From: Poseidonibacter ostreae
Lineage (GTDB): Bacteria > Campylobacterota > Campylobacteria > Campylobacterales > Arcobacteraceae
Direction of reading: 5' to 3'
Assembly: GCF_009208075.1 (NCBI RefSeq)
Contig: NZ_WFKJ01000023.1
Coordinates: forward strand, 1 to 45,051
Length of the DNA: 45,051 nt
Shown here: in pieces, positions 1-45,051 of the stretch
Numbering within the stretch: the first letter of the stretch is position 1
How the letters are laid out: each line of letters opens with the position of its first letter
The notes under the pieces: generated by a model
What the model was told of the DNA's origin: nothing
The model's database searches: none
Seen by the model: only the letters and a program-made list of their open reading frames with translations
Translations under genes and position numbers: made by a program

Positions 1-22
1 ACAATGTACAAGTTATAAATCT

Positions 23-955
23 TTATTTCATACTTTCATATATCTCTTTTATTGCTTCCATAAAATATGGATGATGATTCGGTGTTTTTGCAACTCGATA
101 ATCTTCAAGTCCTAACTCTTCTGCTACTTCTAAGTACTCCATATCTAGTTCATATTCAGTTTCAGAGTTATCAACTGTAAAAGATATTGGATAGAGTATT
201 ACTTTTGATTCTATTTCTGCTAATTTATCTTCTAAATAAGGTCTTAACCACTCCATTGGTCCAAGTCTTGATTGATAAGCTACATGTATATTTTTAAACT
301 TAACACCTTGCTCTTCTAACTCTTTTTTAGCACATTCTACATTTGCTAAAATATGCTTTTGGTATAAATCACCTTTATCAACAATTCTTTGTGTTAAACC
401 ATGAGCTGAAAAAATCAGCTCAAAATCTTCTGAATTTTCACCCTCTTTTAGTGTTTGTTTAATTCTCTCAACTATTGCTTTATTATAATTCTTATTTTCA
501 TAATAACTATCAATTGTTTTTACTTTTTTATCTAGATTATACTTTTTAGCAACTTTCATAAAATCTTCAATTGAAGATTTGGTAGTTGTACTTGAATAAT
601 GGGGATACATAGGAATAGCGTAGATTTCATCATAATCTACAAGTTTTTGCATTACTTCACTTGCAAAAGGAGGTGTATATCTCATTTCATGAAATACATC
701 TGCATCAAGTTCTCTATTAAGTCTTCTTACTAATCTTTTAGTATGTCCTACAATAGGAGACATCCCACCTAGTTTATTATAGTTTTCTTGAGACTCTTTT
801 AATCTTTTAAAGATAATTAATTCACCAATCATTGCTCTAATTGGTTGTGGTGCGCCAATAATATATTTATCATTAAACATATTTCTTAAAAAAACTTTTA
901 CTTCCTCTACATTATTTGGTCCACCCATATTCATTAAAACAACTGCTCTTTTCAA
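23..955 (-). CDS. hemH: Ferrochelatase
   Basis: Ferrochelatase inserts Fe2+ into protoporphyrin IX (or coproporphyrin III) as a late step of heme synthesis. The 310-residue protein has the family start (VVLMNMGGP, about residues 5-13), the catalytic-histidine motif SAHGL with His185, and the conserved acidic SETEYELD stretch with Glu265. Length is normal for the bacterial enzyme. The start is a TTG at 953-955 preceded by AGAGG on the minus strand about 8 bases upstream; no ATG fits as well. It is the last gene of the minus-strand group parA - RHH - CPXCG - hemH, but an 87-base gap may hold its own promoter. Heme demand fits the nearby iron genes. Function is secure; the choice between the proto- and coproporphyrin route is not decided here. 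Confidence 0.96.
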   Translation of the reverse strand: MKRAVVLMNMGGPNNVEEVKVFLRNMFNDKYIIGAPQPIRAMIGELIIFKRLKESQENYNKLGGMSPIVGHTKRLVRRLNRELDADVFHEMRYTPPFASEVMQKLVDYDEIYAIPMYPHYSSTTTKSSIEDFMKVAKKYNLDKKVKTIDSYYENKNYNKAIVERIKQTLKEGENSEDFELIFSAHGLTQRIVDKGDLYQKHILANVECAKKELEEQGVKFKNIHVAYQSRLGPMEWLRPYLEDKLAEIESKVILYPISFTVDNSETEYELDMEYLEVAEELGLEDYRVAKTPNHHPYFMEAIKEIYESMK

Positions 956-1042
956 AACTATATACCTCTTTTGTAAATATTTTTGATACTTTACAATACT
1001 CAGATATTTTTCATAGGTATTTTTTGTTAATTAATAAATATT

Positions 1043-1237
1043 TTAAAATTCATTACCCTCTATACTATTATATGAAAGGGAGGAAACTCTGCCATCTTCA
1101 ACACTATAAGATATTTCAATTGGCCTACAACAGACCTCACAATCATCAATTAATGTTGTATATTCATAAACTCCAGTATCTACTAAAACGGTTATAGCTT
1201 GTAAACAGTATGGACATTGTATATTCATCTCTTCCAT
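1043..1237 (-). CDS. CPXCG-motif cysteine-rich zinc-ribbon protein
   Basis: A 64-residue protein with two cysteine pairs, CPYC (residues 8-11) and CEVC plus an adjacent Cys (about 33-37), followed by a short beta-rich tail (ISYSVEDGRVSSLSY). This layout matches the small CPXCG-motif family, conserved in many proteobacteria and of unknown function. The two pairs probably bind one zinc ion. It starts at ATG 1237 with an AAGGAT-type site upstream and lies only 9 bases after the ribbon-helix-helix gene, so the two are probably co-transcribed. I cannot assign a cellular role. Confidence 0.8.
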   Translation of the reverse strand: MEEMNIQCPYCLQAITVLVDTGVYEYTTLIDDCEVCCRPIEISYSVEDGRVSSLSYNSIEGNEF

Positions 1238-1246
1238 ATTTAATCC

Positions 1247-1507
1247 TTATTCATTTATACTTATAATTTCATTTTTAATTAGAAGCATTTTGATTACACT
1301 TCCAACTGATCTATACTCTTTTTTTGCATATTTTTCTAATTCTTCTTTTTGACTTGGAGTTAATGCAATTGTTAAAGAAGCATTTGACTGCTCTTTTTTT
1401 ACACTACTTCCACTTGGACGTCCTGCTTTTTTTTGTTGTAAATCTTTATGTGTAAAAGTCTCTTTATTTTCTATATTTTTCAAGTTTTCAAATTTTGCTC
1501 TTGCCAT
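1247..1507 (-). CDS. Ribbon-helix-helix DNA-binding protein, ParG-like partner of ParA
   Basis: An 86-residue basic protein. Residues 1-42 are Lys-rich, low in hydrophobic residues and probably unstructured. Residues about 43-80 look like one ribbon-helix-helix unit: a short beta strand (SLTIAL), helix 1 (TPSQKEELEKYAKKEY) and helix 2 (SVGSVIKMLLIKNE). A flexible basic tail followed by a C-terminal ribbon-helix-helix is the architecture of ParG/omega-type centromere-binding proteins, and it sits 21 bases downstream of a small ParA ATPase as in type Ib partition operons. It probably binds DNA as a dimer, represses the operon, and contacts the ATPase. An antitoxin is an alternative, but no toxin gene is beside it. 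Family-level call by pattern only. Confidence 0.65.
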   Translation of the reverse strand: MARAKFENLKNIENKETFTHKDLQQKKAGRPSGSSVKKEQSNASLTIALTPSQKEELEKYAKKEYRSVGSVIKMLLIKNEIISINE

Positions 1508-1528
1508 AATATACCTTTTTAAAAATTT

Positions 1529-2116
1529 CTATAAGTATTCTTCAATTGTTTTAACTAAATCTTTCATTGTAGCACTAATTTTTCTATAAGTATGTTTTCT
1601 TAATCCACTTGTATTTGCAAACTCTATAATACTTACTCCTTCATTTTCTACTGTTTGTAATGCTCTTGTATGAGGAATTACAAAATACTCAATATCATCT
1701 TGCGTATTCTCTTTAATAAAATTTATAGACTCTTCCACATCTTTATCGTTTAAAACTGCATTTACTACAAATAATATTGGTACATTTTGTTCTTTAACTC
1801 TTTTATAACTTTTTAGTGTTGTTCCTAGTGAATTTATTGTTGGATTAAAAGGAATAATAATTAAATCAGCATTTTTTGAAACTTCATCAAGTCTTAAATC
1901 ATCAAAACCACCAAAATCATAAATAACATCGCCCTCTTTTATATTTGGAACATTTTCATTTAATCCTACTTTATAAACTATGTCCTTACCTAAAGTATCA
2001 CTTAGCATTCCATATGGATCTAGTTCTACAATAGTTGTATCAAAACTAAGTGCTAACTGTGTTGCAATCATTGATTTACCAACACCACCTTTTTGATTAT
2101 ATATAATTATTTGCAT
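1529..2116 (-). CDS. ParA/MinD-family ATPase, small ParF-like type
   Basis: A 195-residue P-loop ATPase. Residues 9-15 form the deviant Walker A motif KGGVGKS of ParA/MinD proteins, with the signature lysine at residue 9. The segment VIYDFGGFDD is the switch/Walker A' region and LIIIPFNP follows as in this family. It lacks the N-terminal DNA-binding domain of larger P1/F-type ParA proteins, so it resembles the short ParF class (about 200 residues). It lies directly upstream of the ribbon-helix-helix gene. Such ATPases position plasmids, chromosomes or protein cargo through ATP-dependent binding to DNA. No ParB, replication or conjugation gene is near. It may be a chromosomal relic of plasmid partition or a cargo-positioning system. 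Repeats upstream (2133-2165) may be its operator or centromere. Confidence 0.85.
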   Translation of the reverse strand: MQIIIYNQKGGVGKSMIATQLALSFDTTIVELDPYGMLSDTLGKDIVYKVGLNENVPNIKEGDVIYDFGGFDDLRLDEVSKNADLIIIPFNPTINSLGTTLKSYKRVKEQNVPILFVVNAVLNDKDVEESINFIKENTQDDIEYFVIPHTRALQTVENEGVSIIEFANTSGLRKHTYRKISATMKDLVKTIEEYL

Positions 2117-2132
2117 TTAAATACCTTTTAAT

Positions 2133-2165
2133 ATAATTGTTTACAATATATTACAATTGTTTATC
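2133..2165. repeat. Tandem operator/centromere-like repeats upstream of the ParA gene
   Basis: The nonamer AATTGTTTA occurs at 2135-2143 and 2155-2163, exactly 20 bases apart, and TTACAAT occurs at 2141-2147 and 2151-2157, 10 bases apart. Each copy also contains inverted ATTGT/ACAAT halves (2136-2147 and 2153-2160). Repeats in phase with the DNA helix, just upstream of a ParA/ribbon-helix-helix operon, are what such a protein would bind. Binding is inferred. Confidence 0.5.
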
Positions 2166-2247
2166 TTATTTTATATTTAATTTAATTTTTTAAATTTTGA
2201 TATAATTAATTACCTTGTATTTAATTGTAGTTTTATCATCTATATTA

Positions 2248-2256
2248 TGCTAAAAT
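2248..2256 (+). promoter_or_regulatory. Extended -10 promoter of the Nudix gene
   Basis: TGCTAAAAT matches the TGNTAWAAT pattern seen before several genes here. Transcription would begin near 2263, 15 bases before the proposed ATT start, leaving room only for the AAAGGA ribosome site. This supports a start at 2278 rather than the ATG at 2464. Confidence 0.55.
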
Positions 2257-2277
2257 ATTTCTTTTTACAAAGGATAT

Positions 2278-2709
2278 ATTATCGCTAATTTTGAACTTAA
2301 AACTCCACATCTAGCAAGTGATGGAATAATAAAACTATATGATGAAAAAGATGTTTTTCAAGGCATTGTATTAATTCAAAGACTAAATGAACCAAAAGGC
2401 ATAGCAATTCCAGGTGGTTTTGTAGATATTGGAGAAAGTGTTGAAAATGCAGTTATAAGAGAAATGAAGGAAGAGGTTACACTTGATGTTAAAATAGAAA
2501 AACTTTTAGGTGTCTATTCAAATCCATTAAGAGATAAAAGATTTCATTGTGTCTCTTGCGTTTTTGTATGTAAGGCTTATGGGATTCCAAAAGCTGCAGA
2601 TGATGCAAAAGATGTTTATATTTATAAACTAGAAGATATACCTTTTGAAAAACTTGTTTTTGACCATGCAGAGATTTTAAGAGATTTTATAAAAGATTTT
2701 AATAAATAA
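2278..2709 (+). CDS. Nudix hydrolase with probable ATT start codon
   Basis: A 143-residue Nudix (MutT-like) hydrolase that cleaves nucleoside diphosphates linked to another group, possibly ADP-ribose; the substrate is unknown. The Nudix box runs from GGFVDIGES through REMKEEV, with the GX5EX7REUXEE pattern intact. The first in-frame ATG (2464) lies inside this box and would delete half the catalytic motif, so it cannot be the start. The frame is open from 2254 and codes upstream for a typical N-terminus (ELKTPHLASDGIIKLYDE). It contains no ATG, GTG or TTG. AAAGGA at 2269-2274 precedes ATT (2278) and ATC (2281), so initiation at ATT is proposed. The alternative is a start codon lost by one substitution, leaving a silent gene. 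The C-terminal part (DDAKDVYIYKLEDIPF) is family-like. Confidence 0.8.
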   Translation: MIANFELKTPHLASDGIIKLYDEKDVFQGIVLIQRLNEPKGIAIPGGFVDIGESVENAVIREMKEEVTLDVKIEKLLGVYSNPLRDKRFHCVSCVFVCKAYGIPKAADDAKDVYIYKLEDIPFEKLVFDHAEILRDFIKDFNK

Positions 2710-2772
2710 AAATAAGTATTTTTTAAGTAGATTATACATAGAATACAACAACTTATAATAAGGATATTAATA

Positions 2773-3087
2773 TTGGAACCACAATATGAAGAAATGATCG
2801 TACTTGGAATCGTATTACTTGCAGGTTTTTTAACTTGGAAAATGGTAAAAGATTTCTATATTACAAAACTACATAAGGTTATTGCACATTTAATAGCAGT
2901 TACAACAGCTTCTTTTATGCTTTTATCAACATTGTTTTTATTTATGCCTAAAGATTACCAAAGAACATTAGATGGAACAAGTTCAGAAGTAGAACTTAGT
3001 TTTATGTCAGTATTAACAGTATTAGTAATGCTTGCAGTTTTATTTGTATTCTTTAAATACTCTCCACAAGGCACAAAAAAGAAGTAG
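2773..3087 (+). CDS. Small three-helix membrane protein, unknown
   Basis: A 104-residue protein with three hydrophobic segments, at about residues 8-24 (VLGIVLLAGFLTWKMV), 36-58 (IAHLIAVTTASFMLLSTLFLF) and 77-96 (FMSVLTVLVMLAVLFVFF), and a basic C-terminal tail. It is therefore an inner-membrane protein. The start is TTG at 2773 with AAGGA 8 bases upstream. It follows the Nudix gene by 63 bases and may share its transcript. I do not recognise a family and assign no function. Confidence 0.65.
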   Translation: MEPQYEEMIVLGIVLLAGFLTWKMVKDFYITKLHKVIAHLIAVTTASFMLLSTLFLFMPKDYQRTLDGTSSEVELSFMSVLTVLVMLAVLFVFFKYSPQGTKKK

Positions 3088-3109
3088 GTTTTATAACCTA
3101 TTTTCTTTT
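3085..3109 (+). terminator. Rho-independent terminator
   Basis: TAGGTT (3085-3090), loop TTAT, AACCTA (3095-3100), then TTTTCTTTT. The stem includes the stop codon of the small membrane protein. The stem is short, so moderate strength is expected. Confidence 0.6.
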
Positions 3110-3166
3110 ATAAACTCTCACAAACTTTTTTAATACAAATTCAATTTATTTTTTAATCTTAAAACA

Positions 3167-3190
3167 TTAATGATATTTATTATCAATATT
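3167..3190. promoter_or_regulatory. Fur-box-like site, upstream copy
   Basis: The segment AATGATATTTATTATCAAT (3169-3187) has the ATGATA/TTATCA inverted pattern of Fur boxes (family consensus GATAATGATAATCATTATC). It lies about 65 bases upstream of the small peptide gene and about 35 bases from a second site. Confidence 0.5.
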
Positions 3191-3221
3191 AATTAATATT
3201 TAAGCTTCGCGCTGATAACAT

Positions 3222-3240
3222 TACAATAATGATTATCAAT
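3222..3240. promoter_or_regulatory. Promoter with overlapping Fur-box-like site
   Basis: A possible -10 (TACAAT, 3222-3227) is overlapped by AATAATGATTATCAAT (3225-3240), close to the Fur consensus. Fe2+-Fur bound here would block transcription of the peptide - DUF2325 - flavodoxin group. Inference from the motif and from the neighbouring fur and feoAB genes. Confidence 0.55.
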
Positions 3241-3253
3241 ACAAGGATTAAAT

Positions 3254-3316
3254 ATGTATCAAATAGAGATATCAAATAAAAAAGACTTAGTAAAACCAAC
3301 TGGTTGCACTTGCTAA
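3254..3316 (+). CDS. 20-residue peptide ending in Gly-Cys-Thr-Cys
   Basis: A very short reading frame, easily missed: ATG at 3254, stop TAA at 3314-3316, with AAGGAT (3243-3248) about 6 bases upstream. The peptide starts MYQIEISNKKDL and ends KPTGCTC. It lies directly downstream of a Fur-box-like promoter, and 14 bases before the next gene, which has its own AGGGAT site. Possible roles: a metal- or redox-sensing leader peptide, a small metal-binding protein, or the precursor of a modified peptide. No known family is recognised, and no leader-peptide attenuator hairpin is visible in the 14-base gap. Reality as a translated gene is probable, not certain. Confidence 0.5.
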   Translation: MYQIEISNKKDLVKPTGCTC

Positions 3317-3330
3317 GGCAGGGATAAATT

Positions 3331-3657
3331 ATGAGTATATTAATTATAGGTGGAGATAAAATCTCACACATTTCAACCATGTTAGAAAGTCTTGGAGCAA
3401 AAACAATAAATCACTGGGATGCTAGAAAAAAATCCTCTGCTCCTAGAAAAAAAGTTCCAATAGATACAGACTGTATTTTAATGCTTACTTCTTTTTTAAA
3501 TCATAATACTATGCTTAAATATAAAAATGAAGCCAAAAAGAAAAATATCCCTTTTGTATGTGCAAAAAGATCAGTATCTTGTGTATATGAAGAGTATGTA
3601 AAAGTTATGGGAATTAAAGACTGTAACGATTGCTACGCTAATTGTAAAGGAAAGTAG
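3331..3657 (+). CDS. DUF2325 domain protein
   Basis: A 108-residue protein beginning SILIIGGDKI, the glycine-rich beta-loop typical of DUF2325, with the later VPIDTDCILMLTSFLNHN and IPFVCAKRSV segments that also fit this family. The fold is thought to be Rossmann-like; the function is unknown. The C-terminus carries several cysteines (KDCNDCYANC), which could bind a metal, in keeping with the Cys-ended peptide just upstream. It sits in an apparent Fur-controlled operon (peptide - DUF2325 - unknown - flavodoxin). From memory, Campylobacter jejuni also has small hypothetical genes beside fldA (Cj1383c/Cj1384c), so the grouping may be conserved. Start ATG 3331 follows AGGGAT. Confidence 0.8.
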   Translation: MSILIIGGDKISHISTMLESLGAKTINHWDARKKSSAPRKKVPIDTDCILMLTSFLNHNTMLKYKNEAKKKNIPFVCAKRSVSCVYEEYVKVMGIKDCNDCYANCKGK

Positions 3658-3658
3658 G

Positions 3659-4420
3659 ATGAATTACAATGATTTTGTAGGATTTGATGGAAATAAAGAG
3701 TTGTTATCAAAAGATTTTGATACTTTTGATTCTGAGTTTAAACTAAGACAATTATTTTTACATCTTAGTAATTTTGTTTTAAATTCTGTATGTACATTTA
3801 GTAAATATGAGCAAAAATCTTTAGCAGTTTTACCTTTAAAAATTGCATTTGAATCAAAGATAAAAGTACTATTACCACAATGCAATATAAGAATAAAACC
3901 AAAAAATAAAGAGTTTAATATTTGTATAAATTCTACGAATATTATAAACAATTATACTTCTTCAAAAACAAAGAAGTTAATTATTGTAAATAGTAAAAAC
4001 TTATTACCAGCTGCAAAATTAATATCACACTGTTTTATTAATAATAAAATGCAACTATTAATAGATAAAAATTTACTTTTTCATGAATTTGTTTTAGAAA
4101 AATTAAGAAAATTACATAAAGACAAAGAAGTAAAAGATTTAGCTGATTCAATATCAATAAAACAAAAAGATGTTTGCGCATTAAAAATATATACTTCATG
4201 GAAAAATATCCAAAGAAAAAATCCAAATATACAAAATGAAGTAGATAATGCAATAAAAGTGATAAACAAAGGTGAATTTAATCAAGTATATTTGATTTAT
4301 CCAAAAGACAATGATTTTACAAGACATATACCTGTTTTTGTAGATGAATTAAAATATAAAACATATCAAATAAAAGCGATACCTTATTCTTTAAGGTCAA
4401 TAATTAGAAAAAATATATAG
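3659..4420 (+). CDS. Conserved hypothetical protein beside flavodoxin
   Basis: A 253-residue, Lys/Asn/Ile-rich soluble protein without signal peptide or membrane segments. The end holds a compact segment (QVYLIYPKDNDFTRHIPVFVDEL) that looks structured and may be the conserved core. The ATG at 3659 lies one base after the previous stop, with TAGGATG serving as a weak ribosome site, so translation is probably coupled. The next gene, flavodoxin, starts 8 bases after it. The position in a likely Fur-repressed operon suggests a role in iron limitation, perhaps with flavodoxin as electron donor. I do not recognise a characterised family. Confidence 0.75.
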   Translation: MNYNDFVGFDGNKELLSKDFDTFDSEFKLRQLFLHLSNFVLNSVCTFSKYEQKSLAVLPLKIAFESKIKVLLPQCNIRIKPKNKEFNICINSTNIINNYTSSKTKKLIIVNSKNLLPAAKLISHCFINNKMQLLIDKNLLFHEFVLEKLRKLHKDKEVKDLADSISIKQKDVCALKIYTSWKNIQRKNPNIQNEVDNAIKVINKGEFNQVYLIYPKDNDFTRHIPVFVDELKYKTYQIKAIPYSLRSIIRKNI

Positions 4421-4428
4421 GAGTTAAA

Positions 4429-4926
4429 ATGTCAACAGCATTATTTTATGGAAGTAGTACAGGAAATTCAGAAGAAATCGCAAGTAAAATTGCAAGTGAA
4501 TTAGGAGATATTGAGGTATTTGATTTAAGCCAAACTGATGTAGCTAAAATAAATGATTATAAAAGAGTTATTTTAGGTGGTTCTACTTGGGGTGAAGGAG
4601 AATTAAATGATGATTGGGATGAAGCTTGGGATTCATTTAAAACAATTAACTTAGTTGATAAAACCCTTGCTTTATTTGGTTTAGGAGATCAAGATGGTTA
4701 CCCAGATGATTTTTGTAATGCCTTAGGAATTATTTATGAACAAGTAAGTACAAGTGGTGCAAAGATTGTTGGATTTACATCAACTGAAGGTTATGAGTTT
4801 GATGATTCTAAAGCTGAAATAGATGGAAAATTTGTAGGTTTAGTAATTGATGAAGATAATCAAGATGATTTAACAGATGAAAGAATTAAAAATTGGGTTG
4901 AAAATATAAAAGAAGAAATTTTATAA
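4429..4926 (+). CDS. fldA: Flavodoxin
   Basis: Flavodoxin is an FMN electron carrier that replaces ferredoxin, especially when iron is scarce. The 165-residue protein has the FMN phosphate loop GSSTGNSEE (about residues 8-16) and the flavin-flanking segments GGSTWGEGELNDDW (50s loop) and GLGDQDGYPDDFCNA (90s loop). Length fits the long-chain flavodoxins that serve pyruvate/2-oxoglutarate:acceptor oxidoreductases in Campylobacterota. Start ATG 4429 follows TAGGAG. It is the last gene of the peptide - DUF2325 - unknown operon; a long hairpin follows. Fur control through the upstream boxes is likely. Confidence 0.95.
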   Translation: MSTALFYGSSTGNSEEIASKIASELGDIEVFDLSQTDVAKINDYKRVILGGSTWGEGELNDDWDEAWDSFKTINLVDKTLALFGLGDQDGYPDDFCNALGIIYEQVSTSGAKIVGFTSTEGYEFDDSKAEIDGKFVGLVIDEDNQDDLTDERIKNWVENIKEEIL

Positions 4927-4936
4927 AAGTATTTAA

Positions 4937-4966
4937 AATATATTAAGAGGAAACTCTTAATATATT
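4937..4966. terminator. Bidirectional hairpin between flavodoxin and fur
   Basis: A perfect 13-base-pair stem (4937-4949 with 4954-4966) closes a GAAA loop. It lies between the convergent ends of fldA and fur and overlaps the fur stop codon. The T-run is poor on both sides, so it may act mainly as a 3'-end stabilising hairpin. Confidence 0.6.
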
Positions 4967-5402
4967 ATTGACAATCCTCGCATGTTCCATATAATTGCAT
5001 AGAATGATTTGTAATTTTAAACTTATTTTTCTTTGCAATTCTTTCTTGTCTTTTTTCAATCTCATCATCTAAAAACTCTACTATTTTTCCACATTCAGTA
5101 CAAATCAAATGATCATGATGTGATTTTGCATTGCTTTCATATTTTTTACCATCACTACCAAAAGTAATTGATGTAATTAAATCTACTTCTTCTAAAAAAC
5201 TAAGTGCTCTATATACTGTAGCAATACCGATATTTGAATCAGTATGCTTTGTTTTTATTTCATTATAAACTTCTTCTGCACTTAAGTGATCTTCTGCATG
5301 AATTAAAATACTAAGTACAATTTCTCTTTGTTCAGTATATTTAAGACCTTTTTGTTTAACAATTTTTTTTAACTCTTCAATCGCTTCTTCACTATTAATC
5401 AT
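4965..5402 (-). CDS. fur: Ferric uptake regulator Fur
   Basis: A 145-residue metal-dependent repressor. An N-terminal winged helix (residues about 15-85, with NIGIATVYRALSFL as recognition region) precedes the dimerisation domain with the HHDH motif (95-98), the zinc cysteine pair C101/C104 and the C-terminal pair C141/C144. These features fit Fur; PerR and Zur cannot be wholly excluded from sequence. The Fur call is supported by its place between flavodoxin and feoAB. The gene is divergent from feoA, and the 177-base gap has several Fur-box-like sites, so autoregulation is likely. Confidence 0.9.
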   Translation of the reverse strand: MINSEEAIEELKKIVKQKGLKYTEQREIVLSILIHAEDHLSAEEVYNEIKTKHTDSNIGIATVYRALSFLEEVDLITSITFGSDGKKYESNAKSHHDHLICTECGKIVEFLDDEIEKRQERIAKKNKFKITNHSMQLYGTCEDCQ

Positions 5403-5467
5403 GTAAATATGCCTCTTATAATTATCTAATTTAAAGTAGTATATCTAAAGTTTTTTAAAATAACAAA

Positions 5468-5516
5468 TAGTAATTATTATCATTTAATATTAATCATCAT
5501 AATGATAGTTGATATT
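5468..5516. promoter_or_regulatory. Cluster of Fur-box-like sites, fur side
   Basis: Two overlapping Fur-like elements: TAATTATTATCATTTAATATT (within 5471-5491) and AATCATCATAATGATAGTTG (5492-5511). They lie 70-110 bases upstream of fur. Fur bound here could control its own gene and help repress feoA. Confidence 0.5.
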
Positions 5517-5541
5517 AATCAAGATATGAGAAGTTAAATTT

Positions 5542-5561
5542 TGTTATAATAATCATTATTA
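5542..5561 (+). promoter_or_regulatory. feoA promoter overlapped by a Fur box
   Basis: TGTTATAAT (5542-5550) is a near-perfect extended -10 element. The segment ATAATAATCATTATTA (5546-5561) is an inverted repeat close to the Fur consensus and covers the -10 and start point. Transcription would begin near 5557, giving a leader of about 23 bases with an AAAAGG ribosome site. Confidence 0.65.
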
Positions 5562-5579
5562 GTTTTAAAAAGGTAGAAA

Positions 5580-5807
5580 ATGACTCTAGATAAGTTAAAT
5601 ATCGGAGATATTGCAGTTATAAAGGCTGTAAATTGTGAAAGTGAATTAAAAAATAGATTTTATTCATTTGGTATGGTAAAAGGTTCTAAAGTAACAGTTG
5701 AAGAGATAACTCTTGCAAGAAGTACAATGGAAGTTAAAATCAAAAATACAAAAGTAGCTATAAGATTTTCAGAAGCTGCGAAAATAGAGATAGAAGATGA
5801 ACAATAA
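5580..5807 (+). CDS. feoA: Ferrous iron transport protein A
   Basis: A 75-residue SH3-like FeoA protein that associates with FeoB and tunes Fe2+ uptake. Typical elements are the opening LDKLNIGDIAVIKAV, a central FYSFGMVKGSKVTVEE turn (the L-G-[ML]-x-G-x-x-[VI] pattern), and the closing AIRFSEAAKIEIE. The last 11 bases overlap the start of feoB, so translation is coupled. The Fur-box promoter upstream predicts induction under iron starvation. Confidence 0.93.
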   Translation: MTLDKLNIGDIAVIKAVNCESELKNRFYSFGMVKGSKVTVEEITLARSTMEVKIKNTKVAIRFSEAAKIEIEDEQ

Positions 5808-7902
5808 AACAATAAAAGTTGCATTAGTTGGACAACCTAATGTTGGAAAATCAATGCTTATTAATTCAATCTCAAATGCGAGATTAAAAGTTGGTAACTT
5901 TTCAGGAGTTACTGTTGCTAAAGAAGAAGTTTTTTTAACGTATAAAGATTATAAAATTGAAATTACTGATTTACCAGGAGCATATTCACTAAATGAATAT
6001 ACACTTGAAGAAAAAGTTACAAAAGAGTTTTTAGATAATTCGCCATACGATATTATTCTAAATGTTCTAGATTCAACAAATTTAGAAAGAAACTTATATT
6101 TAACATCGGAATTATTAGCATTAGACAAAAAAATGATTATTGCTTTAAATATGATAGATGAAGCACAAAAAGAAGATATTCAAATTGATGAAAAACAATT
6201 AAGTAAAATTCTTGGAAAACCTTGTTTTAAAACAAGTGCTGCGAAAAATATCGGTATTAATGAAGTTATTGAAGCAATTGTGACAAAATTTGAAGATAAA
6301 AAACTTCCTACAAAACTTATCTTCTCAGATGTAATTGAAGAAGAAATAGAAAATATTTCAAAGCTTTTTAAAGAGACTGGTTTTAAAACTCATTGTACAT
6401 ATAGAGAGTTAGCTTTAAAACTTTTAAAAGAAGATAAACAAACTTATAAAGTATTTCATGATGAACCAATTTGGGTTAAATTACAGCCTATTTTAAATAA
6501 TGCATTTGAGCATTTAAATATCCATTATAATACAAAAAATGTTGAAGATATTTTTAATGATGAAAAGTTTGCTTTTGCAAAAGGTGCTGTTACTGAGACT
6601 GTTAAACAAAAAGTTTCAGTGCAAAAAACACTTACAGAAAAAATTGATGGACTTTTAATTCATAAAATATTTGGTATTCCAATTTTCCTATTTTTAATGT
6701 GGGGATTATTCCAATTGACTTTCGTTCTTGGAAATATTCCAATGGATATGATTGATAGTTTTTTTGCATCTTTAATTGATTCTACAAAAGAAATATTAGG
6801 AGATAATGAATTTGCTTCTATTGTCGCAGATGGAGCAATTGCAGGTGTTGGAGCTGTTATTTTATTTTTACCAAATATTGTAATCTTATTCTTTGGAATT
6901 GCCTTACTTGAGACAACTGGGTATATGAGTAGAGTTGCTTTTTTACTTGATGGATTCTTTCATAAATTTGGTTTACATGGGAAATCATTTATTCCTTTAG
7001 TTACAGGTTTTGGGTGTTCAGTTCCTGCTTATATGGCAGCAAGAACACTTAAAAATGAAAAAGATAGATTACTTACACTATTTATTATAGGATTTATGTC
7101 TTGTGGTGCACGATTACCTATTTATGTTTTATTTACTGGTGCCTTTTTCTCAGCTGAAAACGCAGGAAATGTAATATTTATAATCTATATCTCAGGTGCA
7201 TTATTAGGTTTAGTTGCTGCAAAAGTATTAAAAATTGTAGTATTTAAAAGTGAAGATGAACCTTTTGTTATGGAAATGCCAAAATATAGAATGCCATCGT
7301 TTAAACTAATCAGACATACAGTTTCAAATCAAGCTTATATGTATTTAAAGAAAGCAGGAACATATATTTTAGCGGCATCAATTTTAATCTGGTTTGCATC
7401 AAACTATCCAAAATATCCACTTATTGAAGAACAATACTCAGTTAAAATCGAGCAAGCAATGAGTGAAGAAGAGCAAAGTTATCTTAGTGGTAAACTTGCA
7501 TTATATAACTTAGAAAACTCATACTTAGGAAAAATTGGTAAGTTTTCAGAGCCATTCTTTGCTCCATTAGGCTTTGATTGGAAAATGTCAATTGCACTTG
7601 AAACAGGATTAGCAGCAAAAGAGATTGTTGTTTCTACTTTAGGTATTTTATATGGTTTAGGTGAGGATAATGACGAGAACTCTAAAGGTTTACTTGAAAA
7701 GATTAAAAACAATATTCCATTTGCATCAGCCATATCATTTATAGTATTTGTAATGATATATTTACCTTGTTTAGCTGCATCAATGGTTTTTGCAAAAGAA
7801 GCTGGGGGATGGAAGTATTTAGTTTATTTATTTGTATTTACGACAGCAACTGCCTGGATATTCTCATTTATTGCTTATAATATAACAAGATTAATTGTAT
7901 AA
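5797..7902 (+). CDS. feoB: Ferrous iron transporter FeoB
   Basis: The inner-membrane Fe2+ transporter with an N-terminal G domain. Visible GTPase motifs are G1 GQPNVGKS (12-19), G2 around FSGVTV (35-40), G3 DLPG (58-61), G4 NMID (118-121) and G5 near SAAKN (147-151). A GDI-like helical spacer follows, then from about residue 290 the membrane domain with two related Gate segments (GLHGKSFIPLVTGFGCSVPA and the later cysteine-containing YLPCLAA). Length 701 is normal. It overlaps feoA by 11 bases. A strong hairpin follows the stop. This is probably the main Fe2+ importer of this organism. Confidence 0.97.
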   Translation: MNNKTIKVALVGQPNVGKSMLINSISNARLKVGNFSGVTVAKEEVFLTYKDYKIEITDLPGAYSLNEYTLEEKVTKEFLDNSPYDIILNVLDSTNLERNLYLTSELLALDKKMIIALNMIDEAQKEDIQIDEKQLSKILGKPCFKTSAAKNIGINEVIEAIVTKFEDKKLPTKLIFSDVIEEEIENISKLFKETGFKTHCTYRELALKLLKEDKQTYKVFHDEPIWVKLQPILNNAFEHLNIHYNTKNVEDIFNDEKFAFAKGAVTETVKQKVSVQKTLTEKIDGLLIHKIFGIPIFLFLMWGLFQLTFVLGNIPMDMIDSFFASLIDSTKEILGDNEFASIVADGAIAGVGAVILFLPNIVILFFGIALLETTGYMSRVAFLLDGFFHKFGLHGKSFIPLVTGFGCSVPAYMAARTLKNEKDRLLTLFIIGFMSCGARLPIYVLFTGAFFSAENAGNVIFIIYISGALLGLVAAKVLKIVVFKSEDEPFVMEMPKYRMPSFKLIRHTVSNQAYMYLKKAGTYILAASILIWFASNYPKYPLIEEQYSVKIEQAMSEEEQSYLSGKLALYNLENSYLGKIGKFSEPFFAPLGFDWKMSIALETGLAAKEIVVSTLGILYGLGEDNDENSKGLLEKIKNNIPFASAISFIVFVMIYLPCLAASMVFAKEAGGWKYLVYLFVFTTATAWIFSFIAYNITRLIV

Positions 7903-7920
7903 GAATTTTCTTATACAATT
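7893..7920. terminator. Bidirectional hairpin after feoB
   Basis: AATTGTATAAGAA (7893-7905) pairs perfectly with 7908-7920. It overlaps the feoB stop codon and ends 3 bases before the stop of the convergent gene. It can serve both strands. Confidence 0.6.
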
Positions 7921-7922
7921 AA

Positions 7923-8312
7923 CTATTTTAATTCAAAATCAGTTGTATACTCTTTATCATTTTCTAAAACTTTAAAAGTCCAAGAGCCTAAAAGTCTACC
8001 ATTAATATATCTATAATCATAAATTGAAGCATGACCTGCTGGAACTATCATATTTCTACTTCTTGAAACATCACCTTGTGGATCAATCCATTGAACTACA
8101 ATATCTTGATCACTAGTAGATCGATTTGTTTCAAATTTACAAATAATTGAGTTTTCATCTTGTAAAATCAAGCAATCAACAGATGGATCAATTCTTGTTT
8201 CATCTATATTTTCAATAGGGTATTCATCAGCTAATTCTTCATCTTGTGTATTAATATTTTCTGCATTTACAATTGTTAAAATAAATAAAAAAGGAAATAA
8301 ATATTTAATCAT
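7923..8312 (-). CDS. Exported protein of unknown function
   Basis: A 129-residue protein with a clear signal peptide (MIKYLFPFLFILTIVNA, cleavage probably after residue 17), an acidic linker, then a beta-rich domain with a cysteine pair (DCLILQ and IICKFE) that could form a disulfide. The closing pattern (GRLLGSWTFKVLENDKEYTTDFEL) resembles beta-sandwich domains such as DUF2914, but I am not sure of it. It is the last gene of the trpA - bpt - membrane protein group and overlaps the preceding gene by 8 bases. Probably periplasmic. No function is assigned. Confidence 0.65.
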   Translation of the reverse strand: MIKYLFPFLFILTIVNAENINTQDEELADEYPIENIDETRIDPSVDCLILQDENSIICKFETNRSTSDQDIVVQWIDPQGDVSRSRNMIVPAGHASIYDYRYINGRLLGSWTFKVLENDKEYTTDFELK

Positions 8313-8535
8313 TTATATTCTCACTTTCACTCTCATCTACATCCATATACTTTAATAATAAATGTTTTATAGGAGCATAAAATGTTGTCATTGACACTAT
8401 AGCTACGATTAATTGAGTTATTTTAAAAAGAGAACTATCTTCATCTAAAATTATAAGAACTCCATAATAACTTAATAACAAAGAAAGTATAGCACAAATA
8501 ACAATACTTACAATCACAACAATATTATAATTCAT
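8305..8535 (-). CDS. Small two-helix membrane protein, unknown
   Basis: A 76-residue protein with hydrophobic helices at about residues 4-28 (IVVIVSIVICAILSLLLSYYG) and 38-54 (LIVAIVSMTTFYAPI) and an acidic tail (DVDESESEN). An in-frame ATG at 8559 would add 8 residues but has no ribosome site. The ATG at 8535 is preceded by GGAAAA 6 bases away and is preferred. It overlaps bpt by 11 bases and the next gene by 8, so translation is probably coupled. No known family recognised. Confidence 0.6.
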   Translation of the reverse strand: MNYNIVVIVSIVICAILSLLLSYYGVLIILDEDSSLFKITQLIVAIVSMTTFYAPIKHLLLKYMDVDESESENIND

Positions 8536-9262
8536 ATTTTTTCCATATAGTTTCTTCATCTAAATTAGGTCTATTCTCTAATATTTCAAAAGGTGTATAA
8601 GATTCTTTATAACCCATAGAAAAATGATCTTTTATCCAATAACCTAAATATATATAAGGAACATTCATCTCTTTTGCAATTTTTATTTGTGCTAAAATTG
8701 AAAATTTTCCTAATGATAAGTCTGCATAATCATGATCATAATAACAATAAATTGAAGAGATGGCATTAGGTAGAATATCAACTAAAGCAACACCAACTAA
8801 TTTATTATCTTTCATATATAAAAACTCTTTTGCATACTCTTCTTTAGATTCTACATAAGATTTTGAATATTCATTTGCATCAATTGGAGAGTAAGGCCAG
8901 TCTTTTTTTCTATTCATAAACTCATGATACTTATCATATAACTCTAAATGCTCCATTGTCATAGAAGGAGGTCTAATATAGAGTTTTGTATCTCTATTTT
9001 TATTTATAACTCTATTTTCAGATTTTGAAAACTTGTAGTTTGCAACATCAATTCGCATTGAAACACACTTTGTACAAGATCTACATTCTGGTACAAAATG
9101 CATTTTCCCAAAACGTCTCCAACCTCGCTCTAACATCTCTTGATAAGAACTAGGAGGACATGAGAACATATATTTATATCTAATATCAGATATTTTATCT
9201 TCAAAATAAGAGCAATCTCTTTGCTCTTCTAAAAACTCAATATCTTTGTTTAAAATATGCAT
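8525..9262 (-). CDS. bpt: Aspartate/glutamate leucyltransferase (bacterial ATE-like N-degron enzyme)
   Basis: A 245-residue member of the arginyl-tRNA--protein transferase (ATE) superfamily. Visible family features are an early DCSYF segment (Cys17), the cluster PECRSCTKCVSMR (Cys60, Cys63, Cys66), and the GNAT-like C-terminal part (YIYLGYWIKDHFSMGYKESYTPFEIL). Bacterial enzymes of this type (Bpt) transfer leucine from Leu-tRNA to proteins with N-terminal Asp or Glu and so mark them for ClpS-ClpAP. Aat, ClpS and ClpA are encoded within the next 9 kb. It follows trpA by 2 bases, so the two are probably co-transcribed. Specificity for leucine rather than arginine is taken from the family. Confidence 0.9.
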   Translation of the reverse strand: MHILNKDIEFLEEQRDCSYFEDKISDIRYKYMFSCPPSSYQEMLERGWRRFGKMHFVPECRSCTKCVSMRIDVANYKFSKSENRVINKNRDTKLYIRPPSMTMEHLELYDKYHEFMNRKKDWPYSPIDANEYSKSYVESKEEYAKEFLYMKDNKLVGVALVDILPNAISSIYCYYDHDYADLSLGKFSILAQIKIAKEMNVPYIYLGYWIKDHFSMGYKESYTPFEILENRPNLDEETIWKKYEL

Positions 9263-9264
9263 AA

Positions 9265-10020
9265 TTATTCGTTTATTTTTTCTTTTATTTCTTTTGCTAT
9301 TGCAGTGATTTTTGAAATTTTTTCATTGTTTGATAAAGAATCATCTATAATATGCTTAACAAAAGCACTTCCAACAATTACTCCATCAACACCTTTAGAT
9401 TTTTCTTTACAAGTATTTTCATCAACACCAAAACCAATATATAAAGGTGTTTTAGAATATTTTCTTACATTTTCAATAATTTTTGATAAATCTTCACTTT
9501 GTCCACTACCTGTTATTCCAGCATAAGCAACCATATAAATAAATTTCTGACTATCAGTGATAATCTCTTTAATTCGCTCTTGGCTATCAGTTGGTGCTAC
9601 AAATGAAATATTTGCTTTATTATATTTTTTATATAAAGGTAAAAGATTTTCTGCCATTTCAAAAGGTAAATCAGGAATAATAGTTCCTTTTATTCCAAAT
9701 TCATCTGCTTTTTGTAAAAACTTTTCAATTCCATATCTATAAAAAGGATTAGTATATCCCATCCACAATGTATCCATATGTGGTGCTGTTTTTGAAGATA
9801 CTTCAAAAAGATCTTTTAACTTAAAGCCTTTATTTAATGCAATTAAATTAGCTTTTTCAATAACTGGACCATCAGCAACTGGATCAGAGAAAGGAATTCC
9901 TAATTCTAAAGTATCAACTCCTGCTTCTTTCATACTTAAGGCTAAATCCACTGTAAAGTTATTATCTGGGTATGAGGCTGTAATATAACCTACAAGTTTT
10001 TTATCAATATTTTCACTCAT
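9265..10020 (-). CDS. trpA: Tryptophan synthase alpha chain
   Basis: The alpha subunit cleaves indole-3-glycerol phosphate to indole and glyceraldehyde 3-phosphate and passes indole to TrpB. The 251-residue TIM barrel has the signature TLELGIPFSDPVADGP with catalytic Glu39 and Asp50, and the phosphate-binding end (GFGVDENTCK and GVIVGSAFVK). No trpB or other trp gene is in the window; instead trpA leads a minus-strand operon with bpt and two small envelope genes. The ATG at 10020 follows AGGAT. The 150-base gap upstream shows no obvious leader peptide or attenuator. Confidence 0.95.
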   Translation of the reverse strand: MSENIDKKLVGYITASYPDNNFTVDLALSMKEAGVDTLELGIPFSDPVADGPVIEKANLIALNKGFKLKDLFEVSSKTAPHMDTLWMGYTNPFYRYGIEKFLQKADEFGIKGTIIPDLPFEMAENLLPLYKKYNKANISFVAPTDSQERIKEIITDSQKFIYMVAYAGITGSGQSEDLSKIIENVRKYSKTPLYIGFGVDENTCKEKSKGVDGVIVGSAFVKHIIDDSLSNNEKISKITAIAKEIKEKINE

Positions 10021-10128
10021 TAAAATATATCCTAATTAATTAATAGCTTGTATATTATCTAAACTCATGTTTAATCTGACTTTATAAAGGTTCTTTATAC
10101 TGCTATTTATTTATAAAAAAGATTTTTG

Positions 10129-10137
10129 TGATAAAAT
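10129..10137 (+). promoter_or_regulatory. Extended -10 promoter of panB
   Basis: TGATAAAAT at 10129-10137, followed by ATCTC. Transcription would start near 10144 and give a leader of about 27 bases. The same string occurs before bioD. Confidence 0.55.
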
Positions 10138-10170
10138 ATCTCTTAAGTTAAATAATGGGATAAATATAAA

Positions 10171-10980
10171 ATGAGTATTATAAAAAATGATTTTGAAAAA
10201 ATGAATGTAACAAAAATTAAGAATTCTAAAAACAATAAAAAACTTACAATGATAACAGCTTACGATGCACTTTTTGCAAAACTTTTTGAAGAAGTTGCAG
10301 ATATGATTTTAGTAGGTGACAGTTTAAATATGAGTTTTGCAGGTATGCCAGATACTCTTTCAGCTACACTTGATCAAATGATTTATCATACAAAAGCTGT
10401 ATGTAAAGGTGCTCCTAAAGCTTTTGTTATTTTAGATATGCCATTTGGTACATATATAAACGAAAATCAAGCCTTAGAAAATGCAGTAAAAGTTTATCAA
10501 GAAACAAATGCTGCTGCTGTTAAAATTGAAGGTGGAGAAGATAGAGCAGATATTATAAAACATCTTACATCTAACTCAGTTGCTGTTATGGGACATATTG
10601 GTCTTATGCCACAATATGTAAGAAGTGAGGGTGGATATAAAGTTAGAGGGAAAACACAAGAAGATACAGAACAATTAATTCGTGATGCAATTGCTGTTGA
10701 AAAAGCAGGTGCTTTTGCTATTGTTGTTGAAGGTGTTATGAGTGATGCTGCTTTAAAAATTACGGAAGCTGTTAATATACCTATTATTGGAATTGGTGCA
10801 GGAAATGTAACAGATGGTCAAGTATTAGTTTGGTCAGATATGTTAGGTTTCTTTGAAGATTTTAAACCAAAATTTGTAAGACACTATTTAAATGGTGCTC
10901 AATTAGTAAAAGAGTCTGTAAATCAATATAGAAGTGATGTTCAAGACTCATCATTCCCTTCAAAAGACGAAGAATACTAG
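10171..10980 (+). CDS. panB: 3-Methyl-2-oxobutanoate hydroxymethyltransferase
   Basis: PanB transfers a hydroxymethyl group from 5,10-methylenetetrahydrofolate to 2-oxoisovalerate to make ketopantoate, the first committed step of pantothenate synthesis. The 269-residue TIM barrel shows the family motifs MITAYDALFAKLFEE, DMILVGDSLNM (metal-binding Asp), AVKIEGGED, MGHIGLMPQ and IPIIGIGAGNVTDGQVLV. Start ATG 10171 was chosen for the common start of the family and the promoter position. The stop is 3 bases before ruvB, so the two share a transcript. No panC or panD is nearby. Confidence 0.96.
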   Translation: MSIIKNDFEKMNVTKIKNSKNNKKLTMITAYDALFAKLFEEVADMILVGDSLNMSFAGMPDTLSATLDQMIYHTKAVCKGAPKAFVILDMPFGTYINENQALENAVKVYQETNAAAVKIEGGEDRADIIKHLTSNSVAVMGHIGLMPQYVRSEGGYKVRGKTQEDTEQLIRDAIAVEKAGAFAIVVEGVMSDAALKITEAVNIPIIGIGAGNVTDGQVLVWSDMLGFFEDFKPKFVRHYLNGAQLVKESVNQYRSDVQDSSFPSKDEEY

Positions 10981-10983
10981 AGT

Positions 10984-12012
10984 ATGGAAAGAATAGTAGA
11001 AGTTGAATCTGTATCTTTTGAAGAAGATAATAATGAGATAAGTTTAAGACCCTCTTCTTGGGATGATTACATTGGTCAAGAAAAGATAAAAAGAAATTTA
11101 AAAGTTTTTATTGAAGCTTCTAAAAAAAGAAATGAAGCTTTAGACCATATATTATTCTATGGACCTCCTGGACTTGGAAAAACAACTATTTCGTATTTAA
11201 TATCAAATGAAATGAATACAAATATTAAAATTACAGCAGGACCTATGATTGAAAAATCAGGAGATTTAGCTGCAATTTTAACAAACTTAGAAGAAGGTGA
11301 TATTTTATTTATTGATGAAATACATAGATTATCACCTGCTGTTGAAGAGATACTTTATCCTGCAATGGAAGATTATAGATTAGATATCATAATTGGTTCA
11401 GGACCTGCTGCACAAACTGTTAAAATTGATTTACCAAGATTTACACTAATTGGAGCAACAACAAGAGCAGGAATGCTTTCAAATCCTTTACGTGAACGGT
11501 TTGGAATGCACTTTAGAATGCAATTTTATAATCATCAAGAATTAGCAAAGATCATACAAATTGCATCAGAAAAACTAAATAAATATTGTCAAGATGATGC
11601 AGCAGATGAAATTTCAAGAAGAAGTAGAGGAACTCCAAGGGTTGCATTAAGACTTCTAAGACGTGTAAGAGATTTTGCTGAAGTAGAAAATGAAGAGAGT
11701 ATAAATTTAGCAAGATGTAAATTTGCACTAGATGAACTAGGAGTAAATGAAAGTGGTTTTGATGAAATGGACATAAACCTTCTTGAACTTCTAGTTTCAA
11801 ATAAAGGCAAACCTATGGGACTTTCAACTATGGCTGCCGCACTTAGTGAAGATGAGGGTACAATTGAAGATGCAATTGAACCATACTTACTTGCAAATGG
11901 TTTTATAGAAAGAACTGCAAGAGGAAGAGTTGCTTCAATAAAAACTTATGAAATGTTTAGACTTTCATATCCAGCAAGCGAAAAATTAGATCAGGAAGGT
12001 AGTTTATTTTGA
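10984..12012 (+). CDS. ruvB: Holliday junction branch migration helicase RuvB
   Basis: RuvB is the AAA+ motor that, with RuvA, drives branch migration of Holliday junctions. The 342-residue protein has Walker A GPPGLGKT (60-67), Walker B with FIDEIHR (109-115), the sensor segment GATTRAG and arginine-finger region NPLRERFGM, and the C-terminal winged helix ([18 protein letters not shown]). Length is normal. It follows panB by 3 bases; its TGA overlaps the TTG start of the next gene, which suggests translational coupling. ruvA and ruvC are not in the window. Confidence 0.97.
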
Positions 12013-13076
12013 AACCAGTTTACTTTTTAATCTTCATAGCAGCTATTACAATATTTTTTATGGTGGAGCTATTTAGTCCATTTTTAAAAGCAATGTTTGT
12101 TGCCCTACTTTTAGCAGTTGCTACAAACTCTTTAACACTGTTTCTAGAGAATAGATTAAAAAGTAGAACTTTATCTTCAGTTATTATGACAGTTACACTT
12201 GCAGGAATATTTTTTATTCCAGTAATGTATTGTATTTTTGCCTTTGCTAACTTCTTTAATCATGTAGATAAGCAAGCTTTATTTGGACTTTTTGATAATA
12301 TTAAATTCTGGGTTGAAAATATTTCAGATGATTTCTTATTTTTAAAAGAACAATTAACTCAAATCTTAGCAAAAATAGATGTAAGAGAAGTTGTTCAAAA
12401 CATACTATCAGTTGGTGCTTACTTAGGTAAAAACTCTGCTAGATTTATGATTGATATGGTTATGATTTTAATATTTTTCTTTTTCTTTACACTTTATGCA
12501 ACAGGTTTATCTACGTTTGTAAAAGGATTATTACCAATAAAAAAAGATGATTCCATTACTCTTTTTTATGAATCATCAAATGTAATGACAGTAGTTTTAT
12601 ACTCTATATTAATTACAGCGATTTTTCAAGGCTTTTTATTTGGATTCTTTCTAACATTTTATAGATATGATGGATTATTACTTGGTGTTTTATATGGTTT
12701 TGCATCATTAATTCCTGTTATTGGAGGAATTATTATGTGGTTACCTGTAGTAATTTATGAAGCAATGACAGGTTCAATTACTAATGCTATTGTAATAGCA
12801 GTTTATTCAATACTAATGATTTCAGTTTTTGCTGATACTTTTGCTAAACCAATTATCATAAAATATATAAATCAAAAAGTTGTAAAAACTCCTACAAAGG
12901 TAAATGAGATTTTAATATTCTTTTCAATTGTAGCTGGACTTTCAACATTTGGATTTTGGGGGATGATTATTGGACCTGCGATGGTGACATTTTTCATATC
13001 AATTATGCATTTATTAAAAAAATATACTGAAGATAATAAAGAAAATTTATCTTACTATAAAAAGGATGAATCCTAA
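12009..13076 (+). CDS. AI-2E family (PerM/TqsA-like) membrane transporter
   Basis: A 355-residue polytopic inner-membrane protein of the AI-2E transporter/PerM superfamily. It has about eight hydrophobic segments, with two near the N-terminus (residues 1-40), one at about 57-85, then a soluble stretch (90-140), and the conserved C-terminal group containing [19 protein letters not shown] and the [12 protein letters not shown] motif. Family members export autoinducer-2 or act in Na+/H+ exchange; the substrate here is unknown. The TTG start overlaps the ruvB stop in the sequence TTGA. The panB-ruvB-permease grouping looks like an operon of unrelated functions. Confidence 0.85.
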
Positions 13077-13088
13077 AAAGATTCATCC
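13064..13088. terminator. Hairpin between convergent genes
   Basis: GGATGAATC (13064-13072), loop CTAAAAA, GATTCATCC (13080-13088). It spans the stop codon of the permease gene. The T-run is weak. Confidence 0.5.
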
Positions 13089-13122
13089 AAAGAGTAATAA
13101 AAGTTTTAGTAATTAAACTATT

Positions 13123-13869
13123 TTATTCTTCTCCACTTTCTCTTTCACCTTGGAACGTTGAAATTCCATAATCTAAGTTTGCAACAGATTTATATCCTAA
13201 GTCAAGCATAATTCTTTGACAATAAGCAGATCTACTACCACTTAAACAGTAAACAATAACAGGTGTATCTTTTTGGTCATCAACTCTCTCAAGTGCTTGG
13301 TAAAATGATGTTGTAGGAACTAAATAATCTGTTCCTTTAATTCTTGTACCTACCCATTCCATCCACTCTCTTGTATCAATAAGATTGAACTTTACAAAAC
13401 CTAAGTCTCGTGCTTCTAATAATGATTCTAGTTCTTGAGAATTTACTTCTTGTTTTAATAATAACTGCTCACACTCTTCTTTAGTAATTCCTCTTGAATG
13501 AGTTGCGATTGCATCATGTAAATCTTCTTCTTTTGCACTTTTATCTGCAAATTCAGGTGTACAGAAAATTCCACAGTGACAATTTCCAGTTTCTGGAATC
13601 TCTTTTTCAAGAGCTGGTTTACATGGACATAACCTATTATCAGCTGCTTTTTGTTCCTCTTTAATCTCACCAATAACCATAAAACATGGACAATACCTTT
13701 TTCCATATATCATTTTATTTCTAGCAAGTCCCATTTGAATTGATTCATTTACTTCATCATTTGGATTATATGCAAAGTTAAAATTTTTAACAACTTTATC
13801 TGTAAATTGTTTTGTTAATTCAAATTCAGTTTGAAACTCTTCACTATTTGTATCTATTTTTTTTATCAT
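13123..13869 (-). CDS. Ferredoxin:thioredoxin reductase catalytic subunit fused to rhodanese
   Basis: A 248-residue two-domain protein. Residues 1-115 match the catalytic (beta) subunit of ferredoxin:thioredoxin reductase: CPC (60-62), CPC (81-83), CHC (97-99) and a further Cys103. In the known enzyme such cysteines bind a 4Fe-4S cluster and form the redox-active disulfide that reduces thioredoxin. Residues about 150-245 form a rhodanese domain with NLIDTREW and the active-site loop CLSGSRS (catalytic Cys208), which carries persulfide sulfur. No FTR variable (alpha) subunit is nearby, as in other bacterial FTR-like proteins. The fusion suggests electron delivery from ferredoxin to a persulfide or disulfide. 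Cytoplasmic, single gene. Confidence 0.88.
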   Translation of the reverse strand: MIKKIDTNSEEFQTEFELTKQFTDKVVKNFNFAYNPNDEVNESIQMGLARNKMIYGKRYCPCFMVIGEIKEEQKAADNRLCPCKPALEKEIPETGNCHCGIFCTPEFADKSAKEEDLHDAIATHSRGITKEECEQLLLKQEVNSQELESLLEARDLGFVKFNLIDTREWMEWVGTRIKGTDYLVPTTSFYQALERVDDQKDTPVIVYCLSGSRSAYCQRIMLDLGYKSVANLDYGISTFQGERESGEE

Positions 13870-13931
13870 TTTAAATATCCTATAAATTTTTGAATATGTA
13901 TATTAGTATAATCTTCATTAGTTTTTATATA

Positions 13932-14156
13932 TTATGATTTTTTAAAAGTTCTAATATATAAATTTTCAACTTTAGTTCTAGCCCAAGGAGTCTTTCGTAA
14001 AAACTTCAAAGATGACTTTATAGATGGGTTATTATAAAAACAGTTTATCTTTATTCTTTTATCTAACTCTTCCCATCCAAACTCATCAACTAATTCATTT
14101 AGAATCATTTCTAGTTTTATTCCATGTAAGGGATTATTTTCATTATTACCAGCCAT
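13932..14156 (-). CDS. VF530 family DNA-binding protein (DUF2132)
   Basis: A 74-residue protein that fits the VF530 family throughout: [24 protein letters not shown], then [21 protein letters not shown] and a basic tail. The family is small and helical; DNA binding was proposed from structure and the biological role is unknown. It follows aat by 16 bases on the same strand and is probably co-transcribed with it. Start ATG 14156 is preceded by AAAGGAAAA. Confidence 0.85.
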
Positions 14157-14172
14157 AATTTTCCTTTATTAT

Positions 14173-14841
14173 TTAGAATTCTTTTAAATTCTCAGATGAT
14201 TTTTTCACACTTAAAATAAACTCATTTCTATCTATTGTTTTTGCACCCAAAGATAATAAATGTGGAGTTGGTATTTGACAATCTATAAAAGAAAAACCTT
14301 TTTCTTTTAATCTTTGTACTAAAAAATATAATGCAACTTTTGAAGCATCAGTTTTTTTAGCAAACATAGATTCCCCACAAAAAATATTTCCTATATTAAT
14401 ACCATATCCACCACCAACTAATTCACCATTGAAATAAGCTTCAAAAGAGTGTGCAAAGCCCATTTCATGTAGTTTAGTATATGCCTCAATTAATTCATCT
14501 TGAATCCATGTACCTTTTTGATTCTCTCTATTTATATTTTTACACTCTTTCATAACTTGAGTAAAATTTGTATCAAACTTAATTTCAAATATGTTTTTAT
14601 CTATAACTTTCCTAAGACTTTTTGATATTTTAAAATCTTCAAAATCTAATATACATCTAGGATTTGGACTCCACCACAAAATTGGATCAGATTCGTTATA
14701 CCATGGGAATATTCCATTTAAATATGCAGTCATAATACGAGAAGGATTTAAATCACCACCATAAGCTAAAAGGCCTTTATCATCAGCATAAATTGGGTTT
14801 GGAAAAATATATGAGTTTTTATCTAAAGGGTAGATATTCAA
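14173..14841 (-). CDS. aat: Leucyl/phenylalanyl-tRNA--protein transferase
   Basis: Aat adds Leu or Phe from aminoacyl-tRNA to N-terminal Lys or Arg and thereby creates a destabilising N-terminus recognised by ClpS. The 222-residue protein has the family signatures GLLAYGGDLNPSRIMTAY, GIFPWYNESDPILWWSPNPR and ELVGGGYGINIGNIFCGESMF. Start ATG 14841 gives the usual short N-terminus. Located 1 kb from clpSA and 5 kb from bpt, it completes an N-degron gene set. The upstream cytochrome gene is separated by a hairpin terminator, so aat probably has its own promoter in the 73-base gap. Confidence 0.96.
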   Translation of the reverse strand: MNIYPLDKNSYIFPNPIYADDKGLLAYGGDLNPSRIMTAYLNGIFPWYNESDPILWWSPNPRCILDFEDFKISKSLRKVIDKNIFEIKFDTNFTQVMKECKNINRENQKGTWIQDELIEAYTKLHEMGFAHSFEAYFNGELVGGGYGINIGNIFCGESMFAKKTDASKVALYFLVQRLKEKGFSFIDCQIPTPHLLSLGAKTIDRNEFILSVKKSSENLKEF

Positions 14842-14884
14842 ATATAAACCTTATTTTTATAAAGATTATATCTAAAAAGAAGTT

Positions 14885-14914
14885 TATATAAAGAAGGAGT
14901 TCCTTCTTTATATA
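14885..14914 (-). terminator. Terminator of the cytochrome lipoprotein gene
   Basis: A 14-base-pair perfect stem (14885-14898 with 14901-14914) with a 2-base nominal loop, ending directly at the cytochrome stop codon. On the minus strand it is followed by AACTTCTTTTT, a usable T-run. Confidence 0.65.
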
Positions 14915-15775
14915 TTATAAGTTAGAAATAAATTCTGCTAATGCATCAATTTCAGCATCTGATTTAGTCGCAACTTGACCTTTCATAACACCTTTCATTA
15001 CTCCACCATAAGAGCCATCCTTATAACCATTTAAAGCTTCAATAACTTTTGCTTTATCCCAACCTTGAATAACTTGTGATTTTCCTAATGCAGGTTTTTC
15101 ACCATTTTGACCATGACAACCAGCACACGCACCAAATAATGCTTGTGCATTAATTGAAGGTGCTGCAGCTGCTACTTTTGCAACTGCTTCAGTTTTAACT
15201 GCTTCTGCTTTTTCACTTGTTGCTTCTTTTGTAGCAGTAACTGCTGCAACTGTATCTGTAACTTTTGCACTAGCACTTTCTGTAGCATCTGATACTGCCA
15301 TTTTTGCTTTTTCAACTGTTTGTGAAACAGCTGCTGTTGTAGTTTCTTTTGCTTTTTCAACTGTTGAAGTAACTACTTCTTTTGCTGAGTCTTTTACTTC
15401 AACAGCTTTAGCTGTAACTGCAGCAACTGATGCATTTGCAATTTCTTTTGAATCCATAGATCCTGTTGCAATTGCTGTTTTTGCAGTTTCAACTACATTT
15501 GCAGTAGTTTCTTTAACTGCTGCAGTTGTATTTTCAACAACTTTTGTAGCTGCTTCATTTACAGTAGTTTTTAATTCAGTTGCTGCTTTCATTACAGTCT
15601 CTTTAACTTCTGCTGTAGCTTCTTTTACAACAGTAGTTGTATCTTCAGTAACTTTTACTACTTCAGTTTTTACAGGTTCAACTGCTTTAGCTACTTCAGT
15701 TGTAACTTTTTTATCTTCACCACATCCTGTTAATAGTAAAACTGCAACTGCAGAACTTATTAAAATCTTTGTCAT
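14915..15775 (-). CDS. Cytochrome c lipoprotein with long helical stalk
   Basis: A 286-residue protein with three parts. Residues 1-18 are a lipoprotein signal with lipobox LTGC (lipidated Cys18). Residues about 25-205 are a low-complexity Ala/Thr/Val/Lys/Glu stretch with repeating motifs such as ETV.KA and EKAKE, resembling LEA or apolipoprotein helices; it should form a long amphipathic helix or coiled coil. Residues about 207-286 are a class I cytochrome c domain with heme site CAGCH (217-221) and a probable axial Met in GGVMKGVMKG. The protein is anchored in a membrane and the heme domain reaches into the periplasm. It probably shuttles electrons between membrane complexes. It is monocistronic, between clpA and aat. 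Confidence 0.85.
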   Translation of the reverse strand: MTKILISSAVAVLLLTGCGEDKKVTTEVAKAVEPVKTEVVKVTEDTTTVVKEATAEVKETVMKAATELKTTVNEAATKVVENTTAAVKETTANVVETAKTAIATGSMDSKEIANASVAAVTAKAVEVKDSAKEVVTSTVEKAKETTTAAVSQTVEKAKMAVSDATESASAKVTDTVAAVTATKEATSEKAEAVKTEAVAKVAAAAPSINAQALFGACAGCHGQNGEKPALGKSQVIQGWDKAKVIEALNGYKDGSYGGVMKGVMKGQVATKSDAEIDALAEFISNL

Positions 15776-15809
15776 TTGTTTTGATCCTTTTATAAAATAA
15801 TTTCGAATT

Positions 15810-15835
15810 TTACTTTCTTTATCTTAAGAAAGTAA
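15810..15835 (-). terminator. Hairpin downstream of clpA
   Basis: TTACTTTCTT (15810-15819), loop TATCTT, AAGAAAGTAA (15826-15835). It lies between the clpA stop and the cytochrome start; the T-run on the minus strand is weak. Confidence 0.45.
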
Positions 15836-15881
15836 TTAAACTTTAATTATCTTAATTTACAATTGTATATAAATCGTGTTA

Positions 15882-18092
15882 TTAAACGATATATTCAAAT
15901 ATAAATTCTTCTTTAAAGTCGATATTTACAAGTCCACCTTTTTTAAGTTTTCCAAATAAAATTTCATCTGTTAATACATTTTTAATTTTATCAGAAATCA
16001 CTCTATTAAGTGGTCGTGCCCCCATTGTTTTATCATAACCAATACTTGCAAGCTCTTTTTTAGCTCTTACTGTTATTTTAATTTTAATATTTTTATCACT
16101 TAATTGCTCTTCTAAATCACTAATAAATTTAGCAACAACTTTTGTTACAACGTCAATTGATAAACTTTCAAAAGAAACAACACTATCAAGTCTATTTCTA
16201 AACTCTGGTGCAAAGAATTTTGCTATTGCTTTATTTTCATTTAGATTATCATCTTTTGCAAATCCCATAACATTTGCTTCAGTAGCTCCTAAATTTGATG
16301 TCATTACAAGTATTACATTTTGGAAATCAGCTTTATTTCCTGCATTATCAGTTAACTCTGCATTATCCATAACTTGTAATAAAACTGACATTAAATCAGG
16401 ATGTGCTTTTTCAATTTCATCAAGTAAAAGTACTGTATGAGGATGCTTTCTAATGGCTTCAGTTAATAATCCACCTTGTTCAAATCCAACATATCCAGCA
16501 GGTGCTCCAATAAGTCTTGAAATTGTATGAGCCTCCATATATTCACTCATATCAAATCTTTCAAAATGAACACCTAATTGTAAAGATAACTCTTTTGCAA
16601 CTTCTGTTTTACCAACACCAGTAGGTCCTGTAAATAAGAAACTTCCTATTGGCTTTTTATCTAAACCAAGTCCTGCTTTATTTCTCTTAATAGACTGTAC
16701 AATAGTTGTAATTGCATCATCTTGTCCATAAACTCTTTTTTGCATATTTTTTTCTAAAGATTTTAATAAAGATAAATCAGATTTAGTTGCACTTTTAGCT
16801 GGAATATGAGCCATTTTTGCAACTGTATTTTCAATATCTTCTTGAGAAACTGTTATATTTTTCTTAGATTTTGTTTTTAAAGTTGCAACTAAAGAGATTT
16901 TCTTTGAAGCTCCAACCTCATCAATTACATCAATTGCACAATCAGGTAAAAATCTATCAGTAATATACTTTTTACTTAATTCAACTGCACTTCTAATTGC
17001 TGTTTTTGAATACTTAATACCATGGAATTCTTCATATTTTGATTTTAATCCATCTAAGATTAAGATTGAATCCTCAATTGATGGTTCTTCTACATCTACT
17101 TTAGCAAATCTTCTAGAAAGTGCTTTATCTTTTGAAAAGTCATTTCTATACTCAGCAAAGGTTGTAGCACCAATACATCTTAATTTTCCATTTGAAAGCA
17201 TTGGTTTTAAAATATTTGAAGCATCCATTGCAGAACCACCTACACTTCCAGCTCCAACTATTGTATGAATCTCATCAATAAATAAAATTGCATTAGGAAC
17301 TTTTACAACTTCTTGAAGTAAAGATTTTAATTTTTTTTCAAAATCTCCTCTATATTTAGTTCCTGCAATCATAGAACCCATATCTAAAGAGAATACTTTT
17401 GCATCATGTAAAAATTCAGGTACTTGCTCTTGTGCAATTTGTAAAGCAAGTCCCTCAGCAATAGCAGTTTTACCAACACCTGGTTCACCTACTAATATTG
17501 GATTATTTTTCTTTCTTCTACTTAAAATTTCAATTACTCTTGAAATCTCTTTTTCTCTTCCAATAACTGGGTCTATCTCACCTTTTTGTGCAACAGATAC
17601 TAATTCTGTAGAGTTTTTATCTAATACTTTATTACTCTTATCTTCTACTTCTTCAACTACTTCATCTTCTTCTTTATGTGAAATCTCTTCTAATATATCA
17701 ATTCTTTCAATACCTAAAGTTTTTAAAAGATAAAGAGCATAAGACTTCTCATCTTTTAAAATTGCTACAAACATATCTTCAACTGTTGCATTTCCTCTTC
17801 CACTTGTTTGAGTATGTGCTACCATATACTCAATTGTAGAAGTTAGTGAAATAGTTTCTAAAGGTTCATCTTCAATATCTTCTGGTAATTTTGGTGTATT
17901 CTCATCAATATATTTTTTTGTATCATCAAATAGTTTATTTGAATCTACCCCTAAATCTATAAATAAATTTTCTATAGATTCATCATGTAATAACATTAAA
18001 AAAATATGTTCTAATGTTAAATACTCATGTTTACTACTTTTTGCATAACCCACAGCTTGTGAGAAAATACTTCTTAATTCTTTACTTATCAT
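15882..18092 (-). CDS. clpA: ATP-dependent Clp protease ATP-binding subunit ClpA
   Basis: ClpA unfolds substrates and feeds them to ClpP; with ClpS it degrades N-degron proteins. The 736-residue protein has a Clp N domain (1-145), AAA-1 with Walker A GEPGVGKT (202-209) and Walker B ILFIDEIH (269-276), and AAA-2 with Walker A GPTGVGKT (489-496) and LLLDEIEKAHPD. It lacks the long middle coiled coil of ClpB, so it is ClpA. At the place of the IGL tripeptide that docks on ClpP it has MGF, before the conserved FFAPEFRNRLD. It lies 1 base after clpS. ClpP is not in the window. Confidence 0.96.
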   Translation of the reverse strand: MISKELRSIFSQAVGYAKSSKHEYLTLEHIFLMLLHDESIENLFIDLGVDSNKLFDDTKKYIDENTPKLPEDIEDEPLETISLTSTIEYMVAHTQTSGRGNATVEDMFVAILKDEKSYALYLLKTLGIERIDILEEISHKEEDEVVEEVEDKSNKVLDKNSTELVSVAQKGEIDPVIGREKEISRVIEILSRRKKNNPILVGEPGVGKTAIAEGLALQIAQEQVPEFLHDAKVFSLDMGSMIAGTKYRGDFEKKLKSLLQEVVKVPNAILFIDEIHTIVGAGSVGGSAMDASNILKPMLSNGKLRCIGATTFAEYRNDFSKDKALSRRFAKVDVEEPSIEDSILILDGLKSKYEEFHGIKYSKTAIRSAVELSKKYITDRFLPDCAIDVIDEVGASKKISLVATLKTKSKKNITVSQEDIENTVAKMAHIPAKSATKSDLSLLKSLEKNMQKRVYGQDDAITTIVQSIKRNKAGLGLDKKPIGSFLFTGPTGVGKTEVAKELSLQLGVHFERFDMSEYMEAHTISRLIGAPAGYVGFEQGGLLTEAIRKHPHTVLLLDEIEKAHPDLMSVLLQVMDNAELTDNAGNKADFQNVILVMTSNLGATEANVMGFAKDDNLNENKAIAKFFAPEFRNRLDSVVSFESLSIDVVTKVVAKFISDLEEQLSDKNIKIKITVRAKKELASIGYDKTMGARPLNRVISDKIKNVLTDEILFGKLKKGGLVNIDFKEEFIFEYIV

Positions 18093-18093
18093 T

Positions 18094-18393
18094 TTATTCT
18101 TCTTCCATTACAGCTTTTAAAGGAAAACCCTTTTCACGAGCTAGAGTTTTAACTTGTCCAACTTTAGTTGCTGCTATTTCGTGTGTATAAACACCACATA
18201 CTTCTCTTCCATTATTATGTATGTTTAACATAATATTTGCTGATTCATCTACACTTTTTCTAAATACCTTAACTAATACATCAATAACAAAATCCATTGT
18301 TGAATAATCGTCATTTAATAAAAAAACTTTATATTTTTTTGGCTCTTGTAAATCTAAATCATCATCTAATTCTATTTCAATCTCATTACTCAC
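18094..18393 (-). CDS. clpS: ClpS adaptor for N-degron recognition
   Basis: ClpS binds proteins with N-terminal Leu, Phe, Trp or Tyr and delivers them to ClpA. The 99-residue protein has an acidic flexible N-terminal extension (IEIELDDDLDL) and the folded core with FLLNDDYSTMDFVIDVL (Asn27, Asp28 and Asp29 in the substrate pocket), NIHNNGREVCGVYTHEIA (His59) and a closing KTLAREKGFPLKAVMEEE. It is one base upstream of clpA, the usual pair order. A minus-strand promoter is visible at 18445-18453. Confidence 0.96.
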   Translation of the reverse strand: MSNEIEIELDDDLDLQEPKKYKVFLLNDDYSTMDFVIDVLVKVFRKSVDESANIMLNIHNNGREVCGVYTHEIAATKVGQVKTLAREKGFPLKAVMEEE

Positions 18394-18408
18394 TTAAAAC
18401 CTTTTTTA

Positions 18409-18417
18409 TGATAAAAT
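18409..18417 (+). promoter_or_regulatory. bioD extended -10 promoter within an inverted repeat
   Basis: TGATAAAAT at 18409-18417, identical to the panB element. It lies in the perfect inverted repeat ATGATA-AAA-TATCAT (18408-18422), which could be an operator. Start point near 18424. Confidence 0.5.
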
Positions 18418-18444
18418 ATCATTCTAATTTTTAATATAGAAAAT

Positions 18445-18453
18445 ATTATACCA
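18445..18453 (-). promoter_or_regulatory. clpS-clpA extended -10 promoter
   Basis: The plus strand reads ATTATACCA, so the minus strand has TGGTATAAT, identical to the element before the fumarase gene. Transcription would start near 18438, 45 bases upstream of clpS, and would run towards the bioD promoter. Confidence 0.55.
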
Positions 18454-18466
18454 AAAAAGAAATTAT

Positions 18467-19099
18467 ATGAATAAAGAGATAAACTACTACAAAAATAAAT
18501 CAATTTTTATTAGTGCTACAAATACCGATGTTGGAAAAACTTATGCTTGTGAAAAATTTTTAAGATATTTTGCAAGTAAAGGCTTTAAGGTAGGATATTT
18601 TAAGCCTTGTGAAACTGGTGTTGTAAATGAACCTATTGATGGTTCTAAAATGTTAAAATTAACAAAAGAGCTAAATCCACAATTTAATGTATCTATAGAA
18701 GATGTCGTTCCTTATCAATTTAAACTTCCTGCTGCTCCTTATGTTGCAAAAGAAAAAACTACAATCTCTTTAGATTTTTTAAAAAAGAAAAAAGAGTATT
18801 TATCTTCTTTATGTGATATTTTAATAATTGAAGGAGCAGGAGGACTTCTTGTACCTTTAGAAGAGGACTTATTTATTATAGATTTAATAAAAGAGTTTGA
18901 AAGTGAATGTATTTTAATTACCCCATCAAAACTAGGATGCATAAATGACACCCTACTTTCAATAGAAGCTTTAAAAAATAGAGATATAGATTTTGAGTTT
19001 TATATTAATCTATATAAAGATAAAAATGATTTTGAAAAAGTATCAAAACCATTTTTACAAAAGTATTTTAAAAAGCTTTCATTTTTACAGGAAATATAG
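18467..19099 (+). CDS. bioD: Dethiobiotin synthetase
   Basis: BioD closes the ureido ring of dethiobiotin from 7,8-diaminopelargonate, CO2 and ATP in biotin synthesis. The 210-residue P-loop protein has FISATNTDVGKTYA (Walker A about residues 17-24), KPCETG (the Lys/Thr substrate loop), and IIEGAGGLLVPL, all typical of the family. It stands alone; no bioA, B or F is in the window. The promoter faces that of clpS, so their first transcribed bases overlap. A 348-base gene-free stretch follows. Confidence 0.93.
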   Translation: MNKEINYYKNKSIFISATNTDVGKTYACEKFLRYFASKGFKVGYFKPCETGVVNEPIDGSKMLKLTKELNPQFNVSIEDVVPYQFKLPAAPYVAKEKTTISLDFLKKKKEYLSSLCDILIIEGAGGLLVPLEEDLFIIDLIKEFESECILITPSKLGCINDTLLSIEALKNRDIDFEFYINLYKDKNDFEKVSKPFLQKYFKKLSFLQEI

Positions 19100-19447
19100 T
19101 TAATTTTAAATTCTTTAAATTTTACTAAATTTAGAGAATTTAGCTAAATTTACAAAAGAATTTGCAAATTTACAAATTTTTATTATTTTTTATCCTTAAT
19201 TTTACATGGCTTTTCATATCATTTTAACTATATTTACCCTCTCATTTAAGTTTACTTTCCCCAATTAAAGGTATTTACTAGAGTTTTTTGAATTTAAACT
19301 TAAGTTAAAACACTATTTTTTTTTACATAAAAACAATTCATTTTAAATAATGTATAACTTTCACATCAGTTTTATTCTATATACTTATAGAGTTACAAAC
19401 AGTGATTAAAAAAGCACAAAATCAACAAAAAGAAAGGTAGATAAAAA
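19100..19447 (+). promoter_or_regulatory. 348-base gene-free region before the CoA-ester operon
   Basis: The only gap above 300 bases. 19121-19180 holds several copies of AAATTTA/AATTTAG-type words, including palindrome CTAAATTTAG (19125-19134) and CTAAATTTA (19144-19152), then a T-rich tract, so it may contain the bioD terminator or binding sites. Candidate -10 elements for the downstream operon are TATAAC (19353-19358) and TATACT (19380-19385), the latter inside inverted repeat CTATA-TACT-TATAG (19377-19390). GAAAGGTAG (19432-19440) is the ribosome site. No open frame, tRNA or sigma-54 site was seen. Confidence 0.4.
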
Positions 19448-20578
19448 ATGACTTCTGCAATAGATTTATCTAAATTAACAGCAAACGATGATTTAACACC
19501 GGTTCTTGGTGGATACTGGCCTGGTATTCAAATTTATTACCCACCAATTAAATTCAATCCACTTGATGGTACATACGAAAGTATGGAGCAAGCTAAATTA
19601 AGATTACAAAAACATGCTTATAAAACAAAAGCACATACTGTATTATTTGATTTAGAAGATGGTTGTAGACAAAAAGCTATGTCAAGAGAGTTATTAATTC
19701 AAGAACTTCCAAAGTTTCCTGAAAGAAATTTCCAAATAGCTGTGAGAATAAATCCATTTAGAACAGATGAGTATGAAGAAGATTTAAAAATGTTAAAACA
19801 AATTCACCAATATGTGGATTCTATTGTTTTAGCAAAAGCTGGAGAAGTTTATGGTTCTGCTGAGATTAGAGATTTATCTTCTTGGTTAGTTTCAATTGGA
19901 AGTAATTTAACTATTCAACCAATTATTGAGCATCCAAAGTCTCTTCAAATTGCTGATAGATTAATGGAACATTCAACTGTTAAACATGTTGTATTTGGTA
20001 TCCATGATTTCTCTAAAGCAATGGCTTATAAAATCACACCACAAGGTTGGATTGATGAGTTAGAAACATTCTTTAACATTCTTACTATGGAAGCAAGAGT
20101 TAAAGGTAAAGGTGTTATTGGTGGAGTTGAAGTTTTATTAACACCACACTCATTACCAGATCACTGTGTTGAAAAGAAAGATATTAGAAGATGGTTAGAT
20201 CTTCATGGTGATGAAGCATCAAGACATGTTTATGCTCATGCACAAAGAGAATATGCAATGGGATTAACTGGTAAACAAGTTATTACTCCAAATCATATTA
20301 ATGTATGTAAGGTTGCATTTACACCATCTCCTAAAGAGATCGCAAAAGATGTAGAAATCTTAAAAGAAGCTATTAAAGCTGATGCATTATTATCTGGTGC
20401 TATTAGATATAAAGGTGAAATGTTAGATCCACCAATGTTTGGTAAATCTTTACAAAATATTTTAAGAGCTTATGCACTTAGAAGTTTAGAAAAAGAAGAT
20501 GAAATTTTTGCATTATCAGTTCTTAATAAAATGCCAATACATACATTTAAAGAAAACTGGCCTTACGGTCAAATTTAA
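19448..20578 (+). CDS. CitE/HpcH-family CoA-ester lyase 1
   Basis: A 376-residue TIM-barrel enzyme of the HpcH/HpaI aldolase-citrate lyase beta family. Catalytic positions look intact: FDLEDG (67-72), an Arg in AVRINPF (Arg100), Lys130, metal-binding Glu161 in IIEHPKSL and metal-binding Asp187 in FGIHDFSKAM. Such enzymes cleave or form CoA esters such as malyl-CoA, methylmalyl-CoA or citramalyl-CoA, with acetyl- or propionyl-CoA and glyoxylate or pyruvate as partners. It is longer than CitE (about 290) and has a distinct N-terminus (GGYWPGIQIYYPPIKF). It leads an operon and is 15 bases upstream of the ligase-lyase fusion. Substrate cannot be decided from sequence. Confidence 0.8.
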   Translation: MTSAIDLSKLTANDDLTPVLGGYWPGIQIYYPPIKFNPLDGTYESMEQAKLRLQKHAYKTKAHTVLFDLEDGCRQKAMSRELLIQELPKFPERNFQIAVRINPFRTDEYEEDLKMLKQIHQYVDSIVLAKAGEVYGSAEIRDLSSWLVSIGSNLTIQPIIEHPKSLQIADRLMEHSTVKHVVFGIHDFSKAMAYKITPQGWIDELETFFNILTMEARVKGKGVIGGVEVLLTPHSLPDHCVEKKDIRRWLDLHGDEASRHVYAHAQREYAMGLTGKQVITPNHINVCKVAFTPSPKEIAKDVEILKEAIKADALLSGAIRYKGEMLDPPMFGKSLQNILRAYALRSLEKEDEIFALSVLNKMPIHTFKENWPYGQI

Positions 20579-20593
20579 TAAGGAGTTATAACA

Positions 20594-23113
20594 ATGAGTT
20601 CAAATATAACAATTGAAGTACCAGAATACTTAAACATTGGTGTTGCTTGTACATCTAAACATGTAGGAACAGCTAAAGAAAACAGCACTGCTATGATTAT
20701 TGAAGATGATAATTTAGGTACTGATGAAATTTCTTATAAAGAATTAGCAGAGAAATCTGATCAAATTTGTAACTTCTTAACTGGTTTAGGATTTGAAGCA
20801 AGAGATAGAGTTTTAGTATGTTTAAAAAACTCACTTGCTTACCCTATTTCATTTTTTGGAGCGATTAAAGCTGGAATTATTGCAGTACCTACTTCAACTT
20901 TATTATCAGGTTCTGAAGTTAAATACTTAGCAGAAGATTCACAAGCAAGTGCAATTGTATTATCAGCTTCTATGTATGATAACTTAGTACCATATTTAGA
21001 AAACCTTGATAATTTAAAAACAATTATTGTTGCTGGAATTGATTCAACGGAAGGGTTAAATATTCCAAAAGGAATGAAAGTTTACTCATTTAGTGAAATT
21101 TTAGAAACAACAGATAAAACACCAAATCATTATAAATCAAAATCAGGTGAACCTGCATATTTAGTATATACTTCAGGGACTACTGGTTATCCAAAAGGTG
21201 TATTACATTCACATAGATCATTAGTAGGAAGAACTCCTGCAACTGAGTATTGGTTTGATTTTAAAGAGAATGATAGAATCATGCACTCTGGTAAATTTAA
21301 CTGGACTTATGTATTAGGTTCTGCATTAATGGACCCATTATTTAATGGTCATACTGTTATTGCTTACGAAGGTGGTAATGATGCTGGAACATGGATTGAA
21401 TTAATTAAAAAACATAAATGTACTATCTTTATAGGCGTTCCAACTATTTATAGACAAATTATTCAAAAAACTGAATTTACAGCTGCTGATTGTCCATCAT
21501 TAAGATATTGTATGTCTGCTGGTGAGCACTTATCTGATGAAATGATTGGATTATGGAGAGATAGATTTAAGCAAGATATTTTTGAAGCAATTGGAATGAG
21601 TGAGTGTTCTTACTATATTTCACATTCAAAAAATAATCCAATTAGACCTGGAAGTGCAGGTTTTGTTCAACCAGGACATACTGTAAAATTACTTGACCCT
21701 GATACTTTAGAAGAAGTAGCAGATGGTGAAGAAGGTATGATTTCTATTGGTGAAGATGATCCAGGTTTATTCTTAGAGTACTGGCAATTAGAAGAAGAGA
21801 CTAGAAAAGCTAAGCATAATGGTTACTTCTTTACAGGTGATTACGCTAAAAGAGATGAAGATGGTTATATCTGGTTCATTGGTAGAAAAGATGATATTAT
21901 TAATACATTCGGATTTAGAGTATCTCCACACGAAATTGAAAGAGTTGTAAAAACTCATGATCTAGTTGCAGATTGTGTTGCTTTTGGTTTAGAAATTGGA
22001 AAAGATAAGGTAATTGTTGCAATTGCTGTAATTGGACATGAAGAATTAAGCGCTGAACAAGAAGCTGAGGTATTAGCATTTTCTCAAGCAAATCTAGCTA
22101 AATATAAAGCACCTAAAACTATTTTTGGAATGAGCGATTATCCAAGAACTAAAAATGGTAAAGTTTTAAGAAAACAATTAGTTAAAAACTTACATGATAT
22201 TTACCATTCAAAAGAGACTGGTGAAGAGATTAAAGAGTACAAAGCTAGAAGATCTATGTTATTTGTACCATCTTATAATAGACACAATGTTGAAAAAGCA
22301 AAAACTGTTTTAGCAGATTCTGTTATCTTTGATTTAGAAGCTATTCTTTCTGAGCAAAGAGATGTTGCTAGAAATACAATTAGAGATGTTTATAAAGAGA
22401 GTGGTTCAAAATTTGGTGATTCAGAAAGAATTCTAAGAATTAATAACTTAGGAAGCGAAGATATTGCAAAAGATTTAGAACTAGCAGGTGAGATTGAAAT
22501 CGATGGTTTATTATTCTCAAAGATTGAAACTGGAGCTCAAGTACTTGAAGCAGTTAAATTAATTGAAGAAGTAAATCCTGAATTATCTTTAATGATTATG
22601 ATTGAAACACCATTATCAGTTCTAAATATTCAAGAAATTTGTTCAGCAAGTCCAAAAGTTGAAGTTATTGTTGTAGGTTCTAATAAACTTGCAAATAGAC
22701 TTCAAATTGATATTAAAAAAGGTTCAAAAGCAATGTTTAATTACCTTTCGCAAATTGCACTTGCTGCAAAAGCGTATGGTCAAACAGTTATTGATGGTCC
22801 TCACTTTGATATCCATGATGAGTTTGCTTGTGAAGATTCAACTAAAGATGCATTTAACTTAGGATTTGATGGTAAGTCATTAGTTCACCCAATTCAAATT
22901 GAATATATTAATGATATCTTTACTCCTAAACAAGTTGAAGTTGAAGATTATGAAGTTATGATTAACAAATATGAAGCTGCTAAAAAAGATGGTAAGGAAG
23001 TAATTTATCATAATGATAGATTAGTTGATGGTTCAAGAATTAAATGGGCTAAGAAAATGATTACATTATATGAAACATATAAATCATTAGGTCAAAACCT
23101 ATTTAATAAATAA
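20594..23113 (+). CDS. Acyl-CoA synthetase fused to a degenerate CitE-like lyase domain
   Basis: An 839-residue fusion. Residues about 20-545 are an AMP-forming acyl-CoA ligase (ANL superfamily) with the P-loop TSGTTGYPKG (193-202), a GMSEC-type motif, a GDYAKRDEDGYIWFIGRKDD hinge and the catalytic lysine in RTKNGK (Lys523). It looks closest to benzoate- or medium-chain acyl-CoA ligases, so an organic acid is activated with ATP. Residues about 552-835 are a CitE-like barrel starting RRSMLFVPSYNRHN. Here Glu671 in MIETP is kept, but LEDA is LEAI (Ala583) and the metal-site G-x-E-D-L is GSNKL (Lys698 for Asp). Thus lyase activity is doubtful. A linker of only some 10-20 residues joins them. The reading frame is continuous. 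AAGGAG precedes the ATG. Confidence 0.85.
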   Translation: MSSNITIEVPEYLNIGVACTSKHVGTAKENSTAMIIEDDNLGTDEISYKELAEKSDQICNFLTGLGFEARDRVLVCLKNSLAYPISFFGAIKAGIIAVPTSTLLSGSEVKYLAEDSQASAIVLSASMYDNLVPYLENLDNLKTIIVAGIDSTEGLNIPKGMKVYSFSEILETTDKTPNHYKSKSGEPAYLVYTSGTTGYPKGVLHSHRSLVGRTPATEYWFDFKENDRIMHSGKFNWTYVLGSALMDPLFNGHTVIAYEGGNDAGTWIELIKKHKCTIFIGVPTIYRQIIQKTEFTAADCPSLRYCMSAGEHLSDEMIGLWRDRFKQDIFEAIGMSECSYYISHSKNNPIRPGSAGFVQPGHTVKLLDPDTLEEVADGEEGMISIGEDDPGLFLEYWQLEEETRKAKHNGYFFTGDYAKRDEDGYIWFIGRKDDIINTFGFRVSPHEIERVVKTHDLVADCVAFGLEIGKDKVIVAIAVIGHEELSAEQEAEVLAFSQANLAKYKAPKTIFGMSDYPRTKNGKVLRKQLVKNLHDIYHSKETGEEIKEYKARRSMLFVPSYNRHNVEKAKTVLADSVIFDLEAILSEQRDVARNTIRDVYKESGSKFGDSERILRINNLGSEDIAKDLELAGEIEIDGLLFSKIETGAQVLEAVKLIEEVNPELSLMIMIETPLSVLNIQEICSASPKVEVIVVGSNKLANRLQIDIKKGSKAMFNYLSQIALAAKAYGQTVIDGPHFDIHDEFACEDSTKDAFNLGFDGKSLVHPIQIEYINDIFTPKQVEVEDYEVMINKYEAAKKDGKEVIYHNDRLVDGSRIKWAKKMITLYETYKSLGQNLFNK

Positions 23114-23123
23114 GGAGATTATA

Positions 23124-24182
23124 TTGTCTAAAATTAACGTTGGAAACTTTTTCGAAGATTTTTCAATTGGTCAAAAAATAGTACACCCACTACCTAGAAC
23201 AATTAGTGAAGGTGATGTATCTTTATACATCGCTTTCACTGGTTCTAGATTTGCACTAAACTCATCTGATTTAGTTGCAAAAGAAATGGGATATGAAAAA
23301 AGACCAGTTGATGATACATTAATGTTCCACTTAACATTTGGTAAATCTGTTCAAGATGTATCTTTAAATGCAATTGCTAACTTAGGTTATGCAGAGATTT
23401 CATTCCCTAATCCAACATATGTTGGAGATACGGTATCTATGACATCTACTGTAATTGGATTAAAAGAAAATTCAAATGGTAAAAGTGGAGTTGTTTATGT
23501 TCACTCTATTGGATATAACCAGAATAATGAAGAAGTATTAAACTTCAAAAGATGGGTTATGGTTCATAAAAAAGATAAAGGAACTTCTACAGGTATTAAT
23601 GAAGTTCCAACTTTTGAAAAAACTACACCTATTGCTGATGTGATTAACCTTCCAGAAATCAAGTGTGTAAATACTGATTCAACTGGTGGAAAATACTTCT
23701 TTGAAGATTATGAAGCTGGTGAGAGATTAAATCATCCAGAAGGTATTACAGTTGATAATAGTGATCATACACTTGCAACTAAGTTATACCAAAACAATGC
23801 AAAAGTACACTTCAATGACCATATGATGAAAAGCTCACCTATGGGTCAAAGACTTATGTATGGTGGTATTGTTATTTCAATGGCAAGAGCATTATCATTT
23901 AATGGTTTTCAAAATGCACAATGGATCTATGCAATAAATAGTGGAGCACATGCAAACCCTACTTATGCAGGTGATACAATTTATGCATATACTGAAGTTA
24001 TTGAAACTATTGACCATAAAAGAGAAGATATTGGATTATTAAGATTAAGAACAGTTGCTGTTACTAATCAAAAATCTGATGAAATATCTAATCCTAAAGG
24101 TGAAGATGGAAAGTACTTAAAGAATGTAGTACTTGATTTAGATTACACTGTTGTTATTCCTAAAAGAAAAACAGCTAAATAA
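23124..24182 (+). CDS. Double-hotdog MaoC-type hydratase, mesaconyl-CoA hydratase-like
   Basis: A 352-residue protein with two MaoC-like hotdog domains (about 8-150 and 188-345), the size and layout of mesaconyl-CoA hydratases of the ethylmalonyl-CoA and 3-hydroxypropionate pathways. The C-terminal half has the catalytic hydratase motif, with Asp214 in NSDH and His229 in KVHFND. The N-terminal half has the same framework (ISEGDVSLYIAFTGSRFALN) but Ala where His is expected, so one active site per chain is likely. It would hydrate an enoyl-CoA such as mesaconyl- or itaconyl-CoA to a hydroxyacyl-CoA that the neighbouring lyases can split. It starts at TTG 23124 with AAGGAG upstream, 10 bases after the fusion gene. 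Confidence 0.82.
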   Translation: MSKINVGNFFEDFSIGQKIVHPLPRTISEGDVSLYIAFTGSRFALNSSDLVAKEMGYEKRPVDDTLMFHLTFGKSVQDVSLNAIANLGYAEISFPNPTYVGDTVSMTSTVIGLKENSNGKSGVVYVHSIGYNQNNEEVLNFKRWVMVHKKDKGTSTGINEVPTFEKTTPIADVINLPEIKCVNTDSTGGKYFFEDYEAGERLNHPEGITVDNSDHTLATKLYQNNAKVHFNDHMMKSSPMGQRLMYGGIVISMARALSFNGFQNAQWIYAINSGAHANPTYAGDTIYAYTEVIETIDHKREDIGLLRLRTVAVTNQKSDEISNPKGEDGKYLKNVVLDLDYTVVIPKRKTAK

Positions 24183-24223
24183 ACAAAGAATAAAAAAATT
24201 AAATTTAATAAAAGGAAAATATT

Positions 24224-25207
24224 ATGACACACCCTAACGAAGCCCTATTTGGTTCTGGAGACAACTTACCAATTATCCCATCTTGTGAGCACTTTGCAGG
24301 TAGCGAAAAGCTAATCCTAAAAGGTTTTTCTATGCAAGAAAAATTAGGACCTGTATTTGATATTACTTGTGATTGTGAAGATGGAGCTGAAACTGGTAAA
24401 GAAGTTGAGCATGCTGAAATGATTGTAAGAGTTGTTAACTCTGATGCTAATAAATATGCAATGGCAGGAACAAGAATCCATGATTTTGATCATCCAGATT
24501 GGAGACAAGATATTGATATTTTAGTACCAGGTGCTGGTGAAAAATTAGCATATATTACTATTCCTAAATCAACTTCTTATGAAGATGCTAAAACTCAAGT
24601 TGAATATATTCAAGAAGCAGCTAAAAAAGCTGGAATTTCAAGAGAAATTCCAATTCACGTTTTAATTGAAACACATGGTGCTTTAATGGATGTTGAAAAA
24701 ACTGCAACTTTACCATGGGTACAAGTTCTTGACTTTGGTTTAATGGACTTTGTTTCTGGTTACCAAGGAGCAATTCCAGCTTCAAACATGAGATCTCCAG
24801 GTCAATTTGATCACAGATTAATTGGTGCTGCTAAAGCAAAAGTTGTTCAAGCTGCTTTACAAAACCATATTATTCCGTGTCACAATGTTACACTTGATTT
24901 AAAAAACCCATACCAAACTTATAAAGATGCTGAAAAAGCAAGAAATGAGTTCGGATTCTTAAGAATGTGGTCAATTTATCCAACACAAGTGCAAGCTATT
25001 GTTGATGCAATGAAACCAGACTTTACAGAATTAGAAGCTGCGCAAAATATTTTAATTGCTGCACAAGATGCTGAGTGGGGACCAATCCAGTATGATGGTG
25101 AGTTACACGATAGAGCAACTTACAGATATTTCTGGGAATTAGTTCAAAGAGCAAACTTCTCTGGAACAAAATTACAAGATAGAGTTCAAGACAGATTCTT
25201 CTCTTAA
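24224..25207 (+). CDS. CitE/HpcH-family CoA-ester lyase 2
   Basis: A 327-residue lyase of the same superfamily as lyase 1 but only distantly similar to it. Catalytic positions are intact: CDCEDG (49-54), Arg84, Lys115, metal Glu149 in VLIETHG and metal Asp175 in FGLMDFVSG. The family includes malyl-CoA, beta-methylmalyl-CoA and citramalyl-CoA lyases. It is the last gene of the operon, 41 bases after the hydratase with its own AAAGGA site, and is closed by a strong terminator. With the hydratase it could convert mesaconyl-CoA to propionyl-CoA plus glyoxylate, or itaconyl-CoA to acetyl-CoA plus pyruvate, or run in the reverse direction. Which is true is open. Confidence 0.82.
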   Translation: MTHPNEALFGSGDNLPIIPSCEHFAGSEKLILKGFSMQEKLGPVFDITCDCEDGAETGKEVEHAEMIVRVVNSDANKYAMAGTRIHDFDHPDWRQDIDILVPGAGEKLAYITIPKSTSYEDAKTQVEYIQEAAKKAGISREIPIHVLIETHGALMDVEKTATLPWVQVLDFGLMDFVSGYQGAIPASNMRSPGQFDHRLIGAAKAKVVQAALQNHIIPCHNVTLDLKNPYQTYKDAEKARNEFGFLRMWSIYPTQVQAIVDAMKPDFTELEAAQNILIAAQDAEWGPIQYDGELHDRATYRYFWELVQRANFSGTKLQDRVQDRFFS

Positions 25208-25213
25208 TCTTTT

Positions 25214-25243
25214 AAACAAAAGGCTTTGCCTTTTGTTTTTTCT
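25214..25243 (+). terminator. Strong rho-independent terminator of the CoA-ester operon
   Basis: AACAAAAGGC (25215-25224), loop TTT, GCCTTTTGTT (25228-25237), then TTTTTCT. It lies 8 bases after the stop of lyase 2. Confidence 0.85.
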
Positions 25244-25264
25244 ATTTTACAAATAAGGTTTTAT

Positions 25265-25894
25265 ATGTATCAAAATGAAAACAATTTTAATCTTATTTTT
25301 AAGCATCTACAAAAACTTCCAAAAAACAAAAAAAGACATCTTATCTCAATAGTAGGAACTCCTGGTTCTGGTAAATCAACATTTTCAAATGAACTTTTAA
25401 AATACCTTGCTAAAAAAGATTATAAATGTGAAGTTATAGCTATGGATGGATTTCACTTAGATAATAGAATCCTTGAGTCTAAGAATTTACTTTCAAGAAA
25501 AGGTTCTTATGAAACTTTTGATATTAATGGTTTTTTATCTTTAATTAAACGCTTACAAAAAGAAGGAAACATTCTAGCTCCTTTATTTAATAGAGAACAA
25601 GATATTTCAATTGCAGCAGCTGTAGAGATTAAAAATGATCTTGATTTTATAATTATTGAAGGTAATTATTTACTTTTAAATAGACCTACTTGGTGTAAAT
25701 TAAAAGAGTATTGGGATTTAAGTATTATGCTTGATGTAGATATAAAAGAGATAGAAAAAAGACTTTTAAAGCGTTGGCTTTATTATGGTTATACAAAAGA
25801 TGAAGCTTTAAAGAAAATAAAAAGCAATGATATATTAAATTCTAAAGAGATAATAGAAAATTCTTTAAAAGCAGATATTGTAATAAAAAACTAA
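25265..25894 (+). CDS. P-loop kinase of the uridine kinase/phosphoribulokinase-like family
   Basis: A 209-residue nucleotide-binding protein with Walker A GTPGSGKST (about residues 31-39), the segment IAMDGFHLDNRIL that follows in uridine-kinase-like and pantothenate-kinase-like proteins, GSYETFDINGFLSLI, and a lid-like FIIIEGNYLLL. This is the pattern of the YggC/fructose-kinase-like group of nucleoside/nucleotide-kinase-family proteins. The phosphate acceptor is unknown; a sugar or glycerate-like compound is possible. A longer frame begins at TTG 25226, but that lies within the upstream terminator hairpin. The ATG at 25265 has AAGG 7-10 bases upstream and is preferred. The terminator makes it separate from the lyase operon. 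Confidence 0.75.
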   Translation: MYQNENNFNLIFKHLQKLPKNKKRHLISIVGTPGSGKSTFSNELLKYLAKKDYKCEVIAMDGFHLDNRILESKNLLSRKGSYETFDINGFLSLIKRLQKEGNILAPLFNREQDISIAAAVEIKNDLDFIIIEGNYLLLNRPTWCKLKEYWDLSIMLDVDIKEIEKRLLKRWLYYGYTKDEALKKIKSNDILNSKEIIENSLKADIVIKN

Positions 25895-25953
25895 AAATAT
25901 AACAAAACTAAACATAAGATATTAAAAACATAAAATATTCTATCAAAGAAAGA

Positions 25954-25969
25954 GCACTTTCATGAGTGC
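25954..25969. promoter_or_regulatory. Inverted repeat in the fumarase promoter
   Basis: GCACT (25954-25958), spacer TTCATG, AGTGC (25965-25969). It sits in the spacer just upstream of the -10 element, where a bound repressor would block RNA polymerase. Possible operator; the binding protein is unknown. Confidence 0.4.
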
Positions 25970-25971
25970 AT

Positions 25972-25980
25972 TGGTATAAT
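25972..25980 (+). promoter_or_regulatory. Extended -10 promoter of the fumarase gene
   Basis: TGGTATAAT at 25972-25980 is a perfect extended -10. Transcription would start near 25987, which removes the GTG at 25966 as a start and leaves a 24-base leader with AAAGGGAAA. Confidence 0.65.
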
Positions 25981-26010
25981 ATTAAAATTTCTAAGCAAAA
26001 AGGGAAACAA

Positions 26011-27504
26011 ATGAGCGTAATAAAAGAACAAGATATAATAGATAGTATTGCTGACGCATGTCAATATATTTCATATTTTCACCCAGAAGATTTCGTAAAA
26101 TCAATAGTGGAAGCTTATGAAAATGAACAATCTGAAGCTGCAAAAAATGCATTAGGACAAATTTTAATTAACTCAAAAATGTGTGCTTTAGGACATAGAC
26201 CATTATGTCAAGATACAGGAAGTGTTAATATTTTTGTAAGAGTTGGTTTAAAAGCTGATTTAGAAATTACAAGAGAATTAGTAGATGTATTAAACGCTGG
26301 AGTTGCTAAAGGTTATACTAATCCAGATAATACATTAAGATACTCAGTTGTTTCTGATCCTGCAGGTGCAAGAACAAATACTAAAGATAATACTCCAGCT
26401 GTTATTCATGTAACTGTTGATAATTCTGATGAAATAGATATTACGGTTGCTGCTAAAGGTGGTGGGAGTGAAAACAAATCTAAATTTGCAGTATTAAATC
26501 CATCAGATTCAGTTTATGACTGGGTTATGGCAAATGTAAGAGAAATGGGTGCTGGTTGGTGTCCTCCTGGAATTTTAGGTATTGGTATTGGTGGAAACCC
26601 TGAAAAAGCAATGCTTCTTGCAAAAGAATCTTTAATGGGTCATGTTGATATTCATGAACTACAAGCAAGAGGTCCTCAAAATGCATTAGAAGAATTAAGA
26701 TTAAGACTTTACACAGATATTAATAAAATTGGTATTGGAGCACAAGGACTTGGTGGTTTAACTACTGTTGTTGATGTTAAGATTTTAGATTACCCATGTC
26801 ATGCTGCATCTTTACCTGTTGCTATGATTCCTAACTGTGCAGCTACAAGGCATATTCACTTTAAATTAAAAGGTGGTGAGGGAGCTGCTACATTTGCTAA
26901 GCCAGATTTAGATATTTGGCCAGATATTGAATTACCATTAGATTCTATTAAAAAAGTAAATATCGAAGATTTAACAAAAGAGAACTTATCTCAATTTAAA
27001 TCAGGTGATACTTTATTATTAACTGGGAAAATTTTAACAGCACGTGATGCTGCTCATAAGAAAATTGTTGAGTACAAAAATGCTGGTAAGCCACTTCCAA
27101 ATGGTGTAGATTTAAAAGATAGATTTATTTACTACGTTGGACCAGTTGATCCTGTTAGAGATGAAAAAGTAGGACCTGCGGGACCAACTACATCAACTAG
27201 AATGGATAAATTTACTAAAGATATGATGGAAATTGGAATCATGGGTATGATTGGTAAGGCTGAGAGAAAGCAACCAACTATTGATTTAATTAAAGAGTAC
27301 AAATCTATGTACTTAATTGCAACAGGAGGTGCAGCGTATTTAATTTCTCAATCAATTAAAGATGCTAAAGTTCTTGCATTTGAAGAAATGGGAATGGAAG
27401 CTATTTATGAGTTTGATGTAGTTGATATGCCTGTTACTGTTGCAGTTGATACAGAGGGTGTTTCAATTCATACTACTGGTCCTGCTAAATGGAGATCAAT
27501 TTAA
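26011..27504 (+). CDS. Class I (4Fe-4S) fumarate hydratase, possibly also mesaconase
   Basis: Interconverts fumarate and malate in the TCA cycle. The 497-residue single chain joins the alpha part (about 1-285) and the beta part (about 320-497) that are separate in TtdAB-type enzymes. Cluster-ligand cysteines appear at C66 (LCQDTGS), C184 (GAGWCPPG) and C276 (PNCAATRHIHF); the catalytic beta segment has GPTTSTRMDKF and ATGGAAYL. Some class I fumarases also hydrate mesaconate to citramalate, which is notable beside an operon for C5 CoA esters. ATG 26011 was chosen because the upstream GTG (25966) precedes the predicted transcription start. Oxygen-sensitive cluster fits a microaerophile. Tartrate dehydratase is a less likely alternative. 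Confidence 0.9.
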   Translation: MSVIKEQDIIDSIADACQYISYFHPEDFVKSIVEAYENEQSEAAKNALGQILINSKMCALGHRPLCQDTGSVNIFVRVGLKADLEITRELVDVLNAGVAKGYTNPDNTLRYSVVSDPAGARTNTKDNTPAVIHVTVDNSDEIDITVAAKGGGSENKSKFAVLNPSDSVYDWVMANVREMGAGWCPPGILGIGIGGNPEKAMLLAKESLMGHVDIHELQARGPQNALEELRLRLYTDINKIGIGAQGLGGLTTVVDVKILDYPCHAASLPVAMIPNCAATRHIHFKLKGGEGAATFAKPDLDIWPDIELPLDSIKKVNIEDLTKENLSQFKSGDTLLLTGKILTARDAAHKKIVEYKNAGKPLPNGVDLKDRFIYYVGPVDPVRDEKVGPAGPTTSTRMDKFTKDMMEIGIMGMIGKAERKQPTIDLIKEYKSMYLIATGGAAYLISQSIKDAKVLAFEEMGMEAIYEFDVVDMPVTVAVDTEGVSIHTTGPAKWRSI

Positions 27505-27530
27505 TTATAAAGGCTTATGCCTTTATAATT
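27503..27530 (+). terminator. Hairpin after the fumarase gene
   Basis: AATTATAAAGGC (27503-27514), loop TTAT, GCCTTTATAATT (27519-27530). Perfect 12-base-pair stem beginning in the stop codon; the following bases are only moderately T-rich. Confidence 0.65.
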
Positions 27531-27621
27531 ACTACTTAATCCTTACAAAACTACTTACTATAAAACTATCCTTAGAGTAAAAAACTATGTTTCATTTTTG
27601 ACGTTAAGAAAAAATGATTAA

Positions 27622-27630
27622 TGTTATATT
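27622..27630 (+). promoter_or_regulatory. Candidate extended -10 promoter
   Basis: TGTTATATT, one mismatch to TGNTAWAAT, 33 bases before the next ATG. Transcription would start near 27637, leaving a short leader with the AGGAAAA site. Confidence 0.4.
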
Positions 27631-27662
27631 TCATTATAAATAATAATACAGGAAAATTATAA

Positions 27663-28496
27663 ATGTTATTAGAAGATTTAAAAGATTATTTAGGTTTCGC
27701 AGTTGCAGGAAACTTTGCAAATCACTTAGGTGAAGCTGGAGAAGCAGATGAATTTGATGTAATTAAAACTGAAGAAAAAAATGCACCAAAAGGAATGTTT
27801 CCTTTTTATATAAAAGGTCATGAAAGTTTTTTAGGAACTTACCCTATATGTGATGAAACTATTATAACTCACGGTAGAGAGGCTGAAAACTTACAAGTAG
27901 AAGCAGAAGTTGCTTTAATTTGTGACTTTGTATATGAAGATGGAAAATTCAAAGATATTATTCCTAAATATTTTTCAGCTTTCAATGATTGTTCAATTAG
28001 AATTCAAGATGGAAATAAGCTAAGTACAAAGAAAAACTGGGGGAATAATACAAAAGGTATTTCTCAAGAACTAATAGAAATTGATAATTTTACAGAAGAT
28101 GGAATTTTAAGTAAATATCATATTGCTTCATTTATTAAAAGAGATGGAATTGTTCATGATTATGGAATGACATCATCTGTTAAATCATATTCTTACTTTT
28201 TTAATCAATTAAAAGAGTGGATGATAAATAAATTAAATTCACAAGAAGATTGTGGACCATTAGAAGAGTTAACACAATTTACAAAAAATGCAAAAGACGC
28301 AAAAGGTATTTTAATAGCAGCAGGCGCAACAGCATATGCAGAGTTTGGAAAAACTAACTATTTACAAAAAGGTGATGAAATCTTTGTTTATGTTTATGAT
28401 GCACATTTTCACTCATTTGATGATATGTATAATGACATGTGTGGAATGGATACATTCTTAAGTAAATGCTCAAAACTACATCAAGTTGTAAAATAA
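27663..28496 (+). CDS. DUF5718-like protein, possible FAH-type fold
   Basis: A 277-residue soluble protein that I place, from memory of similar Campylobacterota sequences, in DUF5718. The order of segments (an early FPFYIKGHESFLGTYPIC, then LQVEAEVALICDF, then SIRIQDGNKLSTKKNWG, then KGILIAAGATAYAEFGKTNYLQKGDEIFVYVYD) resembles fumarylacetoacetate-hydrolase-like proteins, where acidic residues in the ExE region bind Mg2+. If that is right it could act on an acylpyruvate or oxaloacetate-like compound, but this is unproven. It has its own promoter and terminator and is not tied to the fumarase transcript. Conserved in length, no signal peptide. Confidence 0.6.
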   Translation: MLLEDLKDYLGFAVAGNFANHLGEAGEADEFDVIKTEEKNAPKGMFPFYIKGHESFLGTYPICDETIITHGREAENLQVEAEVALICDFVYEDGKFKDIIPKYFSAFNDCSIRIQDGNKLSTKKNWGNNTKGISQELIEIDNFTEDGILSKYHIASFIKRDGIVHDYGMTSSVKSYSYFFNQLKEWMINKLNSQEDCGPLEELTQFTKNAKDAKGILIAAGATAYAEFGKTNYLQKGDEIFVYVYDAHFHSFDDMYNDMCGMDTFLSKCSKLHQVVK

Positions 28497-28503
28497 AAAC
28501 TTC

Positions 28504-28534
28504 GTATAAAAGGCTTAATTAGCCTTTTATACAC
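28504..28534. terminator. Bidirectional terminator between convergent genes
   Basis: GTATAAAAGGCT (28504-28515), loop TAATT, AGCCTTTTATAC (28521-28532). The right arm overlaps the stop codon of the chemoreceptor gene on the minus strand. Confidence 0.7.
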
Positions 28535-31466
28535 TTTTATTTTTTGAATTAACTTCTAATACTTTATTTAAAGAATTAAACACTTTAATTGTTGACTTTT
28601 CTATTTCAAATGCTGTTTCTCTTAAAATAGCATTAGTAGTTCCAGCTGCATTTTCATCTAAATATTTCTGAATATTATTATGTACTAACTCATGAACATT
28701 TTTTAGTTCTTGCCATTGATTAGTGTTTACAAAGTTTCTTTTTTTATTCTCACATTCAATTATCCATTTTCCCATATTACAAGATTTACAATCTGTCACA
28801 TTACAAGTTTTAAAGCTATCTAAAGTATCAAAATATTTTACTTTAAAATTAATATGATCATTTTTATAAGTAGATACTTCATTTCGTAAATCCATATCTT
28901 GAACCATATTTATATAAATATCTTCAATCTCTGATTGAGAAGTTAAATCTAATAACTTATCAGATAAAAGAGAAGCTTCTTTAGATAAGATATCAATATT
29001 AAGAGCTGTTGATGCATTTTCTTGTGTTTTTTGATCCAATAAATTAATACTGTTATTAATCTGTATAATTCCAAGTTCTTGTTCTTTTGAAAAACTTATT
29101 ACATTAGCAATGATATCTTTTGTTTCGTTAACTTTATTAGTTAATACTCCATAACCATTAATCATATTATCAACAATTAATTTACCTTCATTTGATTCAA
29201 TTTTTGCACTTTGAACTAAATCTTTTATTTCCTTTGCAGCATCTGAACTTCTATTTGCTAAATTCCTAACTTCTGCAGCAACAACTGCAAAACCTTTTCC
29301 AGCTTCACCTGCAGTTGCTGCTTCAACAGCTGCATTTAGTGAAAGAATATTTGTTTGAAAGGCAATTTTATCAATTACTGAAATAGCTTCATTAATAAGG
29401 GATACTTTATCATTAATATTATCCATAGATGTTACCGTTTGAATAGCAAAATTATTACCATCTTTTGATGCGGTATTTAGTTCATCGACAATTATTGACA
29501 TTCTATTTATATTTTCATTATTATTTTTAATATTTGAAGTAATTTCTTCTAAAGAAGCAGCTGTTTCTTCCAAAGATGAAGCTTGTTCTTGAGCTGATTT
29601 TGATAACTTCTTTGAAGAAAAAGTTAAAGTTTGAGTACTTTTATTTAACAAACTACCTGCATTTGTAATCATTGCAATTAATTCAGAAGAGGATTGTCCT
29701 AATAATGTTGTGGATGTATATAAAGTACCAATATCCCCATACATACCTTTTAACTGCTTATCATCAAGCGAAAAAGTATACTTACTTCTTGTATAATTAG
29801 ATAAAACTAAATTTATATTATCAATTTTTAGTTTAGTTCTATTTAACATTTTATTTATAATTACTCGTAATGATTCAACTTCATTAGTAGCACCTATCTT
29901 ATGAATAGAATACGAAAAAAAGCCATTTGATACTTTTTCCATTACATCTGAAATTTCATTTACAACTTTTTTATCTTGTTCTATTATTTGTTCTATTTCA
30001 TCAACTCTTTTTTTCATATTTAAATTCATAACAGCAAATTCATCTTTACCTTTTACTTCTTTAAGTTTAATACTCTCTTTTTCTCTTAAAGCATAAGCAA
30101 AGAACTCATTTAAGTTTTTCTGGAAGATATCCATAATATTTGAAATCCTCTTTGTCATAAACAACGCAGAAGCGAATACAAAAATAAAAATTGTAATAAT
30201 TATAATAATATATTGTAAATAAACACTTTGGATTTTACTAATATTATTATCAATAATATCTAATAGTTTTAAATGAACATTCTTCTTTTCTTTTTTTAAA
30301 ATAGTAATTCGTTTAGATGATAGATTTGTCCAATTAATTAAACTAACTCCATAGATTTCATTTTCTAATTTAGAAATTGCATTTATTGCAATATTGTCAT
30401 CAATTTTAATGAGTGAATCAATTTCAAGTACACTTTTAGTTTTTCTATATTCTTCTATTTCGCTAATTTCAAATAAGTAACTATCAAAAACTCTTTGTAT
30501 TTTCTTTAAAAGTTTTTTTTCTTCTTTTGTAATTCCTTTAATTCTTTTATATTTTTTAAGTACTCTTAAAAGATTTGTATGTTGTTGTTCAAATCTTTTT
30601 AAATATTTTTGATCATTCTTTAGTAGATAATTCTTAAAGTCATGTATTAAGCCTCCATATCCAGAAAGCTCTTTTATTGTTGATAATAAAGAGTTTTTTT
30701 CATCTTTTTGGAATATCAATTTTCTTATTTCTTTTACGCCATTACAAGTAGTACATTTTTTAAGTTGTAAGAAATTATTCATACTATTATTCTTTAAAAT
30801 TTTTTGATAAGTTTTTTGTTCAATTACAAAAGAACTTAATAACAAAGATTCCGAATTTGAGATTTTCCCTTTTTCTAAAATCTCTTCTAATAGTAATTTT
30901 TCATGAAATGAACTTTCTATTATTTTGGATAAAAAGATATATACTTCCGCATAGTTTGAAATAATTCCATCATTTGAAACTAAAATAAGATTTTCTAAAA
31001 AAGAATTTAATAGTTCAACTTCATTTGAATAAAATCTTGTAATTTCATCTTTACTTGTAGATTGTTTATGTATTTTAATTCTAAAATCAGCTAATTCTTT
31101 CATATTCTTTTTGTGCATATTAATACTTTTATTCAATCGTTCACTTAATAAATCTGAATTGAAATTGAGTAAAAAATTTTCAAATTTTTCTATACTAATA
31201 TTAGTTTTATTATTTTGGGAATTTAGCTCATTAATATATTTATTGCCATAACTGCTAATATATTTAAGTGCAAAATATCGTTCTTCTTGTAAGCTTGAAA
31301 TAAGATTACTTGCTTGAAATGACAATTGAATAAAATCATTAGTTTTATTCATTTTTTCTTGTTCATAATATTTATCAACAAATATTGAAAGTGACAAAAA
31401 TATAATACTTAAAATTGGAAGAACTAGTATTAAAAGGATTTTATTTCTTAATTTTATATTATTCAC
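28527..31466 (-). CDS. Methyl-accepting chemotaxis protein with NIT-like sensor and CZB domain
   Basis: A 979-residue membrane chemoreceptor. TM1 is at about residues 8-30; the long periplasmic sensor (about 31-405) begins with a segment ([17 protein letters not shown]) typical of NIT (nitrate/nitrite-sensing) domains. It also has an unusual CTTC motif near residue 238. TM2 is at about 408-432, followed by a HAMP-like linker and the cytoplasmic signalling helices with the hairpin tip [20 protein letters not shown] and [17 protein letters not shown] (about 695-745). The C-terminal part (about 870-940) is a CZB domain with the zinc motif CNMGKW and histidines in NDHINF and VHELVHNN. It signals through CheW/CheA to the flagella. 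Single gene, divergent from mscL. Confidence 0.88.
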
Positions 31467-31533
31467 ATCTACTCCAGAATCTTTTTTACAATATTAATGA
31501 AAAAGTTTTAAATTAAAATAAGAATTATTTTCT

Positions 31534-31550
31534 TGTAACCTGACTGTAAC
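31534..31550. repeat. Tandem TGTAAC repeat in the chemoreceptor/mscL gap
   Basis: TGTAAC occurs at 31534-31539 and 31545-31550, 11 bases apart. An 11-base direct repeat is the spacing used by OmpR/PhoB-type regulators. Only two copies and no matched regulator gene nearby, so weak. Confidence 0.3.
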
Positions 31551-31606
31551 TTACGAGTTATTTATACATTATTTATTTATTTAATATTATAATAAGAATT
31601 TTTAAA

Positions 31607-31612
31607 TATAAT
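31607..31612 (+). promoter_or_regulatory. Candidate -10 element of mscL
   Basis: TATAAT at 31607-31612 in a T/A-rich context, 25 bases before the mscL ATG, with AAAGGA between. No convincing -35. Confidence 0.45.
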
Positions 31613-31636
31613 CTCAAAAATTATTAAAGGACATAT

Positions 31637-32074
31637 ATGTTAAAAGAGTTTAAAGAATTCCTTATTAAAGGGAATATGGTAGATATGGCAGTAGGATTTA
31701 TTTTTGGAGCAGCTTTTGCTACATTAATTAAATCACTTGTTGCAAATGTGATTATGCCACCAGTTGGTCTATTATTAGGTAATGTTGATTTCTCTCAACT
31801 ATTTATTGCACTTGATGGTAAAACATATGAAACAATGGCTAAATTAACTGAAGCTGGAGCTCCAGCTATTAAACTTGGTTTATTTATGAACGATACAATT
31901 TCATTTGTGATTTTAGGGTTTGTAATGTTTATGTTTATTAAATCTTACAATAAAATGCAAAAGAAGGAAGAAGAAGTTCCAGCAGAGCCAACTACAAAAG
32001 TTTGTGGTGATTGTGCAATGGAAATTCCAATTGCTGCTAAAAAATGTGCTCACTGTGGGAACACAGAAGTATAA
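31637..32074 (+). CDS. mscL: Large-conductance mechanosensitive channel with C-terminal zinc ribbon
   Basis: MscL opens when membrane tension rises in hypo-osmotic shock and releases small solutes. The 145-residue protein has the amphipathic N-terminal helix (MLKEFKEFLIKGN), the pore helix TM1 (MVDMAVGFIFGAAFATLIKSLV) with the Gly/Ala packing face, the short MPPVGLLLGNVDF link, and TM2 (TISFVILGFVMFMFIKSY). The usual C-terminal helix is followed by an added zinc-ribbon motif, CGDC (about 122-125) and CAHC (about 137-140). Such tails occur in a subset of MscL proteins; their role is unknown. Monocistronic, with a strong terminator. Confidence 0.93.
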   Translation: MLKEFKEFLIKGNMVDMAVGFIFGAAFATLIKSLVANVIMPPVGLLLGNVDFSQLFIALDGKTYETMAKLTEAGAPAIKLGLFMNDTISFVILGFVMFMFIKSYNKMQKKEEEVPAEPTTKVCGDCAMEIPIAAKKCAHCGNTEV

Positions 32075-32079
32075 AAATT

Positions 32080-32117
32080 AATTAAAAGGCTTTGTGCCTT
32101 TTAATTTTTCTTTTTTT
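32080..32117 (+). terminator. Strong terminator of mscL
   Basis: AATTAAAAGGC (32080-32090), loop TTTGT, GCCTTTTAATT (32096-32106), then TTTCTTTTTTT. It ends just before the stop of the convergent flavin reductase gene. Confidence 0.85.
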
Positions 32118-32121
32118 AATA

Positions 32122-32685
32122 TTATAAATCTACTAAAGCTTTAAATGTAGCTCCACATCTTCCAATATTTTCAACATTTACATGTGACTTTTCATCTAAT
32201 CTTCCATCTTCTAAATATTGATGTTTAATTTCTAAAATAATTGGAGTTGTAACACCTGGAATATCTACAGTACTATAGTATTCACATAATAATGCACTTT
32301 GAGATGAACTAATCATTGGTGGATATTCTTCCATGATTTCATTTACATCAATTTCAAACTTTTCAATTTCGCTGATTTCTTTTCCTAAAGGTATTGCACA
32401 CTTTTTTACTTGCTCAGCATTATCTTTATTTACAAAACAAATAGTAGCTTTCTTATTTTTTAGAATATTTGCTAAAGTATCTTTTGGAACACCCTCTTCT
32501 TTTTCACCAATTGCCACAATAATCAAAGCAGGATTTGTAGAAATTGGAATGAAATATGAAAAAGGAGCTGCATTTAAAACACCCTCATCTTCAGTAACAA
32601 TCCAAGCAATAGGTCTTGGAATAACAGTATCTGACATTATTTTGTATCTGTTTAAATCATTAATATCTTTGTAGTCTAAAATCAT
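32122..32685 (-). CDS. Flavin reductase-like (FMN-binding split-barrel) protein
   Basis: A 187-residue flavoprotein of the flavin-reductase-like split-barrel group. The typical opening (DTVIPRPIAWIVTEDEGVLNAAPFSYF) and the flavin-contact segment (PALIIVAIGEKEEGVPKDTLANI) are clear, as is ATICFVNKDNAEQV. Such proteins bind FMN and reduce free flavin or small substrates. It is the last gene of the minus-strand run that begins with the flagellar genes, 28 bases after the 74-residue gene. Partner and substrate are unknown. Confidence 0.85.
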   Translation of the reverse strand: MILDYKDINDLNRYKIMSDTVIPRPIAWIVTEDEGVLNAAPFSYFIPISTNPALIIVAIGEKEEGVPKDTLANILKNKKATICFVNKDNAEQVKKCAIPLGKEISEIEKFEIDVNEIMEEYPPMISSSQSALLCEYYSTVDIPGVTTPIILEIKHQYLEDGRLDEKSHVNVENIGRCGATFKALVDL

Positions 32686-32713
32686 TTATTTCCCTTGTAT
32701 TTATTTTAAAGTG

Positions 32714-32938
32714 CTATATTTTAAATTCTTGCTCTACTTCTTTTGCAATAAGTTCACCTTTTAATGTCAAAATTCCATCAGTAAGAAACTCTTCACTTTT
32801 TAATTTTTTAAGTAGTTTTTTACCCTCTTTTAATGTAAAAAGTTGAGTATTTTCTAAAGTTGAAACAACATCCATTAATGTTTCATCATCTTTTTTCTTT
32901 AATATTGCAAGTAATAATATTTTTTCGTTTATATCCAT
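32714..32938 (-). CDS. Small helical protein, unknown
   Basis: A 74-residue charged protein, predicted mostly helical (KILLLAILKKKDDETLMDVVSTLE, then LFTLKEGKKLLKKLKSEEFL) with a short final beta-like turn (TDGILTLKGELIAKEV). This order of helices and a hairpin resembles a small winged-helix domain, but there is no firm match. It overlaps the MFS gene by 10 bases, so translation is probably coupled. Family unknown. Confidence 0.6.
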   Translation of the reverse strand: MDINEKILLLAILKKKDDETLMDVVSTLENTQLFTLKEGKKLLKKLKSEEFLTDGILTLKGELIAKEVEQEFKI

Positions 32939-34110
32939 TTTAATATCCTAGTATAATAATAGGCAAAAATAATGAATCCTACGCCTAATAGAATAGTAAT
33001 TATAGCAAGGGAAGTTAAACTTGCCATTAATCCTATAAATAAGGTAGTTACAATACAAGAAATCATAAAAAACATATCATTATAAGATATAACTCGACCT
33101 AAATATTTCTCTTCACATTTATCTTGAAGTAAGGCATATGTAAAAGACCAAAGTACAGTTGTAAAAAGTCCTACAAAAAATAAAGAAATAAGTGAAATAT
33201 AAAAATTAAATTGAGTTAATCCCCATATCATTATCATAATTCCTTGAAGAACTAATAAATAATGTAAGTTATTCTTATTAACATATTTTGAGATAAAAAA
33301 TGGTCCTATCATTAAAGCTATTGCTCTTGTAGCATTTGATATTCCAATTGCAAGTGGTACTGAGATTACATACTTATATTCACTTTTAGCTAAAAGCGTA
33401 ATCAAAGTATCGAAAGAAGTTAATCCAACACTAGCATGTAGAATTATCAAATGCATGATTATTTTATTCTCTTTTATATATAAAAAGCCATCTTTAATTA
33501 AAGTAAATATTTTATCCTTAACAATACTTGGTCTTACAACAAAATCAATTCTATAAAAGGCTATAAATGCTAAAAGAAAGAATAAAGAATCCACTATAAA
33601 TGCAGCTTTTATTCCTATATAATTTACTATTAGTGCACTTACAGCCATTCCTGCAGCATAACAAAATGACCAAATAATAGAGTGTATTTCATTAGCTTTT
33701 TGTAAGGCCTCACCTTTTAAAAGTTTTGCTAAAAGTGACATTTCCGTTGAGAAAAATATAGAAGCAGCACTCATTCTAATAAATATAAATATCATTAAAA
33801 GCCATACTTGACTTTGGTTTTCAATTGTTAAAAAAAGTAAAGTCATTATAAATTCTACAACTAATAAAGAAAGCATTAAAGGTTTGATTTTAAATCTATC
33901 TATAATAGCTCCTGAAAAAGGAGCTATTAAAACAGCAGGTAAAAAGTGCATAGCTGTAACTGTTGCTATTGCTAATTCAGAAGAACCAAAATCTACAAGC
34001 ATTGTATAAATCGCAACATTTGAAAACCATGCTCCAAAATATGCGATAAATTGAACTAGTGATAAATCACGAATTATTTTATGTTCAGTAAATAACTTAC
34101 GATAATTCAA
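32929..34110 (-). CDS. Major facilitator superfamily transporter
   Basis: A 393-residue protein with about 12 hydrophobic helices and no large soluble domain. The segment AVLIAPFSGAIIDRFKIKPLM contains the MFS motif A-like G-x-x-x-D-R/K loop between TM2 and TM3. It looks like the group of MFS proteins related to EntS/MefA exporters (MHFLPAVLIAPFSGAIIDRF). Substrate is unknown. It overlaps the molybdopterin gene by 14 bases and the 74-residue gene by 10, so it is part of one translationally coupled set. Confidence 0.85.
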   Translation of the reverse strand: MNYRKLFTEHKIIRDLSLVQFIAYFGAWFSNVAIYTMLVDFGSSELAIATVTAMHFLPAVLIAPFSGAIIDRFKIKPLMLSLLVVEFIMTLLFLTIENQSQVWLLMIFIFIRMSAASIFFSTEMSLLAKLLKGEALQKANEIHSIIWSFCYAAGMAVSALIVNYIGIKAAFIVDSLFFLLAFIAFYRIDFVVRPSIVKDKIFTLIKDGFLYIKENKIIMHLIILHASVGLTSFDTLITLLAKSEYKYVISVPLAIGISNATRAIALMIGPFFISKYVNKNNLHYLLVLQGIMIMIWGLTQFNFYISLISLFFVGLFTTVLWSFTYALLQDKCEEKYLGRVISYNDMFFMISCIVTTLFIGLMASLTSLAIITILLGVGFIIFAYYYTRILKWI

Positions 34111-35803
34111 TTTCTAATAAAACCTCTTGGAACATTGCAGAAAAAGATTCTTCATCAGCTTTATTTGGTGTTAAATAGTTTGTTTTTTTATTTCCAGTAT
34201 AAAAAAATGCACACTGCTCTTTTATATCTTCGCTTATCATTACAGTAAAAACAGCCTCTCCATAAGGTGAAGTAATTTTTACATTATCTTCATTTTTAAA
34301 GCCACTTGATGGATGTAAATATACATGATTATCAATTGTAAATTGAGAATTTAAAGAGTTTTTACTCTTTCCTGTAATCAGATAAAAATTTGAAGAAGTT
34401 TTATTTTTATATAAAGGTTCAATATCTAACTCTTCAATAAACTCAAATGTTTCAAACTCTTCGTGAACTACATTTGTATTTTTATAATAATCTATTATTT
34501 CATTTTCTGATTTTAAACTTTTAAATCCAAACTTTTCTATTAAATATGTAGCTAGTTTATATTCACTTATTGTATTTTCAAGTGCTGGCTCAACTATTTC
34601 AGAAAATGCTTTATATTCATGTCCATAAGATAGTCTTACATCTCTTTTAGAGAGAAAAGAAGAAGAAGGAATAACTAAATCTGCATATTCACAAGTGTCA
34701 TTATATGTTGTTGTAAAACAAACCACAAAGCTATTTTTTAAACCCTCAATTACACTTTTAGTATTTGGAGCTGAAACTACAGGATTTCCACCTTGAATAA
34801 ATACTAAATCATAAGAAGAAAAATCAACTTCAGCCACTGAGACTTTTTTATTTTTCCCTGCAATTTTCACTTGGTTTTCATATCCATAGCCAGAGTCACT
34901 TAAGTACCAAACACCACCTGAATCTTTTTTATGAACGCCAAGATATGCAGCAAAGGAATCAATACATCTCAAAATTTGAGCTCCCTCAAAATACTTTTGT
35001 ACTCCAAGGCCTACAACAATTGATACTTTTTTATTCTCAACTAATTCTAAAAGCTCATTTACTTGAGATAAAGGTATTCCTGTAGTTGCTTCATAAGAAA
35101 CAACTGGACGATTTCTAGTAATATCAAAAAACCACTCAGAACCCTCAGTATACTCTTCTAAAAACTCTTCATCTTCCATATCTTGCATGTGTGTAAATCT
35201 TGTAAGTAATAATGCCAATTCATAATCAGTTTTAGGATTAATCTGCATATGTATTTTAGATTTTTTAGCAATATCAGTTTTTATAGGATCTATTGTAATA
35301 AATGTTTTATCTTTTACAAGATTATACATATGTGAAGAAGTTACAGAAAAGTTTCTACCCCAAACAATAATAATATCTGAGTCAATAAGCTTTTCAATAG
35401 GAGGGTTAACTACAGCAGTTCTTCCCTGTTCAATTCCAAGTCCACCCCCACCATCACATAAACTTCCTTTAGTTAATACAGAACCATATTGAGTAAAAAA
35501 GTTTTTTGTTGAGTTTTGTAAAACTCCTAAGTTTCCACTACCTGTATAAAACAAAGTATTTGAAGAATCTGCTTCTTTTAATTTTTCACTCAATATTTCT
35601 AAAGACTCATCTAGAGAAATTTCTTTATTATCAAAAATCGGATTTTTTAGATTATCTTCTTTTAATAACTGTGCGAAGTTTACACATAGTTTCCCACTAG
35701 TTACTATATTATCTTTTGAACCTTTAATGTTATTATCAACAACTTCAGCTTGACAAGCATCGTAACAGTCCATAGGACATGCTACTTTTTTATTTGAATT
35801 CAA
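34097..35803 (-). CDS. Molybdopterin oxidoreductase family protein, short form
   Basis: A 568-residue member of the DMSO reductase superfamily. The N-terminal iron-sulfur site has C9, C13, C17 and C40 (CPMDCYDAC and GKLC). Further typical parts are SDIIIVWGRNFSVTSSHMY, DLVFIQGGNPVVSAPNTKSV and the C-terminal dinucleotide-binding domain (VYLHPSSGF and NYLTPNKADEES). There is no Tat signal, so it is cytoplasmic. It is shorter than formate dehydrogenases or nitrate reductases (over 700) and shows no evident selenocysteine site; the region near LTKGSLCDGGGG may supply the metal ligand. Substrate unknown. No dedicated electron-transfer subunit lies beside it. Confidence 0.85.
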   Translation of the reverse strand: MNSNKKVACPMDCYDACQAEVVDNNIKGSKDNIVTSGKLCVNFAQLLKEDNLKNPIFDNKEISLDESLEILSEKLKEADSSNTLFYTGSGNLGVLQNSTKNFFTQYGSVLTKGSLCDGGGGLGIEQGRTAVVNPPIEKLIDSDIIIVWGRNFSVTSSHMYNLVKDKTFITIDPIKTDIAKKSKIHMQINPKTDYELALLLTRFTHMQDMEDEEFLEEYTEGSEWFFDITRNRPVVSYEATTGIPLSQVNELLELVENKKVSIVVGLGVQKYFEGAQILRCIDSFAAYLGVHKKDSGGVWYLSDSGYGYENQVKIAGKNKKVSVAEVDFSSYDLVFIQGGNPVVSAPNTKSVIEGLKNSFVVCFTTTYNDTCEYADLVIPSSSFLSKRDVRLSYGHEYKAFSEIVEPALENTISEYKLATYLIEKFGFKSLKSENEIIDYYKNTNVVHEEFETFEFIEELDIEPLYKNKTSSNFYLITGKSKNSLNSQFTIDNHVYLHPSSGFKNEDNVKITSPYGEAVFTVMISEDIKEQCAFFYTGNKKTNYLTPNKADEESFSAMFQEVLLEIELS

Positions 35804-36497
35804 TTTTCACCAATCTAGAAAATACTTTCACATTTGGTACTAAAAGTTGTACTTTATATGAAGAGATATGTTGAGTATCTGCAATATTGTAAATTTTATT
35901 AATTTTTACATCACTTTTTTTACCATCAAGATAAACAGCTTTTTCTTTTAAGCCTGTAACTTCTTGTATAGGTACAAATATCTCTAATTTAGCTTTTGAT
36001 AAATCTTTTGATTCATAAAGTAAAGTACCAGGATTTACATAATCCCCCTCTTTTACAGAAATCATAGAGATATAATTTGATTTTTCAATTAATTTTTTAT
36101 TTTTAATAGTATCTTTTAGATTCTCAATTTTAATAATCATATCAGCTTTTGAAGATTGTAAATTGATTATTTTTAGTTTTTGTGTATCTTTTTCAAAAGC
36201 TGATTTTGAAGAAACTTTTTTTAACCTATTATAATTATTAGTTTCAATTTTAATCATTTCATTAATAAATTTTAATTTACTTCTTGATTGTTGTAACTCC
36301 ATTTGGTTAACTTTTGAATCTAATTGAATTATTGTTGAGTTATTTGCTTTTAACCCTTCCATTTTGCTATTTGAAAAAACAACTTTTCCAGCAACTGCTG
36401 CTTTAACTTTATAACTTTCTACTGGCTCTAATTTTGCATAATATTCTGCTGCAAATAAGCTGTTAATTAATATAAAACAAAATATAACTATTTTCAT
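35790..36497 (-). CDS. HlyD/RND-adaptor-like periplasmic protein
   Basis: A 235-residue protein with a signal peptide (MKIVIFCFILINSLFAA), followed by the first half of a biotinyl-lipoyl-like domain (YKVKAAVAGKVVFSNSKMEGL), a coiled-coil hairpin (about 70-145) and the second half (NYISMISVKEGDYVNPGTLLYE), then a short beta-barrel. This is the layout of membrane-fusion adaptors of RND and ABC exporters. No transporter or outer-membrane channel gene is beside it, unlike in typical efflux operons. It overlaps the molybdopterin gene by 14 bases and follows the BatD-like gene by 11. Confidence 0.75.
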   Translation of the reverse strand: MKIVIFCFILINSLFAAEYYAKLEPVESYKVKAAVAGKVVFSNSKMEGLKANNSTIIQLDSKVNQMELQQSRSKLKFINEMIKIETNNYNRLKKVSSKSAFEKDTQKLKIINLQSSKADMIIKIENLKDTIKNKKLIEKSNYISMISVKEGDYVNPGTLLYESKDLSKAKLEIFVPIQEVTGLKEKAVYLDGKKSDVKINKIYNIADTQHISSYKVQLLVPNVKVFSRLVKIEFK

Positions 36498-36508
36498 CTA
36501 ATTTATCC

Positions 36509-37969
36509 TTATAATTTCAATTCTTTTATTTTTATAATAATATCTTTTTTTAGTAATTTAATATCATCATTTTTTTCTATTTTAAAAATTAATTCATCCA
36601 AAGAAGAATCAATTTTTATGTAAACTACTAAAAGTTTTAATAATTCATCTTTATTTTTTGACTTTTTGATTTTCTTTAATAAAGATGTTTCATCAAGTTT
36701 ATTTTTATTCTTGTATTTTATAGCATATAAATATAAACCCAATATTAATAATCCGACAAAAAGACCTAAGAAGAAAAATATTATTCTATCTTTAGTAGAA
36801 ACTTTTTCTATTACTTTTACTACTTCTTTTTCTTTAATTTCGATATTAAGCTTTTGTATTAATTCAGGCTTTTTTACAATACTTGTATTTAAAAGTTTAA
36901 TATCTATTGCATCGCTTTGTTTTAAAACTACCTCACCTAATTCTTTATCAAAGTATTCTAAATTTATTTTAGGAATTGTCATAGATTTATTTGGAATAAT
37001 AGAAAATACTTTTGTATATATACCTTGATACTTATTCTCTTTGTATTCAGCTTTTACGATAGGTTTATTTTCATAAACTGTAGCATTTTTTAAATCAAGT
37101 TTTATATCACCTATATCGTCAATATTTCCATATCCTCTAATTTCTAGTTTAAAAGATATTGCCTCACCTTGATTGATTTGCCTTTTATCACTTTTAGCTT
37201 TTATATCAAACTTACCAATTAAGTTTATATTCGAAGGTAACTCTTTTACATTAAATTCTAAGTCATTTGAATAAATTTTTACACTTGATGTTGCATTTGA
37301 AAAGAAAGAAAAAGAGTTATTTGCTTCTATTATCTGAGCATTGATTTTTAAAGGGTTTATTTTAATAATACCACTTTTTAATGGGAATAATAAAAATTTT
37401 AATTCTTGGATAACAAACTCACCCTCTTCGTACTGTTTTGAACTATCCAATTGCTTATACCAAAAATTTTCAAAGTTAGGTTTTTCAAAAGATAAATCTA
37501 CTATATTTGCATTTTTTTTATATTTAAAAATCAAAGTTAAAATAAAGTTTTCATTTACATATAACTCTTTGACATCCGCTTTTAATGATAAATCAAAATC
37601 TGATGAAATCGTTTTTTCTGCATTTTTTAAGCTTATACTTCTCTGTTTTGAAAAATACTCTTTTTTATCAACAATAAATTTTAAAGCAGGAAATATAAAA
37701 TCTTTTGTAGGGTACATAGAATAAATTTTTTTTACTTTTTTTGTAATTTGATTATTTATAATATTTGTTGAAGTTGAACTAGATACTTCTTGAATAGAAG
37801 ATAAAGAAGTATTTTTAAAATCAGGAAAAGATACATCTTTTCCTGTGATTTCAATTGTAAAGAATAATGCTTCACCTCGTACAACATCTTTTGGAATACT
37901 AAGCTGCACATTTGAAAATAATGAAACTAAAAAAATGCTTGATAGAATAAAGTATTTAATTAAAAACAT
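36509..37969 (-). CDS. BatD-like membrane-anchored periplasmic protein
   Basis: A 486-residue protein with a signal peptide (about 1-19), a large beta-rich periplasmic part, a single C-terminal membrane helix (IIFFFLGLFVGLLILGLYLYAI, about 395-416) and a cytoplasmic Lys-rich tail. Repeated modules (VQLSIPKDVVRGEALFFTIEITG and KADVKELYVNENFILTLIFKY) match BatD of the Bacteroides aerotolerance system, made of immunoglobulin-like domains. BatA, BatB and BatC (von Willebrand and TPR proteins) and MoxR are not in the window. It begins 2 bases after flhA, within a flagellar gene run, so its role may be in the envelope or flagellar motor. Confidence 0.75.
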   Translation of the reverse strand: MFLIKYFILSSIFLVSLFSNVQLSIPKDVVRGEALFFTIEITGKDVSFPDFKNTSLSSIQEVSSSTSTNIINNQITKKVKKIYSMYPTKDFIFPALKFIVDKKEYFSKQRSISLKNAEKTISSDFDLSLKADVKELYVNENFILTLIFKYKKNANIVDLSFEKPNFENFWYKQLDSSKQYEEGEFVIQELKFLLFPLKSGIIKINPLKINAQIIEANNSFSFFSNATSSVKIYSNDLEFNVKELPSNINLIGKFDIKAKSDKRQINQGEAISFKLEIRGYGNIDDIGDIKLDLKNATVYENKPIVKAEYKENKYQGIYTKVFSIIPNKSMTIPKINLEYFDKELGEVVLKQSDAIDIKLLNTSIVKKPELIQKLNIEIKEKEVVKVIEKVSTKDRIIFFFLGLFVGLLILGLYLYAIKYKNKNKLDETSLLKKIKKSKNKDELLKLLVVYIKIDSSLDELIFKIEKNDDIKLLKKDIIIKIKELKL

Positions 37970-37971
37970 GG

Positions 37972-40083
37972 CTAAAAGTTTAAAGTTCCCTCAATTGCAA
38001 AGTTTGCTTTTGAATCAAGTTCAGCATGAGATAATACAGCAACTTGTAAACCAAACTTTTCATAAATTTCTGATACTCGTTTTCTTAAAACAGGATCTAC
38101 AACCATAGTAACTTTTGAGAAACCTTTTACTTCAATTTCATCTAATAACTCTTTTGTTTTTGTAACTAGGTTATTAATCTCTGCAATTGATAACATTAAT
38201 TGAGAAACACCATGTTGTTCTTGTAACTTCCCAATAAACTGTTGTTCTAATTCAGGCTTTATTGTAATAATATGTAAAACACCATCGTTATCTTTGAACT
38301 TTTCAGTAATTAACCTAAATAATTTAGACCTAACATGCTCAAGTAAAATATCAGGTGCTTTTGTAAATTCAGCAATATCAGCAATTGCTTCAATTATTGT
38401 AAGCATATCAACAATAGGTATTTTTTCATGTAATAAGTCTTTTGATACTTTTAATAAAGCTCCATAAGAAGTAACCTTCATAGCCTCTTCAATTACAATA
38501 GGAAAATCTTTTTTAAGTCTATCAATAATATCTACAATATCTTGTCTTGTAATAATATCTTCTGCATGCTTTTTAATTATTTCAGAAATATGTGTTGAGA
38601 TAATTGTAGGAGCGTCAACAACAGTAAAGCCTTTCATTAATGCTTCTTCTTTTAATTCAGGTTTTATCCATGTAGCTTCTAAATTAAACACAGGCTCTTT
38701 TACTTTTAGTCCTTGAAGTTTCTCATTTCCTAATCCACCCATAGCAAGTAGTTTTTCAATCTCAACTTTTCCACTAACTAATGGTATTCGTTTTAAAAAT
38801 AATCTATATTCATTAGGTGCTAATGTTGCATCATCTGAAATTCTGATTTGTGGAATTACAAAACCTAATTCCGTTGCAATTGTCTTTCTAATTGCTTTAA
38901 TTTTATCAAGTAATTCAGAATTACCTTGAACTAATTGTAAAAGTCTAATACCTAGTTTTAACTCTAATACTTCAAGCTTCATAATAGTTTCTAGTGACTG
39001 TTCTTCATTAGGAACAGCTGCTTGTTTTTTTCTATCTTTTAATGTATCAACATTTTCATCAACTTTTGGTTTGGCAGATTCTGGTTTGAAAAACCTAGTA
39101 ATTGTATTGTCTTTTTCATCATTAATCATTCCAATTGTATAACCAATAAATACTAATAGTAATCCCATTACTACTAATATACCAGTTGGGAAGCCTGGAA
39201 TTAATGAAAATAAAACCATCCCAATACCAACTAAGATAAGAGATTTACTATCTTTAATTAATTGATTAATAGATTGATTTGCAAATTTTTCTTCATCCAT
39301 ATTCGAACGAGTAATAATAATAGCTGTTGCAGTTGATAAAATAAGTGCAGGAATTTGAGCTACTAATCCATCACCAATTGTTAAAATTGTATATATCTCA
39401 CCACTTTGAGCTACTGTCATATCATGTTGAAATAATCCAATTAGTAAACCACCAACTAAGTTTACTAAAGTAATAATGATACCAGCAACAGCATCACCTT
39501 TTACAAACTTAGATGACCCATCCATAGCTCCATAAAAGTTTGCTTCAGAAATTAATTCTTTTCTTCTTATTTGAGCTTGTTTATCATCTATAAACCCAGC
39601 ATTTAAATCAGCATCAATTGCCATTTGCTTACCAGGCATTGAATCTAATGTAAATCTAGCAGTTACCTCTGCAACTCTTGTAGCACCTTTTGTTACAACC
39701 ATAAAGTTAATAAGTACAAGAATAATAAATATGATTACACCAATAACCATATTTCCGCCAACAACAAAATCTCCAAAGGCTGAAATTATGGAACTTACAG
39801 CATCAGGACCATTATGACCTTCACTTAAAATAGACCTGGTAGTTGCAATATTTAAAGAAAGCCTAAAAAGTGCTAAGATTAATATAATAGTAGGAAAAGT
39901 AGTAAGATCCGCAGGCTTTTGTATATATAAAGAGATAAGTAATATAAGTAATGATAAAGATAAAGAGATTATTAGAAAAAAATCTAAAACCCCTTTAGAT
40001 AAAGGAACAATAATAATTGTTAATATTGCTACAAATAATGCAACAACAAATAAATCTTTACTAAATATCTTTCTTATGTTCAT
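37972..40083 (-). CDS. flhA: Flagellar biosynthesis protein FlhA
   Basis: FlhA forms the nonameric export gate of the flagellar type III secretion system. The 703-residue protein has an N-terminal domain with about eight membrane helices (1-330), including the family signature with TKGATRVAEVTARFTLDSMPG and AIDADLNAG, then a linker and the cytoplasmic FlhA-C domain (about 355-703) that binds chaperone-substrate complexes. Length is normal. It follows flgL by 17 bases and precedes the BatD-like gene by 2. In many Campylobacterota flhA is elsewhere from flgL and fliI, so this order is of interest. Confidence 0.96.
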   Translation of the reverse strand: MNIRKIFSKDLFVVALFVAILTIIIVPLSKGVLDFFLIISLSLSLLILLISLYIQKPADLTTFPTIILILALFRLSLNIATTRSILSEGHNGPDAVSSIISAFGDFVVGGNMVIGVIIFIILVLINFMVVTKGATRVAEVTARFTLDSMPGKQMAIDADLNAGFIDDKQAQIRRKELISEANFYGAMDGSSKFVKGDAVAGIIITLVNLVGGLLIGLFQHDMTVAQSGEIYTILTIGDGLVAQIPALILSTATAIIITRSNMDEEKFANQSINQLIKDSKSLILVGIGMVLFSLIPGFPTGILVVMGLLLVFIGYTIGMINDEKDNTITRFFKPESAKPKVDENVDTLKDRKKQAAVPNEEQSLETIMKLEVLELKLGIRLLQLVQGNSELLDKIKAIRKTIATELGFVIPQIRISDDATLAPNEYRLFLKRIPLVSGKVEIEKLLAMGGLGNEKLQGLKVKEPVFNLEATWIKPELKEEALMKGFTVVDAPTIISTHISEIIKKHAEDIITRQDIVDIIDRLKKDFPIVIEEAMKVTSYGALLKVSKDLLHEKIPIVDMLTIIEAIADIAEFTKAPDILLEHVRSKLFRLITEKFKDNDGVLHIITIKPELEQQFIGKLQEQHGVSQLMLSIAEINNLVTKTKELLDEIEVKGFSKVTMVVDPVLRKRVSEIYEKFGLQVAVLSHAELDSKANFAIEGTLNF

Positions 40084-40100
40084 ATACTATTTTTATTTAA

Positions 40101-41306
40101 CTATTTTAAAAAATTTACTAATGATAATTCATTTGTTTTTTGAATTGTTGAATATAATGCAGTATAAGTTAACTCTAAATTTTTAGATTCAATAGCAACT
40201 TCTGCTAAATCTACTGCACCAATTTCTTGAGATAAAATATTATACTGCGTTAATTTTGCACTTACTCTTTCTAGTGAAAGTTCAAACATTTTATTTTTAG
40301 CTCCCAATTCAGAATGCGATACATTTAAAGCATCATAAGCTTCAGAAAAGTTTCCTTGATTTTCTGCTAATAAAGCACTAGCTTCTTCATCTGTTAAACT
40401 ATTCCCTGTACTATCAACTTTATTTAATGTATTAGTTAAAGTATCTAGTAAATCAAAAATACTAGATCTTGCTTCAAACTTAGTTCCATCATCTGTTCCA
40501 ATATCATCAATTTGATAAGTTGGAGGAGTTAATTCATCATTAGATGAAATAAATTTTGTATCGATTGTATTTCCAGACTCGTCAAATTTCTGAATACTAT
40601 CTAAAACTTCTGGCACAGCAGGCACAGCAGGATTCCCACCACTAGCAGGAATTTCAGGAATTGCCTCAGAACCAGGAACAAATTCCCAGATTGAGCCATC
40701 TTCATCAATTATAGTATCACTTTCTTTGAAATTAAAAGTTTCTCCTACATATGCAGTACTTGAAGGATAAGTCATCACATCATAACCATTAATACCACGT
40801 TCTCTATAAGAACCATCATCTACAGCAATTTTTCTTGAAATATTATCACCTTGATATGATATTTTTCCCGAGCTATCTTCAGTAAATGGTTTTATTGAAG
40901 AATCTGAACCTGAAAATAGATATTCTCCTTCAACCTGTGTATTAGCTAAATCTAAAAGATTTTCTTTAATACCTGCAATATTAAGTGCAATTGATTTTCT
41001 ACCCTCATCACTTGTTGTATCTGTACTTGCTTTTATTAATTCTGTTTTAGCTAATTCAAATAATTTCTTCATCTCTCCAACTGTAGAATCTGAAACATTA
41101 TTTTGTGCAGTAGTTCTCTCAATTTGAGTTTTTAGACCTTCATAAGTTCTTATTCTATCATCAACAAATATTTCTCTTGAATAAGTTGAAGCATCTTCAC
41201 TTCCATTATCAATCTTTTTTCCTGTAGCCATTTGATACGATATTCTTGTTTGTTCTGCGTTTAAATTAGATAATCTAAATAATGTTTGTTCTGTTTGATT
41301 AATCAT
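40101..41306 (-). CDS. flgL: Flagellar hook-associated protein FlgL (HAP3)
   Basis: FlgL joins the hook (via FlgK) to the flagellin filament. The 401-residue protein has flagellin-like helical ends: an N-terminal part (SNLNAEQTRISYQMATGKKIDNGSED) and a C-terminal part (VAIESKNLELTYTALYSTIQKTNELSLVNFL), with GEYLFSGSD, a FlgL marker, near residue 130. A Pro/Ala/Gly-rich insert (about residues 215-245, with repeats of PAVP type) lies in the variable surface domain. Start ATG 41306 overlaps fliI by 4 bases. Plain flagellin is less likely because of the length and the FSGSD signature. Confidence 0.88.
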   Translation of the reverse strand: MINQTEQTLFRLSNLNAEQTRISYQMATGKKIDNGSEDASTYSREIFVDDRIRTYEGLKTQIERTTAQNNVSDSTVGEMKKLFELAKTELIKASTDTTSDEGRKSIALNIAGIKENLLDLANTQVEGEYLFSGSDSSIKPFTEDSSGKISYQGDNISRKIAVDDGSYRERGINGYDVMTYPSSTAYVGETFNFKESDTIIDEDGSIWEFVPGSEAIPEIPASGGNPAVPAVPEVLDSIQKFDESGNTIDTKFISSNDELTPPTYQIDDIGTDDGTKFEARSSIFDLLDTLTNTLNKVDSTGNSLTDEEASALLAENQGNFSEAYDALNVSHSELGAKNKMFELSLERVSAKLTQYNILSQEIGAVDLAEVAIESKNLELTYTALYSTIQKTNELSLVNFLK

Positions 41307-42607
41307 TGTAAAACCTTTCTAAACATTGATACAATTTCATTGAAATTGTATTTTTTATCAGTTCCTTGAACTAAAAACTCTCGTATTAGTTCTTTTTTCG
41401 CCATTGCATTGTCTAGTTCTGGATCCATACCTTGTTTATATGCACCAACACGAACTAAAACTTCATTCTCTTTTATTAAAGATAATACTCTTTTTAACTT
41501 TAAAAAGTCATTATAATGCTGTTTATCAACTACTTTATCCATTACCCTTGAAGCAGATTTAAGTAAGTTAATTGGAGGATAAAAACCTTGTTCTGTTAAT
41601 TCTCTTGTTAAAACAATATGCCCGTCTAAAATAGATCTACTTTGATCTGCTATTGGGTCATTCATATCATCACCATCAACTAATACAGTAAAAAATGCTG
41701 TAATTGAACCTTTTTTATTATTTCCAGCTCTTTCCATTAATTGAGGAAGTAATGAAAATACAGAAGGTGGATAACCACGGCTAACAGGAGGTTCTCCTGT
41801 ACTTAAGCCAATCTCTCTTTGAGCCATTGCGAATCTTGTAACTGAATCCATCATAAGTAAAACATCATGACCTTTATCCCTAAAAAATTCAGCAACAGCC
41901 ATAGCGGTAAAAGCACCATATTTTCTCATCAATGCTGATTCATCAGAAGTTGCTGCAATTATTACAGTATTCTCTAAATTATTATCTAGATTATAATGAA
42001 TGAATTCAGGAATTTCTCTTCCTCTTTCCCCAATTAAAGCAACAACTTTAATCTGAGCTTCACAACCTTTTACAATCATTCCCATAAGTGTTGATTTCCC
42101 AACACCAGAACCTGCAAATATTCCTACTTTTTGACCTTTTCCAGATGTTAACATTGAGTCAATTGATTTAACACCAGTAGAAAATCTCTCTTCAATTATT
42201 CCACGTTCTAAAGGAGGCATTGAAAGTTTATTAATTGCTGAACTCTCTTCTAAATCTCGAATCTTTCCGGCATCATCAATTGGTTCACCTAATGCATTTA
42301 CAACCCGTCCTAAAAGACCATATCCACACTTTACAGACAAGCCTTCTTTTTGTAAATAAACCTTATCATAAATTCTGAACCCTTCAATAAAAGAGAAAGG
42401 AACAATAGTAAAAGTCTCATTTGAAATTGATGCAACCATACCTAAAACAGTTGATGAATGTTGAACAGATTCTATTTTAACTATATCACCAACAGCAACT
42501 TCTAAACCAGTTGCTGTTATTGTAGTTGTTGAAATATTTTTAATTCTTCCAAATGCAATTGAGAGATTTGTAGAGTCGATATTATTGATAAAGTTTTCAA
42601 TATCCAT
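41303..42607 (-). CDS. fliI: Flagellum-specific ATP synthase FliI
   Basis: FliI is the hexameric ATPase that helps unfold and deliver export substrates to the flagellar gate. The 434-residue protein is an F1-beta-like ATPase: an N-terminal barrel (1-90), Walker A AGSGVGKS (165-172), the segment GERGREIPEF, Walker B VLLMMDSVTRFA, and the PPVSRGYPPSVFSLLPQLMERAG motif typical of FliI and type III ATPases. It overlaps flgL by 4 bases and shares one base with the upstream TPR gene. FliH is not in the window. Confidence 0.96.
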   Translation of the reverse strand: MDIENFINNIDSTNLSIAFGRIKNISTTTITATGLEVAVGDIVKIESVQHSSTVLGMVASISNETFTIVPFSFIEGFRIYDKVYLQKEGLSVKCGYGLLGRVVNALGEPIDDAGKIRDLEESSAINKLSMPPLERGIIEERFSTGVKSIDSMLTSGKGQKVGIFAGSGVGKSTLMGMIVKGCEAQIKVVALIGERGREIPEFIHYNLDNNLENTVIIAATSDESALMRKYGAFTAMAVAEFFRDKGHDVLLMMDSVTRFAMAQREIGLSTGEPPVSRGYPPSVFSLLPQLMERAGNNKKGSITAFFTVLVDGDDMNDPIADQSRSILDGHIVLTRELTEQGFYPPINLLKSASRVMDKVVDKQHYNDFLKLKRVLSLIKENEVLVRVGAYKQGMDPELDNAMAKKELIREFLVQGTDKKYNFNEIVSMFRKVLQ

Positions 42608-44601
42608 TACATCTCATCGCACATTTTTTTATATAAACTATCTTTTGTATCTTTTACTTCTTTACATTTTAGTAAGTATTCATCTTTTTTTATATTATTT
42701 CCTGTTGTATCATAAAGTTTTAAAATATCATAATAAATTTTAGCTTCATCATTTGGCTTTAATCTTCTAGTATTCTCTTTTGCTTCTAATAAATAATCTA
42801 TAGATTCTTGTAAATTATTTCCATCTTTTGATAATTTAGATAATTCCATTTCAACAAAAGGAGAATAAATATTTGCTTTTAATTCTTTTTGCTTCAAATA
42901 CAATCTATTTAAAATCTCATTTGCTCTTTTCATGTCATCTTTTTTAAGCAAATACAAATAATAATCGTAAAAAAAGTCTACAATTACTGGATTATTTTTA
43001 TTTAATTCAATAAAATCTAAATTTTTATTAGTATAAGAAAAGAACTTGTCTAAAGATAAACTATCACCTTTTGATTTAAGTATTTGATACCTATATAAAA
43101 ACTCTTTAATTAAAACATCTCTATTATCTACCATTTCTACTTTTGCTGAATAATCTAAAGAGTCCTCAATTAGATTTAAAGAGTATGCCATTCGCTCTAA
43201 GTATAAATATATGTTAGGATCCCTACTTGTATTAAAAATATTTTTCACTTGTAAATATGCTTTCTCATAAGGCACTTCAATTAAACATTCAAAAAATTGA
43301 AACTTTATCGTTTCATCTTCAATCAACTTTTCTAAAGTTTCACTTCTTGAACTTTTTAATGCTTTATTTAATTCAAAACATTTTTCAGAACTTAAAAACT
43401 CTTTTATCATCTCAATATTAACTTCATCAAATATTGAATCGATTGTATCATATCCAAATCTCTTTGCTATTTGATTTGATATCTTTTTATAGATTTTTTT
43501 AGATTTCAAAATAAGTTTGTATTTCTTATCTTGCTTATCATTTATTAACTCTTGTAATAAAGCTTTTTGCTGCATTGCTTCAGAAGATTGGTATTTAGCT
43601 GCAATAACAGCTGGTTTAATTCTTCCTTGTCTCATTAAAATTTCATCAATAAACATTTTAGATTTTGTAGCATACGAACCTTGTGCATAATCATTAATAA
43701 TATCTTTATATAACTCTTTTGCTTTTTCTAAGTAAAAGTTAGTTCTATCATACATAAGCATATATGTATTTGCTAATTTGTATTTAAAATCTTCAATTGA
43801 TTCTTCTTTTGTAGTTTTATTTAATAACTCTTTTAATATTTCAGCTGCATGTTCAGGCATATTTGATTTAATTAATTTAGTTACTTTTTCATTTGCTAAA
43901 TAAGAATCATTTGCATAATATTCTATATTATTTTTTAAAACATTTGATATCAACTTATTTGCTTTTTCAAAATTATCATTTGCTATATATACATCAAAAA
44001 GTTCATTAGCTACTACTGTTGCGACAAGTTGGTCATTTGTTTTTGCTAAAATTGAATATAAAATTTTAATAGCTTTAGGATAAGATCTTTGATATTTATA
44101 AACTTTTGCAAGTTGAATTTTTCCATATGTTTTAGTAAGTTCATCATCAAAATTATTTATAATAATTTGTGCAAAATACTTTGCATCTTTAGTTTTATTA
44201 ACTTTTAATTTTAATTCAACCAATAACATATATGCTTTTGCTAAATCAAATTGATTAATTGAAGACGAATTAATAGCATTTTCTAGTAAAGTAGCAGCTT
44301 CTAATGAATACCTTTTTGATTTCTTTTTTAAAGATAATTCAGAGTATAAAATAGTTAAATCTGAATCCAATACATTAATTTTATTTTTTTCTTTGTAATC
44401 TTTGATTAAACTATAAGCTTCATCAATTTTACCATCACGTGCAAGAAGTTTTGCATTTTCTATTATATCAAATCCATCTCGAATAGTCTGTTTTCTCTTT
44501 TCTGAAATCTGCGCTCCACTAGAGTTTATAAAACTATAATAAAAATCTTTTTTTGCATAAACAAGATTTAATAAAATAAATAAAAGTATTATAATTTTCA
44601 A
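42607..44601 (-). CDS. Periplasmic TPR protein, PflA-like, in flagellar operon
   Basis: A 664-residue protein with a signal peptide (MKIIILLFILLNLVYA) and an almost wholly helical, repeat-rich body. TPR-like units are seen, for example AKAYMLLVELKLKVNKTKDA, GKIQLAKVYKYQRSYPKAIK and FKYKLANTYMLMYDRTNFYL. The position between fliI and flhB, the size and the export signal recall PflA, the periplasmic TPR scaffold of the Campylobacter flagellar motor (longer, near 790 residues). Sequence identity cannot be judged here. It ends one base into fliI, so the two are tightly coupled. Likely a motor or export accessory. Confidence 0.7.
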   Translation of the reverse strand: MKIIILLFILLNLVYAKKDFYYSFINSSGAQISEKRKQTIRDGFDIIENAKLLARDGKIDEAYSLIKDYKEKNKINVLDSDLTILYSELSLKKKSKRYSLEAATLLENAINSSSINQFDLAKAYMLLVELKLKVNKTKDAKYFAQIIINNFDDELTKTYGKIQLAKVYKYQRSYPKAIKILYSILAKTNDQLVATVVANELFDVYIANDNFEKANKLISNVLKNNIEYYANDSYLANEKVTKLIKSNMPEHAAEILKELLNKTTKEESIEDFKYKLANTYMLMYDRTNFYLEKAKELYKDIINDYAQGSYATKSKMFIDEILMRQGRIKPAVIAAKYQSSEAMQQKALLQELINDKQDKKYKLILKSKKIYKKISNQIAKRFGYDTIDSIFDEVNIEMIKEFLSSEKCFELNKALKSSRSETLEKLIEDETIKFQFFECLIEVPYEKAYLQVKNIFNTSRDPNIYLYLERMAYSLNLIEDSLDYSAKVEMVDNRDVLIKEFLYRYQILKSKGDSLSLDKFFSYTNKNLDFIELNKNNPVIVDFFYDYYLYLLKKDDMKRANEILNRLYLKQKELKANIYSPFVEMELSKLSKDGNNLQESIDYLLEAKENTRRLKPNDEAKIYYDILKLYDTTGNNIKKDEYLLKCKEVKDTKDSLYKKMCDEM

Positions 44602-44604
44602 ACT

Positions 44605-45051
44605 TTACCTTTTCTTTTTTAATTCATATACATAAGAAAATATCTCTGCTAATGCTTTATAAAATTCACTTGGAATTTGCTGTTCTAATTCAATTTGGTC
44701 ATGCAAAGCTCTTGCTAATGCAGGATTTTCAATAATTGGAATATCATTCTCTTTTGCTACATTTTTTATCTTTACTGCAATAAAATCAATTCCTTTTGCA
44801 ATCATTTTAGGTGCAGAATCAACTTCTTTGTCATATTTTAAAGCTATTGCGTAATGTGTCGGGTTTGTAATAACAACATCAGCATCAGGAACATTTGCCA
44901 TCATTCTTTTTCTTGACATTTCCATCTGAATTCTTCTAATTCGACCTTTTACTTGTGGATCTCCATCCATATTTTTAAATTCATCTTTAATATCTTGTTT
45001 ACTCATTCGTAGAGATTTCATATAATAATGTCGAGTAAAATAAAAATCCAT
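44605..45051 (-). CDS. flhB: Flagellar biosynthesis protein FlhB, C-terminal part (cut by window edge)
   Basis: The C-terminal 149 codons including the stop of FlhB, the export-specificity switch. Visible are MSKQDIKDEFKNMDGDPQVK, which follows the fourth membrane helix in FlhB, SRKRMMANVPDADVVITNPTH with the autocleavage site Asn-Pro-Thr-His (63-66 of this piece), and the cytoplasmic end (IPIIENPALARALHDQIELEQQIPSEFY). The in-frame Met at 45051 is only the window edge; the membrane domain, some 200 residues, lies outside. It precedes the TPR gene by 3 bases. Confidence 0.95.
   Translation of the reverse strand: MDFYFTRHYYMKSLRMSKQDIKDEFKNMDGDPQVKGRIRRIQMEMSRKRMMANVPDADVVITNPTHYAIALKYDKEVDSAPKMIAKGIDFIAVKIKNVAKENDIPIIENPALARALHDQIELEQQIPSEFYKALAEIFSYVYELKKKR

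Follow-up and report, generated by a model that had tools for sequence, protein, structure and literature searches.

uof, the leader ORF of E. coli fur, is a short ORF preceding an iron-linked gene, and the bufferins and other MNIO-modified peptides are metal-linked small gene products that contain Cys. In Campylobacter, amino-acid leader peptides are encoded by short ORFs before a biosynthetic gene (PMC3847290). The C. jejuni pair Cj1384c-Cj1383c includes a DUF2325 protein, Cj1384, that is Fur-repressed and iron-regulated (PMC4491227, PMC3815106); it has seven Cys residues and was the most induced C. jejuni gene under light stress in one study, at 352-fold (PMC9426514). These data place DUF2325 in Fur-controlled iron and oxidative-stress defence (PMC4491227, PMC3815106, PMC9426514).

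The locus considered here is part of a 45,051 nt stretch from Poseidonibacter ostreae (contig NZ_WFKJ01000023.1; "the window" below). It resembles Cj1384c-Cj1383c in combining DUF2325 with a Cj1383c-like protein under Fur control (PMC4491227, PMC3815106), and also shares the flavodoxin gene that accompanies these genes in Campylobacter loci. Unlike the Campylobacter loci, it encodes a micropeptide between the Fur box and DUF2325. As with uof and the amino-acid leaders, this is a short ORF before a gene, but its sequence is strongly selected and it also occurs behind, or without, the neighboring gene. With bufferins it has in common small size, Cys content, and a link to metal; in contrast to them it is just 20 aa long, with no MNIO neighbor seen and the MNIO gene missing in most of the carriers tested. 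No described family was found to fit it in Pfam, the PDB, or the literature as searched: no Pfam model matched the 20 residues, the PDB chains gave nothing up to E 10, and the papers searched for leader peptides of Arcobacter or for micropeptides linked to Fur did not mention it. It is of interest because it is conserved, probably induced by loss of iron, set in a fixed gene context, and open to testing at a single residue, the C-terminal Cys; it also offers a handle on DUF2325.

The micropeptide locus

The micropeptide ORF (MYQIEISNKKDLVKPTGCTC) is on the forward strand at 3254-3316, with 20 codons between an ATG at 3254 and a TAA at 3314-3316, a C-terminal KPTGCTC, and a ribosome site, AAGGA, with six bases between it and the ATG. 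Its annotation is based on its occurrence in the Arcobacteraceae, on pN/pS ratios, and on homologs in a second family, f16, all considered below. After a gap of 14 nt comes the gene for the DUF2325 protein (3331-3657, forward; PF10087, E 4e-17), a Cj1384 homolog with a Cys-rich tail ending KDCNDCYANCKGK. Coordinates and sequence thus agree with the original prediction, both in its ribosome site, ATG, stop, and 20-residue peptide ending KPTGCTC and in its placement of this ORF between a Fur-like promoter and a DUF2325 gene with a Cys-rich end. An AF2 model of the DUF2325 protein (pLDDT 83.6) has a common alpha/beta fold with the Cys-rich tail disordered. Comparison of this model with the PDB yielded no informative match (Foldseek best E 0.013; VIA best Z 9.5), and no function was gained from it beyond the common alpha/beta arrangement. 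Downstream, also in forward orientation, are genes for the Cj1383c-like protein (3659-4420) and a flavodoxin (4429-4926; PF00258, E 3e-26), followed on the reverse strand by a Fur-family regulator (4965-5402; PF01475, E 2e-42). The Cj1383c-like protein, of 253 aa and without a Pfam family, is an undescribed flavodoxin-operon partner, located between DUF2325 and flavodoxin; it has homologs before fldA in Campylobacter loci and in f16.

Across all 45 kb of the window, the three best matches to the 19-bp Fur consensus, each 15/19, begin at positions 3166, 3172, and 3225, all at the micropeptide locus. The first two overlap, so these represent two Fur-box sites rather than three: an upstream one (GATATTTATTATCAATATT, 3172-3190, forward), with a comparable position in relatives, and a downstream one (AATAATGATTATCAATACA, 3225-3243, forward), kept in relatives. 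They flank a probable promoter, TTTAAG-17-TACAAT (3199-3227, forward), which was read from the sequence and is visible in aligned relatives, although a consensus promoter scan did not call it. Both sites are 5' of the micropeptide ORF, and with two conserved Fur boxes at its promoter the micropeptide has the arrangement of a Fur-regulated small protein. It would be the first gene of a Fur-controlled operon encoding the micropeptide, DUF2325, the Cj1383c-like protein, and flavodoxin; loss of iron-loaded Fur would permit transcription of this operon, and the micropeptide would then be made beside DUF2325.

Conservation in the Arcobacteraceae

A profile (A1) built from 16 micropeptides was used on 104 Arcobacteraceae genomes. 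It identified the micropeptide in 42 of them, from 9 of 20 genera, and all 42 copies contain GCTC and are located 1 to 20 nt 5' of DUF2325. The same reading frame recurs 5' of DUF2325 in relatives, and the frame is kept, not broken, in close ones. In two relatives within the window's own genus it runs four codons beyond GCTC, which is retained, so the chain does not invariably end in Cys. Among aligned copies the N-terminus is variable and the Cys-containing C-terminus fixed. Codons vary synonymously: for 36 distinct Arcobacteraceae sequences, pN/pS comes to 0.22 when 13 codons are counted and to 0.12 for the last eight, a pattern that bears out the proposal of a real peptide. GCTC shows no amino-acid change at all among the 36; note however that the rows for pN/pS were chosen by GCTC, and the A1 profile was made from GCTC peptides, so that copies lacking GCTC could escape, as that at locus L087 did. 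Judged from these comparisons, the micropeptide ORF is a genuine conserved gene, with a recurrence far beyond chance, and its last eight codons are under strong amino-acid selection.

Mapped on a tree of DUF2325, a short protein with many unresolved forks, micropeptide presence requires six changes, vs. 31 in shuffles. The micropeptide is old and has been lost at times. In A. cryaerophilus, A. vitoriensis, and A. vandammei, DUF2325 is present but the micropeptide is missing, and several Aliarcobacter loci of this kind have a Fur box immediately 5' of DUF2325. It is also absent from the Campylobacter and Helicobacter DUF2325 loci inspected. Since DUF2325 is found without the micropeptide in Aliarcobacter lineages and in Campylobacter, the micropeptide must be dispensable for DUF2325 function. 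Loci L087 (Arcobacter sp. LC1) and L023 have a likely degenerate frame without Cys (MKKVKVIKKFYLSKSKGVTYLRAWL), whose stop overlaps the DUF2325 start.

Homologs in other families

Two genomes of family f16, probably the Sulfurimonadaceae, were matched by the A1 profile (E 1e-4), and onward searches brought the number with a micropeptide homolog to 16 of 228. Weak profile matches inside large proteins were treated as chance. The f16 consensus is MFELNNKxxIKxFTGKPC, with the pattern M-F-E-L-N-N-K...[ST]-G-[KR]-[PA]-C, in which the Cys is the last residue of the frame. pN/pS is 0.35 overall and 0.13 for GxxC, so by this measure the f16 micropeptides are likewise under amino-acid selection. A single genome of another family, f5, has MLKIKARDDLIKGNGCTC 5' of DUF2325, with GCTC present.

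Positions in f16 are different. At seven loci (L166-L169, L171, L173, and L179) the start of the micropeptide overlaps the DUF2325 stop by 8 or 13 nt, usually 8, and at L170 it is 12 nt 3' of DUF2325; at L209 the order is DUF2325, micropeptide, Cj1383c-like protein, flavodoxin. Four f16 carriers (G357, G318, G475, and G556) have no PF10087 (DUF2325) match anywhere in the genome and nevertheless retain the micropeptide behind a Fur box, with sites of only 13/19 in G475.

In an alignment of 14 rows, the Arcobacteraceae and f16 groups share no residues other than Met1, Gly(-4), and the C-terminal Cys. The f16 homologs have one Cys each, in the terminal tail [ST]G[KR][PA]C, and conservation does not extend to the first Cys of Cys-Thr-Cys. 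Cys-Thr-Cys is a feature of the Arcobacteraceae (and f5), and the family core is Gly(-4) plus the C-terminal Cys.

Leader peptide or diffusible product

The original prediction included a metal-sensing leader among its possibilities. As a cis-acting leader (uORF), the micropeptide would tune DUF2325, which begins 1 to 20 nt downstream, through its translation or through stalling at its Cys codons or stop. Its ORF is the first on the transcript, with a short gap to DUF2325; conservation is anchored at the stop with a variable N-terminus, as in arrest peptides; and the degenerate L087 frame overlaps the start of DUF2325. However, this 5' position on the same transcript is a property of the Arcobacteraceae and not of the family overall, and f16 copies located 3' of DUF2325 or alone in genomes without DUF2325 argue strongly against a leader acting in cis. 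DUF2325 also carries a ribosome site of its own, Aliarcobacter loci without the micropeptide may have the Fur box directly before DUF2325, and variants that read beyond GCTC still keep it. RNA structure over the micropeptide region is not conserved across the Arcobacteraceae (alifold energy -0.29, vs. -0.05 +/- 0.31 in shuffles), and an attenuator or riboswitch spanning the micropeptide, including a switch of the transcription-attenuation type, was rejected on these grounds. A cis-acting leader is therefore considered unlikely. Overall, the parts of the original reading that stand are a Fur-linked real peptide, its conserved Cys end, and its fixed place in the Arcobacteraceae, while the metal-sensing leader does not.

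Because the micropeptide is kept behind DUF2325 or without it, irrespective of position, a trans-acting product is favored. On balance, the micropeptide is probably a Fur-controlled product of iron starvation, diffusible and cytosolic rather than chiefly a leader in cis, that acts in trans through its C-terminal thiol, with DUF2325 as the favored partner. DUF2325 would have this role where it is present, and other partners are possible.

The C-terminal tail

Since the two groups share just Met1, Gly(-4), and the terminal Cys, the leading candidate for the working part is the C-terminal thiol; that part would comprise the tail [ST]-G-x-x-Cys-COOH. Most likely this tail presents one reactive thiol and a free carboxylate to a protein partner, or two thiols in the Cys-Thr-Cys of the Arcobacteraceae. 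It could serve as a ligand for thiol, redox, or metal hand-over in an oxidative-stress and iron-sparing response. From conservation alone, a thiol role for the tail is the most likely one.

Alternatively, Fe, Cu, or Zn could be bound by the Cys-Thr-Cys pair itself, making the micropeptide a small metal chelator or chaperone; this would be in keeping with Fur control and with the presence of GCTC in the f5 copy and in each of the 42 copies found in the Arcobacteraceae. But the f16 homologs, with their single Cys (G[KR][PA]C), cannot share a Cys-x-Cys function, and since the first Cys is not conserved there, the family core does not consist of a Cys-x-Cys metal site. The small metal chaperone of the original prediction keeps its conserved GCTC in the Arcobacteraceae but is weakened in having Cys-x-Cys as its essence; a Cys-x-Cys site may be an Arcobacteraceae elaboration, and as an account of the micropeptide it is very unlikely.

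Heterocyclisation typically takes place at sites such as Gly-Cys and Thr-Cys, and the variable N-terminus and fixed Cys-bearing C-terminus resemble the leader and core of a RiPP precursor. Together with iron control, this could suggest a modified peptide, for example a Cys-modified metal binder made under iron starvation, with its enzyme encoded elsewhere. That no maturation enzyme is found nearby, as had been noted from the start, holds for the Pfam-scanned neighbors (about 1-1.2 kb, 2.8-5.4 kb, and ten genes at 7.9-19.1 kb), none of which is a maturase. The MNIO enzyme (PF05114), the only maturase family searched for, is encoded in 8 of 19 tested carriers, including the window's genome, where it is on another contig (G000 contig C135:15372-16151), and is missing from the other 11, including all five from f16. 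It was rejected as a general maturase of the micropeptide, and because most of the carriers tested are without it, maturation of the bufferin type is unlikely. A modified-peptide precursor is an improbable reading.

The micropeptide tail also bears a striking likeness to the C-terminal arm of the sulfur carrier DsrC (DsrC/TusE), LPKPTGCV at the protein end (1yx3, 1sau, 2v4j), compared with L[VI]KPTGCTC, with L.KPTGC in both. The micropeptide, however, has neither the PF04358 fold with penultimate Cys of DsrC/TusE, being 20 aa long with no Pfam match, nor KPTGC in its f16 homologs. No PF04358 (DsrC) gene was found in a search of the window's genome. A DsrC arm was dropped as the main reading, given f16 homologs without L.KPTGC and a genome without DsrC, and the shared residues may reflect convergence or chance.

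Twin-hairpin RNA downstream of the f16 micropeptide

The f16 relatives also contribute a candidate Fur-controlled structured RNA. Most f16 loci have, 3' of the micropeptide, an AAGGAG and a tiny ORF followed by a pair of hairpins, both of which have a 5' bulge around AUGA[AU]G; the RNA was found at L164, L165, L167, L168, L170-L174, L176, L179, and L207. At L167, L168, L169, L171, L173, and L179 the AAGGAG (imperfect in L167) is some 15-30 nt past the micropeptide stop, and the ORF after it has two codons (e.g., ATG-AGA-TAA) and is kept across f16 genomes. In nine sequences, some of which were used to draw the structure, 91% of cells pair, with 16 two-sided pair changes vs. 6.8 in shuffles, and sliding the pairing partner abolishes the pairing. 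The second loop displays CCUCCU in L168, L173, and L179, with UCUCCU stretches downstream in others, and a terminator-like stem often follows. No Rfam family matched the RNA, and it was not found in the 45 kb window.

Two further loci have the RNA in other settings. L213 (G302) has a Fur box and, directly behind it, a short ORF (MKERLKQD) and the twin hairpins, without DUF2325 or the micropeptide. L215, the second copy in G351, has a Fur box, a truncated DUF2325 frame, an out-of-frame micropeptide remnant (KRFTGRAC), and the RNA; it reads as a decayed second copy of the DUF2325-micropeptide-RNA unit. The twin-hairpin RNA is possibly a Fur-controlled sRNA or dual-function RNA. A broader proposal, that DUF2325, the micropeptide, and the RNA form a modular Fur-controlled unit for iron starvation whose parts are shuffled and lost independently, the stand-alone f16 transcript being a dual-function RNA that both codes for a Cys-tailed micropeptide and regulates mRNAs via CCUCCU/UCUCCU, is conceivable but doubtful.

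Other genes in the window

Elsewhere in the window, a single protein encoded at 13123-13869 combines a ferredoxin-thioredoxin reductase catalytic chain domain with a rhodanese domain. Both aminoacyl-tRNA-protein transferases, the ATE family and the Leu/Phe transferase, are encoded within a span of ~6 kb (8525-9262 and 14173-14841).

Follow-up and report, generated by a model that had tools for sequence, protein, structure and literature searches.

The genome of Poseidonibacter ostreae encodes a protein in which a ferredoxin:thioredoxin reductase (FTR) catalytic domain is joined to a rhodanese domain within a single chain, and this fusion is a real, conserved protein and not an artefact. By analogy with known fusion enzymes, it is tentatively proposed that the protein functions as a soluble, self-contained ferredoxin-dependent persulfide reductase, and it may be an uncharacterized enzyme for the release of sulfide from sulfur bound to protein. 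The gene lies in a stretch of 45,051 nucleotides (the window), for which a preliminary description, made from the sequence alone, had suggested that ferredoxin electrons act through the 4Fe-4S/disulfide site on a persulfide held by the rhodanese.

Persulfide-handling reductase-rhodanese fusions that use flavin and NAD(P)H are already known, as are FTR-type domains fused to glutaredoxin. If the proposal is correct, a member that draws on ferredoxin would link sulfane-sulfur chemistry directly to the pool of low-potential electrons in its hosts, which include many vent, sediment, and marine Campylobacterota. The fusion is common in free-living Campylobacter relatives and, as a small soluble protein, is suited to testing this ferredoxin/sulfane-sulfur link. 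There are precedents for both halves and for both kinds of fusion, while the pairing of FTR with rhodanese has no apparent match in the open-licence literature, where no paper on such a fusion was found; central FTR papers outside that literature may mention the architecture.

Gene and Domain Architecture

The features of the gene and its immediate surroundings are collected in Table 1. The extent and length of the reading frame given in the preliminary description hold, and the coding strand is the minus strand, the plus strand being full of stops. The frame contains no internal stop, and the sequence AGGA is located 8 nucleotides 5' of the start codon. The terminator-like hairpin is flanked by the fusion gene and a convergent gene (12009-13076); a hairpin search of the region found two such structures, compared with 0.2 in shuffled sequences. 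The short open reading frame directly upstream encodes what we take to be a VF530-like protein.

Table 1. Coordinates of the fusion gene, its domains, and adjacent features in the window
Feature	Position	Strand	Remarks
Whole gene, FTR catalytic domain + rhodanese, 248 aa	13123..13869	-	ATG at 13869, TAA at low end
FTR catalytic domain (FeThRed_B, PF02943), residues 16-116	13522..13824	-	E 1.2e-36
Cysteine centre C60-P-C62, C81-P-C83, C97-H-C99, with additional C103	13561..13692	-	Alignment
Flexible linker (predicted), residues 117-124	13498..13521	-	pLDDT under 50
Rhodanese domain (PF00581), residues 146-240	13150..13434	-	E 6e-13
Rhodanese active loop C208-L-S-G-S-R-S, six residues	13228..13248	-	Alignment
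Terminator-like hairpin	13064..13088	-	11-pair stem, then TTTTT; past the stop of the fusion gene
74-aa ORF directly upstream of the fusion gene	13932..14156	-	Same strand; cluster in 19/110 loci

Both halves of the protein are recognized by Pfam well over cut-off, with 125.4 bits for PF02943 (cut-off 22) and 49.6 bits for PF00581 (cut-off 22.2). Up to an E-value of 1, FeThRed_B and Rhodanese are the only Pfam domains returned, and there is no FAD/NAD(P)H pyridine-nucleotide reductase domain among them. Similarly, sequence searches of solved structures matched the FTR half and the rhodanese half separately.

The translation places CPC (60-62), CPC (81-83), CHC (97-99), and Cys208, within YCLSGSRS, where the preliminary description had located them. 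The 110 fusion loci that were collected correspond to 104 distinct proteins, and in an alignment of these Campylobacterota fusions the residues Cys60, Cys62, Cys81, Cys83, Cys97, Cys99, and Cys208 are present in 104/104, as are Tyr207, Gly211, Ser212, Arg213, and Ser214. The six-residue C208-x4-R213 loop is likewise found in 104/104; a loop of six residues is typical of sulfurtransferases, while one of seven residues is characteristic of Cdc25-like phosphatases and arsenate reductases. Cys133 and Cys217 are kept in 68% and 71% of the distinct fusions, respectively, and this loss of the other cysteines alongside an invariant Cys208 is expected of a one-Cys persulfide carrier.

Alignment to FTR points to Cys62 and Cys99 as the redox-active pair of the FTR half, as plant FTR numbering presumably equates the redox-active cysteines with these two residues. 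The CxU motifs found in double-selenoprotein FTRs are in line with this assignment. Among NCBIfam models, the FTR half scores best against NF041072, the FtrB double-selenoprotein model, with 63.8 bits where the cut-off is 160; this model covers the FTR half only, and the fusion contains neither selenocysteine nor an in-frame UGA. FtrB double selenoproteins are listed with a CxU motif and two selenocysteines (PMC13188914), and the two selenocysteines are said to replace redox-active cysteines (PMC2398784), whose equivalents in the fusion would be Cys62 and Cys99. An additional cysteine, Cys103 (13561-13563), follows four residues past Cys99 in a CHCxxxC arrangement. It is present in 101/104 distinct fusions and in every stand-alone and split FTR compared, and non-Cys residues align with it in the plant and Methanosarcina acetivorans enzymes.

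Predicted Structure and Fold Relatives

The AlphaFold model of the whole chain (80 aligned sequences) has a mean pLDDT of 89 and a pTM of 0.51. Due to this pTM and the low pLDDT of the linker, the mutual placement of the domains is not fixed by the model, which predicts two confident, sound domains on a flexible tether. Since the fold matches of the whole model are dominated by the rhodanese half, the FTR half was also modelled separately, giving a pLDDT of 93 and a pTM of 0.84. A fold search with this model (residues 1-122) returned ten entries above Z 9, all of which are FTR or FDR chains (Z 9.7-10.9), and the next entry follows at Z 3.4.

The rhodanese half matches 3tp9 (Z 16.3), 3ict (Z 14.6), 5ve4 (Z 14.2), 5ve3 (Z 13.9), 3nta (Z 13.4), 6pfz (Z 12.4), and 8a56 (Z 12.1). 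The rhodaneses of known persulfide reductases are among these matches, and the relatives of the FTR half are all FTR/FDR enzymes; both results support part of the initial interpretation. Against the rhodanese half, plain rhodaneses such as GlpE (Z 14.5) are on a par with the tails of persulfide enzymes; consequently, the fold alone picks no function.

Comparison with Known Enzymes

The glutaredoxin/ferredoxin disulfide reductase of Desulfotalea psychrophila (7pwe; Z 10.8) likewise combines an FTR-type domain with a thiol-handling domain. In 7pwe the glutaredoxin named in the entry title precedes the FTR half, which is matched at 84-180, whereas in the fusion the rhodanese lies behind the FTR half. 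The FDR of M. acetivorans (4tpu; Z 9.7) possesses an FTR-type half with CPC, CPC, and CxC motifs (C-Y-C in 4tpu) and is not known to need the plant variable subunit. The molecule name given for 4tpu is 'Rubredoxin', and this enzyme presumably has a rubredoxin part where the fusion has its rhodanese. The catalytic subunit of plant and cyanobacterial FTR (1dj7, 2pu9, 7c2b; Z 10.6-10.8) shares six cysteines with the fusion. Unlike the fusion, this subunit lacks Cys103, reduces thioredoxins, and pairs with a variable subunit, which was found in 0/61 genomes of the P. ostreae family.

With respect to the other half, the NAD(P)H persulfide and CoA-persulfide reductases (3ict, CoADR-RHD; 3nta and 6pfz, persulfide reductases; 8a56, CoA-persulfide reductase) consist of a reductase followed by a single-Cys rhodanese, as in the fusion. 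In contrast to these flavin, pyridine-nucleotide reductases, the fusion is a predicted Fe-S enzyme and a presumed ferredoxin user. A rhodanese tail on a persulfide enzyme is also found in 5ve3, a persulfide dioxygenase-rhodanese, and in 3tp9, a beta-lactamase-fold/rhodanese protein that we take to be a persulfide enzyme. The partner of the rhodanese in these two proteins is an oxidizing non-haem-iron domain, whereas the partner in the fusion is reducing.

Distribution in Campylobacterota

The preliminary description had called for a survey of the fusion in Campylobacterota, and the full-length fusion was found in 142/397 Campylobacterota genomes, with the seven catalytic cysteines invariant among the distinct proteins as described above; any match was found in 186/397. 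Fusion status was judged by hand (best E at most 1e-60; some genomes by best E alone). Two genomes (G365, G372) were excluded from the fusion count as their match is a split pair, and in two others (G086, G287) one TAG inside the match was taken as the gene end. When genome contigs of bacteria and archaea were scanned, the titles of the best 80 of 98 related loci indicated Campylobacterota, some mislabelled bins aside, and the hosts named among these 80 include Arcobacter-like genera, Sulfurospirillum, Sulfurovum, Nitratifractor, and Hydrogenimonas. One locus (L045) is titled Helicobacter pylori PMSS1 MAG and contains the fusion with neighbours as in Arcobacter-labelled bins, so this title is probably wrong. 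No fusion was found in the viral contigs searched, and a plasmid search returned one Sulfurovum split pair and one Legionella rhodanese.

PF02943 occurs in 162/394 Campylobacterota genomes, once in the P. ostreae genome, and in 2/14 control genomes (Synechococcus and M. acetivorans). The variable subunit (PF02941, FeThRed_A) was found in 0/61 genomes of the family, P. ostreae included, while the Synechococcus control was positive. The initial statement that the chain occurs without a variable subunit is thereby upheld.

Fused, Split, and Stand-Alone Modules

The FTR and rhodanese modules also occur as separate genes side by side, ordered as in the fusion, namely in five genomes (L141-L144, L160) and on a Sulfurovum mangrovi plasmid, and the catalytic Cys is kept in all five split genome rhodaneses. 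The adjacency and shared order of the split modules point to a shared job. A stand-alone FTR is located directly before the fusion in L155, L156, and L159 (family f5, which we guess to be Nautilia-like) and in L145. Stand-alone FTRs without a partner rhodanese occur in Campylobacterota as well, suggesting that the FTR half has other substrates. A lone rhodanese, 29-43% identical to the rhodanese half of the fusion, is found in eight genomes outside the PF02943 hits (one of which, G395, was outside the PF02943 draw), indicating that the rhodanese works there without an attached FTR. In five loci (L196, L197, L198, L199, L201) this lone rhodanese (~126-137 aa) lies between presumed argG and rplI-hslV-hslU genes, and in other genomes the fused gene takes the position of the lone rhodanese upstream of rplI-hslV-hslU. 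Within one phylum the modules are found fused, split, and singly, which argues for a common task where the two occur together and also indicates that neither half strictly needs the fusion.

Trees were built quickly from short alignments, in which one in three fusions of the main alignment was retained. The FTR halves of 36/39 fusions form one clade, and the remaining three, from family f5, fall elsewhere on long branches. The FTRs of the split pairs group with stand-alone FTRs, while the rhodaneses of the split pairs group with fused rhodaneses (supports 85-89). These trees are compatible with either one or two fusion events.

Genomic Neighbourhood and Sulfur Metabolism

Across loci, the fused gene is found in several unrelated housekeeping contexts, with neighbours that we take to be aat, ruvB, and panB; rplI, hslV, and hslU; ATP synthase/Tol genes; and others. 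No conserved sulfur neighbours of the fused gene stood out in the 110 loci, the clusters of which were annotated by eye. Among 105 loci with both neighbours, a same-strand ORF (mechanical ORFs of 70 aa or more) lies within 100 bp upstream in 52 and downstream in 20, and 41 have neither. As the contexts are unrelated and no sulfur operon stood out, the gene neighbourhood was dropped as a functional clue.

A match between the fusion and sulfur metabolism had been put forward as a check in the preliminary description, and the match that was found is loose. Among 394 genomes, 77 contain both SoxB and the fusion, 63 the fusion only, 12 SoxB only, and 242 neither. This association is strongly non-random but is weak evidence because the overlap follows clade; 63/140 fusion genomes are without SoxB, and conserved sulfur neighbours are lacking. 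Together, the SoxB counts and the neighbour survey argue against a role confined to sulfur oxidation. TIGR03385 (CoA-disulfide reductase) scored over cut-off in 0/394 genomes and in 0/14 controls, and PADLOC returned no hits.

In 4/5 genome loci with a split pair, and on the S. mangrovi plasmid, the pair is located several genes upstream of a molybdoenzyme cluster (4Fe-4S protein, NrfD-like protein, 1110-aa molybdoenzyme, TorD) that runs in the same direction; the fifth locus (L204) lies ~8 kb from soxZ and soxB. The molybdoenzyme context was also dropped as a clue, as dapE and other genes intervene, the loci are related, and none of the curated NCBIfam models is matched over cut-off by the 1110-aa enzyme. 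In Sulfurovum-like genomes (L203, 3389-10379, and similar), the same twin-arginine enzyme accompanies 4Fe-4S, NrfD-like, and TorD-like genes.

The P. ostreae genome itself contains SoxB, 17 rhodanese stretches, and 15 thioredoxin-family stretches over cut-off. It also contains two 2-oxoacid:acceptor oxidoreductase gamma-domain hits, which make a supply of ferredoxin likely, and two NADPH thioredoxin reductases over cut-off, which make a general thioredoxin-reductase role for the fusion unnecessary.

Proposed Function and Alternatives

In the proposed reaction, ferredoxin that has been reduced by a 2-oxoacid:acceptor oxidoreductase would reduce the [4Fe-4S]/disulfide centre of the FTR half. Thiosulfate, polysulfide, or a low-molecular-weight persulfide would donate sulfane sulfur to Cys208 to form Cys208-SSH, and the linker would let Cys208 swing to the Cys62/Cys99 site. 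Finally, this site would attack the outer sulfur of Cys208-SSH, and sulfide would be released. The likely use of such a reaction is the control of reactive sulfane sulfur together with sulfide supply, rather than energy-yielding sulfur oxidation. It is conceivable, if somewhat doubtful, that ferredoxin, and not NAD(P)H or thioredoxin, reduces protein-bound persulfide by means of a single chain that combines a 4Fe-4S/disulfide centre with a rhodanese, which would open to Campylobacterota a low-potential way of turning sulfane sulfur into sulfide, possibly with Cys103 as an extra sulfur/thiol relay beside the active Cys99.

The analogues behind this proposal are the FTR-type reductase with a thiol partner (7pwe) and the reductases with a rhodanese tail (Npsr, CoAPR). 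In CoAPR, persulfidation in cells is reported for the rhodanese Cys, which has been proposed to carry sulfur to the reductase across a distance (PMC9405070); for AfNpsr, a preference for persulfide and polysulfide over disulfides is reported (PMC7969121). The presence of both Pfam domains over cut-off, the seven invariant cysteines, the six-residue rhodanese loop, the persulfide enzymes among the fold relatives of the rhodanese half, the floppy linker, the two NADPH thioredoxin reductases, the split gene pairs, and the gamma-domain hits count for a persulfide reductase. Counted against it are the pTM of 0.51 with no domain-domain placement, the GlpE-like match, the loose tracking of SoxB, the lack of sulfur neighbours, the lone rhodaneses, the stand-alone FTRs, and the 17 rhodanese stretches. 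The interpretation in the preliminary description is partly supported, namely as to the conserved two-domain chain, the intact centres, the missing variable subunit, and the spread across Campylobacterota; the match with sulfur metabolism is loose only.

Alternatively, the FTR half may reduce an external thiol protein (thioredoxin or similar) and so regenerate the sulfur acceptor of the rhodanese, which would then be a second activity. This is unlikely on the present evidence. The FTR half does resemble thioredoxin-reducing FTRs in fold, thioredoxin-family stretches are numerous in the genome, stand-alone FTRs exist in the phylum, and the M. acetivorans FDR is reported to reduce a thioredoxin (PMC6262447). 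However, the genome already has its two NADPH thioredoxin reductases, and the neighbour survey brought out no conserved thioredoxin gene beside the fusion. An assignment as a biosynthetic sulfur donor, in which the persulfide sulfur of the rhodanese would go to an acceptor in Fe-S cluster, tRNA, or cofactor synthesis and FTR electrons would make sulfide on site, is more doubtful still. The housekeeping-like neighbours and the retention of the fusion in genomes with and without SoxB would suit such a donor, but no gene for Fe-S, tRNA-thiolation, or cofactor functions was conspicuous among the neighbours of the fused gene, and the fusion is absent from 255/397 Campylobacterota genomes, which also need such clusters.

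There is little probability of a repair or protection role, in which the FTR half would do no more than keep Cys208 reduced after oxidation and the protein would be a rhodanese carrying its own reductase. The intact FTR cysteines in all fusions and the flexible linker count for this role; against it, PF02943 occurs once in the genome, so that none of its 16 other rhodanese stretches is joined to an FTR domain. It is equally improbable that the halves act on unrelated substrates and that the fusion is historical. Lone rhodaneses in FTR-less genomes and lone FTRs elsewhere are consistent with such independence, whereas the joint conservation of the seven catalytic cysteines in all 104 proteins and the adjacent split pairs in the same order speak against it.

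Other Features of the Window

A run of CoA-ester-type genes is located at 19448-25207 of the window and appears to form an unusual CoA-ester module. It encodes two proteins that we take to be citrate-lyase/malyl-CoA-lyase-like, a presumably MaoC-like protein, and an 839-aa chain that seems to resemble an acyl-CoA ligase joined to another citrate-lyase/malyl-CoA-lyase-like lyase.
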